This document shows positions 1 to 64,000 of a stretch of DNA of 64,000 bases, piece after piece. The stretch is taken from NCBI RefSeq assembly GCF_013386115.1, contig NZ_JACAOR010000013.1, positions 124,001-188,000 of the forward strand, given 5' to 3'. A program made the translations under genes and the position numbers. This stretch comes from Pseudomonas gingeri (lineage in GTDB: Bacteria; Pseudomonadota; Gammaproteobacteria; Pseudomonadales; Pseudomonadaceae). Each line of letters starts with the position of its first letter. Within the stretch, counting starts at the first letter, position 1. Under the pieces are notes generated by a model. The model made no database searches, had not been told where the DNA came from, and was given only the letters and a program-made list of their open reading frames with translations.

Positions 1-180
1 GCTGAAACCACCCTCGATCGGCACGACGCAGCTGCCCGGCTTGATGAACAGCAGCGGCTCGGTAGGCACCGGATTATCCAGTTCCTTGGCGTGTTCGGCG
101 TAGTTACGACCGATGCAGACCACCTTGCCCAGGGGAAAGTGAATGCGGGTACCGTCGACATACTGGTGCTGATAGCTCAT
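1..180 (-). CDS. Fumarylacetoacetate hydrolase family protein (N-terminal fragment)
   Basis: The reverse complement starts with ATG at 180, preceded by AGGAG at a good distance, and reads [20 protein letters not shown], followed by [13 protein letters not shown] and [10 protein letters not shown]. The GRNYxxHAxE and LFxKP patterns are typical of the FAH / YcgM group (acylpyruvases, oxaloacetate decarboxylases, fumarylpyruvate hydrolases). Only 60 residues are visible because the gene runs off the left edge, so the metal-binding acids further in cannot be checked and the substrate is unknown. It lies 41 nt downstream of, and on the same strand as, the D-2-hydroxyglutarate dehydrogenase gene, so the two are probably co-transcribed. 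Confidence 0.85.
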
Positions 181-220
181 TGACCGACTCCTGATCTGTT
201 TTATCGTCGTGACGCGAGGT

Positions 221-1615
221 TCAAACCGCGAAAATCTTGCCCGGGTTCATGATCCCGTTAGGATCGAACACCGCCTTGATCGCCTTCATGTATTCGATTT
301 CAGCCGGGGAACGGCTGTAGGTCAGGTAATCGCGCTTGGTCATGCCCACGCCGTGCTCGGCGGAAATCGAACCGTTGTACTTCTCGACGGTCTCGAATAC
401 CCACTTGTTGACGGTGGCGCACTTGGCGAAGAACTCGTCCTTGCTCAGGTTTTCCGGCTTGAGGATGTTCAGGTGCAGGTTGCCGTCGCCGATGTGGCCG
501 AACCAGACGATTTCGAAGTCCGGATAGTGTTCACCGACGATCGCATCGATTTCCTTGAGGAAGCCCGGCACTTTCGACACGGTGACCGAGATGTCGTTCT
601 TGTACGGCGTCCAGTGGGAGATGGTTTCGGAGATGTACTCGCGCAATTTCCAGAGATTCTGCAACTGCTGCTCGCTCTGGCTCATCACGCCATCGACCAC
701 CCAGCCCTGCTCCACGCAGTGCTCGAAGGTCGCCAGGGCATCGTTGGCCACTTCTTCGGTGGTCGCTTCGAACTCCAGCAGCGCGTAGAACGGGCAGTCG
801 GTTTCGAACGGTGCCGGCACATCGCCACGGCCGAGGACCTTGGCCAGCGCCTTGTCGGAGAAGAACTCGAAGGCGGTCAAGTCCAGCTTGCTCTGGAAGG
901 CGTGCAGCACCGGCATGATCGAGTCGAAATCGGGGGCGCCGAGGACCATGCAGGTCAGGTTCTTCGGTGCACGGTCCAGGCGCATGGTCGCTTCGACCAC
1001 GAAGCCCAGGGTGCCTTCGGCGCCGATGAACAGCTGGCGCAGGTCATAGCCGGTGGCGTTCTTGATCAGGTCCTTGTTCAGTTCCAGCACATCGCCCTTG
1101 CCGGTGACGACCTTCATGCCAGCCACCCAGTTGCGGGTCATGCCATAGCGAATCACCTTGATCCCGCCGGCATTGGTGCCGATATTGCCGCCAATCTGGC
1201 TGGAGCCCGCCGAGGCGAAGTCCACCGGATAGTACAGGCCGTGTTCCTCGGCCTGGTTCTGCAACTGCTCGGTGACCACGCCCGGCTGGCAGACCGCGGT
1301 GCGGTCGGTCAGGTTGATGTCGAGGATCTGGTTCATATAGTCGAACGACACCACCACTTCGCCATTGGCGGCCACGGCGGCGGCGGACAGGCCGGTTCGG
1401 CCGCCCGACGGCACCAGCGCGACGCGGTGCTGGTTGGCCCAGCGCACGATGGCCTGGACCTGCTCGATGGTCTTCGGAAACACGATGGCCGTCGGCGCCG
1501 GCGCGAAATGTTTCGTCCAATCCTTGCCGTAAGCATTCAGGGAGTCAGCATCGGTCAGCACCTTGCCAGGCTCAACCAGGGTCTTCAGCTCATCAATCAG
1601 GGCAGGATTGGTCAT
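221..1615 (-). CDS. FAD-linked D-2-hydroxyglutarate dehydrogenase (GlcD/D2HGDH family)
   Basis: A 464-residue protein of the FAD-linked oxidase C-terminal family. The PCMH-type FAD-binding half contains [11 protein letters not shown] and NIGTNAGG; the C-terminal half ends with HIGDGNLH and SAEHGVG, the metal and substrate-binding motifs of the D-lactate / D-2-hydroxyglutarate dehydrogenases. A longer frame opens at 1645, but I chose the ATG at 1615 ([10 protein letters not shown]) because homologues start there. The gene is divergent from serA. In Pseudomonas, SerA reduces 2-oxoglutarate to D-2-hydroxyglutarate to drive 3-phosphoglycerate oxidation, and this dehydrogenase re-oxidises it, passing electrons to ETF. 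The neighbourhood supports that function over glycolate or D-lactate oxidation. The latter remains possible without biochemical data. Confidence 0.85.
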
Positions 1616-1686
1616 CGACAGAACTCTCGAACATTTCATGGTCACCCTGAGAACGCTTCACGTCGCAGAATGAGTGTTTGCGGGTC

Positions 1687-1704
1687 GCATATGCTAGCAT
1701 ACGC
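1687..1704. promoter_or_regulatory. Inverted repeat in the D2HGDH-serA divergent promoter region
   Basis: The sequence GCATATGCTAGCATACGC is an 18-nt inverted repeat with a perfect 12-nt core (TATGCTAGCATA) and one mismatched pair. It lies in the 200-nt gap between the divergent D2HGDH and serA genes, 72 nt from the former and 114 nt from the latter. It could be an operator for either gene; no regulator gene is adjacent and I cannot name the factor. Confidence 0.4.
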
Positions 1705-1817
1705 ACCCCGCAGAAGCGTGCTATCAGGCCGATCTGCGGTGCCGGCGATCACGCCGTGGGGTCAGCTCAAGCTGTCCATTTCCCTGCCATTTTTCTCCGG
1801 GACACAGGTTTACGCAG

Positions 1818-3047
1818 ATGAGCAAGACTTCTCTCGATAAGAGCAAGATCAAGTTCCTTCTTCTCGAAGGCGTCCACCAATCCGCAGTCGACGTCCTCAA
1901 GGCCGCCGGGTACGTCAACATCGAGTACCACACCAAATCCCTGCCGGATGCCGAGCTGAAGGAAAAGATCGCCGATGCCCACTTCATCGGCATTCGCTCC
2001 CGCACCCAACTGACCGAGGAACTCTTCGATCACGCGAAGAAACTCGTCGCCGTGGGCTGCTTCTGTATCGGCACCAACCAGGTCGACCTCGACGCGGCTC
2101 GCGAGCGCGGCATTGCCGTGTTCAACGCACCGTACTCCAACACCCGCTCCGTTGCCGAGCTGGTGCTGGCCGAAGCGATCCTGTTGCTGCGCGGCATTCC
2201 CGAGAAGAACGCTTCCTGCCATCGCGGTGGCTGGATCAAGAGCGCGGCCAACTCCTTTGAAATCCGTGGCAAGAAGCTGGGGATCATCGGTTACGGCTCG
2301 ATCGGTACGCAGTTGTCGGTCCTGGCCGAAGGCCTGGGCATGCAGGTGTTCTTCTACGACACCCTGACCAAGCTGCCGCTGGGCAACGCGACCCAGGTCG
2401 CCAGCCTGACCGACCTGCTGGGCATGTCCGATATCGTCACCCTGCACGTTCCGGAAACCGCTGAAACCCAGTGGATGATCGGCGAGAAGGAAATCCGCGC
2501 CATCAAGAAGGGCGGGATCCTGATCAACGCCGCACGCGGTACCGTGGTCGAGCTGGACGCCCTGGCGGACGCGATCAAGGACAAGCACCTGATCGGCGCG
2601 GCCATCGACGTGTTCCCGGTGGAGCCACGCTCCAACGACGACATCTTCGAAAGCCCGCTGCGTGGCCTGGACAATGTGATCCTGACCCCGCACATCGGTG
2701 GTTCCACCGCCGAAGCCCAGGCCAACATCGGCCTGGAAGTGGCGGAAAAGCTGGTCAAGTACAGCGACAACGGCACCTCGGTGTCGTCCGTCAACTTCCC
2801 GGAAGTGGCGCTGCCGGCTCACCCTGGCAAGCACCGCCTGCTGCACATCCACGAGAACATCCCGGGTGTGATGAGCGAGATCAACAAGGTCTTCGCGGAA
2901 AACGGCATCAACATCTCCGGTCAGTTCCTGCAGACCAACGAGAAGGTCGGCTACGTGGTGATCGACGTCGACGCCGAGTACTCGGACCTGGCGCAAGAGA
3001 AGCTGCAGCACATCAACGGCACCATCCGGTCCCGCGTGTTGTTCTAA
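1818..3047 (+). CDS. serA: D-3-phosphoglycerate dehydrogenase
   Basis: A 409-residue SerA, the first enzyme of L-serine synthesis (3-phosphoglycerate to 3-phosphohydroxypyruvate, NAD+-dependent). The D-isomer-specific 2-hydroxyacid dehydrogenase fold is clear: the nucleotide-binding motif GIIGYGSIG, the arginine region INAARGTVV, and the catalytic HIGG region near residue 293. The last ~75 residues (KHRLLHIHENIPGVMSEINK onward) form an ACT domain, so serine feedback is expected. The length equals the short E. coli type. The ATG at 1818 has only a weak Shine-Dalgarno sequence. It is divergent from the dehydrogenase that is thought to recycle its 2-hydroxyglutarate by-product. Confidence 0.97.
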   Translation: MSKTSLDKSKIKFLLLEGVHQSAVDVLKAAGYVNIEYHTKSLPDAELKEKIADAHFIGIRSRTQLTEELFDHAKKLVAVGCFCIGTNQVDLDAARERGIAVFNAPYSNTRSVAELVLAEAILLLRGIPEKNASCHRGGWIKSAANSFEIRGKKLGIIGYGSIGTQLSVLAEGLGMQVFFYDTLTKLPLGNATQVASLTDLLGMSDIVTLHVPETAETQWMIGEKEIRAIKKGGILINAARGTVVELDALADAIKDKHLIGAAIDVFPVEPRSNDDIFESPLRGLDNVILTPHIGGSTAEAQANIGLEVAEKLVKYSDNGTSVSSVNFPEVALPAHPGKHRLLHIHENIPGVMSEINKVFAENGINISGQFLQTNEKVGYVVIDVDAEYSDLAQEKLQHINGTIRSRVLF

Positions 3048-3065
3048 GCTTTACCGGCGCTCATG

Positions 3066-3095
3066 AAAAAGGGAGACCCTCGGGTCTCCCTTTTT
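3066..3095. terminator. Bidirectional intrinsic terminator (serA / DUF4399)
   Basis: AAAAAGGGAGACC - CTCG - GGTCTCCCTTTTT forms a perfect stem with an A-tract on one side and a T-tract on the other, 19 nt after the serA stop codon and 15 nt before the convergent DUF4399 stop. Confidence 0.9.
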
Positions 3096-3110
3096 CTTTC
3101 TGAACAAATC

Positions 3111-3551
3111 TTACTTGACGTTAACCGTGATGCGTTTCGACGCTACAGTCGGGTTGAACTGCATGTGCAGTTTGTCGCCAGCCACCAGCTGCAAGGTGTG
3201 CTTGCCCGGGGTGAGGGTCAATTGGGTTTCGGTCTGCGCCTTGCCGTAGTGGATCACGGTGTCGGTGGCCGGAATCGGCACGCTGGCGTCCGGCAACTCT
3301 TTCTGGTCGACCAGCAGGTGGTGGTGGCCGGTGCCCGGGGTCTGGTCGGTGGCCGGGGCCAGCTTGAGACCTTCCATGCCGAATTTTACCGTGAAGGTCT
3401 TGTCGACGGTGGCACCGTCCTTCGGCGACTCGATAAAGACCTTGGCGCCCTCGGGGGGTGCCGAGCGCGGAATGCCGTCGGCCGCGACGGCGAGCAGGCT
3501 GGAACTCAACAAAACAGTGGCTAAAGCGACGCGAGACACTAAGGTTTTCAT
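3111..3551 (-). CDS. DUF4399 periplasmic protein
   Basis: A 146-residue secreted protein. I chose the ATG at 3551 (MKTLVSRVAL) rather than the ATG at 3572, because GGAGAAG lies just upstream and it directly begins a signal peptide that ends near AVA-ADG. The mature part carries PKDGATVDKTFTVKFG and GTGHHHLLVD, the hallmark of DUF4399, and a C-terminal beta-rich segment (GKHTLQLVAGDKLHMQF). Members are often described as rod-shape-determining or ATPase-like, but the function is not established. A shared bidirectional terminator separates it from serA. Confidence 0.85.
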   Translation of the reverse strand: MKTLVSRVALATVLLSSSLLAVAADGIPRSAPPEGAKVFIESPKDGATVDKTFTVKFGMEGLKLAPATDQTPGTGHHHLLVDQKELPDASVPIPATDTVIHYGKAQTETQLTLTPGKHTLQLVAGDKLHMQFNPTVASKRITVNVK

Positions 3552-3690
3552 TAACTTCTCCGGTTTTTCCACAAAATTTGGGCAGTCATGACAACTTCAG
3601 GACAAATCGTTGTCCAAACCTGCCAATCAACATAAAGCAAAGCGAGCAGCAGTTGCGCATCGCCCGTTACGAATTCATCTAGGAGTGACC

Positions 3691-4464
3691 ATGCGTTTTT
3701 TGCCTGGCCTGTTGCTGTTACTGCCCCTTGCAAGTCCTTTCGCCCAAGCCGAACTGATCGATGACGTCAACGACCGGGGCGAACTGCGCATTGCCCTGGA
3801 AGGTGACATGCGGCCCTTCAGCTTCAAGGAAGACGGTCGCCTGACCGGCTTCGAAGTGGAACTGGGCGAACTGCTCGCCAGGGAGCTGGACATCAACCCG
3901 TCGTTTATCACCACCGATTCCGCCGATCTGCTGCAAGGCGTCGAAAGCGGCAAGTACGACATTGCCATCAACCACATAGCACTGACCCCGGAACTCAAGG
4001 AACGTTTCGATTTCAGCGAGCCTTACAGCTACACCAGCGCCCAGTTGATCGTGCGCAAGGAAGAACAAAGACCACTGGGCACACTGGACGCATTGAAAGG
4101 CCGTGCCTTGGGTGTAGCCCAAGGCAGCCAGTTCGTCGACGAAGCGCGAACGGTCGAAGGGGTGGACCTGCGCAGCTACCCGAACGCGCAGCAGCCACTC
4201 AAGGACGTCGCCGACAAGCAGATCGACGCGGCGATCAGCGATCGCCTGCTGATCCCCTTCGCCATTCGCGACAGCCGCCTGCCGGTCAAGGAAGGTCCTC
4301 CCGTGGGGCCGACCGTGACCCTGGCCATCCCGTTCCAGAAGGGTAACCCGGCCTTTCAGGCCAGCATCGACCGGGCCCTGCAGCGGATCAAGGCCGATGG
4401 CCGGCTGATGGCGTTGTCGGAAAAATGGTTCGGCATGGATGCGAGCGAGCCGCCGAAGCCCTGA
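3691..4464 (+). CDS. Extracellular solute-binding protein, family 3 (amino-acid type)
   Basis: A 257-residue periplasmic binding protein. The start at 3691 follows AGGAGTGACC and gives a signal peptide (MRFLPGLLLLLPLASPFAQA, cleavage near AQA-ELID). The mature part shows family 3 signatures: RGELRIALEGDMRPFSF, GFEVELGELLARELD and YDIAINHIALTPE, with the KWFG ending. No ABC permease or ATPase lies next to it, so it may serve a distant polar amino-acid transporter or act as an orphan sensor-type binding protein. The ligand cannot be predicted from the sequence alone. Confidence 0.88.
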   Translation: MRFLPGLLLLLPLASPFAQAELIDDVNDRGELRIALEGDMRPFSFKEDGRLTGFEVELGELLARELDINPSFITTDSADLLQGVESGKYDIAINHIALTPELKERFDFSEPYSYTSAQLIVRKEEQRPLGTLDALKGRALGVAQGSQFVDEARTVEGVDLRSYPNAQQPLKDVADKQIDAAISDRLLIPFAIRDSRLPVKEGPPVGPTVTLAIPFQKGNPAFQASIDRALQRIKADGRLMALSEKWFGMDASEPPKP

Positions 4465-4521
4465 TACCAGGGAGGCGGAGCGTCCAGGGTGGCAGTCCCA
4501 CGCAACCCGTGGGAAGGCTTG

Positions 4522-5022
4522 TCAGGGTTGCGCCGAGTCCAGCACAGCCAGGGCCACCGCTGCCTCGGGCAGTTCCAGCTCGCTGAATACCTGGACGCCG
4601 GCCTGCTTCAGCAAGGCCGCCGTCACGCCCTCTCCGGGCACTTTCACGCCGCTGAAGGTGCCGTCGTAGGTCAGCAGATTGCCACAGGACGGGCTGTTGG
4701 CCTTGAGCACCGCGATCCGGATGCCATGCCGCCGCACCAGCTCAAGCGCCTGCCGGGCGCCGTCGAGAAAGGCCGCGCTGACGTCCTCGCCCTCGGTGGT
4801 GATGACCCGGGCGCGCCCCTCCAGCACCTGCACGCCCTGCCCTCCGGGAATCTCCGCCGCTGCGCGCGGGGTCGGCAGGCCGCCGGCGACTTCCGGGCAC
4901 AAGGCCACGACGCGGCCTTCGGCCTGCCAGGCCGCCAGTTGGGCGTAGGGACCGCTGGCACCGCCGTCATAGCGCACCAGATGCCCCAGCAGGCAGCGAC
5001 TGACCAGAATTTTCTGCAGCAT
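4522..5022 (-). CDS. DUF523 family protein
   Basis: A 166-residue protein with the DUF523 features: ILVSRCLLGHLVRYDGG at the N-terminus, LCPEVAGGLPTPR, and LKANSPSCGNLLTYDGTFSG. The conserved cysteines (SRCLLG, LCPE, SPSCG) suggest metal or Fe-S binding; the family function is not established. Its ATG overlaps by one base (TGATG) the stop of the upstream 2-oxoglutarate oxygenase gene, so translation is probably coupled. Confidence 0.85.
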   Translation of the reverse strand: MLQKILVSRCLLGHLVRYDGGASGPYAQLAAWQAEGRVVALCPEVAGGLPTPRAAAEIPGGQGVQVLEGRARVITTEGEDVSAAFLDGARQALELVRRHGIRIAVLKANSPSCGNLLTYDGTFSGVKVPGEGVTAALLKQAGVQVFSELELPEAAVALAVLDSAQP

Positions 5023-5654
5023 CAGAAAGGCTCATCGCCGCGACGACGGAACCAGCCGGTCAGCGACAGGCGCTCGCGCGTCGCCGGCAGCACTTCATGG
5101 GGCACCTCGCCGGAAAGGAAGACCACCAGGCTGCCGCCGGTCGGATCCACGTCATGCTCCACGCCACCGTCCAGGTACATCCGCAACTGGCCACCCTGCT
5201 CGGGCAACCAGGCGTCGTTCAGGTAGATCACGGCCGAGACCATCCGCCGATCGTCGTCGCGAAAGCGATCCACGTGCTTGAGATAGAAAGCCCCGGGCGG
5301 GTACAGGGCAAAATGGCTCTCGAAATCCTCGAGGCCGAGAAACAACCCGCGGTTCAACGCCTCGCGCAGGCTGTCCATCATCCCCAGATAACGGTCGCAA
5401 GGCTCTGCCTGACCCGGTTCCAGCCATTGGATATGGTCACCGCGGATGCCTTCGCGCACCTGTTGCGCCGGCCCGCGACCCACCGCGGCCGGTGCCAGTT
5501 CGCCTTCAGCCGCACGTTTACGGCACTCGGCGGCCAGCTCCACGGTCAGAGCAGCAGGCAGGAACACAGGCTGCCGCGACCAGCCGCGCGCGGCCAGGTC
5601 GTCGACGATACGTAACAGCAGCGGATGATCAGAGGGTATTTGCATGGCGCGCAT
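5022..5654 (-). CDS. 2-oxoglutarate/Fe(II) prolyl hydroxylase, PPHD-like
   Basis: A 210-residue 2OG-Fe(II) oxygenase. Iron ligands are readable as H127 and D129 (YLKHVDRF) and H186 (EVPHEVLP), with R195 as the 2-oxoglutarate anchor before LSLTGWF. The layout HxD...RMVSAVIYLNDAW...GGxLRMY...PHEV is that of the EGLN-like prolyl hydroxylases; the Pseudomonas member (PPHD) hydroxylates a proline of elongation factor EF-Tu, and I infer the same target here. I picked the start at 5654 (MRAMQIPSDH); 5645 (MQIPSDH) is a possible alternative, and neither has a strong Shine-Dalgarno sequence. It overlaps the DUF523 gene by one base. Confidence 0.75.
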   Translation of the reverse strand: MRAMQIPSDHPLLLRIVDDLAARGWSRQPVFLPAALTVELAAECRKRAAEGELAPAAVGRGPAQQVREGIRGDHIQWLEPGQAEPCDRYLGMMDSLREALNRGLFLGLEDFESHFALYPPGAFYLKHVDRFRDDDRRMVSAVIYLNDAWLPEQGGQLRMYLDGGVEHDVDPTGGSLVVFLSGEVPHEVLPATRERLSLTGWFRRRGDEPF

Positions 5655-5762
5655 AGTATCCATACGCCTGGAAATCCGACAGAGCCACCGGGCATGACAA
5701 TACGAATTCTCGACAAGTCCCGCGCTCGTCGGGAGAATAGTCGGCTGTAGACAGGAGTCCCT

Positions 5763-6521
5763 ATGCGCCGTTTGCTTTTTTCGCTGTTGATGTTCTGCAC
5801 CTTGCCCGCCTGGGCAGACAGCCACGACCAGTTGTACAAGGTCGCCGGTTGGCCAGAACAACGCGCGCATTTCAGCGATGCCCTGAGCGCCGCCCAGCAA
5901 AAGTACCGCAACAGCCTGCCGCCGGCCGTCTATCAGGCCCTGGTCAACAACAGCAACCAGCGTTTTGCGCCGCAGGCCATAGACCAGCGGGCCGAGGCCC
6001 AGCTGCGCCAGAACCTGAACGATCCGAAGCCGGCCCTGACGTTCTTCCAGTCACCGCTGGGACGCAAGATCGTCGCCGCCGAACTGCTCGCCACCCGGCG
6101 CGACCAATTGGCCAAGAATGCCCAGGGGCTGCCGCATATCGAAGCCAGCGCGACCCGTCGCCTGCTGATCAACCACCTGGCCAACGCCTTGCCGGCCCGT
6201 GAAGCCGGTGCCGAAGTCAGTCTCGCCATCGCCGGCGTCGCCGCCGACAGTCTCAGTTCGATGATTCCCGGCCTGCTGGGCGCGGGTTCGGCCCAGGGCC
6301 TGCTCAACGGTCAACGCGAACGCCTGATGCAACAGATCGGCAACGACCTGGACAACACCTTGCTGTACGTCTATCGCGACCTGTCCGACCCTGAGCTGGA
6401 AGAGTTCTCGACCTTTGCCGAATCGGCCGAAGGCAAGGCGTACTACCAGGCCGCCCTGGCGGCAATCCGCGCGGGGTTGGCCGTGGGCCAGAACCTGGCG
6501 CCGGCGCAACCTGGAAACTGA
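5763..6521 (+). CDS. DUF2059 periplasmic protein
   Basis: A 252-residue protein with a clear signal peptide (MRRLLFSLLMFCTLPAWA, cleavage before DSHD). Its mature part is helical and repeats a pattern in which pairs of segments such as TFFQSPLGRKI and EFSTFAESAEGKAYY recur, as in DUF2059 (a region in which a short residue of the type 'F..SPxGxK' precedes long helices). Its role is unknown. It is divergent from the prolyl hydroxylase gene with a gap of about 110 nt. Confidence 0.75.
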   Translation: MRRLLFSLLMFCTLPAWADSHDQLYKVAGWPEQRAHFSDALSAAQQKYRNSLPPAVYQALVNNSNQRFAPQAIDQRAEAQLRQNLNDPKPALTFFQSPLGRKIVAAELLATRRDQLAKNAQGLPHIEASATRRLLINHLANALPAREAGAEVSLAIAGVAADSLSSMIPGLLGAGSAQGLLNGQRERLMQQIGNDLDNTLLYVYRDLSDPELEEFSTFAESAEGKAYYQAALAAIRAGLAVGQNLAPAQPGN

Positions 6522-6622
6522 CCGCCACATAGCCCAGCCGGCAACGGTCTATAATCCAGGCGCAATATGAAAGTCCGGGTGCCATCCGTGCAGCAGGCTC
6601 ACCTCCCCTCAGGAGACGACTC

Positions 6623-7126
6623 ATGTACAGGATCAACCTCGCTACCGCCGCGGACATCGAGGGCATCGCCCAACTGCTCCAGGCCAATTCCCCCTCCCGG
6701 GGCGGATCTCTGACCGGGGAGTTTCCACTCGACAAGGTCAGGCAGATGGCCCTCGGCGGCTCCCCCGTGGTGGTTGCCTCTCGCGATGACAAAGTCGTTG
6801 GCGTGCTGTTCAGCGCGGCCAGGGACATGCACCCCGCCCCGCCGTCGATCCAGGCCATGCTGGCCGCATGGCCGGGCACGCCCGATGCCTACGTGTACGG
6901 GCCCGCCTGCATCGCCAGCACGGAAAGAGGCCAGGGTCTCCTGCCGCGACTCTATGCCCAGCTCCAGCAGCATTATCCTGGCCGCGAAGCGATTCTGTTC
7001 ATCCGCCGGGACAACGGCGCCTCGCTGCGCGCCCATGAACGCCTGGGGATGCGCGAGGTCGCGGGTTTCACCCTGGAGGGTGACGAGTACGCCGTCCTCA
7101 GTGACCGACCGGCTGGCGCAGAGTAA
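6623..7126 (+). CDS. GNAT family N-acetyltransferase
   Basis: A 167-residue acetyltransferase preceded by AGGAGACGACTC. It starts MYRINLATAADIEGIAQLL, a typical GNAT opening, and has a central acetyl-CoA-binding region around ACIASTERGQGLLPRLYAQL and the C-terminal NGASLRAHERLGMREV, which is the usual final helix-strand. The substrate (amino acid, antibiotic or protein N-terminus) cannot be told from sequence. Confidence 0.88.
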   Translation: MYRINLATAADIEGIAQLLQANSPSRGGSLTGEFPLDKVRQMALGGSPVVVASRDDKVVGVLFSAARDMHPAPPSIQAMLAAWPGTPDAYVYGPACIASTERGQGLLPRLYAQLQQHYPGREAILFIRRDNGASLRAHERLGMREVAGFTLEGDEYAVLSDRPAGAE

Positions 7127-7173
7127 GGCACGCCTCTCAACGATAAAGCAGGGCGCCTGAAACACCGCGAACC

Positions 7174-7246
7174 TAGGAGCCCGGCTTGCCGGCGAATGCG
7201 TCCTCAAGGCCGCCAGAAGCTTCGCTGGCAAGCCAGGCTCCCACAG
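7174..7246. repeat. REP inverted pair
   Basis: TAGGAGCCCGGCTTGCCGGC at the left and TTCGCTGGCAAGCCAGGCTC at the right face each other across about 25 nt, forming a REP doublet of the Pseudomonas type. It sits between the convergent GNAT and RecQ-like genes, where such elements often replace a classical terminator. Confidence 0.8.
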
Positions 7247-7257
7247 GCAACTTCAGC

Positions 7258-9210
<1,953 letters not shown>

Positions 9211-9490
9211 AGGCTGTCACTCCGTTGACCGCTGTGGATAAACAAACCCTAGGCGGTCAGGCGAGAAAAGGTCCGAGGCAAGCATTACAAACCACTACAG
9301 CGCGCCAGCCTATCGCAAAGCCGGCCGCGGTTGCGGGATAACCACCAATAGCCGGATACAAATCCACGGGTGCGCCCCCGCGAAAATATCGATTATATCC
9401 AAGCCTCCTATGATGACTGATGCCCGGTCGCCGATCTTCGCGTCGTTGAAACGGACGGTTCAACGACGCTCGTTTACCCAGGAGCCCCCC

Positions 9491-10618
9491 ATGGACACCG
9501 CCCCTCGCCCCTTCTCTTCACTGGCCCGTCACGGCCTGCTACTCACGCCCCTGTTGCTCGGCGGTTGCCTGTCCGGCCCGGACTCCGGCCTGCTCAAGCC
9601 GGGCGCGGCGGGCGTCGAGCCGCCGTCCAGCCGTTTCGAAACCCCGGAATACAAGGCACAACGCGCGCTGGCACTGGTCAAGGCGTCGGCCCTGTATGCA
9701 CTGGGCGGCACCGGCAAGGGGGTCAGCGTGGCCATCATCGACTCCGGCCTCAACACTCAATTACCCGAGTTCAAGGACCGCCTCGCCACCCCGGGTCACG
9801 ACTACGTACGCGACGTCCCCGCACTGATCGACCCCCACGGACATGGCACCCAGATGGCCGGGATTGTCGCCGCCAACCGCGACGGCCAGGGCATGCATGG
9901 CATCGCCTTCGACGCCAGGCTGATCGTCATGCGTATTGGCGATAACAACGAACCGTTCTTTTTTGACGATCAGATCGCCCGCGCCTGGAAAGACAGCTTC
10001 GCCGCCGGCGCCAGGATTCTCAGTAACTCCTGGGCCAACGATATTCCCGCCACCGAAATCACTGAAGCACGGTACAAGCAGGTGATGGGCGATTCCTTGC
10101 CGGTCGCCCGCCAATTGGTGGCCGAAGGCGCCGTGTTTGTTTTCCCCACGGGCAACGAGCTGCGGCGCGAGCCCCTGGCCGAACCTGGCCTGCCCCTGGC
10201 ATTGCCTGAACTGGAGAAGGGCTGGATCGCGGTGGTGGCGCTGAAGAATGACGGCACGCTCATCAACCAGAAATCCAATTACTGTGGCGTGGCAGAGCGA
10301 TGGTGCATCGCGGTCCCGGGCGGGGATGGTGGTGTCGACAATGGCTTGCTCACCACCAGCGCCAAGGGCGGCTACCAGGAAACCGCCGGGACTTCGCCCG
10401 CAGTGGCGTTGGTCAGCGGCGCACTCGCCGCCCTGCAGAGTCGCTTTCCCGAACTCACCACCCAGCAATTGCGCGATGTGTTGCTCGATAGCGCCAACCA
10501 CAGCGGGCCTTACGCCAAGGGCGAAGCCTACGGACGCGGGCTGATGGATCTGGCGGCGGCGGCGCAACTGGCAGCCGAACGGGTGAAGAACCCGCCGACG
10601 ACGCCGGTCCAACGGTAA
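9491..10618 (+). CDS. Lipoprotein subtilisin-like serine protease (S8 family)
   Basis: A 375-residue protein starting at 9491 after GGAG. The lipobox LLLGGC suggests an outer-membrane or periplasmic lipoprotein. The subtilase triad is readable: Asp in VAIIDSGLN, His in HGHGTQMAGIVAAN, and Ser in TAGTSPAVALVSG (GTSPA in place of the usual GTSMA). The oxyanion Asn fits FPTGNE. After the triad the protein ends within 50 residues, so there is no C-terminal autotransporter or adhesion domain. Neighbours give no clue to its substrate. Confidence 0.9.
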   Translation: MDTAPRPFSSLARHGLLLTPLLLGGCLSGPDSGLLKPGAAGVEPPSSRFETPEYKAQRALALVKASALYALGGTGKGVSVAIIDSGLNTQLPEFKDRLATPGHDYVRDVPALIDPHGHGTQMAGIVAANRDGQGMHGIAFDARLIVMRIGDNNEPFFFDDQIARAWKDSFAAGARILSNSWANDIPATEITEARYKQVMGDSLPVARQLVAEGAVFVFPTGNELRREPLAEPGLPLALPELEKGWIAVVALKNDGTLINQKSNYCGVAERWCIAVPGGDGGVDNGLLTTSAKGGYQETAGTSPAVALVSGALAALQSRFPELTTQQLRDVLLDSANHSGPYAKGEAYGRGLMDLAAAAQLAAERVKNPPTTPVQR

Positions 10619-10634
10619 CGGCCCCGCACAAACG

Positions 10635-10662
10635 CACAACGCGCCAGACAGGGCGCGTTGTG
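10635..10662. terminator. Stem-loop between convergent genes
   Basis: CACAACGCGCC and GGCGCGTTGTG form a perfect 11-bp stem with a 6-nt loop between the stop codons of the subtilase and YfaP-like genes. There is no T-tract, so its action as an intrinsic terminator is uncertain. Confidence 0.45.
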
Positions 10663-10682
10663 GGCTTGGATCAGTTCGCTAT

Positions 10683-11858
10683 TCAGCGATTCCTGACCCG
10701 CTCGATCGCCGTGTCGTACACCGGGTTGGCTTTCTGTTCCTTGGCCAGCTCGTAGTGACGCAGCGCGTCGGAGAACTGCCCGGCGTCTTCATAGATACGC
10801 GCAATGTTGTAGTAGGAACTGGCACGCACGGTGTTCGCCGAGTTGCCGGATGCCAGGGCAACGGCCTTGCGGTTGGCCCAGATGGCTTCGGCGGTGTTGC
10901 CGGCCTTCTGGTACGCCAGGCCGAGGTTGCTGTAGGCCTGGCCGAAGCTGTTGTTCAGATCGATGGCCTGGCGGAAGAAGGCAATCGCCTGTTCCAGATT
11001 TCCAGCCTTGTAGGCTGCTTCACCTTTGACATTCAGCGCCTTCGCATCGGCCTGGGCCGTGGAACTGACGGCCACTTCGGCGACCGCCACCTTGTCGTCC
11101 AGCAACGGCGAGACTTCGTTCAGCACATCCTTGGCTTCCACGGTCACGCCGCTGAAGGTGTTGATATCCTGGAAGTCACCGTTGCCGGTCATGCGGAACA
11201 CGGTCCACAGGTTGCCGCTGCGATTGGCCGGCACGTAGTAGGTACGAACCAGGGACTGGCCCATGTAGACAAACACCTTGGCCTGGCTGTTGGACAGCTG
11301 GCGCGAGCTCGGATTGCCGCCGTTGGTGAAGTCATGCACGGCATACACATAGCTTTCGCCATAGTGCTTCTTCTGCAGGGTGATGGTTTCCGGGCCGTAG
11401 CTGTCGGTGTCATCCACATCCAGCTCGGCATCGTCGCCCTTCTGCTGTTCGAAGTAGATATTGTTGCCGGGGAAGATCATGTGGGAGTCGAGGTCAGCCG
11501 GGGTCTTGCCCCAGGTCAGCACCACGCGCAGGCCGTCGAGGCTCTGCATCACCGGGCTGATGGCGTAGGTCATGTCCTTGCACGGGCACTTGACCACCAG
11601 GTTGGAATAACCGGCCTTCTTGATGATCAGCAGGTTGCTGGCGTCATCGGCGAAGTTGGCGGCAAGGGTGACCTGGCCCTGGGCGTTGGTCTTGCCGACC
11701 ACGTTCTGCTCGCCGTTGCGCTGCAACAGCACCTCGGCGTCGGCGATCTTCTGATCCTTGACCACGGCACTGAGTACTTCGATGGGCAATGATTCGGCCT
11801 GGACCGTCCATGCCGCGGCACACAATGACACCACCGAGGCCACGCGAAGCAGAGACAT
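10683..11858 (-). CDS. YfaP-like secreted protein with C-terminal TPR repeats
   Basis: A 391-residue protein with a signal peptide (cleavage near VQA-ESL). Residues ~25-100 resemble a carboxypeptidase-regulatory / CNA-B-like beta domain. The middle part holds LRVVLTWGKTPADLDSHMIF and ..YGPETITL..., the hallmark of YfaP / DUF2135. From about 285 onward, units such as GEAAYKAGNLEQAIAFFRQA and AYSNLGLAYQKAGNTAEAIW are TPR repeats. It is probably periplasmic or exported. No partner in an operon is evident. The function is unknown. Confidence 0.8.
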   Translation of the reverse strand: MSLLRVASVVSLCAAAWTVQAESLPIEVLSAVVKDQKIADAEVLLQRNGEQNVVGKTNAQGQVTLAANFADDASNLLIIKKAGYSNLVVKCPCKDMTYAISPVMQSLDGLRVVLTWGKTPADLDSHMIFPGNNIYFEQQKGDDAELDVDDTDSYGPETITLQKKHYGESYVYAVHDFTNGGNPSSRQLSNSQAKVFVYMGQSLVRTYYVPANRSGNLWTVFRMTGNGDFQDINTFSGVTVEAKDVLNEVSPLLDDKVAVAEVAVSSTAQADAKALNVKGEAAYKAGNLEQAIAFFRQAIDLNNSFGQAYSNLGLAYQKAGNTAEAIWANRKAVALASGNSANTVRASSYYNIARIYEDAGQFSDALRHYELAKEQKANPVYDTAIERVRNR

Positions 11859-12089
11859 ACTTAACTCCCTTTAAGTGCAAGTTCGAGCATCGGATGACGC
11901 CCGTAAAATTGCAGGGAAACATACCGATTTTTTGCCTGAAGTGTCTGACTTTCATGAGGGAAATTTCATTTTTGTGGAGCCGTCGTTACTGGCAAACGGC
12001 TATTTCGCGATTTAATCTGCAAATCTCCTCAAAGCCCATGAGAAAGCGCCGATAACCCGCTGACTCACCAAGGAAGGCAGCGGCGAACC

Positions 12090-12827
12090 ATGCAACAACC
12101 CCCTGAAGACGACGGCGTCATTCATTTCAAGCGCCTGCACCCCGAGCATTTCGACGTGGTGCTGGGATCGCACCCGACCCGGCAAAAGCCGCCACGCCCG
12201 GTTCGCCCCAGATCCTACGGCCTGTGGATACTGTTGCTGATCCTGCTGGGTATGCTCGGCTACATGGTGCACAGCCGCAACAGCAGTCATCGCCTGCCAC
12301 AGAATGAACCGGTACCACAGCCTGCTGCCGAACCGCTGGCGACCGAGCCTGGCGTCCAGCCCGAAGCCCCGGCAGAGCCGCTGCAACTGCGGACCGAACC
12401 CAGCGCCAACCTCGCGCCACTGCCGGCGGAGCCCGTCGCCGCGCAAATCCAGGCACCGCCGCCCAAGGCCCAGGGACTGGTATCCGCCAGCTACCTGGCC
12501 GAGTACAAGGCCGACCTGAAGGCGCCCGAAGCCACCCATACGCGCCGGGGCGAAGTCGCCACCGTACTCATCCGCGAGTGGGACGGGCGTAATCGCTACG
12601 CCGCGAAATGGCGCATCTTCAACAACGTCATCGACAATGCCAGCGTCTGCGCAAACTTCCCGACCACCTCCACGGAACATCGCGAATGCCGCAAGGCCGC
12701 CGAGGTGTTTTTCAAGGAACAGTGCGCGGAATGGGGCAAACGCTCGAGCCGCGACAAGGACGAGCAGAGCAAGGGGATGCAGGCACGGTATTGCACGGCG
12801 ATGCAGACGTATAGCCCGCAGGGGTGA
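12090..12827 (+). CDS. Hypothetical single-pass membrane protein
   Basis: A 245-residue protein I do not recognise. A short cytoplasmic head rich in basic residues and proline (TRQKPPRPVRPRSYG) is followed by one transmembrane helix (LWILLLILLGMLGYMV, about residues 46-61), a proline- and glutamate-rich linker of about 75 residues, and a compact C-terminal domain with three cysteines (SVCANF, HRECRK, EQCAEW) plus another (ARYCTAM). The layout is TonB- or sporulation-related-like in shape but lacks their motifs. The start ATG at 12090 follows AAGGAAG at a long distance. Confidence 0.65.
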   Translation: MQQPPEDDGVIHFKRLHPEHFDVVLGSHPTRQKPPRPVRPRSYGLWILLLILLGMLGYMVHSRNSSHRLPQNEPVPQPAAEPLATEPGVQPEAPAEPLQLRTEPSANLAPLPAEPVAAQIQAPPPKAQGLVSASYLAEYKADLKAPEATHTRRGEVATVLIREWDGRNRYAAKWRIFNNVIDNASVCANFPTTSTEHRECRKAAEVFFKEQCAEWGKRSSRDKDEQSKGMQARYCTAMQTYSPQG

Positions 12828-12874
12828 CCGTCTGTTTCCGCTACGCTTGGACCTTGCCCTTTGAGATAGAAATC

Positions 12875-13045
12875 ATGAGCAAACTGACATTTCGGGAAAA
12901 GCAGGATCACTACAACAAGATCCGTCGATCAAACAGCCTGGCAAGCCTTCGTCTCGAAGGGTTCAATACTTCCCGTGCCGATGTCGATAAACCGCTCCCG
13001 ACGATGGAGGCCGTTCTCAGCCAGTACCGTAGTATCTCCAACTGA
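12875..13045 (+). CDS. yhfG: YhfG-type antitoxin of a Fic module
   Basis: A 56-residue protein reading MSKLTFREKQDHYNKIRR...NSLASLRLEGF, the signature of YhfG (DUF2559), the small antitoxin usually encoded just upstream of fic. It appears intact, and its TGA overlaps the next ATG (TGATG), the normal coupling to fic. Its downstream fic partner is damaged, so this antitoxin may be a functionless leftover or may act on a Fic protein elsewhere. Confidence 0.7.
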   Translation: MSKLTFREKQDHYNKIRRSNSLASLRLEGFNTSRADVDKPLPTMEAVLSQYRSISN

Positions 13046-13284
13046 TGCCAGCCCAATACGGAATTGGTAAAAATCCGTATTGCGACCCCAGCACCCAGGT
13101 TCTGCGCAATCTCCCCCGCTCCGAGCTCATAGTCGAAATCGCGCAAACTTATGGAGACTTCAATGTCATTCACCCTTTTCGCGAAGGCAATGGACGAGCC
13201 CAGCGAGTTCTGTTCGAGAACATCATCGTAAAACCAGCGCCCACCAACGCCTCCAGGCCGCCAGCGACCTGCTGGAAGCCATGA
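13045..13284 (+). pseudogene. fic: fic remnant with internal deletion
   Basis: The frame begins MPAQYGIGKNPYCDPSTQVL, the usual N-terminus of a stand-alone Fic protein, but then jumps within a few residues to SELIVEIAQTYGDFN and the catalytic Fic motif HPFREGNGR (residues ~43-51). In intact Fic proteins roughly a hundred residues lie between these parts, so a large in-frame deletion has occurred. Shortly after the motif (FENIIV) the reading becomes unrelated and stops at residue 79, losing the C-terminal helices. It is unlikely to AMPylate targets. Confidence 0.75.
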
Positions 13285-13427
13285 CCTGTGTCAGCCTCGA
13301 CACCACCTGCGACAAAGACCTCCCCCATGTCACCAATGCCGCCTACCTGTTGGTGCGCGAAGGTTGTGTCCTGTTGCAGTTGGTTCAGCAGCGAACGATG
13401 GCATTGAGCAGGCAAGTCGCCCAGTAA
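13233..13427 (+). pseudogene. C-terminal remnant of a small Pseudomonas helical protein (DUF3077-like)
   Basis: Frame 3 through this stretch encodes HQRLQAASDLLEAM followed by a conserved-looking helical tail with a terminal stop at 13427 (about 65 residues). It resembles the end of DUF3077-type proteins (pattern 'AxxLLxxA..D..A.....HxxxAAxYL...GxxLL'). There is no start codon of its own with a ribosome site; it is joined directly to the broken fic gene, which suggests a deletion that fused the two. The family match is from memory and is tentative. Confidence 0.4.
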
Positions 13428-13440
13428 CATCACGACAAAC

Positions 13441-13467
13441 AGGCCATTTCACAATAGGAAATGGCCT
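13441..13467. repeat. Stem-loop after the fic remnant
   Basis: AGGCCATTTC and GAAATGGCCT form a perfect 10-bp stem with a 7-nt loop. There is no T-tract. The remaining 250 nt up to vapB hold no other convincing gene. Confidence 0.5.
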
Positions 13468-13650
13468 ACTGATATTGTGGAATTCACAGCCCATTTTGAG
13501 AGTCTGGCTACGAGATTGAAGGTAAAAGCTGATCCACAGCCGGTGTCAGCACCGCCATTATTTCATTCGACCTTCTGACGCTGACTTTCATAGCCCGGAG
13601 GAAATACCTTCTGGAGGTAACCCGGTGACAATTCAGACGATGCCCGAGCT

Positions 13651-13710
13651 GGCATATGCCTTGCCTATGCAAAAAATCGACACTACACTGCATATGCCAG
13701 ACATATGCAG
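13651..13710. promoter_or_regulatory. vapBC operator: CATATGC palindromes
   Basis: Three copies of the core CATATG occur just before vapB. GGCATATGCC (13651-13660) is a perfect 10-nt palindrome. CTGCATATG-ccaga-CATATGCAG (13688-13710) is a perfect 9-bp inverted repeat ending 10 nt before the vapB start codon. This is the expected pattern for autoregulation by a VapBC complex whose VapB is an AbrB/SpoVT-type DNA-binding protein. Confidence 0.7.
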
Positions 13711-13720
13711 GGGCGATATC

Positions 13721-13951
13721 ATGCGCACAGTCTCAATTTTCAAGAACGGCAAAAATCAGGCGATACGCCTGCCAAATGACATGGCTTATGAAGGCGTAGG
13801 AGAACTGGAGATCACGCGCAATGGCGATGTGATCACCCTGCGCCCTGTGCGCCCCAGCTGGCAATCGCTGGCAGAGCTACCTGCGGCTGATGCTGACTTT
13901 CTACAAGAACGCCCGGACATCATCGGCGATGAAGGCAGGTTCAGTCTGTGA
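13721..13951 (+). CDS. vapB: VapB-type antitoxin (AbrB/SpoVT fold)
   Basis: A 76-residue protein starting at 13721 after CAGGGGCG. An upstream ATG in frame exists, but it would read through the operator. The N-terminal SIFKNGKNQAIRLPNDMAYE is the swapped-hairpin AbrB DNA-binding motif and the rest (SWQSLAELPAADADFLQERP) is the toxin-binding tail. Its stop overlaps the vapC start by 4 nt (GTGA). It neutralises VapC and represses its own operon. Confidence 0.9.
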   Translation: MRTVSIFKNGKNQAIRLPNDMAYEGVGELEITRNGDVITLRPVRPSWQSLAELPAADADFLQERPDIIGDEGRFSL

Positions 13952-14361
13952 CCACCTATATGCTCGATACCTGTATTTGCTCGTTCATCATGCGTGAACG
14001 CCCCGAATCTGTATTGAAGCGATTGGCAGCAGAAGTGGGTCGAAATAACCGGATCGTAATCTCTGCGATCACTTACTCAGAAATGCGCTACGGACAGATC
14101 GGCAAAAAAGCTTCCTCCAGGCACAAAATAATGATCGATGAGTTTGTGAAGCGCCTGGATGCGATCCTGCCGTGGGATCAGAACGCCGTGGACGCGACAG
14201 TCGAAGTGAGACGCCAACTGACGGATATCGGCTCGCTCATTGGCGGTAATGACACGGCCATCGCGGGCCACGCCATAGCCACGGGATGCAAGCTGATCAC
14301 CAACAATCTACGTGAGTTCAGCCGTGTTACAGGGCTCGAATACGAAGACTGGGTTCATTGA
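13948..14361 (+). CDS. vapC: VapC-type PIN-domain ribonuclease toxin
   Basis: A 137-residue PIN protein starting with GTG. Acidic catalytic residues are readable: D7 (MLDTCI), E45 (TYSEMRYG) and D102 (GGNDTAIAGHA), and the C-terminal KLITNNLREFSRVTGL is the standard ending. It appears intact and is translationally coupled with vapB. VapC toxins cleave tRNA or rRNA; the target here is unknown. Confidence 0.92.
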   Translation: MTTYMLDTCICSFIMRERPESVLKRLAAEVGRNNRIVISAITYSEMRYGQIGKKASSRHKIMIDEFVKRLDAILPWDQNAVDATVEVRRQLTDIGSLIGGNDTAIAGHAIATGCKLITNNLREFSRVTGLEYEDWVH

Positions 14362-14449
14362 GGCATTACCCGCCAGGTTTGTTGTGCAGGGTCAGGCCGA
14401 TTGATAAAATTTCCGCAACGCATCTGCGTTGAATATTTGCCCAACGTCC

Positions 14450-14486
14450 AAGGCCCGCATCGATTCGTCTAGCGGGCCTTCGTGTT
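14450..14486 (+). terminator. Intrinsic terminator-like hairpin after vapBC
   Basis: AAGGCCCGC and GCGGGCCTT form a 9-bp stem with a 13-nt loop, followed by CGTGTTTT. A second smaller hairpin (CAACGCA-tc-TGCGTTG) lies at 14416-14431. Both sit between vapC and the DUF1493 gene. Confidence 0.55.
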
Positions 14487-14514
14487 TTCGGGCTTCCACT
14501 GAGACACCTCCCCG

Positions 14515-14883
14515 ATGATATTGGCCAGCAGCCTTCCAGACACCGAATTGATGAAACAACTGATCGAGTTGCTGGACGACGAGATCGGCTTGCCGGAGCA
14601 CAAGTCCGTTGGCCTGCACACAGCCATCAATCTTGACCTGGGCTGCGACGGCAAGGATGCCAGTGAGTTGATGGAAGCACTGGAAGAGCGATTCATCCTG
14701 GATCTCATCGACTTCGATCCCTATCGCTATTTCGAACCCGAAGGTTTCGATGTTTTCGCCAAACGTCGCACCAAGGTGCGCAGCCGCAAGGTCGCCCTGA
14801 CCATCGGCATGCTCTATCAGGCCATCCGACAGAAACACTGGAACACAGCCGAACTGGAACGCCTCGTCGAAAAACGGGTATAA
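14515..14883 (+). CDS. DUF1493 family protein
   Basis: A 122-residue acidic protein reading MKQLIELLDDEIGLPEHKSV, then LDLGCDGKDASELMEALEERF, resembling the DUF1493 family, whose fold is like an acyl-carrier protein (the region DLGCDGKDASELMEAL aligns with the ACP modification loop, but with Asp-Ala in place of the DSL serine pattern). The start at 14515 lacks a strong Shine-Dalgarno sequence; the codon at 14548 (MKQLIELL) is another option. A role in acyl carrier-like binding is only inferred from fold. Confidence 0.6.
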   Translation: MILASSLPDTELMKQLIELLDDEIGLPEHKSVGLHTAINLDLGCDGKDASELMEALEERFILDLIDFDPYRYFEPEGFDVFAKRRTKVRSRKVALTIGMLYQAIRQKHWNTAELERLVEKRV

Positions 14884-14909
14884 AAAAGCCGCCCCGAAGG
14901 GCGGCTTTT
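14884..14909. terminator. Bidirectional intrinsic terminator (DUF1493 / pckA)
   Basis: GCCGCCC-cgaa-GGGCGGC flanked by A-tract and T-tract lies directly after the DUF1493 stop and 22 nt before the convergent pckA stop. Confidence 0.9.
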
Positions 14910-14930
14910 CAAACAGCTGGCAACCGATGC

Positions 14931-16538
<1,608 letters not shown>

Positions 16539-16597
16539 CTACTACCGCGAAAAAAGTGGGCCGGATTATGCCAGAAAAGCCCAAAAAGAGTAGGGCC

Positions 16598-16636
16598 CTC
16601 CTGTCAGAACGCCTATTTTCCGGCGTTTGACAGGAG
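16598..16636 (-). terminator. Terminator hairpin downstream of hslO
   Basis: CTCCTGTCAGAACGCC and GGCGTTTGACAGGAG form a 15-bp stem with one bulged base; on the minus strand it is followed about 11 nt later by CTTTTT. This would end the hslO transcript before pckA. Confidence 0.6.
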
Positions 16637-16657
16637 ATTTACCTGTGCTGAAGCGTT

Positions 16658-17560
16658 TTAGTGACGAGTATCTGACGGGGTGTCGACCCCGGCACCGGCA
16701 AACAATTGGGCAATATCGGCCGCATCGAACAGATAACGCTGGTTGCAGAACTGGCAATCGATCTCCACGACACCGCCCCGTTCGACCACCAGTTCCTGGG
16801 CATCTTCCAGTCCCAGGCTGACCAGCGCGTTGCCCGAACGCTCGCGGGAGCAACTGCAGCGGAAGCTCAGCGGCTGGATATCGAACAGGCGCACAGCCTC
16901 TTCGTGATAGAGGCGATGCAGCACGGTTTCGTTGTCGAGGCCGAGCAGTTCCTCGGCGGTCAGGGTGGTGGCGAGGGCGGTGATGTGCTGCCAGCTGGCG
17001 GCACGCTCTTCTTCATCCTTGAGGCGGTCGGCCGGCAATTGCTGCAACAGCAGGCCACGGGCACGCTGGCCATCGGCGTTGAGCCAGAAACGGGTACCGA
17101 CCTGCTGGGACATGACGAAGTAGTTGGTGAAGCACTCCGACAAGGTGGCGCCGTCGAGGTCGACGATCCCCTGGTAGCGCTGGCCCTGGATCGGGTCCAC
17201 GGTCAGGGCCAGGACACCATTGGGCATCAGGTCGGCGAGGCTCGCGCCGGGGACGACCTGGTCCGCTTCGTAGCGCGCCAGGCCGCGGATTTCGCGCTCG
17301 CTGGAGCACTCCACCATCAGCAGCGGCACCGCGCCTTCGGAACGGGCCTGGAGAATCAGCAGGCCGTCGAACTTCAAGGTGCCGACCAGCAGGGCGGCGG
17401 CGGCCATCAGTTCACCGAGCAGTTGCGCAACCGGTTCGGGATAGGGGTGCTTGGCCAGGACTTCAGCGTAGCTGCGCTCCAGAGACACCAGTTCGCCACG
17501 GGTGTCGCTGTCATCGAAGATGAAGCGTTGGGTGTAATCGGTGTCCGGTAGATCTGACAT
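16658..17560 (-). CDS. hslO: Redox-regulated chaperone Hsp33
   Basis: A 300-residue holdase activated by oxidation. The redox switch is visible near the C-terminus as CSC (FRCSCSRE) and CQFC (DCQFCNQRY), the CXC-X27-30-CXXC zinc centre. I chose ATG at 17560 ([13 protein letters not shown]) rather than the upstream 17626 frame start, because homologues start here. The Shine-Dalgarno sequence is weak. hslR lies 150 nt upstream on the same strand, as in other gammaproteobacteria. Confidence 0.96.
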
Positions 17561-17709
17561 AGGGTTCAATTCTGGAAGTAGGAATGAGGGCGTTCGGCTC
17601 AGGAAATATGAGCATTTTATGAACAAACAGGGTTCGAACCAAGCAACATGGGGGCGAATGTCGGCCAGTCAAGGACATGAGGTCCTCTAATAACCGTGCG
17701 AGCCGATGG

Positions 17710-18114
17710 TCAGTCGGCGCCGCTGCCGCGGAATTTGAACAGGTCGCGCCGCTGCTTCTTGCTCGGCTTGCCATCGGTGGTCAGCCCCAGGGCCCCGGCC
17801 TTGCGCTGGGCCGCGGCGGCTTCGCGCCGGGCGATGCTGGCTTCGGTTTCAGTGTAGAGCGCCTGCGCCTCCGGTGCGCCGCGCCGGACCACCGACAGCG
17901 CCTGCACCACCACGGTACGCTCGTCGAAGCCGACGCGAATCAGCAACTCGTCGCCCACATGGGGCTCCCTGGACGGTTTGCAGCGCTCGCCGCGACAATG
18001 CACCTTGCCGCTTTCGATCGCGTCCTTGGCCAGGGCACGGGTCTTGTAGAAGCGCGCTGCCCATAACCACTTGTCGAGTCGAACCTTGTCGTCCGCTTCC
18101 GGTTTCTGCGCCAC
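17710..18114 (-). CDS. hslR: Heat shock protein 15 (S4 RNA-binding)
   Basis: A 134-residue Hsp15. S4 domain at residues ~10-70: VRLDKWLWAARFYKTRALAK, then GKVHCRGERCKPSREPHVGD. A basic C-terminal tail (KPSKKQRRDLFKFR) follows. Hsp15 rescues 50S subunits carrying stalled peptidyl-tRNA. It sits upstream of hslO on the same strand. Confidence 0.93.
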   Translation of the reverse strand: MAQKPEADDKVRLDKWLWAARFYKTRALAKDAIESGKVHCRGERCKPSREPHVGDELLIRVGFDERTVVVQALSVVRRGAPEAQALYTETEASIARREAAAAQRKAGALGLTTDGKPSKKQRRDLFKFRGSGAD

Positions 18115-18327
18115 GGGGATTCCTCAAACTGAAATATTGCTGAACTGTACTACCGTTGCCGTCGAAGCTGAATGTCCCTGGCCAGTCTAGAATGCGGGGA
18201 GCCGGGCTGATTTCACGGCCTGATACAAGTCGCACAGATATCTGTCGCCATTTACCCATTATTCTGCGTGAATACCGCGATTATGGCCGCCTCGCGGCCT
18301 GAGCGGGTTTCTCACCGGTTGAGCATT

Positions 18328-18810
18328 TTGAAGACATTTGACCATTTGACTGTTGTGGGTCTGCGCGAGTGGGTGGCGCTCCCGGATCTGGGAGTCGCGG
18401 GCCTGCGGGCGAAGATCGACACCGGCGCCAGTACCTCCAGCCTGCACGCCACTGAAATCGAGCCGTTCGAGCGCGACGGAGAGAAGTGGGTGCGTTTTAC
18501 CGCCCACCTGGGCAGCGTGGTGCAATTGCGCCATCGGCGCTGCGAAGCCCCGTTGCTGGCCATGAAAACCATCAAAAGCTCCAACGGCCATGCCCAGGTG
18601 CGCTATGTCATCGCCACCACCCTGGCCATGGGAGACAAGGTCTGGCAGGTGCAATTCACCCTCGCCTGTCGCAAGGCCATGCGTTATCGCCTGTTGCTGG
18701 GTTCCAAAGCTCTGATCGACGGCCAGCTGGTGGTCAATCCGGGCCAGAAATACGTTCAAGACAAGCCGGTTTTCCCGGTCACTACTACCTCTGCCACAGG
18801 TGTTGCATGA
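18328..18810 (+). CDS. rimB: Retropepsin-like ATP-dependent zinc protease RimB
   Basis: A ~160-residue protein of the RimB / 'ATP-dependent zinc protease' family. The aspartic-protease-like signature [14 protein letters not shown] and [16 protein letters not shown] are visible. The start is uncertain: I chose the TTG at 18328, which gives the (M)[15 protein letters not shown]-terminus of homologues; GTG 18268 and ATG 18283 lie in the same frame but add residues that look non-conserved. It overlaps rimK by 4 nt (ATGA). In P. fluorescens RimB works with RimK in tuning ribosomal protein modification. I could not find a rimA gene upstream. Confidence 0.85.
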
Positions 18811-19712
18811 AGATCGCTGTGCTGTCGCGTAACCCGCGTCTGTATTCCACTCGTCGCCTGGTCGAAGCCGGTGTCGAGCGTGGCCATGAGATGGTAGTGG
18901 TCGATACCCTGCGCGCCTATATGAACATCGCCAGCCACAAGCCGCAGATCCACTATCGCGGCAAGCCGCTGGAGGGTTTCGACGCGGTGATCCCACGGAT
19001 CGGTGCCTCGGTGACCTTCTATGGCTGCGCGGTGTTGCGCCAGTTCGAAATGATGGGGGTCTTCCCCCTCAACGAATCGGTGGCGATTGCCCGTTCGCGG
19101 GACAAGCTGCGCTCGCTGCAATTGTTGTCGCGCCGCGGGATCGGCCTGCCGGTCACCGGTTTCGCCCACTCGCCGGACGATATCCCCGACCTGATCGAGA
19201 TGGTCAACGGCGCCCCGCTGGTGATCAAGGTGCTGGAAGGCACCCAGGGTATCGGCGTGGTGCTGTGCGAGACGGCGACGGCGGCGGAGTCGGTGATCGA
19301 GGCCTTCATGGGCCTGAAGCAGAACATCATGGTCCAGGAATACATCAAGGAAGCCGGCGGTGCGGATATCCGCTGCTTCGTGGTCGGCGACAAGGTGATC
19401 GCGGCGATGAAGCGCCAGGCCAAGCCGGGCGAGTTCCGCTCCAACCTGCACCGTGGCGGCAGCGCCAGCCTGATCAAGATCACCCCGGAAGAACGCATGA
19501 CCGCGATACGCGCGGCCAAGGTGATGGGCCTGAGCGTGGCCGGGGTGGATATCCTGCGTTCCAATCACGGACCGCTGGTGATGGAGGTGAACTCGTCGCC
19601 GGGCCTGGAGGGGATCGAGGTCACCACCGGCAAGGATGTGGCGGGAATGATCATCCAGCACATCGAGAAAAATGGCGGGCCGAACATGACCCGTACCAAG
19701 GGCAAGGGCTGA
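18807..19712 (+). CDS. rimK: Ribosomal protein S6 glutamate ligase
   Basis: A 301-residue ATP-grasp ligase that adds glutamates to the C-terminus of ribosomal protein S6. The ATP-grasp features are readable: [34 protein letters not shown] and [22 protein letters not shown]. The start at 18807 overlaps rimB's stop (ATGA), so translation is coupled. RimK activity in Pseudomonas is linked to cyclic-di-GMP and controls ribosome composition and rhizosphere behaviour. It ends 45 nt before the convergent envZ stop. Confidence 0.95.
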
Positions 19713-19757
19713 TCGTCTATTCAGATCCGCGCTGCACGGCTATCCGGTCAAGGCCGG

Positions 19758-21071
19758 CTAGACCGCGTCGCGCGGCAGCATCAGGCCCAACGGCAGGCGA
19801 ACCCGCGCTTCCAGGCCCCCACCGGAGCGGTTGCGCAGTTCGACATTGCCGCCATGCATCGAGGCGATCCGCTTGACGATCGCCAGGCCCAGGCCGGTGC
19901 CCTTGCCGCCACGGGCCTTGTCGCCCCGGGTGAAGGGGTTGAAGATTCCTTCCAGTTCGGCCGGATCGATACCCGCGCCACGGTCCATGACACTCAGGAC
20001 CACGTAGGGCGCACTGGTATCTCCCGACACATAGGCCGCCACTTCCACGCCCTCTCCGGCATGGTTGAGGGCGTTGCCGATCAGGTTGTTCAGCAGCCGC
20101 TTCATCGATACCCGCCGCAGGGGGAACGGCTGGATCGGCTGCAGGCGCATGCGCACCCGCTCTTCGTTCTGGTTGTAGGGCATCACCACCTCGCGCACGA
20201 GGTCGCTGAGATCCACTTCTTCCACCGACTCGTCGCGGCCGTCGCGGATGAATGCGAGGAACTGGTCGAGAATGGCGTCCATGTCCTCGATATCCCGCAC
20301 CATGTCTTCGCTGAGGTCGCTGTGGTCGCCCATCAGTTCCAGGGACAGGCGCAAGCGCGTCAGCGGCGTGCGCAGGTCGTGGGAAACCCCGGCCAGCATC
20401 AGCTCCCGTTCGCGCCCCGCCTGCTCGACGTCCTCGGCCATCTGGTTGAAGGCGCTGTATACCTCGGTCATTTCGCTCGGGGTGTCGCTGATCGGCAGGC
20501 GCACGCTGCGACCCTGGCCCAGTTGCCGCGCGGCAAAGACCAGGCGCTTCAACGGCTGGTTGAGCTGGCTGACGAAGATCCACGCCGATGCCGTGGACAG
20601 CAGGCCGATGGCCAGGAACCAGCCCAGCACACTCCAGATCTTCTGCCCGCGTAGCGGATGCGGATACAGCGGCACCTTCAACCAGCCCGCGCCCAGGCTC
20701 GGCGCCCGCACCCACAAGGCCGGCGGCGCATGCATGCGCAGGCGGACCTCGGTATCGGCACCCAGCTCGGCCTGCATCTGGCGCTGGTAGATTTCACTGT
20801 AGGGCCAGTGCTGCTCGCCTTCCGGCACGCCACCACTGACCACGCGGATCAGGCCGGCCGCATCGGCGATCTTGTCGCGGTCGTCTTCATCCGCGGCCCA
20901 GTAGGCCCGCAGGGTCAGGGCCACGCCGTGGCTGTACTGGCGGTCCACCAGGACGTCCTCGTTCATCAGCAGGTAGACCAGGGTCAGTGCCTTGGAGAAC
21001 AACACCACGATGAGCACCAGCCAAAGGGTGCGCGAGAAGAAACTTTGGGGAAACCAGAGAGGGGTTTTCAT
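19758..21071 (-). CDS. envZ: Sensor histidine kinase EnvZ/AmgS
   Basis: A 437-residue membrane histidine kinase. Two transmembrane helices (about residues 16-36 and 147-167) flank a periplasmic domain of ~110 residues. A HAMP domain is at ~168-220. The phospho-acceptor is H231 in VSHDLRTPLTRLRLS, and the ATPase part shows NLIGNALNHA (N box), DRGAGI (G1) and GTGLGLAIVKRI (G2). It pairs with ompR, just upstream. In P. aeruginosa the orthologous pair, AmgRS, responds to membrane stress from aminoglycosides rather than to osmolarity; the same is likely here. Confidence 0.94.
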   Translation of the reverse strand: MKTPLWFPQSFFSRTLWLVLIVVLFSKALTLVYLLMNEDVLVDRQYSHGVALTLRAYWAADEDDRDKIADAAGLIRVVSGGVPEGEQHWPYSEIYQRQMQAELGADTEVRLRMHAPPALWVRAPSLGAGWLKVPLYPHPLRGQKIWSVLGWFLAIGLLSTASAWIFVSQLNQPLKRLVFAARQLGQGRSVRLPISDTPSEMTEVYSAFNQMAEDVEQAGRERELMLAGVSHDLRTPLTRLRLSLELMGDHSDLSEDMVRDIEDMDAILDQFLAFIRDGRDESVEEVDLSDLVREVVMPYNQNEERVRMRLQPIQPFPLRRVSMKRLLNNLIGNALNHAGEGVEVAAYVSGDTSAPYVVLSVMDRGAGIDPAELEGIFNPFTRGDKARGGKGTGLGLAIVKRIASMHGGNVELRNRSGGGLEARVRLPLGLMLPRDAV

Positions 21072-21089
21072 AGACAGCCGCTACATACT

Positions 21090-21177
21090 TTGCAGGAGCG
21101 AGCAGGCGGGCTCGCACAATTGTGGATCGCGACTTGCCCGGGCGGCTTTCGCACACCCGGGCAACCCGCTCCTACAA
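21090..21177. repeat. REP-like palindromic stretch between ompR and envZ
   Basis: TTGCAGGAGCG at the left and CGCTCCTACAAATC at the right are inverted, with inner hairpins GCGAGC...GCTCGC (21098-21115) and CCCGGG...CCCGGG. It fills most of the 114-nt gap between the ompR stop and the envZ start codon, unusual for an operon in which these genes commonly abut or overlap. Confidence 0.6.
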
Positions 21178-21185
21178 ATCACCGG

Positions 21186-21926
21186 TCACTTGGTTGCAGC
21201 GCCATCCGGCACGAACACATAACCCACGCCCCAGACGGTCTGGATATAGCGCGGCTTCGACGGGTCCGGTTCGATCATGCGGCGCAGACGGGAAATCTGC
21301 ACATCGATGGAACGCTCCAGCGCATCCCATTCCCGCCCACGGGCCAGGTTCATCAGCTTGTCGCGGGTCAGCGGCTCGCGGGCATGCATCACCAGGGCCT
21401 TGAGCACGGCGAATTCGCCGGTGGTGAGCATGTGCACTTCGTCGCCGCGCTTGAGTTCGCGGGTGGCGAGGGACAGCTCGTAGTCGCCGAAGGTGACGCT
21501 CTCATCTTCGCTGCCCGGAGCGCCCGGAACCGGAGCCGCCTGACGCCGCAGCACGGCCTTGACCCGCGCCATCAGTTCGTCGGGGTTGAACGGCTTGGCC
21601 AGGTAATCGTCGGCACCCAGTTCCAGGCCCTTGATCCGGCTCAGCTCGTCGCCCTTGGCGGTCAGCATGATGATCGGCACCTGGTTGTTCGCCGCGCGCA
21701 GGCGACGGCAGGCCGTCAGGCCGTCTTCGCCAGGCAGCATCAGGTCGAGGACCACCAGATTGAACACTTCACGCGCCAGCAGACGGTCCATTTGCTCGGT
21801 GTTGGCCACCGCGCGGGCACGATAGCCCTTGCTGGTGAAAAAACGTTCCAGCAGGCTGCTCAGCCCCGGATCGTCATCCACGATGAGAATTTTTTCGCCT
21901 TCAGCAGTTTGTGCAGTGCTGCTCAT
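21186..21926 (-). CDS. ompR: Response regulator OmpR/AmgR
   Basis: A 246-residue regulator. Receiver domain: acidic pocket DDD (residues 17-19), phospho-acceptor D61 (LVVLDLMLPGEDG), T/S and K at IMLTAKGDE. The C-terminal winged helix (ELSLATRELKRGDE, RGREWDALERSIDVQISRLR) is of OmpR/PhoB type. The gene precedes envZ on the same strand with a REP-containing gap. Confidence 0.95.
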   Translation of the reverse strand: MSSTAQTAEGEKILIVDDDPGLSSLLERFFTSKGYRARAVANTEQMDRLLAREVFNLVVLDLMLPGEDGLTACRRLRAANNQVPIIMLTAKGDELSRIKGLELGADDYLAKPFNPDELMARVKAVLRRQAAPVPGAPGSEDESVTFGDYELSLATRELKRGDEVHMLTTGEFAVLKALVMHAREPLTRDKLMNLARGREWDALERSIDVQISRLRRMIEPDPSKPRYIQTVWGVGYVFVPDGAATK

Positions 21927-22261
21927 GGGTTGCTCCTTTGATCTCGGCGCGCATTATGGGGCCAGCGACCGTTATACGTATCCTGTGCATTGTTAGCAGA
22001 TTTTTCCTCGACTACCAGCAAACGCTGTTTTATGCCTACACGCGCACAATCCCCCCAAGCCCGGAACGCTGGTTATAATGCCCCGCCTTCTGCGTCAGGC
22101 AACGTCTGATCATTGCTGTTCGATGCCATCTTTTTTTCAAAGGCTCACAGCAATGTGCTGATTTCACGGGTCACAAGGTGCGCCTTTTGATCCCAAACCA
22201 GGCTCGCCCGACAGGCCCAAAGGCCCGGCGTGCCTGATTTCACACTTTGTCAGGTGGTTTT
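21927..22261 (+). promoter_or_regulatory. Intergenic region with tex promoter
   Basis: This 335-nt gap separates divergent ompR and tex. A perfect -10 box TATAAT is at 22074-22079 (GGTTATAATGCC), with no good -35 and no extended -10. It would give a leader of about 180 nt before tex. The leader has a short T-run (22129-22137) and ends with AGGTGG before the tex start. I see no small ORF or known riboswitch there. Confidence 0.5.
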
Positions 22262-24586
22262 ATGGACAGCATCAACAGCCGCATCGCCGAAGAACTCGGC
22301 GTACGCCCACAACAGGTCGAAGCGGCCGTCGCTCTACTGGATGAAGGTTCTACCGTACCTTTCATCGCGCGCTACCGTAAGGAAGTGACCGGCAGCCTGG
22401 ATGACACCCAGCTGCGGCACCTGGAAGAGCGCCTGCGCTACCTGCGAGAACTCGACGAGCGGCGCATCAGCATCCTCGCCAGCATCGAGGAGCAGGGCAA
22501 GCTGACCCCGGAACTCGCTCGCGACATCAAGCTCGCCGACACCAAGACCCGCCTCGAAGACTTGTACCTGCCTTATAAGCAGAAGCGCCGCACCAAGGGC
22601 CAGATCGCCCTGGAAGCCGGTCTCGGCGAGTTGGCGGACGGCCTGTTCAACGATCCGTCGCTGACCCCGGAAAGCGAAGCCGCGCGCTTCGTCAACGCGG
22701 AAAAAGGCGTCGCCGACACCAAGGCGGCCCTCGAAGGCGCCAAGTACATCCTGATGGAGCGCTTCGCCGAAGACGCCAGCCTGCTGGACAAGCTGCGCAA
22801 CTACCTCAAGCAGGAAGCCACCCTCAGTGCCCGCGTGATCGCCGGCAAGGAAGAAGAAGGCGCCAAGTTCCGCGACTACTTCGAACACGACGAACCGCTC
22901 AAGAGCATGCCGTCGCACCGCGCCCTGGCGATTTTCCGTGGCCGCAACGAAGGCATCCTCAGCTCGGCACTGAAAGTCGGCGACGAACTGCCCGGCACCA
23001 TGCATCCGTGCGAAGGCATGATCGGCCAGCAGTTCGGCATCCAGAACCAGAACCGCCCTGCCGACAAATGGCTCGGCGAAGTGGTGCGCTGGACCTGGAA
23101 GGTCAAGCTCTACACCCACCTGGAAACCGACCTGCTGGGCGAGTTGCGCGACGGCGCGGAAACCGAGGCGATCAACGTGTTCGCCCACAACCTGCATGAC
23201 CTGCTGCTGGCCGCCCCGGCCGGCCCGCGCGCGACCCTGGGTCTGGACCCGGGCCTGCGTACCGGCTGCAAGGTCGCGGTGGTGGACGCCACCGGCAAGC
23301 TGCTGGACCACGCCACGGTCTACCCGCACGTGCCGCACAACAAGTGGGACCAGACCCTGGCCGTCCTCGCCGCGCTGTGCGCCAAGCACTCGGTGGACCT
23401 GATCGCCATCGGCAACGGCACCGCCAGCCGTGAAACCGACAAGCTGGCCGCCGAACTGATCAAGAAATACCCGGCCATGAAAATGACCAAGGTCATGGTC
23501 TCCGAGGCCGGCGCATCGGTGTACTCGGCCTCGGAGCTGGCGTCCAAGGAGTTCCCGGACCTCGACGTATCGATCCGGGGCGCGGTGTCCATCGCTCGCC
23601 GCCTGCAGGACCCGCTGGCCGAACTGGTGAAGATCGATCCGAAATCCATCGGTGTCGGCCAATACCAGCACGACGTGTCGCAGCTGAAACTGGCGCGCGG
23701 CCTCGACGCGGTGGTGGAAGACTGCGTGAACGCCGTCGGCGTCGACGTGAATACCGCCTCGGTGGCGCTGCTGGCACGGATCTCCGGCCTGAACACCACC
23801 CTGGCGCAGAACATCGTCAACCATCGCGACGAGAACGGTGCCTTCAAGACCCGCGCCGCGCTGAAGAAAGTCGCGCGCCTGGGCGAAAAGACCTTCGAGC
23901 AGGCCGCCGGCTTCCTTCGTGTGATGAACGGCGACAACCCGCTGGACTCGTCCGCCGTGCACCCGGAAGCCTATCCGCTGGTACAGCGCATCGCCGCCGA
24001 AACCGACCGTGATATCCGCTCGCTGATCGGCGACGCCAGCTTCCTCAAGCGCCTGGACCCGAAAAAGTACACCGACGAGACCTTCGGCCTGCCGACCGTC
24101 ACCGATATCCTTCAGGAACTGGAGAAACCGGGTCGCGACCCACGTCCCGAGTTCAAGACCGCCGAGTTCCAGGACGGTGTCGAGGACCTCAAGGACCTCG
24201 AACTGGGGATGATCCTCGAAGGCGTGGTGACCAACGTGACCAACTTCGGTGCCTTCGTCGATATCGGCGTCCACCAGGACGGCCTGGTGCACATTTCGGC
24301 GCTGTCCGAGAAGTTCATCAAGGACCCGCGTGAAGCGGTGAAGGCCGGTGACGTGGTCAAGGTGAAAGTCATGGAAGTCGACATCCCGCGCAAACGCGTC
24401 GGCCTGTCGATGCGCATGAGCGATACCCCGGGCGAGAAGATCGACGGCGCCCGCGGCTCGCGTCCGGGCTCGGCCCCGCGCCAGTCGCAGAACAACGCCC
24501 CGCGCAAGGAAACCGCGGCCCCGGCACCGAGCAACAATGCCATGGCCTCGCTGTTCGCCAACGCCAAGCAGTTGAAGAAACGCTAA
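22262..24586 (+). CDS. tex: Transcription accessory protein Tex
   Basis: A 774-residue Tex. The N-terminal helical region starts [20 protein letters not shown]; the YqgF/RuvC-like domain shows [18 protein letters not shown]; helix-hairpin-helix units follow ([36 protein letters not shown]); the C-terminal S1 RNA-binding domain is at [21 protein letters not shown] set the start at the ATG 22262 ([11 protein letters not shown]), preceded by AGGTGG, not the 22247 frame start. Its stop overlaps the next ATG (TAATG). Tex supports transcription elongation and stress tolerance. Confidence 0.96.
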
Positions 24587-24969
24587 TGGAAATCCCTGAC
24601 GGCCTTACCCAGAGCGCCTTCAGCGAGTTGATCGGCTGCCGCCTGCAACGCCTCGACAGCGGCGTTGCGGAGGTGGCCCTGTCGCTGACTCCGCAACTGC
24701 GCAATCGCGGCAACGTGTTGCATGGCGGCGCGCTGTTCAGCCTGGTGGATATCACCATGGGCCTGGCCTGTTCGGCGACCCATGGCTTCGACCAGCGCAG
24801 CGTGACCATCGAGTGCAAGATCAACTACATGCGGGCGGTGGCCGAAGGCGATGTGCTGTGCATCGCCACCGTCATCCACCCCGGGCGCCGCACCCTGGTG
24901 GTCGAGGCCGAAGTGCGCCAGGGCGACAAACTTGTCGCGAAAGCACAAGGCACGTTCGCTGTTCTCTAG
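24586..24969 (+). CDS. PaaI-family hotdog thioesterase
   Basis: A 127-residue hotdog-fold thioesterase. VLHGGALFSLVDITMGLACS carries the HGG motif of the PaaI family, and RRTLVVEAEVRQGDKLVAKAQGTF is the typical central strands. Its ATG overlaps the tex stop by one base, so the two are a unit. Substrate: aromatic or fatty acyl-CoA, not determinable here. Confidence 0.9.
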   Translation: MEIPDGLTQSAFSELIGCRLQRLDSGVAEVALSLTPQLRNRGNVLHGGALFSLVDITMGLACSATHGFDQRSVTIECKINYMRAVAEGDVLCIATVIHPGRRTLVVEAEVRQGDKLVAKAQGTFAVL

Positions 24970-25169
24970 CTGTCCCGTCTCGATTTGGGTTAATTTCGGC
25001 ACTGCGAATGCGGTGTCGGAATTTTCCGTCGGCATCACATCCGACTCAGGGACGAAGTATCGGCGTTTTCTGACATTTACCAGGCGACAACGCCAGTTCT
25101 CAACTTCACCCTTGTAGACCGTCTTGCCCACCCCCATATTGGGGCGACTGACGCGTGAAGGAATCCAAC

Positions 25170-26753
25170 TTGAGCGAACTTCTCAACCGCCGCCTGGCTC
25201 TGCTCGGCGAGCGCGCCCACCTCTCCCTGCTCGAAGAGTGCCTGCACGGCATCGAGCGCGAATGCCTGCGCGTCACCGGCGAAGCCCGCCTGGCGCAGAC
25301 ACCGCATCCGGAAGAGCTGGGTGCCGCACTGACCAACGAGCAAATCACCACGGACTACTCCGAGTCGCTGCTGGAGTTCATCACTCCGGCCCTGCCCGAC
25401 CCGGCCGACACCCTGGAAAGCCTGGACAAGATCCATCGCTTTGCCTACAGCAAGCTCGGCAACGAGTACCTGTGGAGCCCGTCGATGCCCTGCCCGCTGC
25501 CGGCCGAGGAAGATATTCCGATCGCCTACTACGGCACCTCGAATATCGGCAAGCTCAAGTATGTGTACCGCCAGGGCCTGGCCCTGCGCTACGGCAAGAC
25601 CATGCAGTGCATTGCCGGAATCCACTACAACTTCTCGCTGCCGGAAAAACTCTGGCCGGTGCTCAAGCAGGCCGAAGGTTTTGTCGGCACGGACCGCGAC
25701 TACCAGTCGCTGGCCTATATCGCGCTGATCCGTAACTTCCGCCGCTACAGCTGGCTGCTGATGTACCTGTTCGGTGCTTCGCCGGCCCTGGACGCGGGCT
25801 TCCTGCGCGGTCGCTCGCATTCGCTGGAACAGTTCGACGCCGACACGCTGTACCTGCCCTACGCCACCAGCCTGCGCATGAGCGACCTGGGTTACCAGAG
25901 CAACGCCCAGGCCGGCCTGACGCCGTGCTACAACGACCTGAGCAGCTACACCGACAGCCTGCGCAAGGCGGTGGCGACGCCCTACGCGCCATATGTCGAG
26001 ATCGGCACGCACAAGGACGGTGAGTGGGTCCAGCTCAACACCAACATCCTGCAGATCGAAAACGAGTATTACTCCAACATCCGCCCGAAACGCGTGACCT
26101 ACACCGGCGAGCGGCCTATCCAGGCGCTGATGGCCCGTGGCGTGCAGTATGTCGAGGCGCGCTGCCTGGACATCAACCCGTTCCTGCCGACCGGCATCGA
26201 CCTGACCGAGGCGCGCTTCCTCGATGCGTTCCTGCTGTATTGCGCGCTGAATGACAGCCCGCTGTTCGAAAGCAACGAGTGCAACAATGCCACTTCGAAC
26301 TTCCTCACCGTGGTGAAGGAAGGCCGGCGTCCGGGCCTGCAATTGCAGCGTCGGGGCCAGGCGGTGGACATGAAGGAATGGGCCACCGAATTGCTCGAGC
26401 AGATTGCTCCGTTGTCGGCGTTGCTCGACCGCAGCCATGGCGGCGATGGTCACAGCAAGTCCCTGGACGAGCAAATGGCGAAGGTCCGCGATTCGTCCCT
26501 GACGCCGTCGGCCCAGGTGCTGGCGAGCATGACCCAGCACAAGGAAAGCTTTGCCCAGTTCTCCATGCGCCAGAGCCTGGCCCATGCCGAGTACTTCCGC
26601 AGCCAGCCGCTGGCCAAGGACGAACAGGCCGCTTTCGAAGAAAGCGCGCGCCAGTCGCTGGTCCAGCAACTGGAGCTGGAGCAGAACGAAGTGGGTGATT
26701 TCGACGTGTTTGTCGGGTCGTACCAGGCGAGCATCCTGTCGATCAGCAACTGA
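25170..26753 (+). CDS. gshA: Glutamate-cysteine ligase
   Basis: A 527-residue class I gamma-glutamylcysteine synthetase, the first step of glutathione synthesis. Features: [10 protein letters not shown] near the N-terminus (ATP and glutamate site), [22 protein letters not shown], and [10 protein letters not shown] chose the TTG start at 25170, because AAGGAATCC lies at the right distance and it yields the family N-terminus (M)[12 protein letters not shown]; a GTG 15 nt upstream also lies in frame. The gap of 200 nt to the thioesterase gene may hold its promoter. Confidence 0.95.
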
Positions 26754-26774
26754 GGCGGCGCCTGTACTGACGCC

Positions 26775-27013
26775 TTCGCCGGCAAGCCGGCTCCCACAGG
26801 ACTTCGTCGACCACGCATGCGTGGCCGACCCCGAATCCTTGTAGGAGCTGGCTTGCCAGCGAAGAGGCCCTCAAGCGCCCCAGAGCCCCAAGACCCAACC
26901 ACCTCCCAAAGGACTTCGTCGGCCACACATCAGTGGCCGAGCCCGAATCCTTGTGGGAGCTGGCTTGCCAGCGAAGAGGCCCTGGAGCGACCCAAAGCCC
27001 CGCAGACCCAACC
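26775..27013. repeat. REP cluster with a 112-bp direct duplication
   Basis: A single REP half (GCCGGCAAGCCGGCTCCCAC, 26780s) is followed by two direct copies of a unit beginning GGACTTCGTCG(A/G)CCAC and containing TGGGAGCTGGCTTGCCAGCG, starting at 26799 and 26911 with a period of 112 nt and about 85-90% visible identity. The region fills the gap between the convergent gshA and argA. Confidence 0.85.
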
Positions 27014-27024
27014 GGCTCTGAAGC

Positions 27025-28323
27025 TCAGAGGGCCTTTTCGAAGATCTTCGAATTACGCTGGTAGTTGTACAACGACGCCCGCGCGCTCGGCAGGCGCTCG
27101 ACGCTGCTCGGCACAAATCCGCGCTCACGGAACCAGTGGGCGGTACGGGTCGTCAGGACAAACAGGGTCTTCAGGCCCTGGGCCCGGGCCCGGGTCTCGA
27201 TACGCTCCAGCAGTTCGTCCCCGCGCCCGCCATGACGGTACTCCGGGTTCACCGCCAGGCACGCCAGCTCACCGGCATCCGAATCGGCGATCTGGTACAG
27301 CGCCGCACAGGCGATGATCATCCCTTCACGCTCGACCACGCTGAACTGCTCGATCTCGCGCTCCAGCACTTCCCGCGAACGCCGCACCAGGATGCCCTGT
27401 TCTTCCAGCGGACTGATCAGGTCGAGCAGGCCGCCGACATCTTCGATCGCCGCTTCGCGCACCAGCTCGAACTGCTCCTGGGCCACCAGCGTACCGCCAC
27501 CATCGCGGGTGAACAGTTCGGTCAACAGCGCGCCGTCTTCGGCATAACTGACGATATGGCTGCGAGCCACGCCGCCACGGCAGGCTTCGGCCGCCGCGTC
27601 GAGCAACTCGGCCTGGTAATCGCTGCCCAGGCGCTGCAGGTGCGCCGGCACCTGCTGTGGGCGCAACTCGCGGACCAGACGACCATGTTCATCGATCAGG
27701 CCGTGATCGGCGCCGAACAACAGGAGTTTTTCCGCCCCCAGGTCGATGGCGGCGCGGGTCGCGACGTCTTCGCAGGCAAGATTGAAGATTTCCCCGGTGG
27801 GCGAGTAGCCCAGCGGCGACAACAGCACGATGGAGCGTTCGTCCAAGAGGCGGTTGATGCCCCGGCGGTCGACCCGGCGCACCTCGCCGGTGTGGTGATA
27901 GTCGACCCCTTCCAGCACGCCGATCGGCCGCGCCGTCACCAGGTTGCCGCTGGCGACCCGCAACCGCGAACCCTGCATCGGCGAGGCGGCCATGTCCATG
28001 GACAGGCGCGCTTCAATGGCGATCCGCAGATAGCCGACCGCGTCGATCACGCACTCCAGGGTGGCGGCATCGGTAATGCGCATGCCGTGATGGTAATGCG
28101 GGGTCAGGCCACGGGCCGCCAGGCGGCTTTCGATCTGCGGGCGCGAACCGTGGACCAGCACCAGGCGCACGCCCAGGCTGTGGAGCAGCACCAGGTCATG
28201 GACGATATTGCCGAAGTTGGGGTGCTCGACACCGTCACCGGGCAGCATGACGACAAAGGTGCAATCGCGGTGGGCGTTGATATAGGGAGACGCATGGCGA
28301 AGCCAGTTTACGTATTCGGGCAT
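27025..28323 (-). CDS. argA: Amino-acid N-acetyltransferase (N-acetylglutamate synthase)
   Basis: A 432-residue ArgA. The N-terminal half is the carbamate/amino-acid kinase-like domain (LLHSLGVRLVLVHGSRPQIE, LLSPLGYSPTGEIFNL), and the C-terminal GNAT domain has LACLAVNPEYRHGGRGDELL and RTAHWFRERGF. The start at 28323 (MPEYVNWLRH) matches the classical family start and length; an upstream in-frame ATG is at 28380. Arginine feedback inhibition is expected through the kinase-like domain. argE lies just upstream on the same strand (gap 139 nt). Confidence 0.95.
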   Translation of the reverse strand: MPEYVNWLRHASPYINAHRDCTFVVMLPGDGVEHPNFGNIVHDLVLLHSLGVRLVLVHGSRPQIESRLAARGLTPHYHHGMRITDAATLECVIDAVGYLRIAIEARLSMDMAASPMQGSRLRVASGNLVTARPIGVLEGVDYHHTGEVRRVDRRGINRLLDERSIVLLSPLGYSPTGEIFNLACEDVATRAAIDLGAEKLLLFGADHGLIDEHGRLVRELRPQQVPAHLQRLGSDYQAELLDAAAEACRGGVARSHIVSYAEDGALLTELFTRDGGGTLVAQEQFELVREAAIEDVGGLLDLISPLEEQGILVRRSREVLEREIEQFSVVEREGMIIACAALYQIADSDAGELACLAVNPEYRHGGRGDELLERIETRARAQGLKTLFVLTTRTAHWFRERGFVPSSVERLPSARASLYNYQRNSKIFEKAL

Positions 28324-28462
28324 GACCTGAACCTGTATAAAAAACAGCCAATAAAAAGTGGGTGCAACATGAAAACGCACAACGGGCTGTTGGTTATCGT
28401 CGGAACAGGCTTGGCGACACGCGGGCTCTCCTTAATCGGTAACGGATGGTCTGGCCTGGCAT

Positions 28463-29623
28463 TTAACGCAAGGTCGGGGCCGGGCTCAAGCAATAATGTT
28501 CAATCAGTTCACGCAGTAACGCCACGGTAGGCTGCAAACGTGACATTTCGAGGTATTCCCCCGGTTGATGCGCACACGCGATATCGCCAGGGCCGAGTAC
28601 CAGGGTCTCGCAGCCAAGGCGCTGAAGATAAGGCGCTTCGGTGCCGAACGCCACTGCTTGTGCACGATGGCCGGTGAGTTTTTCGGCGATGCGCACCAGT
28701 TCGGCATCCGCCACCTGTTCGAAGGGCGGCACCTCGGGGAACAACGGCGCATAGTCGATCCGGACCTGGTGCAGTTCCGCCAGGGGTTCGAGCTTGGCGC
28801 GGATCGCCGCACGCAGCACGCCTGGGTCCATGCCAGGCAGCGGCCGCAGGTCGAACTCCAGGGAACATTGGCCGCAGATGCGGTTGGGGTTGTCGCCGCC
28901 ATGGATACAGCCGAAGTTCAGGGTCGGCTGGGGCACGCTGAACTGCGGGTTGTTGTACTCGCGCTGCCACTGCCAGCGCAGGCCCTTGAGCTCGCCGATC
29001 GCATCGTGCATGGCTTCGAGGGCGCTGTGCCCCAGGCTTGGATCCGACGAATGGCCACTGCGCCCGAGGATTTCGATGCGCTCCATCATCACGCCCTTGT
29101 GCAGGCGGATCGGCTTGAGCCCGGTCGGTTCGCCGATCACCGCCGCGCGCCCCAGCGGCCGCCCGGCCTCGGCCAGCGCGCGGGCACCGGACATCGAGCT
29201 TTCTTCGTCGCAGGTGGCCAGGATCAGCAACGGCTGCTTGAACGGCTGGTCGAGCAACGGCTTGACCGCCTCGATGGCCAGGGCAAAAAAACCCTTCATG
29301 TCGCAACTGCCCAGGCCGACCCAGCGGCCGTCGACCTCGGTCAGTTTCAGCGGGTCGGTCTGCCACAGCGCCTCGTCGAACGGCACGGTATCGCTGTGCC
29401 CGGCCAGCACCAGCCCGCCGGGACCGCTGCCGAAGCTGGCCAGCAGATTGAATTTGCCGGGGCTGACCGGCTGGATATCGCAGCTGAAGCCCAGGTCGCC
29501 GAGCCATCCCGCCAGCAGGTCGATCACCGGCCGGTTGCTCTGGTCCAGGTTCGGCTGGGTACAACTGACGGAGGGAACTGCGATCAGGGCAGCGAATTGA
29601 TCTTTCATCGACGGCAAAAGCAT
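28463..29623 (-). CDS. argE: Acetylornithine deacetylase
   Basis: A 386-residue M20-type metallohydrolase that frees ornithine from N-acetylornithine. Metal-site motifs are readable: VLAGHSDTVPF (His, Asp), GSCDMKGFFAL (bridging Asp), TCDEESSMSGARAL (catalytic Glu), and EPTGL. The start at 29623 follows AAGGAG. It precedes argA on the same strand, so both may be co-transcribed for arginine synthesis. The family also contains succinyl-diaminopimelate desuccinylases, but neighbourhood and the sequence favour ArgE. Confidence 0.92.
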   Translation of the reverse strand: MLLPSMKDQFAALIAVPSVSCTQPNLDQSNRPVIDLLAGWLGDLGFSCDIQPVSPGKFNLLASFGSGPGGLVLAGHSDTVPFDEALWQTDPLKLTEVDGRWVGLGSCDMKGFFALAIEAVKPLLDQPFKQPLLILATCDEESSMSGARALAEAGRPLGRAAVIGEPTGLKPIRLHKGVMMERIEILGRSGHSSDPSLGHSALEAMHDAIGELKGLRWQWQREYNNPQFSVPQPTLNFGCIHGGDNPNRICGQCSLEFDLRPLPGMDPGVLRAAIRAKLEPLAELHQVRIDYAPLFPEVPPFEQVADAELVRIAEKLTGHRAQAVAFGTEAPYLQRLGCETLVLGPGDIACAHQPGEYLEMSRLQPTVALLRELIEHYCLSPAPTLR

Positions 29624-29683
29624 ACACTTGCTCCTTGTTCACAGGACGGCCCCTGCTGCACGCCTCCAGGCCTCACGCCATCC

Positions 29684-29770
29684 TGTGGGAGCCCGGCTTG
29701 CCGGCGACGACGTCTTCAAGGACAACGCATGGCATGACGGCCTCATCGCCGGCAAGCCGGACTCCTGCAA
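29684..29770. repeat. REP inverted pair upstream of the CYTH-CHAD gene
   Basis: TGTGGGAGCCCGGCTTGCCG and CGGCAAGCCGGACTCCTGCA face each other across about 55 nt. The rest of the 319-nt gap (29624-29942) contains only this doublet and presumably the divergent promoters. Confidence 0.8.
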
Positions 29771-29942
29771 GGATCGCGTGGATTTCGAAATCGATCGGCA
29801 TCCGGGCGATGCCCCATCATAGAGCCATCCAACGCCCGGAATAAACCGCCGCGACGCGTGCGACCCGCTTGTCCTGTACACTGCACGGCCTAGGCAGCCA
29901 CCCTTTTCCCCGGCTGCGCTCCCGATCCTGGATTTTCCGGCC

Positions 29943-31310
29943 ATGCAGAAAGAAACCGAAATCAAACTCCGCGTCAGCCGCGAAACCCTCGCCGCCTTGC
30001 GCGAGCACCCGCTTTTGAAGAAGCGTAACAAAAGTGGCTGGGAACGTCGCGAGCTGACGAATCAGTATTTCGACACCCCCGAGCGCGACCTGGCCAAGGC
30101 CAAGGTCGCCCTGCGCCTGCGCCGTGACGGCGAAGAAGTGATCCAGACCCTCAAGACCCGCGGCCAGAGCGTCGCCGGTCTGTCGGAACGCAACGAGTAC
30201 GACTGGCACCTGCCCAAGGCCAAGCTCGATGTGAAGAAGCTCGACGGCGAATGCTGGCCAGCAGCACTGGCCGAGCTGGACAAGAAGACCCTGAAGCCGA
30301 TCTTCACCACCGATTTCGTCCGCGAACGGGCAGAAATCGCCTGGGGGCGCGGCAAGTCCAAGGTGGTGATCGAAGCCGCTCTGGACCTGGGCTTCGTTGT
30401 CGCCGGCAAGCAGAAGGAAGAAATCTGCGAGCTGGAACTGGAATTGCGCGAAGGCGAGCCGGCCGCCCTGCTGGAACTGGCTGCCGAGCTGGCCGAGAAG
30501 CTGGCACTGATGCCCTGCGACATCAGCAAGGCCGAGCGCGGCTATCGCCTGTTCGACGCCAACAGCTACTCCCTGAGCCTGCCGGCCCCGCAACTGACCG
30601 CCGAGATGCCGCTGGACGACGCCTTCGCCGCCCTGGCCTGGCATTTGCTCGGCAGCAGCCAGCGACTGGCCGAGCAATACCGCTTCAACGGCCACTGGCG
30701 CCTGCTGCAGGATTGGGTCGCGCAACTGATCGAATTGCGCGCCCTGGTCGGCAGCCTCGGCCAGGCCGCGCCACGGCAGGCGACCAGCGAGCTGCGCAGT
30801 GCCCTGGATGCGCTGCTGGAAGACTGGCGTCCGTTGCTCAACGCCGGTGCGGAAGACGAAGACGTGCGCAAGGCCGCGCCGGAACAGTTCCTCGAGGAGC
30901 TGGAAGACGTGCGCTGGGGCCTGTTCTCCCTGAACACCTCGCGCTGGTTGCTGGCCCGTAGCTGGGCGGCCGACCGTACCACCCGCGGCAACCGCCAGGG
31001 CGCGGCGCAGTTGCAGAACTGGCTGCCACGCCTGCTGGCCGAGGAAGCCGCTTCGTTGCAACTGGGACGCTACCAGCAGCAACCGGAAGATCTCGCCGAG
31101 CAACTGCCGCGCATCGAGCGGATCCAGGCCTGGCTGCACCTGGCCCGTGGCGTGCTGGACCTGCCGGACCTGGATCGCCTGTTCGGCGAACTGAACAAGC
31201 TGGCCCAACTGGCGGAACTGGATATCAGCGAAGAAGTCCTGGAAGCGCGGGTGCAGCAGGCGCTGACGGTGTTCCAGAGCCGTGCCTGGAAGACCTTGCT
31301 GCGCCTGTAA
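29943..31310 (+). CDS. CYTH-CHAD domain inorganic triphosphatase
   Basis: A 455-residue protein. The N-terminal CYTH domain begins with the ExExK signature (KETEIKLRV), then RYFDTP-like YFDTPERDLAK and LRLRRDGEE; charged tunnel residues continue to about 200. The C-terminal CHAD domain (helical, conserved His/Asp-rich; YRFNGHWRLLQDWV, LLEDWRPLLN) follows to the end. CYTH-CHAD proteins hydrolyse triphosphate or bind polyphosphate granules. Gene location next to the GspE-type ATPase gene is the ancestral order. Confidence 0.9.
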   Translation: MQKETEIKLRVSRETLAALREHPLLKKRNKSGWERRELTNQYFDTPERDLAKAKVALRLRRDGEEVIQTLKTRGQSVAGLSERNEYDWHLPKAKLDVKKLDGECWPAALAELDKKTLKPIFTTDFVRERAEIAWGRGKSKVVIEAALDLGFVVAGKQKEEICELELELREGEPAALLELAAELAEKLALMPCDISKAERGYRLFDANSYSLSLPAPQLTAEMPLDDAFAALAWHLLGSSQRLAEQYRFNGHWRLLQDWVAQLIELRALVGSLGQAAPRQATSELRSALDALLEDWRPLLNAGAEDEDVRKAAPEQFLEELEDVRWGLFSLNTSRWLLARSWAADRTTRGNRQGAAQLQNWLPRLLAEEAASLQLGRYQQQPEDLAEQLPRIERIQAWLHLARGVLDLPDLDRLFGELNKLAQLAELDISEEVLEARVQQALTVFQSRAWKTLLRL

Positions 31311-31539
31311 CCTCGCAACCTGCATGAGCCTGGCTGGCCAGCGCAGCTTCTGGCGGTGCTCAGAACCTCTGCGCGGGCAGGCCGGGATGCCGGCCGGGCC
31401 CCCGCTGAAAAAAATAGCAATCTTTGTCTTGGTATCGGACCAAACGTCAGGCAGCCTCGCGACTATTCTTTGCAATCCAGGGTCAGACAGGGACTACGTC
31501 TGAATCAATGGTTGCAAGACCGCCTGAATAGGAGCCCGC
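31311..31539 (+). other. Gap before the GspE-type gene
   Basis: A 229-nt gap. It contains the degraded REP half TGGCTGGCCAGCGCAGCTTC (31332 area) and, at its right end, a leader with TTGCAATCC and AGGAGCCCGC just before the ATG at 31540. No other element is seen. Confidence 0.4.
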
Positions 31540-33321
31540 ATGCCCGTCGCCCCACTCTCCCAGGACCGCTGGCTGGATCTCAACGAGCTGCTGCGCGAAC
31601 TGGTCGCCCAGGGTTTTATCAGCCAGGACTCGGCCGAGCACGCCCTGACCATCCGGCGCAACGCGCAGAACAGCCAGTTGCATCCGCTGGAATTCATCGC
31701 CAGCCAGCACCTGCCCGACCAGAGCCGCCCCGGCAAGCCGCTGGAGCTCGAGAACCTGACTTTGTGGCTGGCGCAACAGGTCGGCCAGCCGTACCTGCGC
31801 ATCGATCCGCTGAAAATCAACGTCGCCGCGATCATGCCGCTGATGTCCTATGCCTTTGCCCAGCGCCACAAGATCCTCGCCGTCGCGGTGGATCACGACG
31901 GCGTGACCATCGCCAGCGCCCAGCCCCACGTAAAGGCCTGGGAAGCCGACCTGAGCCATGTGCTCAAGCTGCCGATCAAGCGGGTGGTGGCCAACCCGGT
32001 GGATATCCAGCGCTACACCGTGGAATTCTTCCGCCTGGCGAAGTCGGTCAGCGGCGCCAACATGGTCGACCAGAAAGGCCATAACCTGGGCAACTTCGAG
32101 CAACTGCTGAACCTCGGCGCCAGCGACCAGGAACCGGACGCCAACGACGCGCATATCGTCAATATCGTCGACTGGCTGTTCCAGTACGCGTTCCAGCAAC
32201 GGGCCAGCGATATCCATATCGAGCCGCGGCGCGAGCAGGGCACGGTGCGTTTTCGCATCGACGGTGTACTGCACAACGTCTACCAGTTCCCGCCCCAGGT
32301 GACCATGGCGATTGTCAGCCGCCTCAAGAGCCTGGGTCGGATGAATGTCGCGGAAAAACGCAAACCCCAGGACGGCCGGGTCAAGACCAAGACCCCGGAC
32401 GGCGGCGAAGTGGAATTGCGTCTGTCGACTCTGCCGACCGCGTTCGGCGAGAAGATGGTCATGCGCATCTTCGATCCGGAAGTGCTGCTCAAGGATTTCG
32501 ACCAGCTCGGCTTCTCCGCCGAAGACCTGCGCCGCTGGCAGGACATGACCCGCCAGCCCAACGGCATCATCCTGGTGACCGGGCCCACCGGCTCGGGCAA
32601 GACCACCACGCTGTACACCACGCTGAAAAAGCTGGCGACTCCGGAGGTCAATCTCTGCACCATCGAAGACCCGATCGAGATGGTCGAGCCGGCCTTCAAC
32701 CAGATGCAGGTCCAGCACAATATCGACCTGACCTTCGCCAGCGGCGTACGCGCCCTGATGCGCCAGGACCCGGACATCATCATGATCGGCGAGATCCGCG
32801 ATCTGGAAACCGCCGAGATGGCGATTCAGGCGGCGCTGACCGGGCACCTGGTGCTCTCGACCCTGCACACCAACGACGCGCCGAGCGCCATTAGCCGCCT
32901 GCTGGAACTGGGTGTACCGCATTACCTGATCAAGGCCACGGTGCTCGGCGTCATGGCCCAGCGTCTGGTGCGTACCTTGTGTCCGCACTGCAAGGCACCG
33001 CAGAGCCTGTCCGAAGAAGACTGGCAGACCCTGACCCGGCCCTGGCAGGCACCGCTGCCCACCGGCGCGCAGCGCGCCATCGGCTGCCTGGAATGCCGCG
33101 ATACCGGTTATCGCGGACGAGCCGGGGTCTACGAGATCATGTTGCTCAGCGACAGCGTGAAGGCGCTGATCCATGCCGATACCGACCTGCTGGCGGTGCG
33201 CCGCCAGGCGTTCATGGAAGGCATGCGCAGCTTGCGCCTGTCCGGTGCGCAGAAGGTCGCGGCGGGGCTGACCACCATCGAGGAAGTGCTGCGGGTCACG
33301 CCTCAGAGCGAACAGCGCTGA
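31540..33321 (+). CDS. Orphan GspE/PilB-type secretion ATPase
   Basis: A 593-residue hexameric secretion ATPase. The N-terminal N1 domain and GspE_N region (~1-160) precede the ATPase core: FVxH-like HIEPRREQGTVRFRIDGVL, Walker A GPTGSGKTTTLYTT, Asp box TIEDPIE, Walker B IIMIGEIRDLETAE and His box STLHTNDAPS; a C-terminal zinc-type pair CPHC...CLEC is visible. No other type II secretion or pilin gene is near, so it is an orphan ATPase; the P. aeruginosa counterpart, as I recall, is PA5210. Role may be in surface sensing or pilus assembly. Confidence 0.92.
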   Translation: MPVAPLSQDRWLDLNELLRELVAQGFISQDSAEHALTIRRNAQNSQLHPLEFIASQHLPDQSRPGKPLELENLTLWLAQQVGQPYLRIDPLKINVAAIMPLMSYAFAQRHKILAVAVDHDGVTIASAQPHVKAWEADLSHVLKLPIKRVVANPVDIQRYTVEFFRLAKSVSGANMVDQKGHNLGNFEQLLNLGASDQEPDANDAHIVNIVDWLFQYAFQQRASDIHIEPRREQGTVRFRIDGVLHNVYQFPPQVTMAIVSRLKSLGRMNVAEKRKPQDGRVKTKTPDGGEVELRLSTLPTAFGEKMVMRIFDPEVLLKDFDQLGFSAEDLRRWQDMTRQPNGIILVTGPTGSGKTTTLYTTLKKLATPEVNLCTIEDPIEMVEPAFNQMQVQHNIDLTFASGVRALMRQDPDIIMIGEIRDLETAEMAIQAALTGHLVLSTLHTNDAPSAISRLLELGVPHYLIKATVLGVMAQRLVRTLCPHCKAPQSLSEEDWQTLTRPWQAPLPTGAQRAIGCLECRDTGYRGRAGVYEIMLLSDSVKALIHADTDLLAVRRQAFMEGMRSLRLSGAQKVAAGLTTIEEVLRVTPQSEQR

Positions 33322-33363
33322 ACGTGCCGCGGCCAGTGTCCGGGCCCGTCCGGCAGGCGTTCA

Positions 33364-34386
33364 TTACGGGGTGATCTCCAACCAGTCGATCACCCCGACC
33401 TCGTTGTTGGCCTTGATGTTCACCGAGTCCTCATTGCCCCGACGCTGGAGGATCGAACGGCCCAGGCTGACCTTTTCTCCCGTGCGCAGATTGATGGCAT
33501 CCTGCGCCCTGGAAGGGCTGAACAACCAGGCGCCGCCAGCATCGCCCCTTACCCGCGTGCCCGCCACGTAGCGCCAGTCCCCCAGCGTGGCGGGCTGGGC
33601 CAGTTGGCCCTGCCAGCCCAGCGGCTGGCGCTGCGCATCGAGCATCATGCGCAGCGCCGCCAGCTGCAGGCCGTCGAGGGCGATGCTCAGGTTGTCGGCG
33701 TCCTCGGCCCGCAGCATCCAACCCGACCTGTCGCCAGAAACCACCGTGCCCGCCGGCCAGTCCACCCCGGCCACACCCATCCCGGGGACCAGGCCACACT
33801 CTTTGAAATGCCAGCGACTTGGCCGGAACCTGTCGTCGACTGCATGCCCGAAGACCACCCAGGCACTTGCGGTACAGGACCAGCCCTGCACCATCCGGTC
33901 ATGCTCGAGACGTACACGGGCGTTGTCGGAGCCCCAGGAAAAATCCAGCGCCACCACCGGCAACCCGAGGACATCGAGGGCAACGGGCAATTCGATTGAC
34001 GTCAGGCTTTGCAGGCCGTGCGCCTGGGGCTGCCCCTGCCAGTCCAGCGCCTCCAGGGTGCCGATATGCGCCTGGCTGCCCGCCGGAAAATGCAGTTCGC
34101 CCAACTGCAGATCAGCTTGCAGGCGAGGGTTCAGTGCCTGCCGTTGCGATTCGGCTTCCTCGTCGATCCGCTGGAAATCCCGCCACATCAACCCGCCCAG
34201 TCCGGCAAACACCAGGGCGACCAGTATCAGCACCGCGTAACGCCGGGGGTTGCGCCGCAGGTGATCGCGCGTCGGCGCGAACAGCGAGGCCACCAGCACC
34301 CACAGCAACCCGGCGGCACTGAGCGCCGCCAGCGCGATCAGCAGGAAAACCAGGAAAATGACGGAGGGATCGGGACCGAAGATCAT
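33364..34386 (-). CDS. Hypothetical membrane protein
   Basis: A 340-residue protein I do not recognise. It has two transmembrane helices at the N-terminus (MIFGPDPSVIFLVFLLIALA... and YAVLILVALVFAGLGGLMW) followed by a ~260-residue beta-rich soluble part, probably periplasmic (ELHFPAGSQAHIGTLEAL, VGDRSGWML). There is no catalytic motif visible. It shares the gap with the convergent GspE-type gene. Confidence 0.7.
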   Translation of the reverse strand: MIFGPDPSVIFLVFLLIALAALSAAGLLWVLVASLFAPTRDHLRRNPRRYAVLILVALVFAGLGGLMWRDFQRIDEEAESQRQALNPRLQADLQLGELHFPAGSQAHIGTLEALDWQGQPQAHGLQSLTSIELPVALDVLGLPVVALDFSWGSDNARVRLEHDRMVQGWSCTASAWVVFGHAVDDRFRPSRWHFKECGLVPGMGVAGVDWPAGTVVSGDRSGWMLRAEDADNLSIALDGLQLAALRMMLDAQRQPLGWQGQLAQPATLGDWRYVAGTRVRGDAGGAWLFSPSRAQDAINLRTGEKVSLGRSILQRRGNEDSVNIKANNEVGVIDWLEITP

Positions 34387-34547
34387 CGAAACCAGGCGCT
34401 CACAGGATGCGACAGTGAAATGACCGCCAAATTAGCATGGCCCGACCTCTACACTTGAATACAAATGAAACACTTATCTTCAACCAGGCTCGCTACAATC
34501 ATTCCACTATCGCCACCTCGATAAACACTTGAACACAGGGAACCGTC

Positions 34548-35468
34548 ATGCAAATCGGTAGCGTGCTTCTGCTTTTCGTCGGCCTGGCCATTGCCATCGT
34601 CTTCATGGGCTTCAAGGTCGTACCCCAGGGGTATCAGTGGACGGTGGAACGCTTCGGCCGCTACACCACCACCCTCAAGCCCGGCCTGAACATCATCGTC
34701 CCGGTCATGGACCGTATCGGGCGCAAGATCAACGTGATGGAAAGCGTGCTGGATATCCCGCCCCAGGAAGTCATCACGTCCGACAACGCCACCGTGCAGA
34801 TCGACGCGGTGTGTTTCTTCCAGGTGGTCAATACGGCCCAGGCGGCCTACGAGGTGAACAACCTCGAACACGCCATCCGTAACCTGCTGCAGACCAACAT
34901 CCGCACCGTGCTCGGCTCCATGGAGCTCGATGCCATGCTCGGCCAGCGCGACACCATCAACGAGAAACTGCTGCGCACCGTCGATGAAGCCACCGCACCG
35001 TGGGGCATCAAGATCACCCGGATCGAAATCAAGGACATCAGCCCGCCCGCCGACCTGATGGCGGCAATGTCCGGGCAGATGAAGGCCGAACGGGTCAAGC
35101 GCGCGCAGATCCTCGAGGCCGAAGGCCTGCGGGCGTCGGCGATCCTGACCGCCGAAGGCAAGAAGCAGGCGCAGATCCTCGAAGCCGAAGGTAATCGCCA
35201 GGCCGCCTTCCTCGAATCCGAGGCCCGCGAACGGGAAGCCGAGGCCGAGGCCCGGGCGACCCAGGTGGTGTCCGAGGCGATCGCCAACGGCAACGTGCAG
35301 GCGGTCAACTACTTCGTCGCGCAGAAATACATCGATGCCCTCGGCAAGCTGGCCTCGGCCAACAACAGCAAGGTGATCCTGATGCCGCTCGAAGCCAGCC
35401 AGGTCATCGGCGCGGTCGGCGGCATCGGCGAAATCGTCAAGGCCACTTTCGACGGCAAGAAGGCCTGA
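34548..35468 (+). CDS. SPFH-domain paraslipin (QmcA/stomatin family)
   Basis: A 306-residue stomatin-like protein. One N-terminal membrane helix ([16 protein letters not shown]) precedes the SPFH domain: [22 protein letters not shown] and [15 protein letters not shown]-like FLSERDT; a long heptad-rich coiled coil ([18 protein letters not shown] ...) follows, then a C-terminal region. These form membrane microdomain scaffolds. The NfeD gene, 9 nt downstream, is its usual partner. Confidence 0.95.
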
Positions 35469-35477
35469 GGCACCGCC

Positions 35478-35927
35478 ATGTGGGAATTCCTGCAACACCT
35501 GTCCTTCTGGGACTGGCTGGCCCTCGGCACGATCCTGCTGATACTCGAAGTGTTCGGCGCCGGCGGCTACCTGCTGTGGGTCGGCATTGCCGCGGCAGCG
35601 GTCGGCGTGTTGACCTTCGTGATTCCCGGCCTGCCGTGGACCGTGCAATTCCTGTTGTTCGGCCTGCTCTCGGTGCTGACGGCGGTGTACTGGTGGAAAC
35701 GCCAGCGCAGCGCCGCCAGCGTCAGCGACCAGCCGGGCCTCAACGAACGCGGCCATGAGCTGATCGGCAAGACCTTCGTGGTACACGCGGCGATCAGCAA
35801 CGGTCGCGGCAAGGTCAAGGTCGGCGATGGCGTATGGATGGTCACCGGCCCCGACGCCGAGGTCGGTGCACGGGTCCGGGTGGTCGGCCAGAACGGCACG
35901 ATCCTGCAGGTCGAAACCGTTGAATGA
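35478..35927 (+). CDS. NfeD family membrane protein
   Basis: A 149-residue short NfeD. Three hydrophobic segments (LSFWDWLALGTILLILEV, GYLLWVGIAAAAVGVLTF, WTVQFLLFGLLSVLTAVYWW) precede an OB-fold soluble domain (LIGKTFVVHAAISNGRGKVK). It forms an operon with the SPFH gene, as in most bacteria; the pair is probably a membrane-fluidity module. Confidence 0.93.
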   Translation: MWEFLQHLSFWDWLALGTILLILEVFGAGGYLLWVGIAAAAVGVLTFVIPGLPWTVQFLLFGLLSVLTAVYWWKRQRSAASVSDQPGLNERGHELIGKTFVVHAAISNGRGKVKVGDGVWMVTGPDAEVGARVRVVGQNGTILQVETVE

Positions 35928-35995
35928 AGACAATGGAACTCCGCATCGATAACCGCAATCCAACGGTTCATATACCCCCATGCGGAGTCACCACC

Positions 35996-36313
35996 ATGCG
36001 TCTCAAATATGCTGTCGCCACCCTGGCATTGCTGTCCATCCCCGTTGGCTCGGCCATGGCCGACGGTTTCTGGCGCAACGTCATTTCGTCCGGTGCCACC
36101 ACCGGCTCGACCTACCTGACGTTCAAGGACCACAAGCTGATCGTCGCCGCCCAGGACGATGCCGGCAGCTTTGTTGCCAGCGACGGCAATATCCGCGGCC
36201 CTTATCTGGAAGCCGCCATGCAGAAAGTGCGTGCCGATAATCCGGACCTGAAAGCAAGCGACATGGAACTGGCCAACGCGATCCTGGCGAAGAACGCACT
36301 GGCAGACGAATGA
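35996..36313 (+). CDS. DUF2388 periplasmic protein
   Basis: A 105-residue protein. The start at 35996 (MRLKYAVATLALLSIPVGSA) follows GGAGTCACC and gives a signal peptide; the mature part FWRNVISSGATTGSTYLTFK and AQDDAGSFVASDGNIRGPYL is the DUF2388 family, limited to Pseudomonas, role unknown. It is the last backbone gene before the phl cluster. Confidence 0.88.
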   Translation: MRLKYAVATLALLSIPVGSAMADGFWRNVISSGATTGSTYLTFKDHKLIVAAQDDAGSFVASDGNIRGPYLEAAMQKVRADNPDLKASDMELANAILAKNALADE

Positions 36314-36340
36314 TCGACAGCCCGTCGAACTGAACGATGA

Positions 36341-36366
36341 AACGCCGACAGCCTGTCGGCGTTTTT
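36341..36366. terminator. Intrinsic terminator between the DUF2388 gene and phlH
   Basis: AACGCCGACA-gcc-TGTCGGCGTT forms a perfect 10-bp stem followed by TTTTCG, 28 nt after the DUF2388 stop codon, and stands at the left edge of the phl cluster; it may serve the convergent phlH as well. Confidence 0.9.
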
Positions 36367-36382
36367 CGTTTCTGCCGCTCCG

Positions 36383-37045
36383 TTATTGCGCCGCTACTGC
36401 CTTCAGCCCCGCCAGAGCGTAAGTCATCATGTGCTCGATCAGCGCCTGGGGCTCGATATCCAGGCCCGGCAACACGTTCTGGCTCAGGGTCTCGTGGGCC
36501 AGCAGCAGGAACAGGCAAGGGGCGAATACCCCCAGCGCACAGCGCAACGTGGTCGGGTGGTCGTCCGGCAGGTTCATGATCTGCCCGAGGATGCCGCGGA
36601 AGATCTTCGCCTTGGGATACGCCTGCTGTTCCAGCACCGAGGGCAACAGGCTCGAGGGCGACAGCAGTTCCCGACTGAGGACCTTGAGGGCCCAGGCCTC
36701 GCGATGATCCTGCAGGCGCTCCACCAGCACCGTGATGATCACTCGTAACTTGTCCTCGGCGGGTGCCGGGCTCTGGCTCAGGCTGAGCAGCGTATCGATG
36801 CGCAGCAGGCGATCATGGGCCTCGAGCAGCACGGCCCGGTACAGGCCGTCCTTGTTCTCGAAGTGATAGTTGACCGAGGCGGCATTCGACCTGGAGTTTT
36901 CACAGACCTGCTTGCTGGTGGTATTGGCGTATCCCAGCCGCGCGAACAACTGACCCGCCGTTTCCAGGATCTGCTGGCGGGTCGCCTGGCCATCCTGGCG
37001 CTGGGCACGTTGAGAGGCGGTCTGGTTGGGACCGGACACGGGCAT
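36383..37045 (-). CDS. phlH: TetR-family regulator PhlH
   Basis: A 220-residue TetR protein. The N-terminal helix-turn-helix (TRQQILETAGQLFARLGYAN, then TTSKQVCENSRSNAASVNYHF) is complete, followed by an all-helical ligand-binding domain. I chose the ATG at 37045 (MPVSGPNQT), which has GAGGA five nucleotides upstream, over a GTG at 37057 with no ribosome site. In DAPG producers PhlH represses phlG and is released by DAPG/MAPG; it is divergent from phlG with a palindrome between them. Confidence 0.92.
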   Translation of the reverse strand: MPVSGPNQTASQRAQRQDGQATRQQILETAGQLFARLGYANTTSKQVCENSRSNAASVNYHFENKDGLYRAVLLEAHDRLLRIDTLLSLSQSPAPAEDKLRVIITVLVERLQDHREAWALKVLSRELLSPSSLLPSVLEQQAYPKAKIFRGILGQIMNLPDDHPTTLRCALGVFAPCLFLLLAHETLSQNVLPGLDIEPQALIEHMMTYALAGLKAVAAQ

Positions 37046-37061
37046 GGGATTCCTCACTAGA

Positions 37062-37077
37062 TCAAATTCAAATTTGA
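37062..37077. promoter_or_regulatory. Candidate PhlH operator
   Basis: TCAAATT-CA-AATTTGA is a 7-bp inverted repeat with a 2-nt spacer in the phlH-phlG divergent gap, 16 nt upstream of the phlH start codon. Its position fits repression of both phlH and phlG by PhlH; this is inference. Confidence 0.55.
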
Positions 37078-37189
37078 CTTTTATTTATACACGGCTTAGT
37101 TTCAAATCAACCACTCCCCTCGACAGGCGTGGACGCTGCCGACAGATGCTGTCAGGTCCACAGCCGTTTAGCCAAAGGAAATTACCGCA

Positions 37190-38068
37190 ATGGATGCGCG
37201 CGTCATGACCCCGTTCACCTACTTCTCCCTGCCGATGCAGAAGCTGTTCCTGCGCAACCGCGAGGCGATCAAGGACAAGCCCTACGCCAGGTATTTCAGC
37301 GGGCACATGCAGGTTCCGCTGTCTGCCGTGCGCGGAATCCAGCAAGGACCACTGGCTCCGGAACAGACGCTGACGCCGGGTATCGAGGATATCAATCGTC
37401 TGCTGGAAGCGGATTTCGTCAGCGCCGAGTCGGGTTATGCCCTGCTGCCCGGGCCCATGGCCTACGTCCAGAGCCGCAAGTTCTTTCCCGGCTGCACCGC
37501 CGAGATGTTCAAGTGGTGGTTCATGTGGCATCCGCTTGAGGCCGAGCGCTATACCCTGTGGTTTCCCTATGCCCATGTCAGCAATCCCTGCGTCAATCAC
37601 GAACGGCTCAAGGACACTTCCCTGAGTTTCGAAGAGCGCTTGTACGGCAATACCTTCTGCGCCTCGGAATATGTCGGCGATCGCCTGATGCACCTGCATA
37701 TCCACTTCCAGGAACCGGAGAAACTGGGCCTGCGCACCGAGCTGTACCGGGATGCGAAGATCGACGGCAGCGTCAGCGCGCTGATGAGCCTCGCCGAACA
37801 ACCGGATGTGCCGGTGTCGCTGATGGTCCACCTGTTCAAGCAGACCCCGGATGGCCTCTACCTGACCAGCCGCTACTGGGTCGGCAGCCATCCGTCGATG
37901 GCGCGTTTCCCCGGTGCCGAACGCGCCGCGGCGCTGCTACAGGCCAACGGCCTGGGTGAGGCGGAGCTGGAGACCCTGGCCTACGAGTTCGCCGTCCACG
38001 ACCTGTGCGAATTCAACCACCTGGCCAGTTTCCTGCCGGATCTGTACCGGGAATTCAGCGCCAGCTGA
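37190..38068 (+). CDS. phlG: 2,4-diacetylphloroglucinol hydrolase
   Basis: A 292-residue zinc-dependent C-C hydrolase that cleaves DAPG to monoacetylphloroglucinol and acetate. The reading gives the exact ligand set known from the crystal structure: H129 (YAHVSN), E160 (CASEYV), H270 (AVHDLCE) and E274 (LCEFN). Start ATG 37190 has AAAGGAAA upstream. It controls how much DAPG accumulates and is repressed by PhlH. Confidence 0.95.
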
Positions 38069-38082
38069 ATCACCGGGCAAGG

Positions 38083-38105
38083 CATTCCGCCCGGCGGGCG
38101 GAATG
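38083..38105. terminator. Hairpin between convergent phlG and phlF
   Basis: CATTCCGCCC-ggc-GGGCGGAATG, a perfect 10-bp stem with a 3-nt loop, sits in the 48-nt gap between the phlG and phlF stop codons. Neither side has a T-tract, so termination may need Rho. Confidence 0.55.
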
Positions 38106-38116
38106 ACCTCCAGGCC

Positions 38117-38719
38117 TCAGCGTTGCCCCGCCGGACACACACCGTTTATCAGAAGCGTCGTAAATTCCCCGATATCCTGTTCCGCTGTCAGTTGCTCGGT
38201 CAGCAGGCGATACCAGCAAAAACCGAAGATCATATCGAGCAGCAATTCGCGATTGGTGTCCTTTGGCAGTTCACCATTACTGATGGCATTTTCCACCAGC
38301 TTCTTCGGCATCTCCCGCCGCCGTTCCATGAACTGGTCCTTGAGCTGGACCAGGGTGACCGGATCCAGCTGGGCCTCCGCGATGACACAGCGAAAAGCCT
38401 CGCCACAAATCGTCTCACGCCATACCTTCCAGAGATTGTGCAGCAAAAAGTCGAGATCTGCCTTGAAAGAGCCGAGATCAGGAAACTTCCTCACCTGCTC
38501 GCTTTCATTCTCGTAAACCTCGGCGATCAACGCCGCCTTGTTGTTCCACCAACGGTAGATCGTCGGCTTGCTGGCACCCGCCCGTCGGGCGACCGACTCG
38601 ATACTGAGTCCCGAATAACCGCATTCCTTGAGAATCTCGATCGTCGAACTGAGGATGGCCTTGTGGGTGTGGGGGCTTCGTAGGGAACCGATGGAGCTGC
38701 GAGAGGGTGTACGAGCCAC
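38117..38719 (-). CDS. phlF: TetR-family repressor PhlF
   Basis: A 200-residue TetR repressor that blocks phlA transcription and is released by DAPG. The start is the GTG at 38719, giving (M)ARTPSRSSIGSLRSPHTHKA, which is the published N-terminus, and GGAG sits eight nucleotides upstream; the ATG at 38755 is not the real start. The helix-turn-helix reads GLSIESVARRAGASKPTIYRW. The gene is divergent from phlA with a 456-nt gap holding two palindromes. Confidence 0.96.
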   Translation of the reverse strand: MARTPSRSSIGSLRSPHTHKAILSSTIEILKECGYSGLSIESVARRAGASKPTIYRWWNNKAALIAEVYENESEQVRKFPDLGSFKADLDFLLHNLWKVWRETICGEAFRCVIAEAQLDPVTLVQLKDQFMERRREMPKKLVENAISNGELPKDTNRELLLDMIFGFCWYRLLTEQLTAEQDIGEFTTLLINGVCPAGQR

Positions 38720-38742
38720 GGTGAAATCTCCAGGCAGGGTGC

Positions 38743-38770
38743 TTGACAAAAGCAACGCAAGGTATAGGAT
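38743..38770 (+). promoter_or_regulatory. Candidate phlA sigma-70 promoter
   Basis: A perfect -35 TTGACA at 38743-38748, a 16-nt spacer and a -10 TAGGAT at 38765-38770 point rightward, just outside the phlF start codon. Transcription would begin near 38776-38778, inside the left arm of the 37-nt palindrome, leaving a leader of about 400 nt before phlA. Not tested; the -10 matches four of six positions. Confidence 0.55.
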
Positions 38771-38775
38771 TCCCT

Positions 38776-38812
38776 CGAAATGAAATGAAACGGTCCGTTT
38801 CGTTTCATTTCG
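38776..38812. promoter_or_regulatory. Primary PhlF operator (phO-like)
   Basis: A 37-nt palindrome centred on 38794 with 17 of 18 pairs matching. On the minus strand bases 38808 to 38784 agree at 21 of 25 positions with the PhlF operator core I remember (ATGATACGAAACG...). It overlies the presumed phlA start point and lies about 57 nt from the phlF start codon, so PhlF may repress both promoters. Confidence 0.75.
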
Positions 38813-38960
38813 ATGAAACTATGAACGACTGACTTAGATCAATCTGTTTTCCGATTTTCTCATTAGCGTGCAGGAAACAAAGCCTTCTGCTCAGGGCATC
38901 CCCCATCAGTCGGCAGCTGTTTTTTCCACTTATGAAATCAAGTCATTTGTTTTATGAATC

Positions 38961-38981
38961 AAACGATACGTTTCGTATCAT
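38961..38981. promoter_or_regulatory. Second, shorter PhlF operator-like site
   Basis: On the minus strand ATGATACGAAACGTATCGTT begins as the PhlF operator core does, but lacks five bases of its middle, bringing half-sites GATACG and CGTATC to a 3-nt gap. It lies within the predicted phlA leader, 185 nt downstream of the first operator and 194 nt before phlA. Confidence 0.5.
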
Positions 38982-39160
38982 AGCAGCTTGAGAGGTAAAA
39001 AGGCAATATTTGGCACGTTTTCAGACCCATCGGTCGAAAACGCCAAGTAGTTGAAATCACTGGATAAAACGGCGTTCCCAAGACTCAGGGCTCTACAAAC
39101 TGTTTTCCGTATGTTTCACGGTGTCTGGCAAGACGCCACCAGGGTTTTCTGACAAAGAAT

Positions 39161-39175
39161 GGAATCAAGAGGAAA
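39161..39175 (+). promoter_or_regulatory. phlA ribosome site with two GGA motifs
   Basis: GGAATCAAGAGGAAA ends directly at the phlA ATG. It supplies the Shine-Dalgarno sequence (AGAGG) and two GGA trinucleotides (39161 and 39171), the core of RsmA/RsmE sites. Translational repression by Rsm proteins relieved by Gac-controlled small RNAs is known for DAPG genes; binding here is inference. Confidence 0.5.
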
Positions 39176-41490
<2,315 letters not shown>

Positions 41491-41501
41491 GGAGCCGGAC
41501 C

Positions 41502-41942
41502 ATGTCCATGTACCCCGAACAGATCCACCGGATGACCACCGCCAGCATGCTTCGCGAATGGCGCGAACATGGCGGCAAATACCGCCTGGAAGGCAGCCAG
41601 TGTGAAGAGTGCAATGAAATCTTCTTCCCGCGCCGGACGGTCTGCGGAGCCTGCAACTCGCTGAGCGTCAAGCCCTACCGCTGTGCCCGCAGCGGCAAGA
41701 TCGAAGTCATGGCCCATGCCGAGAACCCGATCCTCGCCGCCATGGGCTACGGCGAAACCGTACCGCGCTGCATGGCGATGGTGCGCCTGGACGATGGCCT
41801 GGTCATCGCCTCGGAAATCGTCGACGTCACCCACCCGGAACAACTCAAGGCCGGCGCGCCGGTACGCATGGTCGTGCGCAAGCACGTCCGGGAAAGCAAC
41901 CTGGCCTGGCAATACGCCTACAAGTTTGTCCTGGACATATAA
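41502..41942 (+). CDS. phlB: PhlB, OB-fold zinc subunit of the acetyltransferase
   Basis: A 146-residue DUF35/OB-fold protein. The zinc ribbon is readable as C-EE-C (SQCEECNE) and C-GA-C (VCGACNS), followed by the OB domain ([14 protein letters not shown]). In the PhlACB complex PhlB bridges PhlA and PhlC. Start ATG 41502 follows GGAGCCGGAC, 11 nt after phlC. Confidence 0.95.
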
Positions 41943-41956
41943 GTAACTTGCAACTT

Positions 41957-41983
41957 GCAGGGCGTCAGTTATTGACGCCCTGC
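41957..41983. terminator. Hairpin after phlB
   Basis: GCAGGGCGTCA-gttat-TGACGCCCTGC is a perfect 11-bp stem, 14 nt after the phlB stop. There is no T-tract (CTCCCGAC follows). Two smaller hairpins follow before phlD: CCCTG/CAGGG (42062-42077) and GGGGA/TCCCC (42105-42119). The 215-nt gap may hold an attenuator or an RNase processing site. Confidence 0.6.
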
Positions 41984-42157
41984 CCTCCCGACATCAAAAA
42001 CAAGAACTGTGCGTCAGCTTTATAACAACGGCCTCTACATATATTGCAGAAGCCTTTAAGACCCTGTTGCTTCAGGGGCTACGGACTGCCTTCGTCTTAA
42101 AAGCGGGGAATGACTCCCCATACTCATTATTGGCCTATATATAGCCGAGGATTCATC

Positions 42158-43207
42158 ATGTCTACTCTTTGTCTCCCACACGTACTGTTCCCGAAAAACA
42201 AGATTACCCAGCAACAGATGATCGACCACCTGGAAAGCCTGCACGCCGACCATCCGCGCATGGCGGTGGCCAAGCGCATGATCCAGAACACCGAGGTCAA
42301 CGAACGCCACCTGATCCTGCCGATCGACGAACTGGCGGTGCATACCGGCTTCACCCACCGCAGCATCGTCTATGAGCGCGAAGCCCGCCAGATGTCCTCC
42401 GCCGCGGCCCGCCAGGCCATTGAAAACGCGGGCCTGACGGTCAACGACATCCGCATGGTGGTAGTCACCTCCTGCACCGGCTTCATGATGCCGTCGCTGA
42501 CCGCGCACCTGATCAACGACCTCGACCTGCCGACTTCCACCGTGCAGTTGCCGATCGCCCAGCTCGGCTGTGTCGCCGGGGCCGCTGCCATCAACCGGGC
42601 CAATGACTTCGCCAAGCTGGACGCGCGCAATCATGTATTGATCGTTTCCCTTGAGTTCTCTTCGCTGTGTTACCAGCCCAACGATACCAAGTTGCATGCC
42701 TTTATTTCCGCCGCCCTGTTTGGCGACGCCGTTTCCGCCTGTGTATTGCGCGCGGATGATCAGGCAGCGGGTTTCAAGATCCACTCGACCAACTCGTTCT
42801 TCCTGCCGAAAAGCGAGCACTACATCAAATACGATGTAAAGGACACCGGCTTCCACTTCACCCTGGATAAAGCCGTGATGAACTCCATCAAGGATGTCGC
42901 GCCGATCATGGAGAAACTCAACTACGACACGTTCGAACAGAACTGCGCGCAGAATGACTTCTTCATCTTCCATACCGGCGGCCGCAAGATCCTCGACGAA
43001 CTGGTCCTGCAACTGGACCTCGCCTCCAACCGTGTCTCGCAGTCGCGCACCAGCCTTTCCGAAGCCGGCAATATCGCCAGCGTGGTGGTGTTCGACGTGC
43101 TCAAGCGACAGTTCGAGGCCGGTCTGAATCCGGGCGACGTCGGCATGCTGGCGGCTTTCGGTCCGGGCTTCACCGCCGAAATGTCCGTGGGTGAATGGGC
43201 GGCCTGA
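42158..43207 (+). CDS. phlD: PhlD, type III polyketide synthase
   Basis: A 349-residue chalcone-synthase-like enzyme forming phloroglucinol from three malonyl-CoA. Triad: C138 (AQLGCVAG), H272 (FIFHTGG), N305 (EAGNIA). Start ATG 42158 follows CGAGGA at seven nucleotides. It does not read as identical to the Pf-5 or Q2-87 sequences I remember, so it may come from another lineage. Confidence 0.97.
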
Positions 43208-43245
43208 CAGGCCGGATATCCGCTCGGGCAACGGGGAACCGCTAC

Positions 43246-43280
43246 GCAAGCCCTGACCGTCAATCGACGCCAGGGCTTGC
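43246..43280. repeat. Inverted repeat between phlD and phlE
   Basis: GCAAGCCCTG at 43246-43255 and CAGGGCTTGC at 43271-43280 can form a 10-bp stem with a 15-nt loop in the 151-nt gap between phlD and phlE. There is no T-tract. Confidence 0.55.
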
Positions 43281-43358
43281 CGCGCGCCCTCGGGCATCGC
43301 GCAAGACGGCGCAGCGCTTCATTGCGCCTGGTTCATGGTTTCACACGGAAGATGAGCG

Positions 43359-44636
43359 ATGAACACAGACAATCACACGACGCTGCCCAGGCGGCGTTAC
43401 GAACGACGCATGGTACTGCTGCTGTCCCTGAGTTTCGGGCTGGTCGGGCTTGATCGCTTTATCATCCTGCCGCTGTTCCCGGTGATCATGCACGACCTGC
43501 ACCTGGATTATCAGGACCTCGGTTTTCTCTCGGCCGCGCTGGCCTTCACCTGGGGTTTTTCGGCCCTCGGCGCGGGCTACGTGATCGATCGCCTGGGGCG
43601 CAAGAACGCCTTGGTCCTGTCGATCGCCGTGCTGTCCCTGCTGGCGGGGCTCTCGGCCCTGGCCAGCGGTCTGTTCGGCCTGGTGCTCCTTCGCGCCCTG
43701 ATGGGACTTTGCGAGGGCGCGTTCACGCCGACCAGCATCATCGTCACCGACGAGGTCTCGCATCCCGACCGACGCGGGCAGAACCTGGGTTTCCAGCAGG
43801 CGCTGTTTCCGATTCTCGGCCTGTGCCTGGGACCGCTGCTGGCAGCCAGCCTGCTGGAACTGTTCGACTCCTGGCGCACGGTGTTCGCGATCATTTCCCT
43901 GCCCGGCCTGCTGCTGGCCGCCTACCTGTGGAAGGTCTATCGACCGGCTCCGCTGTCCGGGCAGCAACGGCAAGCCCGTGGCAATGCCCGGAACTGGCTG
44001 GCGGCCTTCAGGAGCGGCAATGTCAGCCTGAACATCCTGATCATGTTCTGCATCCTCACCTGCCAGTTCGTCCTGTGCGCGATGCTGCCCAGCTACCTCA
44101 CGGACTACCTGCACCTGGAAACCCTGTCCATGGCCGTGGTGATTTCCGCCATCGGCATCGGCGGTTTCATCGGCCAGTTGATCATTCCGGCGCTGTCGGA
44201 CCGGTTGGGACGCCGGCCGGTGGTCATGGTTTCATTCATGACCAGCGCGACACTGGTGGGCCTGCTGATCATCTGCCCGGCGGTCACCGGCCTGCTGTTC
44301 CTGTTGCTGTTCCTGCTGTCGTTCTTCAATTTCAGCCTGATCTGCATGACCGTCGGCCCGCTGACCAGCGAGTCGGTGCCGGCGGCGCTACTGCCCACGG
44401 CCACCGGCATCGTCGTGGGCTTCGGCGAGATCCTCGGGGGTGGCGTATCCCCCGCCGTCGCCGGTTATGCCGCCACTCATTTTGGCCTGCCATCCATTCT
44501 GTACGTCGCCCTGGCCGGAAGCGTCGCCGGCCTGCTGTTGTCACTGTGCCTGCGCGACAGCCAGGCACGACGCGCCCCCGCCGCCGTCCTGCAGCCCATG
44601 GAAGCGTTGCCGGCAAGCCTGACCCTGAAGGAGTAG
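43359..44636 (+). CDS. phlE: PhlE, MFS permease
   Basis: A 425-residue major facilitator with 12 predicted helices; the motif A-like loop DRLGRKNALV is present after helix 2 and again as SDRLGRRPVVM after helix 8. It exports phloroglucinol derivatives and protects the producer. The ATG at 43359 has GGAAG seven nucleotides upstream. Confidence 0.93.
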   Translation: MNTDNHTTLPRRRYERRMVLLLSLSFGLVGLDRFIILPLFPVIMHDLHLDYQDLGFLSAALAFTWGFSALGAGYVIDRLGRKNALVLSIAVLSLLAGLSALASGLFGLVLLRALMGLCEGAFTPTSIIVTDEVSHPDRRGQNLGFQQALFPILGLCLGPLLAASLLELFDSWRTVFAIISLPGLLLAAYLWKVYRPAPLSGQQRQARGNARNWLAAFRSGNVSLNILIMFCILTCQFVLCAMLPSYLTDYLHLETLSMAVVISAIGIGGFIGQLIIPALSDRLGRRPVVMVSFMTSATLVGLLIICPAVTGLLFLLLFLLSFFNFSLICMTVGPLTSESVPAALLPTATGIVVGFGEILGGGVSPAVAGYAATHFGLPSILYVALAGSVAGLLLSLCLRDSQARRAPAAVLQPMEALPASLTLKE

Positions 44637-44642
44637 AGAATC

Positions 44643-45569
44643 ATGGGACACTATTTGATGTTGCTCGACCTGTGCCAGCAGGAGCACCGTGGCATCGGCC
44701 TGTTCGATTTCCAGACCGGCCGCAACGCCCGGCTGTTTCCCGAGCAGGGCGGGTTGTATGAGACGCTGCAGTACTGCAGCCGCTGGCACCTGGGCTGGGC
44801 CGACCACCTCAAGTCCCTGCCGGCCAGCACCAGCACCCGGGAAATCAGCCTGCGGCCACCGCTCAAGCCCGCCAACAACCTGCTGGCCCAGGTCAGCGCG
44901 GTCAGCCTGGCGACCCCGAAGCGCAACCAGGCGTGGTTCTACAAAGGCAACGGCAGCCTGCTCAAGACCGATGGCGAAGCGCTGAACATCCCCTATCACG
45001 CCCTGAGCATCGCCAGCGAACCGGGGATCGTCTGCGTCTATATGGTCGATCCTTTTGGCAAGTTGCGTTTCGTCGGTTTCACCCTCGGCAACGAAGTGCA
45101 GGACCCGCTGCTCGGCAATCTCGATTCACCGGATGCCCTGCAGGCCAGCCTGCGCGAATGCGCGATTGCCCCGGCCATGATTCTCGGGGAGATGCAGTGC
45201 CGGCTGTCCATCAACGCCCGTATCGAACGCCTGGACGCGCAGATTTCCTCTCGTGAATACGTCATCGAACTGAAGGAATGGCAGGCGCTGCGCCGCCATA
45301 CCCAGGCGTTCCTCGAACAGCATGAGCAGTTCCTCCAGCCCGGCATGCTGCACTACGTGTTTCATGGCCTGGAGCGGCGGGACAACCCGGCGCCGCTGCA
45401 ACACGGCGACTGGCTCGACCTCGATTGCCCGGAGCTGGAACTGGGCATGAGCAACCGCATCGTCGAGGAAGAACTGCTGCACCTGTATCCATTGGGCAAG
45501 CGCCTGGTCGATAGCAGCCTGCCGGCGCGGGCGGCGGCCCTGCAACAGCGCCCCGGTGCTCAGCGATAA
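44643..45569 (+). CDS. phlI: PhlI, GguC/AraD1-type FAH superfamily protein
   Basis: A 308-residue protein 6 nt after phlE; phlI is usually called unknown. I read an FAH superfamily fold of the GguC/AraD1 branch: [39 protein letters not shown] followed by [13 protein letters not shown] (cf. GxxxGNEFSDH), and a C-terminal [10 protein letters not shown]...GDWLDL. The usual E-x-E metal pair reads EPG, so one acid appears lost while the Asp of GNEVQDP remains. Its last 10 bases overlap the gcvP end. Confidence 0.8.
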
Positions 45570-48433
45570 TCGTCCACCGGCACGCAGGCGCAGAACAGGT
45601 TGCGGTCACCGTAGACGTTGTCCACCCGGTTCACCGTCGGCCAGTATTTGTGCGCCCGGGTGTGAGCCGTCGGGGTCACCGCCTGTTCGATGCTGTAGGG
45701 GCGCTCCCAGACCCCGGTGATATCCGCCAGGGTGTGGGGCGAGCGCTTGAGCGGGTTGTCCTCGGCGGACCAGTTGCCGTTCTGCACCTCGGCAATCTCC
45801 GCGCGGATGCGCAGCATGGCCTCGACAAAACGGTCCAGTTCCGCCTTCGACTCGCTTTCGGTGGGCTCGACCATCAAGGTGCCCGGCACCGGGAATGACA
45901 TGGTCGGGGCATGGAAACCGTAGTCCATCAGGCGCTTGGCGACGTCCTCCTCACTGATCCCGGTCTGGGCCTTGAGCGGGCGCAGGTCGAGAATGCACTC
46001 ATGGGCGACGCGGCCATTGCGTCCGCTGTAGAGCACTGGGAACGCGCCACCCAGCTGCTGTGCCAGGTAGTTCGCGGCGAGGATCGCCACCTCGCTGGCA
46101 TCGGCCAGTTGCGGCCCCATCATCGCGATATACATCCAGCTGATGGGCAGGATGCTCGCGCTGCCCCAGGGCGCCGCGCTGACCGCGCCGTTCTGCGGCA
46201 ACGGCCCGTCGATGGGCACCACCGGGTGGTTGGCGACGAAAGGCGCCAGGTGCGCCCGCACGCCGATCGGCCCCATGCCCGGCCCGCCGCCGCCATGGGG
46301 AATGCAGAAAGTCTTGTGCAGGTTCATGTGGGAGACATCGGCACCGATATCCGCCGGCCGGGCCAGGCCGACCTGGGCGTTGAGGTTGGCTCCGTCCATG
46401 TACACCTGGCCGCCGTGGCGGTGGATGACTTCACAGATCTCGCCGATGCCTTCCTCGTACACACCATGGGTCGACGGGTAGGTCGCCATCAGGCAGGACA
46501 GGTGATCGCCGGCGGCCAGAGCCTTGGCCTTGAGGTCTTCGAGCTCGACATTGCCGGCCTCGTCGCACTCGACGATCACCACCTGCATGCCGGCCATCTG
46601 CGCCGAGGCCGGGTTGGTGCCATGGGCCGATGACGGGATCAGGCAGATATTGCGCGCGCCCTGCTGGCGGCTTTCGTGATACTTGCGGATCGCCAGCAGC
46701 CCGGCGTACTCGCCCTGGGCACCGGAGTTGGGCTGCATGCAGATGGCGTCGAAACCGGTAATCGCGCAAAGCCAGCGTTCCAGCTCCTCGATCATCGCCG
46801 CGTAGCCCTGGACCTGTTCGCGCGGGGCGAACGGGTGCAGGTTGGCAAAGCCCGGCCAGGTGATGGGAATCATCTCGCTGCTGGCATTGAGCTTCATGGT
46901 GCAGGAGCCCAGCGGGATCATCGACTGGTTGAGGGCCAGGTCCTTGTTCTCCAGCTGCTTGAGGTAGCGCAGCATCTCGGTTTCGCTGTGATGGGCATTG
47001 AACACCGGATGGGTCAGGTATGCGGAGCGGCGTTGCAGGTCGTCCGGAATACCGCTGTCCAGGGCTTGCGCGTCCAGTTCGGCGACGTCCAGCCCGTGAT
47101 CGGCACCCAGGAAGATATCCAGCAGGCGCAGCACCGTGGTTTCGTCGCAGGTCTCGTCCAGGCTCAGGCCCAGCTGGCCGCGCCCGAGAATCCGCAGGTT
47201 GATCTGCGCCGCCCGGGCACTTTCGAGGATGGCCGTCTGACTGCCACCGACCTCCAGGGTCAGGGTGTCGAAAAAGTGCCGGTTGAGGCGCGCGATGCCC
47301 TTGCGCTCAAGGCCGCTGGCGAGGATGCAGGTCAGCCGGTGGACCCGCTGGGCGATGCGCCTGAGCCCTTCGGGTCCGTGGTAGACCGCGTAGAAGCTGG
47401 CGATATTGGCCAGCAGCACCTGGGCCGTGCAGATATTCGAGTTGGCCTTTTCCCGACGGATATGTTGCTCGCGGGTCTGCAAGGCCATGCGCAGGGCCAT
47501 ATTGCCCCGGGCATCCCGGGACACGCCGATGATCCGCCCGGGAATCGCCCGCTTGTACTCATCGCGGGTGGCGAAATACGCCGCGTGCGGCCCACCGTAG
47601 CCCATGGGCACGCCGAAACGCTGGGACGAACCGAACACCACGTCCGCCCCCAGCTCGCCGGGCGGGGTCAGCAACAACAGGCTCAACAGGTCGGCCGCCA
47701 CGCAGGCCAGCGCCTGCCGGGCGTGCAATTGCTCGATCAGCGGCCGCAGGTCACGGATCTCGCCATGGGTATCGGGGTACTGCAGCAAGGCACCGAATAC
47801 CTGGTGCTGGCTCAAGTTATCCACAGGCCCGACCACCAGCTCGAAACCGAAGCCCTCGGCCCGGGTGCGCACCACGGAAATCGTCTGCGGATGGCACTGC
47901 TCATCGACGAAGAACAGGTTGCTTTTCGCCTTCGCCACCCGCTTGGCCAGGGCCATGGCTTCCGCCGCCGCGGTGGCTTCGTCGAGCAGCGAGGCATTGG
48001 CCAGTTCCAGGCCGGTCAGGTCGATGGTCAGTTGCTGGAAATTGAGCAGGGCTTCCAGCCGGCCCTGGGCGATTTCCGGTTGATAGGGGGTATAGGCGGT
48101 ATACCAGCCGGGGTTCTCCAGGACATTGCGCAGGATGACCGTCGGTGTCAGGGTGCCGTGGTACCCCATGCCGATCAGGCTGGTCCAGAGCTGGTTCTGC
48201 TGGGCATAACCGCGCAACTTGTCCAGGGCCGCCTGCTCGTCCAGCGCCGCGGGCAAGTCCAGTTCGCGGTTCAGGCGGATGCCCGGCGGTACCGTCTGCT
48301 CGATCAGTTCGACCCGGCTCCCGAGCCCGAGGACATCGAGCATCGCCTGCTGTTCGGCGGCATCCGGGCCCAGGTGACGACGCAGAAAAGCCTGGGGATC
48401 TCGCAACTGGCTCAAGGACGGCGATAGGGACAT
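45560..48433 (-). CDS. gcvP: Glycine dehydrogenase (decarboxylating), P-protein
   Basis: A 957-residue PLP-dependent P-protein. The PLP lysine lies in [16 protein letters not shown], and the N-terminal half has [17 protein letters not shown]. Start ATG 48433 ([14 protein letters not shown]). The C-terminus reads [10 protein letters not shown], and its stop overlaps the convergent phlI stop region by 10 bp, so the phl cluster ends exactly here with no spacer or terminator. gcvH and gcvT lie 1.7 kb upstream on the same strand. Confidence 0.97.
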
Positions 48434-48639
48434 GACGGGCTCTCTCTTGGCGGCGCGCAGCGTCGAGGCAACACGGGAATCACCGAGACGACGACGGGTG
48501 GACACGTCGTTTCGGCCACTGTGCAAGCAGCATAGCAGCCCGCCTCCCGGGGCGCCGCGAAGCGTCCGTTCAGCATCAGGACAGCAAAAAGAACCGAAAT
48601 TTCACATCAAATCAGTATCATCGACAGCATCGCGGCCTA

Positions 48640-48797
48640 GTGGCCTGTGTGGCCAGTTCTGTTAGTCAACTTCGGCGCCATAAGCCCCTGTCCTGCGTTG
48701 CTGTTCCTCGCCATAGCGGGCTATGACTCGTCACAGCGCCTTGGTCAGGAACTTCTGGCATCCGAATTTGAGCTAACGAACTAGCCGTATAGGCCAC
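48640..48797. repeat. Fold-back (MITE-like) palindromic element
   Basis: A 158-nt imperfect palindrome: GTGGCCTGTGTGGCC...CTGTTAG at the left mirrors CTAACGAACTAGCC...GGCCAC at the right, continuing inward through TTCGG/CCGAA and GCCA(T/G)AAG to the centre CATAGCGGGCTATG near 48718. It lies in the 428-nt gap between the divergent gcvP and aminotransferase genes. No transposase is present. Confidence 0.75.
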
Positions 48798-48861
48798 GAG
48801 CTGTCTATCCTTTATCGCCTGCGGATCATTTCCCGGCCTTCACATCGGACGTCACGACCCC

Positions 48862-50001
48862 ATGAGCCAACTTCCTTTCCTGCCCTTCTCCAAACCCACC
48901 ATCGACGAAGCGACCATCTCGTCGGTCGCCGAAGTCCTGCGGTCCGGCTGGATCACCAGCGGTCCCAAGGTGGCAGCCTTTGAAGCCCAGTTGTCGGAAT
49001 ACTTCGGCGGCCGTCCCGTGCGCACCTTCAACTCCGGCACCTGCACCATGGAGATCGCCTTGCGCATCGCCGGCATCGGCCCGGGTGACGAAGTCATCAC
49101 CACGCCGATCTCCTGGGTCGCCACCGCCAACGTGATCATCGAAGTCGGGGCCACCCCGGTGTTCGCCGATATCGACCCGGTGACCCGCAATATCGACCTG
49201 GATCAGGTCGAGGCCGCGATCACTCCACGTACCCGGGCGATCATCCCGGTGTACCTGTCAGGCCTGCCGGTGGATATGGACCGTCTCTACGCCATCGCCA
49301 AGAAACACAACCTGCGCATCGTCGAAGACGCCGCCCAGGCCCTGGGTTCGGAGTGGCACGGGCAGAAGATCGGCGCCCTCGGTGACTTCGTGTCGTTCAG
49401 CTTCCAGGCGAACAAGAACATCACTTCGTCCGAAGGCGGTTGCCTGGTATTGAACAACGCCGAGGAAGCGCGCCTGGCGGAAAAATATCGCCTGCAGGGC
49501 GTGACCCGCACCGGCCATGACGGGCTGGACGTGGATGTGCTCGGCGGCAAGTTCAACATGACCGACGTCGCCGCGGCCATCGGCCTGGGCCAGTTCGCCC
49601 ATATCGACGCCATCACCGCCCATCGCCGGGAGATGGCCCGCTACTACTTCGAACTGTTCGGCGGCGATTTCGAGGAGCAGTACGGCGCGCAGCTACCGGT
49701 ACAGGATTTCACCCACAGTAACTGGCACATGTTCCAGCTGGTCCTGCCGGAGCGTACCGATGGCCAGCCGGCGCGGGCGACCTTCATGGAGGACATGAAG
49801 CAGCAGGGCATCGGTATCGGCTACCACTACCCGGCGATCCACCTGCTGAGCCTGTACCGCGAACGCGGTTTCAAGGAAGGCATGTTCCCGGTCGCCGAAC
49901 GCGTCGGGCGCCTGATCGTCTCGTTGCCGATGTTCAACGTGATCACCCGAGCCGATGTCGAGCGCGCCGTGGCGGCGGTCAAGACAGCATTGAAACGCTG
50001 A
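48862..50001 (+). CDS. DegT/DnrJ/EryC1/StrS (ArnB-like) aminotransferase
   Basis: A 379-residue PLP-dependent sugar aminotransferase. The PLP lysine is K185 in FSFQANKNITSSEGG; the phosphate and pyridine residues lie in NSGTCTMEI and VEDAAQALGSE. The N-terminus MSQLPFLPFSKPTIDE resembles ArnB. No sugar-nucleotide synthesis genes are near. It is on the opposite strand between gcvP and gcvH, so it splits the glycine cleavage genes. The substrate is unknown. Confidence 0.9.
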   Translation: MSQLPFLPFSKPTIDEATISSVAEVLRSGWITSGPKVAAFEAQLSEYFGGRPVRTFNSGTCTMEIALRIAGIGPGDEVITTPISWVATANVIIEVGATPVFADIDPVTRNIDLDQVEAAITPRTRAIIPVYLSGLPVDMDRLYAIAKKHNLRIVEDAAQALGSEWHGQKIGALGDFVSFSFQANKNITSSEGGCLVLNNAEEARLAEKYRLQGVTRTGHDGLDVDVLGGKFNMTDVAAAIGLGQFAHIDAITAHRREMARYYFELFGGDFEEQYGAQLPVQDFTHSNWHMFQLVLPERTDGQPARATFMEDMKQQGIGIGYHYPAIHLLSLYRERGFKEGMFPVAERVGRLIVSLPMFNVITRADVERAVAAVKTALKR

Positions 50002-50016
50002 TACCGCATGAAAAAC

Positions 50017-50100
50017 TGTAGGAGCCGGCTTGCCGGCGATGGCGTCCCTGAGGACAGTACGAGGCTTGAGGACCTCATCGCCGGCAAGCCGGCTCCCACA
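50017..50100. repeat. REP inverted pair
   Basis: TGTAGGAGCCGGCTTGCCGG at the left and CCGGCAAGCCGGCTCCCACA at the right with 36 nt between, in the gap between the aminotransferase and gcvH (convergent). Confidence 0.88.
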
Positions 50101-50116
50101 GAATTCAGTGTACCTC

Positions 50117-50500
50117 TTACTCGCCGATGGCGGCCTTGTAGCCCGCCGCATCCAGCAACTTGCCCAGGTCAGCCTCGTCGTTCGGCTTGAGCTTGAAGAT
50201 CCACGCCCCGTAAGGGTCGCTGTTCAACAGCTCCGGCTCGCCGGACAGCGCGTCGTTGACCGCGATCACCTCGCCGGCAACCGGCGAGTAGATATCGGAG
50301 GCGGCTTTCACCGACTCCACCACACCCGCCTGATCACCGGCAGCGAACACATTGCCGACTTCCGTCAGCTCAACGAACACCACATCGCCCAAGGCTTCCT
50401 GAGCGTGGTCGCTGATGCCCACGGTGACCGTACCGTCGGCTTCCAGGCGGGCCCATTCATGGCTTTCGGCAAAACGCAGTTCGGCAGGGATATCGCTCAT
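50117..50500 (-). CDS. gcvH: Glycine cleavage system H protein
   Basis: A 127-residue lipoyl carrier; the lipoylated Lys is in [17 protein letters not shown]. The start ATG at 50500 ([10 protein letters not shown]) is supported by GAGGACATT upstream. It shuttles the aminomethyl group between P, T and L proteins. gcvT is just upstream on the same strand. Confidence 0.97.
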
Positions 50501-50559
50501 ATTCAATGTCCTCGAGAAGAAGTGTCGGCGGACCCGCCACGCGGGCTCGCCAGATAAGA

Positions 50560-51642
50560 TCAGACCAGGGTTTTGCCATGACGCACGAACGTCGGCCTTA
50601 CCACGCGAACCGGGTACCATTTGCCGCGAATTTCCACTTCGGCGCGATCAGCCGTCGCCGAGGGAACGCGCGCCAGCGCAATCGACTTGCTTAGCGTAGG
50701 AGAGAAACTACCACTGGTGATCTCCCCTTCGCCAATGTCAGCGATACGAACCACCTGGTGGGCACGCAGAACCCCCCGTTCCTCCAGCACCAGGCCGACC
50801 AGCTTGAGCTCCGGTCCGCGGGCCTTTTCCGCTTCGAGGGCGGCCCGGCCGATGAAGTCGCGGGACGCCGGCTCCCAGGCAATGGTCCAGGCCATGTTGG
50901 CGGCCAGGGGCGAGACATCCAGGTGGATATCCTGGCCGTACAGGTTCATTCCGGCTTCGAGCCGCAGGGTATCGCGGGCACCGAGGCCGATCGGGGAAAT
51001 GCCGGCGCCGACCAGGTCGTTGAAGAAACCGGGCGCCTGCTCGGCCGGTAGCACGATCTCCAGGCCGTCCTCGCCGGTATAGCCGGTGCGGGCGATAAAC
51101 CAGTCGCCGTCGCTGCGGCCTTCGAAGGGTTTGAGCTGCTGGATCAACTGGCCACGGGACTGGGTCACCAGCTCGCTGATCTTGTGCCGGGCCTGCGGCC
51201 CCTGGATCGCCAGCATCGCCAGTTCGGGGCGCTCCAGCAGTTGCACGTCGAACTGGCCGATCCGGGCGTTCATCCACGCCAGGTCCTGGTCGCGGGTGGC
51301 CGCGTTGACCACCAGGCGATAACCGTCGTCGATGCGGTAGACGATCATGTCGTCGATCACCCCGCCCTGCTCGTCGAGCATGGCGCTGTACAAGGCGCGG
51401 CCGGGGCTGTCGAGACGCTCGACATCATTGGCCAGCAGGTACCGCAGCCAGGCCTTGGCCTGGCTGCCGGCGATATCGATCACGGTCATGTGCGAAACAT
51501 CGAAGACCCCGCAATCGCGTCGCACCTGATGGTGCTCCTCGACCTGCGAGCCGTAATGCAGAGGCATATCCCAACCGCCAAAATCGACCATCTTCGCGCC
51601 AAGGGCGAGGTGCAGGTCATACAGAGGCGTACGCTGTCCCAT
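50560..51642 (-). CDS. gcvT: Aminomethyltransferase (T-protein)
   Basis: A 360-residue T-protein, folate-dependent. Features: [45 protein letters not shown], and [18 protein letters not shown]. Start ATG 51642 has AAGGAGAAACCC upstream. Although homologous to the family, no glycine riboswitch is visible in its leader. It precedes gcvH by 59 nt. Confidence 0.96.
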
Positions 51643-51798
51643 GGGTTTCTCCTTCCGGGCGTGGCGAAGGTGCGGACAGGCGTCGGATTGGCTTGAGCCC
51701 TTTATGGATGGGGCCTTGAGCCATGTTCCAGCACCCGGTCTGTCAGACGGACCGCACCGAATGCCGCGCATTGTAGCCGCAAGGGACCGACCTGGCAC

Positions 51799-53415
51799 CT
51801 AACCGATTTGCCGAGCCGAGCGACGGATCAGGCCGATCACCGGCAACAGGCCGACCAGCACCAGTGTCAGCGCCGGCAGCGACGCCCGCGCCCACTCGCC
51901 CTCACTGGTCATCTCGAAGATCCGCACCGCCAGCGTATCCCAGCCGAACGGGCGCATCAGCAGGGTCGCGGGCATTTCCTTGAGCACGTCGACGAACACC
52001 AGCAAGGCGGCGCTCAAGGTGCCGGGCAGCAGCAACGGCAGATACACTTTGAAAAACAGTCGCGGCCCACCGACACCCAGGCTGCGGGCCGCTTCCGGCA
52101 ACGACGGGCGAATCCGCGCCAGGCTGTTTTCCAGCGGCCCATAGGCCACCGCGATAAAACGCACCAGGTACGCCAGCAACAGGGCCGACAGGCTGCCCAG
52201 CAGCAACGGCTTGCCAGCACCGCCGAGCCAGCCGGACAGCGGGATCACCAGTTCCCGGTCCAGGTAACTGAACGCGAGCATGATCGATACCGCCAGCACC
52301 GAGCCGGGCAGCGCATAGCCGAGGTTGGCCAGGCTGACTCCGGCGCGGATGGCCCGGGTCGGCGCCAGGCGCCGCGCGAACGCCAGCACCAGCGCCACGG
52401 CGACGGTGATCAGCGCGGCCATGCCCCCCAGGTACAGGGTGTGCAGGATCAGTCCGGTGTAACGCTCATCGAGGTCGAAGCGGCCGCGCTGCCAGAACCA
52501 CACCACCAGTTGCAGCAACGGAATGACAAAGGCGCAGGCGAACACCAGCAGGCACCAGCCACTGGCAACCCATGCCTTCAGGCCACGCAAGTGATACAGC
52601 GCCTTGCCCCGCGGCCGCTCGTTGCCGGCACGACTGGCGCCGCGGGCCCGCCGCTCGCCGTAGAGCACCAGCATCACCGCGAGCAGCAGCAGGCTGGCGA
52701 GCTGGGCCGCGCTGGAGAGGCTGAAGAAGCCATACCAGGTCTTGTAGATCGCGGTGGTGAAGGTATCGAAGTTGAACACCGAGACCGCGCCGAAATCCGC
52801 CAGGGTTTCCATCAGCGCCAAGGCCACGCCGGCACCAATGGCCGGACGCGCCATGGGCAGGGCCACGCGCCAGAATGCCTGCCAGGGCGATTGGCCGAGG
52901 ACCCGGGCGGCTTCCATCAAGCCCTTGCCCTGGGCCAGGAACGCGTTGCGCGCCAGCAGGTAGACATAAGGGTAGAAAACCAGCACCAGTACCAGGATCA
53001 CCCCGCCGGTGGAGCGTACCCGTGGCAGGCGCAGGCCGCTGCCGAAGACTTCCCGCAACAGGCTTTGTACCGGGCCGGAGAAGTCCAGCAGGCCGACGAA
53101 GACAAACGCCAGGACATAGGCCGGAATGGCAAAGGGCAGCATCAACGCCCAATCGAGCCAGCGACGGCCGGGAAACTCGCAGAGGCTGGTGAGCCAGGCG
53201 AGACTGACGCCAAGCAGGGTGACGCCGACGCCGACGCCGACCACCAGGGTCAGGGTATTGCCCAGCAGGCGGGGCATCTGGGTTTCCCAGAGGTGGGACC
53301 AGATCTGCAGGTCGATCGACTGCCAGGACAGCAACAGCACGCTCAGCGGCAACAGCACCAGGGCCGCGACGGCGAGAACCAGGGGATACCAGCGGCGTTG
53401 GGCGGGATGGGCCAA
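51799..53415 (-). CDS. Iron(III) ABC transporter permease (FbpB-like)
   Basis: A 538-residue permease with about 12 helices and two EAA loops: EAARVLGQSPWQAFWRVALPMARPAIGAG and EAARSLGVGGPRLFFKVYLPLLLPG. The N-terminal half is duplicated, typical of FbpB. The start codon is the TTG at 53415 with GAGAGC nearby. Its partner binding protein lies upstream on the same strand; no ATPase gene is present in this window. Confidence 0.9.
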   Translation of the reverse strand: MAHPAQRRWYPLVLAVAALVLLPLSVLLLSWQSIDLQIWSHLWETQMPRLLGNTLTLVVGVGVGVTLLGVSLAWLTSLCEFPGRRWLDWALMLPFAIPAYVLAFVFVGLLDFSGPVQSLLREVFGSGLRLPRVRSTGGVILVLVLVFYPYVYLLARNAFLAQGKGLMEAARVLGQSPWQAFWRVALPMARPAIGAGVALALMETLADFGAVSVFNFDTFTTAIYKTWYGFFSLSSAAQLASLLLLAVMLVLYGERRARGASRAGNERPRGKALYHLRGLKAWVASGWCLLVFACAFVIPLLQLVVWFWQRGRFDLDERYTGLILHTLYLGGMAALITVAVALVLAFARRLAPTRAIRAGVSLANLGYALPGSVLAVSIMLAFSYLDRELVIPLSGWLGGAGKPLLLGSLSALLLAYLVRFIAVAYGPLENSLARIRPSLPEAARSLGVGGPRLFFKVYLPLLLPGTLSAALLVFVDVLKEMPATLLMRPFGWDTLAVRIFEMTSEGEWARASLPALTLVLVGLLPVIGLIRRSARQIG

Positions 53416-53452
53416 GGGAGCTCTCAGAACAGGTGTTTACACGCCGGCCCCC

Positions 53453-53540
53453 TGTGGGGGCCGGCTTGCTGGCGATCCAGGCGACAGGGTCGGGCAGGAG
53501 AACGCATCGATACTATCGCCGGCAAGCCGGCTCCCACAGG
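53453..53540. repeat. REP inverted pair
   Basis: TGTGGGGGCCGGCTTGCTGG and CCGGCAAGCCGGCTCCCACA bracket about 45 nt between the permease and binding-protein genes. Confidence 0.85.
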
Positions 53541-53577
53541 GTTTTGTGTCGCGACCGGGCTTTGTCTGGCGCCCCTG

Positions 53578-54579
53578 TCAGTTCCAGCCGACGCGATCCA
53601 TCAGGCGGATCGCCTCGGCCTGGCGCTTGCCGGCGATTTCCACCGGCAGGGCATCGGGCACGAACTTGCCCCAGCTCGCCACTTCCGCCGACGGCGGCAC
53701 CGCCGGGTTGGCCGGGAACTCCTGGTTCACGTCGGCAAAGATCCGCTGGGCTTCAGGTGTGGTCATCCATTCCACCAGCGCCTTGGCCGCTTCCGGGTGC
53801 GGTGCATGCCGGGTCAGGCCGATCCCCGACAGGTTCACATGCACGCCTCGGTCGCCCTGGTTCGGCCAGAACAGTTTCACCGCCAGGTTCGGGTTCTGCT
53901 TGTGCAGGCGACCGTAGTAGTAGGTATTGACGATGCCGACGTCGCACTGCCCGGCGTTGATCGCCTCGAGCACCGCGATGTCATCGGAGAAGACGTCGGT
54001 GGACAGGTTGTTCACCCAGCCCTTGAGGATCTGCTCGGTCCTGGCCGCACCATGGGTTTCGATCAGGGTGGCGGTCAGCGACTGGTTGTAGACCTTCTTC
54101 GCCGTGCGCAGGCACAGGCGACCCTCCCACTGCTTGTCGGCCAGGGCCTCGTAGGTGGTCAGGTCGGCGGGTTGCACCCGCTCGGTGGAATAGGCCAGGG
54201 TCCGCGCCCGCAGGCTCAGGCCGGTCCATTGGTGGGCCGACGAGCGATATTGCAGCGGGATATTGGCGTCGATCACCTTGGAGGTGAACGGTTGCAGGAT
54301 GCCCATCTGCTCAGCCTGCCAGAGGTTGCCGGCATCGACGGTGAGCAGCAGGTCGGCGGTGGCGTTCTCGCCCTCGGCCTTGATCCGCTGCATCAGCGGC
54401 GCTTCCTTGTCGGTGATGAACTTCACCTTCACCCCGGTCTTCTGGGTGTAGGCATCGAACACCGGCTTGATCAGCTCATCGATACGCGAGGAGTACACCA
54501 CCACTTCGTCGGCGGCATGGGCCGCGCCCGCCACGAAGGTTAGGGCCAGGGCCGTCAATAGACGCTTCGGTGCCGACAT
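53578..54579 (-). CDS. Iron(III) ABC transporter substrate-binding protein (FbpA-like)
   Basis: A 333-residue periplasmic ferric-ion binder, signal peptide [20 protein letters not shown], cleavage near AHA-ADEV. The mature start [18 protein letters not shown] is the FbpA/FutA pattern, and the tyrosine cluster [11 protein letters not shown] provides iron ligands. It is upstream of the permease on the same strand, so the pair forms an operon. Confidence 0.92.
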
Positions 54580-54685
54580 GGGAGCGATCTCTCGAATTCG
54601 AAATGAACGCGAAATGATAGTGACTCACATTTGGCACCTCAACCGAAGTCGGCGCGGAGGCGTTACCAGATGTTGCCGCGCACTG

Positions 54686-55909
54686 TCAGGCCCTGGCCAG
54701 CTCCGGCAGGTCGCCACTCAGGCCCAGCGCCTGGCGGACAAACAAGGCCTTGGCCTCCGGCATCTGGTTGACCATCTTCAGGCCGGTGTTGCGCAGCCAG
54801 CGCAGCGGCAGGCGATCGGCCTGGAACAGTCGCTCGAAACCTTCCATCGCCGCCATCAGGCCAAGGTTGTGGGGCATGCGCCGACGCTCGAAGCGACTGA
54901 GCACCTGTACATCCGCCAGCCGCTCGCCACGCTCGACCGCGTGCAACAGCACCTCGGCCAGTACCGCCGCATCGAGGAACCCCAGGTTCACGCCCTGCCC
55001 GGCCAATGGGTGAATGGTATGGGCCGCGTCGCCGATCAGCGCCAGCCCTTCGGCGACATAACGCTTGGCATGGCGCTGGCGCAGCGGCACGCACAGGCGT
55101 GGGTCGACGGACAGTACCGTGCCGAGTCGACCTTCGAAGGCCCGCTCCAGCTCGCGGCAGAAAGTCGCCTCGTCCAGTGCCATCAGGCGCTCGGCTTCAC
55201 CCGGCGTGGTCGACCAGACAATCGAACACCAGTCCTGGCCGCCATCGCGCTCCAGCGGCAGGAAGGCCAGCGGGCCGTCATCGGTAAAGCGCTGCCAGGC
55301 GGTCATCTGGTGCGGCTTCGAGCTGCGCACGCTGGTGACGATGGCGTGGTGCAGGTAATCCCACTCGCGGGTCGCACAGCCGGTCAGGCGGCGCACCGCC
55401 GAGTTCGCGCCGTCGGCGGCGATCACCAGCGGCGAGCGCAGCTTGCGCCCGTCGGCCAGGGTCAGCAGCCAGTCATCGCCGGAGCGGCGCATCTGCTCCA
55501 GCCGCGCATTGGCCAGCAGGCCCATGTCGCAATCGTGCAGGCGGTCGAGCAAGGCGTCCTGGACCACCCGGTTCTCGACGATATGCCCGAGCACATCGGC
55601 ATGCACGCTGGCCGCCGAGAAGTGGATCTGTCCGGTGCCGCTGCCGTCCCAGACCTGCATGTCGCGGTAGGGACTGGCGCGCCGGCCGGCAATGCCCGAC
55701 CACACGCCCAGGCGCTCGAGGATGCGCTGGCTGGCGGCCGACAGGGCACTCACCCGGGGTTCGAACGCTGCCTGCGGGTCGAACGGCTTGACGCTCATCG
55801 GACCGCCATCGAGCAACAGTACTTCCAGCCCGCTGTCTTTCAGGGCGAGGGCCAGGGCACTGCCGACCATCCCGGCTCCGACGATCAGCACATCTGCGCG
55901 CATTTCCAT
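54686..55909 (-). CDS. ubiI: Ubiquinone biosynthesis FAD monooxygenase UbiI-like (VisC)
   Basis: A 407-residue FAD-dependent hydroxylase: N-terminal GxGxxG in VLIVGAGMVGSALALAL, FAD motif in LIGDAAHTIHPLAGQGVNLG. It is the homologue of E. coli VisC/UbiI (C5 hydroxylation); UbiF or other types are related, so the exact position hydroxylated is inferred. It lies downstream of ubiH on the same strand. Confidence 0.85.
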   Translation of the reverse strand: MEMRADVLIVGAGMVGSALALALKDSGLEVLLLDGGPMSVKPFDPQAAFEPRVSALSAASQRILERLGVWSGIAGRRASPYRDMQVWDGSGTGQIHFSAASVHADVLGHIVENRVVQDALLDRLHDCDMGLLANARLEQMRRSGDDWLLTLADGRKLRSPLVIAADGANSAVRRLTGCATREWDYLHHAIVTSVRSSKPHQMTAWQRFTDDGPLAFLPLERDGGQDWCSIVWSTTPGEAERLMALDEATFCRELERAFEGRLGTVLSVDPRLCVPLRQRHAKRYVAEGLALIGDAAHTIHPLAGQGVNLGFLDAAVLAEVLLHAVERGERLADVQVLSRFERRRMPHNLGLMAAMEGFERLFQADRLPLRWLRNTGLKMVNQMPEAKALFVRQALGLSGDLPELARA

Positions 55910-55941
55910 GCTTTAAGCCTTAGTGAAAGTTAGACGGACCT

Positions 55942-55969
55942 TGCAGGAGCCGGCAAGCCGGCTCCTGCA
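55942..55969. repeat. Perfect REP-type palindrome between ubiH and ubiI
   Basis: TGCAGGAGCCGGC-aa-GCCGGCTCCTGCA, a perfect 13-bp stem with a 2-nt spacer, in the 84-nt gap of the ubiH-ubiI tandem pair. It is a compact REP unit that may affect the operon's RNA stability. Confidence 0.85.
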
Positions 55970-55993
55970 GGGATCGGCGTATGGATGCAGTGA

Positions 55994-57181
55994 CTAGGCA
56001 TCGGAACGGGTACCCAGGCCCATGGCCTGGCGGGCGAACCAGCGCTTGGCCGGCGGCAGCAGGTCGAGGCCGAGCAGGCCGAGATTGCGCCCCAGGGCCA
56101 CCAGCGGCTGTGCCGTGCCGAACAGCCGGGTGACCTGGTCGGAGAAGCCGACGGTCAGCGTCTGGTCCAGGCGCTGGCGCTCCTGGTAACCGCGCAGGGT
56201 GGCGAAGTCGCCCAGCCCCGCCTCACTGGCCAGCAGGGCATCCGCCAGCGCCTGGGCGTCGCGCAGGGACAGGTTGAAGCCCTGCCCGGCAATCGGGTGC
56301 AGGCTGTGGGCCGCGTTACCCAGCACCGCCAGGTGCGGACGGACCTGCTCCTCGGCCTCCACCAGCGTCAGCGGGTACAGGTGCCGCGCACCGACTTGCT
56401 TCAAGGTGCCGAGGCGATAACCGAATACACCCTGCAATTCACTGAGGAAGCTGCGTTCATCGAGCTCCGCCAGCCGCTGGGCGTCCATCCCGAGGCGGGT
56501 CCAGACCAGCGCACAGCGATTGTCCGGCAGCGGCAGCAAGGCCATCGGCCCTTCATCGGTAAACCGCTCGAAGGCCATGCCGTGATGGGCCTCGCTCGGC
56601 GAAATATTGGCGATCAGCGCACTCTGGTTGTACGGCCGCTTGCGCACACCGATGCCCAGTTGCTCGCGCAGGCCGGAGCGGCCGCCATCGGCCAGCACCG
56701 CCAGATCGCACTCGAGCACGGTTTCATCGTTGAGGGTCAGGCGGTAGCCGTCTTCCAGCGGCTGCAGGCGGGTGACCTCGGCCGGACAACGCCAGCTGAC
56801 CACCTCCCGGTCCAGTCCCTGCCAGAGGCATTGGCCGAGCCAGGCGTTCTCGACCACGTAGCCCAGGGCCGGAACCCCTTCCTCGATGGCCGACAGCCGC
56901 GCCGTGGAGAAACGTCCGCGATCGGACACGTGAATCTGCTTGATCGGCTCGGCCCGCTGCGCAATCGCTTGCCACAGGCCAAGGCGTTCGTAGATCTGCC
57001 GGGCACCGAAGGACAGCGCCGAGGAGCGGGCGTCGTAGCTCGGCTGGTAACTGTCGCCGGGGGCGAAGGGCTCGATCAGCACGATCTTCCAGCCCCGTGC
57101 CCTGGCCCCGGCCTGCAACGCCAGCGCCAGGCTGGCACCGACCAGGCCGCCGCCGATGATCGCCAGATTGACCCGGCTCAT
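55994..57181 (-). CDS. ubiH: 2-octaprenyl-6-methoxyphenol hydroxylase
   Basis: A 395-residue FAD monooxygenase for ring hydroxylation in ubiquinone synthesis. N-terminal LAIIGGGLVGASLALALQ and the later VLGNAAHSLHPIAGQGFNLS (Asn in place of the usual Asp, as in other UbiH). It overlaps pepP by 4 nt, so it belongs to the pepP-ubiH-ubiI operon. Confidence 0.92.
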   Translation of the reverse strand: MSRVNLAIIGGGLVGASLALALQAGARARGWKIVLIEPFAPGDSYQPSYDARSSALSFGARQIYERLGLWQAIAQRAEPIKQIHVSDRGRFSTARLSAIEEGVPALGYVVENAWLGQCLWQGLDREVVSWRCPAEVTRLQPLEDGYRLTLNDETVLECDLAVLADGGRSGLREQLGIGVRKRPYNQSALIANISPSEAHHGMAFERFTDEGPMALLPLPDNRCALVWTRLGMDAQRLAELDERSFLSELQGVFGYRLGTLKQVGARHLYPLTLVEAEEQVRPHLAVLGNAAHSLHPIAGQGFNLSLRDAQALADALLASEAGLGDFATLRGYQERQRLDQTLTVGFSDQVTRLFGTAQPLVALGRNLGLLGLDLLPPAKRWFARQAMGLGTRSDA

Positions 57182-58512
57182 GCCGCTTCGGTCCGGGCCG
57201 CAGCCATCAGGGCCTCGATCTCGGCAACGGTCTTGGGCACGCCGCCGGTCAGGATTTCACAACCTTGCTTGGTCACCACCACGTCGTCCTCGATGCGCAC
57301 GCCAATGCCGCGCCATTTCTTCGCCACGTCCTGGTTGTCCGGGGAAATATAGATCCCCGGCTCCACCGTCAGCGCCATGCCGACCTCCAGCACGCGCCAT
57401 TCGCCGCCGACCTTGTACTCGCCGACATCATGCACATCCATCCCCAGCCAGTGGCCGGCGCGGTGCATGTAGAAGGCCTTGTAGGCCTCGCCGTCGATCA
57501 GCTCGTCGACATCGCCGTGCAACAGTCCCAGCGCCACCAGCCCGCTGGTAATCACCCGCACCGTGGCCTCGTGCGCCTGGTTCCAGTGCTTGTTCGGCGC
57601 GATCTCGGCGAACGCCGCTTCCTGGGCAGCCAGCACCAGCTCATAGATCGCCTTCTGTTCGGGCGAGAACTTGCCGCTGACCGGCCAGGTACGGGTGATG
57701 TCGCTGGCATAGCAGTCGATCTCGCAACCGGCGTCGATCAGCACCAGGTCGCCATCCTTGAGCAATGCGTCATTCTGCTGGTAGTGCAGGATGCAGCTGT
57801 TGCGTCCGGCGGCGACGATGGAGCCGTAGGCCGGCATCTTCGCCCCGCCCTTGCGGAACTCGTAGTCCAGCTCGGCTTCCAGGCTGAACTCGTGCAGGCC
57901 GGCACGGCTGGCCTGCATGGCGCGCACATGGGCGCGGGCGGAAATCGCCGCGGCCTCGCGCATCACCTTCACTTCCGCCGCCGATTTATACAGGCGCATG
58001 TCGTGCAGCAGATGATCCAGGGCAACGAATTCGTTCGGCGGCTGCGCGCCGAGGTGCGCCTTGGAGCGGATCACATTGATCCAGTCCATCAGGTGGCGGT
58101 CAAACTCCGGGTTGCTGCCCATCGCCGAATAGACCCGGTCGCGCCCTTCGATCAGGCCCGGCAGGATGTCGTCGATATCATTGATGGGGAACGCGTCGTC
58201 CGCGCCGAAATCGCGGATCGCGCCCTCCTGGCCGGCGCGCAGGCCGTCCCAGAGTTCACGCTCGACATTGCGCTCGCGGCAGAACAGCACGTATTCGCCG
58301 TGGGCCCGGCCGGGGATCAGCACGATCACCGCCTGGGGCTCGGGGAAACCGCTGAGGTACTGGAAATCGCTGTCCTGGCGGTAGACATGCTCGACATCGC
58401 GATTGCGGATCGCCACGGCGGCGGCCGGCAGGATCGCGATGCTGTTGGGTTCCATCTGCGCCATCAACGCCTTGCGGCGCCGGGCGTATTCCGCTTTGGG
58501 GATATGAATCAT
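57178..58512 (-). CDS. pepP: Xaa-Pro aminopeptidase
   Basis: A 444-residue M24 metallopeptidase releasing N-terminal residues next to proline. Metal ligands lie in LVLIDAGCEIDCYASDITRT (Asp, Asp), HRAGHWLGMDVHDVG (His), LTVEPGIY (Glu) and GIRIEDDVVV-like GVRIEDD (Glu). Start MIHIPKAEYARRR. Adjacent to ygfB upstream and ubiH downstream (overlap 4 nt). Confidence 0.94.
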   Translation of the reverse strand: MIHIPKAEYARRRKALMAQMEPNSIAILPAAAVAIRNRDVEHVYRQDSDFQYLSGFPEPQAVIVLIPGRAHGEYVLFCRERNVERELWDGLRAGQEGAIRDFGADDAFPINDIDDILPGLIEGRDRVYSAMGSNPEFDRHLMDWINVIRSKAHLGAQPPNEFVALDHLLHDMRLYKSAAEVKVMREAAAISARAHVRAMQASRAGLHEFSLEAELDYEFRKGGAKMPAYGSIVAAGRNSCILHYQQNDALLKDGDLVLIDAGCEIDCYASDITRTWPVSGKFSPEQKAIYELVLAAQEAAFAEIAPNKHWNQAHEATVRVITSGLVALGLLHGDVDELIDGEAYKAFYMHRAGHWLGMDVHDVGEYKVGGEWRVLEVGMALTVEPGIYISPDNQDVAKKWRGIGVRIEDDVVVTKQGCEILTGGVPKTVAEIEALMAAARTEAA

Positions 58513-58538
58513 GGGCAGATGGAACTCCCTGTCCTGGC

Positions 58539-59093
58539 TCAGTGCAACGAAGGCTTGGCAGCCGGCTCAACCGCTTTGTTGACCTCGGTGAACAGCAGCA
58601 GCGGTGCGACGCGCAGGTACTCCATGACTTCCATGTAGTCGTTCTCGCCGTCGTCGGACTCTTCCAGCGCGTCCTGGACCTGAGCGATGGCCGCGAGGTC
58701 CTGCAGCACCTCGGTGGCCTCGATGCTCAGGGCGTTGGCGCGGTAGGTCAGGCCGAAACCGGCGAGGAAACCCTGGCACCACTGGCCCAGGGCAATCGCC
58801 CGCTCGGTGAGCGGCGCATCGTCGCTCGGCAACAGCAGGACAACGGTCATGTCGTCGCTGGTAAGCTCGCCCTTGACCATCTCCTGCAAGCCGACCAGGG
58901 CGTTGCGCACGTTGTCCTGCGGTTCGCCTTCGAGCAGTTCGGCGGCATCCACCAGCCAGCTGTCGGCTTCGAAGCCGGCACCGGCACAACTGCGGCCGAG
59001 CAACAGCCCGTGCAGTTCGGCGGGAGAGACCGGATGACCGCTGGTGCTCAGCAGGGTGGCAAAGGCGTTGTACGGGGAATTCTGAATAGGCAT
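58539..59093 (-). CDS. ygfB: UPF0149 family protein (YgfB)
   Basis: A 184-residue protein of the YgfB family ([36 protein letters not shown]). In P. aeruginosa YgfB affects antibiotic tolerance through AmpG/AmpDh3 regulation, by report; the same is not shown here. It is the first gene of the ygfB-pepP-ubiH-ubiI run. Confidence 0.9.
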
Positions 59094-59257
59094 GGGCGGC
59101 TAGGCGCCGAACGGCGCAATGTCTAGAATGAAGGCCTTGTATCCTAGCATTCGGGAACACGCCAAGACCATCAAGGCGGATAACTCGTTTGCCAAGCGCT
59201 CCAGCGACGACCTGCATGCCGCTCGTCATATTCAGTGGACACCAAAGTAGATAACGA

Positions 59258-59467
59258 ATGGAAGACACCGACCTGCACGCGCTGATGGCCAGACTCGAAC
59301 TGCTGATTACCCGGGTCGAGCAACTTAAAAGCCAAAACGGACTCCTACTAGCTCAGGAAAAAACCTGGCGCGAGGAGCGCGCACACCTTATTGAAAAGAA
59401 CGAAATCGCCCGGCGTAAGGTCGAATCGATGATTTCGCGCCTCAAGGCCCTGGAGCAAGACTCATGA
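59258..59467 (+). CDS. Short coiled-coil protein upstream of zapA (TIGR02449 / ZapB-like)
   Basis: A 69-residue coiled-coil protein: LMARLELLITRVEQLKSQNG, then KNEIARRKVESMISRLKALE. It overlaps zapA by 4 nt. In P. aeruginosa the same small gene sits beside zapA. A role in Z-ring organisation is inferred from the pairing. Confidence 0.8.
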   Translation: MEDTDLHALMARLELLITRVEQLKSQNGLLLAQEKTWREERAHLIEKNEIARRKVESMISRLKALEQDS

Positions 59468-59781
59468 GTTCAAGCAATAACGTTACCGTGCAGATCCTCG
59501 ACAAAGAGTACTCGATCATCTGCCCCCAGGAAGAACGCAGCAACCTGGTCAGCGCCGCCCGCTACCTGGACGGCAAGATGCGCGAAATCCGCAGCAGCGG
59601 AAAAGTCATCGGCGCCGATCGCATCGCCGTGATGGCCGCGCTGAACATTACCCATGACCTGCTGCACAAGCAGGAACGCCCTGATGTGCAGGCCAGCGGC
59701 TCGACGCGCGAACAGGTGCGCGACCTGCTGGATCGGGTGGATCTGGTGCTGTCTTCCGACTCGGATACCAGCAAGGGCTGA
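59464..59781 (+). CDS. zapA: Cell division protein ZapA
   Basis: A 105-residue ZapA that cross-links FtsZ protofilaments. N-terminal VTVQILDKEYSIICPQEER, the central ARYLDGKMREIR and GADRIAVMAALNITHDLL, then a C-terminal coiled coil. 6S RNA follows at once, as in nearly all gammaproteobacteria. Confidence 0.94.
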   Translation: MSSSNNVTVQILDKEYSIICPQEERSNLVSAARYLDGKMREIRSSGKVIGADRIAVMAALNITHDLLHKQERPDVQASGSTREQVRDLLDRVDLVLSSDSDTSKG

Positions 59782-59801
59782 TTCCCGCGGCCACTTTCAG
59801 G

Positions 59802-59990
59802 TATACTGGCGTCACTCCCTGGAGTACTTGCCAGTTGGTGATGTCCCTGAGCCGATTCGCACTACCCTGGGTGTTACACGTTGGGCCGGTGTGCATGTCC
59901 GCTAGACGGAAAGCCTTAAGGTCTACTGTAACTTCCACCTTGAACTTTCGGGTTCAAGGGCTAAGCCGACAGCGCTACGTCGGGGAGCCT
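59802..59990 (+). ncRNA. ssrS: 6S RNA
   Basis: This stretch lies between zapA and fau (ygfA), the conserved location of ssrS. A -10 box TATACT (59802-59807) stands just before CTCCCTGGAG; the 5' CTCCC can pair with the 3' GGGAG near 59984-59988. The long, partly self-complementary course with a central bubble fits 6S RNA; ends are estimates (mature part about 59814-59990). 6S RNA sequesters sigma-70 RNA polymerase in stationary phase. Confidence 0.85.
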
Positions 59991-60078
59991 GAATTATCGT
60001 CCAATGCCGGCCATCGCGCCGGCGTTGGTCTTTCACGAGCCGCCGTCCTGGCCGCTCGATTGCCGACAGCCTGATCCC

Positions 60079-60684
60079 ATGAGCGAACCTGCGCCGCTTT
60101 CCCGCCCGCAACTTCGACGACTGCTGCGCAAGGCCCGCCGCGCCCTCACGCCCGGCGAACAGCGCCAGGCCGCGCGCGGCCTGTATCGGCAACTGGCGCA
60201 ACACCCGCTGTTTCGCCGCGCCCGCCATGTCTCCCTGTACCTGCCCACCGACGGTGAAATCGATCCGCGCCTGCTGCTGCGTGAAGCCCAGCGCCGCGGC
60301 AAGCACACCTACCTGCCGGTGCTGAGCGCCTGGCCACGAACGAAGATGGTGTTCCAGCGGATTCGTCCGGGGGAAAAGCTCCACCCCAACCGTTTTCGCA
60401 TCCTTGAGCCGCGGATCAATCCGGCCGCGCAGCGCAAGGTCTGGGCACTCGACCTGGTGCTGTTGCCGCTGGTCGGCTTCGATGCGCAGGGGGGACGGCT
60501 GGGCATGGGCGGCGGTTTCTACGACCGCAGCCTGGCCTATCAGTCCCGCCGCCAGAGCTGGCGCAAGCCGCTCCTGCTGGGGCTGGCCCATGAATGTCAG
60601 AAGGTCGGGAGACTGGACCAGGCCAGTTGGGACGTGCCGCTGCAGGGAACGGTCAGCGACCGTGCCTGGTATATCGCGCAATAA
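60079..60684 (+). CDS. fau: 5-formyltetrahydrofolate cyclo-ligase
   Basis: A 201-residue 5-FCL (YgfA/Fau). KARRALTPGEQRQAARGL near the N-terminus, LYLPTDGEIDPRLLLRE, and LPLVGFDAQGGRLGMGGGFYDRSLA (the ATP/folate loop). The ATG at 60079 directly follows CCC; the protein converts 5-formyl-THF to methenyl-THF. Downstream of 6S RNA, with which it is probably co-transcribed. Confidence 0.94.
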   Translation: MSEPAPLSRPQLRRLLRKARRALTPGEQRQAARGLYRQLAQHPLFRRARHVSLYLPTDGEIDPRLLLREAQRRGKHTYLPVLSAWPRTKMVFQRIRPGEKLHPNRFRILEPRINPAAQRKVWALDLVLLPLVGFDAQGGRLGMGGGFYDRSLAYQSRRQSWRKPLLLGLAHECQKVGRLDQASWDVPLQGTVSDRAWYIAQ

Positions 60685-60731
60685 ACGGGGGACGAGGCGT
60701 CACCGGGGATGGCGACGCCCTTGCGACGGGA

Positions 60732-60890
60732 TCAGCGCTTGAACAGGGTCGATTGCTGGGGCTGATGCTGGACGATTTCAACCGGGATGTCTTTCTTGCC
60801 CGACCACAGGCCCTGTGCGTAACCCGTGGTTACCACACCCAAACCGAACAAAATAACCAAAATCCATAGTAAATCCGGTTTGCGTTTCAT
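60732..60890 (-). CDS. Small membrane protein
   Basis: A 52-residue protein, MKRKPDLLWILVILFGLGVV, one membrane helix then a short polar tail (WSGKKDIPVEIVQHQPQQ). The ATG at 60890 has GGGGGG upstream. It is conserved by position in Pseudomonas genomes in my memory, but has no known role. Confidence 0.6.
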   Translation of the reverse strand: MKRKPDLLWILVILFGLGVVTTGYAQGLWSGKKDIPVEIVQHQPQQSTLFKR

Positions 60891-61075
60891 CGATTGCCCC
60901 CCTAGGCAAATCACATACGATGACAGCAGCGGTTTTTCTTTATAGGCCGTGCAGCAGCGTCAAGCTTAAAATCCCGGCATTTTGCGATAACGTGAACCGC
61001 TACGCAAACGCTGACGTCAACCGACTGTCGGTTTGTGCAAGAAATTGCCCGACAAACTGCCCAAGGAGCAAAACC

Positions 61076-61525
61076 ATGGCCTACTGGCTGATGAAATCCG
61101 AGCCGGACGAACTCTCGATCGAAGGTCTGGCCAAGCTCGGCGAGACCCGCTGGGACGGTGTGCGCAACTATCAGGCGCGCAATTTCCTGCGGGCGATGGC
61201 GGTCGGCGACCAGTTCTTCTTCTATCACTCCAGTTGCCCGGAACCGGGGATCGCCGGCATCGGCAAGATCGTCGAGGCGGCCTACCCGGACCCGACGGCC
61301 CTGGACCCGCAAAGCCACTATCACGACCCGAAAGCCACCCCCGAGAAAAATCCCTGGAGCGCGCTGCAGGTCGGCCATGTGGAAACCTTCGCCAAGGTGC
61401 TCGGCCTCGGCTACCTGAAGCAGCAGGCGGCGCTCGAGCAGATGCCGCTGGTACAGAAAGGCAGCCGGCTGTCGGTGATGCCGGTCACGCCGCAGCAGTG
61501 GGCGGCCGTCCTGGCCTTGCGCTGA
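61076..61525 (+). CDS. EVE domain protein
   Basis: A 149-residue PUA-like EVE protein (thymocyte nuclear protein 1-type): MAYWLMKSEPDELSIEGLAK, RWDGVRNYQARNFLRAM, GDQFFFYHSSCPEPGIAGIG. The ATG at 61076 follows AAGGAG at eight nucleotides. EVE domains bind modified bases, including 5-methylcytosine-type DNA and RNA marks; no restriction gene is adjacent. Confidence 0.9.
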   Translation: MAYWLMKSEPDELSIEGLAKLGETRWDGVRNYQARNFLRAMAVGDQFFFYHSSCPEPGIAGIGKIVEAAYPDPTALDPQSHYHDPKATPEKNPWSALQVGHVETFAKVLGLGYLKQQAALEQMPLVQKGSRLSVMPVTPQQWAAVLALR

Positions 61526-61652
61526 AACGAGCGGAACTGCCCGGTCACGACATTCTCCCTGCCAGCGGTCCGCCAATCAGGTTAGGCTTGCCCTTCATTT
61601 GACCGGCATCAAGCCGCCACCGCGCGGAACCGGTCAGACTAGGACGCTACCG

Positions 61653-62633
61653 ATGCAGGATGCAGCAATGTCGATGAATCACCGCCGTTCCCGTCTTTTC
61701 GCCGGCTCCCTGCTGGTCGTGCTGTTGGCCGCCGGCGGCTTCGGCTACTGGAAATCCCTCCATGACCGCCTGCCCGAAGGCCTGAGCATGGGCAACGGCC
61801 GCCTCGAGGCGACCGAAGTACAGATCGCCAGCAAGATCCCCGGCCGACTGGCCGAGGTCCTGGTCAACGAAGGCGACAAGGTCACCAAGGGCCAACTGCT
61901 GGCACGCATCGACACCCGCACCCTCGAAGCCCAGCGGGTCCAGGCCGAGGCCGAAGTGCTGCGGGCCCGGGAAACCTTCGCCGCGGCCCAGGCCAACGTG
62001 CAACTGCGCCAGAGCGAACTGCTGCTGGCCGGCCAGGAACTCAAGCGCTTTCGCGAACTGTCCCAGCGCGGTTTCGCCAGCGGCCAGTTGCTCGACCAGC
62101 AGCAGGCCCGCTACGACACCAGCAACTCCGCCGTCCTGGCCGCCAAGGCCCAGGTCGCGGCACTGAGCGCTTCCATCGGCGCCGCCCAGGCCCAGGTTGC
62201 CCAGCTGACCAGCGAAATCGACGACAGCAGCCTGCTCGCCCCCATCGACGGCATCATCCAGCTGCGCCTGGCCGAACCGGGCGAAGTCCTCGGGGCGGGC
62301 GGTCGCGTACTGCTGCTGATCGACCCGGGCGACCAGTACATGAACCTCTACCTGCCCGCGTCCGTCGTCGGCCGCCTGACCCCGGGTGACGAGGCGCGTG
62401 TAGTGCTCGACGCCCTGCCCGAACAACCCCTGCCGGCGAAAATCGCCTTCGTCGCCGCCAAGTCGCAGTTCACCCCCAAGGAAGTGGAAACCCGCGACGA
62501 GCGCCAGAAACTGGTGTTCCGGGTCAAGCTGCGCCTGACCGATCCCGCCTCCGTGCCCCAGGCCAAACCCGGCATGCCCGGCGCCGGCTACGTGCGCACG
62601 GCGCCCACGGACTGGCCGGCCAACCTGCAATGA
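61653..62633 (+). CDS. HlyD-family membrane fusion protein (YhiI-like)
   Basis: A 326-residue periplasmic adaptor. One membrane helix (LFAGSLLVVLLAAGGFGYW), then the lipoyl half (LEATEVQIASKIPGRLAEVLVNEGDKVTKG), a long coiled hairpin (SELLLAGQELKRFRELSQRG), and the second half (SLLAPIDGIIQLRLAEPGEV). Start 61653 has AGGACGC upstream; 61668 and 61674 are alternative ATGs. It overlaps the ABC gene by 4 nt. Confidence 0.9.
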   Translation: MQDAAMSMNHRRSRLFAGSLLVVLLAAGGFGYWKSLHDRLPEGLSMGNGRLEATEVQIASKIPGRLAEVLVNEGDKVTKGQLLARIDTRTLEAQRVQAEAEVLRARETFAAAQANVQLRQSELLLAGQELKRFRELSQRGFASGQLLDQQQARYDTSNSAVLAAKAQVAALSASIGAAQAQVAQLTSEIDDSSLLAPIDGIIQLRLAEPGEVLGAGGRVLLLIDPGDQYMNLYLPASVVGRLTPGDEARVVLDALPEQPLPAKIAFVAAKSQFTPKEVETRDERQKLVFRVKLRLTDPASVPQAKPGMPGAGYVRTAPTDWPANLQ

Positions 62634-64000
62634 GCGGCCTGGCGCTGCAAGCCAGCGGCATCGGCCATCGCTACGGCAGGCAGGCGGCGCTGCTGGATAT
62701 CGGTTTCAGCCTGCCGGCCGGCACCCGCTGCGGGCTGATCGGCCCGGATGGCGCGGGTAAATCGAGCCTGCTCGGGCTGATCGCCGGGGTCAAGAAACTC
62801 CAGCAGGGCCGGCTCGAAGTGCTCGGTGGCGCCATCGACGACCGGCGTCACCGCAACAGCCTCTATCCGCGTATCGCCTTCATGCCCCAGGGCCTGGGTG
62901 GCAACCTCTACCCGGAACTGTCCATCAGCGAAAACATCCGCTTCTTCGGCACGCTGTTCGGTCTGTCGAAAGCCGACTGCGACCAGCGCATGCACAACCT
63001 GCTGCGCGCCACCGACCTCGAACGCTTCGCCGAGCGACCGGCGGGCAAACTCTCCGGCGGCATGAAGCAGAAGCTCGGCCTGTGCTGCGCACTGATCCAC
63101 GAACCGGACCTGCTGATCCTCGACGAACCGACCACCGGCGTCGACCCGTTGTCACGTCGACGCTTCTGGGAGCTGGTGGACGAGGTCCGCCGCCAGCGCC
63201 CGCAACTGACGCTGCTGGTGGCGACCGCCTACATGGAGGAGGCCGAGCAGTTCGAACACTGCCTGATGCTCGATCGCGGCAAGCTGATCGCCGCAGGGCC
63301 GAGCCGGACCCTGGCCGGCAGCACCGCCAGCGGCAAGCTCGACGATGCCTTCACCCACTTCCAGGGCGACAGCAGCCGCGACAACCGGCCCCTGGTCATC
63401 GCCCCCCGGGACAACAGCCAGGTCGATATCGCCATCGAGGCCCACGACCTGACCCTGCGCTTCGGCGACTTCACCGCGGTGAACAAGGTCAGCTTTGCCA
63501 TCGGCCGGGGCGAGATTTTCGGCTTCCTCGGCTCCAACGGCTGCGGCAAGACCACCACCATGAAGGTCCTGACCGGCCTGATGCCGGCCAGCGAAGGCAG
63601 CGCCCGGCTGCTCGGCAAAGCCGTGGATGCCCGGGACCTGGCGACCCGCAAGCGCGTCGGCTTCATGTCCCAGAGCTTCTCGCTGTATGGCGAGCTGAGC
63701 AGCCGGCAGAACCTCGAACTGCATGCCCGCCTGTTCGACCTGCCCAAGGCCGACAGCACCGCGCGCATCCAGGAACTGATCCAGCGCTTCGACCTCGGCG
63801 AGATCGCCGACCAGCCCTCCGCCACCCTGCCCCTGGGTCTGCGGCAACGCCTGTCCCTGGCGGTGGCGGTGCTGCATCGCCCGGAAGTGCTGATCCTCGA
63901 CGAGCCGACCTCGGGCGTCGATCCGGCGGCACGGGACGACTTCTGGCGGCTGCTGGTCGAGTTGTCCCGGGAACAGGGGGTGACGATCTTCCTCTCGACC
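62630..64000 (+). CDS. rbbA: RbbA-like ABC ATPase-permease (N-terminal part)
   Basis: An open frame of 457 codons to the right edge. Two ATPase domains in tandem: first Walker A GPDGAGKSS, signature LSGGMKQKLG, Walker B LLILDEPTTGVDP; second Walker A GSNGCGKTTT with degenerate signature LPLGLRQRL, and VLILDEPTSGVDP. This is the RbbA/YhiH layout, in which a permease domain follows; it would work with the HlyD gene, with which it overlaps (ATGA). Confidence 0.88.
   Translation, partial: MSGLALQASGIGHRYGRQAALLDIGFSLPAGTRCGLIGPDGAGKSSLLGLIAGVKKLQQGRLEVLGGAIDDRRHRNSLYPRIAFMPQGLGGNLYPELSISENIRFFGTLFGLSKADCDQRMHNLLRATDLERFAERPAGKLSGGMKQKLGLCCALIHEPDLLILDEPTTGVDPLSRRRFWELVDEVRRQRPQLTLLVATAYMEEAEQFEHCLMLDRGKLIAAGPSRTLAGSTASGKLDDAFTHFQGDSSRDNRPLVIAPRDNSQVDIAIEAHDLTLRFGDFTAVNKVSFAIGRGEIFGFLGSNGCGKTTTMKVLTGLMPASEGSARLLGKAVDARDLATRKRVGFMSQSFSLYGELSSRQNLELHARLFDLPKADSTARIQELIQRFDLGEIADQPSATLPLGLRQRLSLAVAVLHRPEVLILDEPTSGVDPAARDDFWRLLVELSREQGVTIFLST

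Follow-up and report, generated by a model that had tools for sequence, protein, structure and literature searches.

Two sites of one PhlF-type operator design between phlF and phlA in a Pseudomonas gingeri phl cluster, one of them containing the published PsrA box at the predicted phlA start

The interval between phlF and phlA in a stretch of 64,000 nucleotides of Pseudomonas gingeri DNA (hereafter the window) carries two sites that share a 19-bp core, AYGAWACG-N3-CGTWTCRT, each without a mismatch (Table 1). Each has been published before, though not under one name: the promoter site (site 1) as a binding site for the regulator PsrA and the leader site (site 2) as the PhlF operator phO. New here are the common design of the two sites and the findings that they are unique in the searched genomes and occur exactly where phlA does. 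We consider it probable that site 1 is a second PhlF-type operator, lying over the phlA start and shared with PsrA, and that phO serves as a downstream block, the two working without a loop.

The window carries a phl cluster for 2,4-diacetylphloroglucinol (DAPG), with open reading frames in the order phlH, phlG, phlF, phlA, phlC, phlB, phlD, followed by further genes. phlG scores above its own NCBIfam cut-off; the other names were assigned from the order of the genes and from matches to PhlA and PhlF. The closest named relative is Pseudomonas gingeri D8001, with a PhlA identity of 98%. The phlF protein presumably starts at the GTG at 38719, and the same alignment column reads CAC or CAT (GTG or ATG) in relatives; a longer ORF with a TTG start was set aside in its favour. 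Regarding phlA, both TTGACAA and GGTATAGGAT of its promoter are unchanged in all 17 distinct sequences compared, and the transcription start used below is predicted from this promoter match. A phlF promoter overlapping site 1 was also considered but seems unlikely: a minus-strand TATACC lies opposite the phlA -10 hexamer, but no convincing -35 was seen, and the promoter prediction for the window gave no minus-strand promoter at this place. In P. fluorescens 2P24, phlF expression is reported to be unchanged by the loss of PsrA (PMC3510223). As a side observation, the best NCBIfam match of PhlA is hydroxymethylglutaryl-CoA synthase, and five archaeal loci with 37-41% identity were among the PhlA relatives, in agreement with the idea of an archaeal origin (PMC8003664).

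Table 1. Features of the phlF-phlA and phlH-phlG intervals, in positions of the window
Feature	Position	Strand	Remarks
phlH-phlG intergenic AT-rich block AAATTCAAATTTGACTTTT	37064..37082		invariant in 6/6 clusters compared, two of them identical
phlF, TetR-family repressor	38117..38719	-	GTG start at 38719 picked by inspection
phlA promoter, sigma-70-like	38743..38770	+	-35 TTGACA 38743-38748, -10 TAGGAT 38765-38770, spacer 16 nt
Site 1, whole palindrome	38776..38812		37 nt, centre 38794, 17/18 pairs
Site 1, PhlF-type core ATGAAACG-GTC-CGTTTCGT	38785..38803		0 mismatches to AYGAWACGNNNCGTWTCRT
Element published as PsrA box, GAAAC-N5-GTTTC	38787..38801		letters found here; reported in PMC3510223
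Site 2, 24-bp composite, counterpart of published phO	38958..38981		overlapping registers 38958-38976 and 38963-38981
Site 2, best PhlF-type core ACGATACG-TTT-CGTATCAT	38963..38981		0 mismatches
phlA, first gene of the DAPG biosynthetic operon	39176..40264	+	ATG at 39176

The palindrome at site 1 was recovered with the length and pairing given in the initial annotation, which had also placed it on the presumed phlA start point. It begins 6 nt downstream of the -10 hexamer and spans about +1 to +37, so that its placement holds in relation to a start that is itself predicted. The letters GAAACGG..CGTTTCG are unchanged in 17/17 distinct sequences, including the inner G and C, although the PsrA consensus does not require them. 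The distance from the start of the -35 hexamer to the centre of site 1 is 51 nt in 18 of 19 loci and 50 nt in one, and this near-constant distance indicates that site 1 is fixed to the promoter, whereas its same-register distance to site 2 ranges from 131 to 185 nt; part of its conservation could stem from the adjoining promoter. The spacing between GAAAC and GTTTC is five nucleotides (N5) in all 19 loci. One locus (L016, genome G353) has a right arm of site 1 that is 10 bp longer than in its relatives, comprising two 5-bp repeats, a pattern suggestive of slippage that adds half-site units; the left arm in the window can likewise be read as GAAAT repeats.

Each of the two sites is a 24-bp composite whose half-sites are set 5 bp apart, giving two overlapping 8-3-8 registers per site. 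Scored out of 8, the four half-sites of the window reach 8, 6, 8 and 8 at site 1, and those of site 2 reach 7, 8, 8 and 8. The core pattern follows from the phO half-sites ACGATACG, ACGAAACG and ATGATACG; although it was written with knowledge of both sites, it can be derived from the site 2 alleles alone, 16 of the 17 distinct ones fitting it and the exception (L004/L015) having one mismatch. Site 2 (38957-38981) is 84% identical to site 1 over 25 nt. Compared with the phO of a corrugata-type locus (L019), sites 1 and 2 each align ungapped and match equally well, at 20/24 positions; together with the next outward base, judged by inspection, this accounts for the 21 of 25 positions at which site 1 had earlier been said to match the PhlF operator core. 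The claim that the second site lacks five middle bases did not survive: besides the ungapped match to phO, a MAFFT alignment of the 17 distinct sequences shows no internal gap in site 2, and a five-base deletion was therefore rejected. Nor do the half-site spacings differ as 3 against 8. They are 3 bp at both sites, and the value of 8 arises from the outermost half-sites of the same 24-bp composite. A 5-bp insertion or deletion between lineages may have occurred, given that AACGATACG and TTTCGTATCAT each appear again 5 bp further on; the 8-3-8 design would stay unchanged by it.

In the window's own genome (7.35 Mb) exactly two perfect matches to the core were found, namely sites 1 and 2, against an expectation of 0.012 calculated from the base composition of the window. 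At up to two mismatches the window contains four matches, a number not attained in any of 100 shuffled versions of it. Neither site is a chance occurrence. Allowing one mismatch added two places in the genome, the other register of site 2 and C11:186036, and at up to three mismatches the core was found at 161 places compared with 89 for a reversed control, so that only near-perfect matches are meaningful. Comparison of 19 phl loci, 17 of them with distinct intergenic sequences (L003 equals L014 and L015 equals L004; the archaeal PhlA relatives L006-L010 were left out of all operator counts), showed the core to fit at site 1 in 19/19 loci and at site 2 in 17/19. The initial annotation had reported two PhlF-type sequences around the phlA promoter and had suggested comparing the leader across phl clusters; both sites, that in the leader included, are conserved in 17/17 distinct sequences. 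Its labels, on the other hand, do not hold, as it took the site with the PsrA box for the PhlF operator and phO for an odd second site.

Across the genus, a perfect core was present in 14 of 396 Pseudomonas genomes, and these are the same 14 in which phlA was detected (match at E <= 1e-60, among 398 genomes, a set of slightly different size), whereas the reversed pattern gave one match each in two of the 396 (G025 and G216). Two further searches for phlA, with 4/292 and 13/327 genomes positive, returned only members of these 14. The core of site 1 has no mismatch in any of the 14; of the 13 besides that of the window, all have a perfect site 1 and 12 also a perfect site 2, the remaining genome (G292) having one mismatch in site 2, and no perfect core was found in these 13 outside the phlF-phlA interval. 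A plasmid search yielded three records only, each with a 2% stretch under a type III polyketide synthase. Among 12 TetR-family sequences matched in the search for solved structures none was named PhlF, the best being 2fq4_A (E 1.7e-24).

Judged by position as well as sequence, site 2 is the counterpart of the published phO and not an additional site. Citing papers place phO downstream of the phlA start and name a single PhlF operator (PMC8003664, PMC11273644); binding of PhlF to phO is reported for other strains (PMC8003664, PMC3510223), and a phO-like site is described in the phlF-phlA region of Pf-5 (PMC12724241). For 2P24, the distance from the PsrA box to phO, which is the downstream one of the two, is given as about 120 bp (PMC3510223). 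The centres of sites 1 and 2 are 131-132 nt apart in corrugata-type loci and 173-178 nt apart in the window, the value varying with the register chosen. A 30-base sequence taken as phO equals the reverse complement of the letters of L019 and L021 at site 2, and was not found in the text of the papers searched. Release of PhlF by DAPG and MAPG has been published for phO.

Some further features of the leader were noted. A block CAAACTGTTTTCCGTATGTTTCA at 39096-39118, some 60-80 nt upstream of phlA, shows high conservation among most of its positions in protegens-type loci and has a diverged counterpart in corrugata-type loci; a 23-nt copy of it, 78% similar, lies at 38840-38862. The alignment, viewed by eye, also suggests that GGTGTCTGGCAAGACGCC (39120-39137), ahead of the ribosome-binding region, may form a hairpin in the leader, with differing counterparts in other loci. 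In P. protegens FD6 (L003), Vfr is reported to bind upstream of phlF and phlG (PMC8160232), so a further regulator may act near the phlF-phlA region.

The case for PsrA at site 1 comes from work on 2P24 (Wu et al. 2012, PMC3510223), where the palindrome GAAACN5GTTTC was described as well conserved in phlA promoters. PsrA, a TetR repressor tied to fatty-acid metabolism, shifts this element in gels and a 3-bp substitution abolishes the shift; disruption of the box makes a phlA fusion unresponsive to PsrA, a psrA mutant shows phlA expression raised about 3-fold, and overproduction of PsrA lowers DAPG even without phlF (all PMC3510223). By this published test in 2P24, PsrA can bind the element that site 1 contains. 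The initial annotation had proposed that another TetR protein such as PhlH might use one of the sites, which agrees in kind with the published results, although the protein is PsrA and the site that at the promoter (PMC3510223). The gel shift and the box disruption also allow that site 1 is a PsrA box only, in which case phO would be the sole PhlF site and the two sites would resemble each other through convergence of TetR operators that share GAAAC/GTTTC; the lost gel shift, the 3-fold rise and the effect of excess PsrA without phlF all speak for it, yet on balance we regard it as unlikely. The N5 spacing of site 1 falls outside the published PsrA consensus of N2-4, the rpoS site of P. putida having N4 (PMC13104628). 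The promoter of the genome's own psrA carries the boxes GAAACGTATGTTTC and CAAACAAGTGTTTG, both N4 as reported for psrA of 2P24, and a search that used the N4 pattern by design and covered psrA promoters found both in 14/14 genomes with phlA; in every case 28 nt separate the first box from psrA. The PsrA-matching gene of the window's genome scores 233 bits against the NCBIfam PsrA model, under its cut-off of 300, and stands beside a lexA-like gene. In the same genome GAAAC/GTTTC occurs with N2-6 at 41 places, 13 of which (counted by eye) are N5, site 1 included, whereas the PhlF-type core is found only at sites 1 and 2, the longer pattern being rarer in any case. Furthermore, the published 3-bp substitution would damage the PsrA box and a PhlF half-site alike. 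The conserved letters of site 1 thus agree more closely with a PhlF operator than with a PsrA box.

The hypothesis that PhlF bound at both sites represses phlA through a DNA loop, raised earlier on the supposition of unequal spacing, now appears very improbable. Same-register spacings of 131-132, 163, 173-176 and 185 nt correspond to 12.5-12.6, 15.5, 16.5-16.8 and 17.6 turns, roughly in phase as a loop would have it, but when the best-scoring registers are used, the corrugata-type loci, at 12.5-12.6 turns, no longer share a phase with the remaining loci, at 16.0-18.1. Two overlapping registers per operator leave the natural phase ambiguous, and the comparison covers few and related lineages. 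When a second phlO was placed in E. coli with its centre 63 bp from that of the first, a distance that differs from the natural 131-185 nt, nothing changed with native PhlF; loops required PhlF fused to the C-terminal domain of lambda cI for oligomerisation, and PhlF is said to be unable to form higher-order complexes (PMC10468489).

If transcribed, the palindrome of site 1 would form a 17-bp RNA hairpin, and we therefore weighed whether it acts as RNA at the 5' end of the phlA mRNA, affecting stability or translation. The predicted hairpin of the window has -20.2 kcal/mol, with 0 of 200 shuffles as stable; however, what is conserved in site 1 is the sequence itself, with 14 invariant positions, and not merely the pairing, and in corrugata-type loci the hairpin is weak, at -7.7 kcal/mol with z between -1.8 and -2.4 in the three distinct cases folded and z -0.8 with longer flanks. 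An RNA role accounting for the palindrome is accordingly given little credence.

Least credible of all is that one of the two sites serves PhlH, as the initial annotation had suggested as a possibility. PhlH is the cluster's other TetR regulator, and DAPG acts on both PhlF and PhlH (PMC8003664), but the papers locate PhlH at the phlG promoter (PMC8003664, PMC11878095, PMC11273644). The phlH-phlG interval carries a conserved block of its own, AAATTCAAATTTGACTTTT, that is unlike sites 1 and 2 and would be a candidate PhlH site; no PhlF-type site was found in this interval, the best fit being 9-10 of 16 positions in 6/6 clusters.

The reading that we prefer treats the phlF-phlA interval as holding two operators of one class. 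As site 1 has the 19-bp core of phO, PhlF should bind it, and bound there would block initiation, while PhlF at phO would block the elongating polymerase; the two sites would act separately, without a loop. PsrA, as published for 2P24, also acts at site 1. Expression of phlF is reported to peak in the logarithmic and that of psrA in the stationary phase (PMC3510223), so that once DAPG has removed PhlF from site 1, PsrA may replace it there, occupying the site in stationary phase when psrA expression is highest. A stronger version is that the 'PsrA box' is primarily a second PhlF operator in every examined phl cluster, handed from PhlF to PsrA as DAPG accumulates, with phO remaining specific to PhlF; we put this forward tentatively, at somewhat less than an even chance. 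In the literature passages searched no report of PhlF binding at site 1 was found, and this negative is weak: Abbas 2002 had noted several palindromes in the region (PMC3510223), so that site 1 may have tested negative there. PhlF has been tested on operator DNA between phlF and phlA, the stretch being unspecified in the passages covered (PMC11878095), and those of PMC9304865 contain nothing about either site.

PhlF and phO are in use as parts in synthetic biology (PMC11659477, PMC10468489) and as the model for DAPG autoinduction, both described with one operator. Should PhlF bind at the start point, the natural promoter would be a two-operator switch, mutation of the 'PsrA box' in published phlA reporters would have disturbed a PhlF site as well, and competition of PhlF and PsrA for one site would tie antibiotic output to fatty-acid status.

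With regard to known systems, the PhlH operator upstream of phlG is a TetR-family operator of the same cluster, like the two sites described here, but the conserved block in its region is AT-rich and different. The 24-bp inverted repeat that phlO is described as holding (PMC11659477, PMC10468489) fits the 24-bp composites of the window. To phO, as known from papers citing Abbas et al. 2002, site 1 bears the likeness of core and alignment given above; it differs in lying over the predicted transcription start instead of in the leader, and it is not called a PhlF site in the literature passages covered. The PsrA box of the 2P24 phlA promoter is the same GAAACN5GTTTC element, likewise upstream of phO. 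Its N5 spacing contrasts with the N4 of the boxes in PsrA's own promoter, and in distinction to the reading made for 2P24 the element in the window is read here as part of a longer PhlF-type operator.
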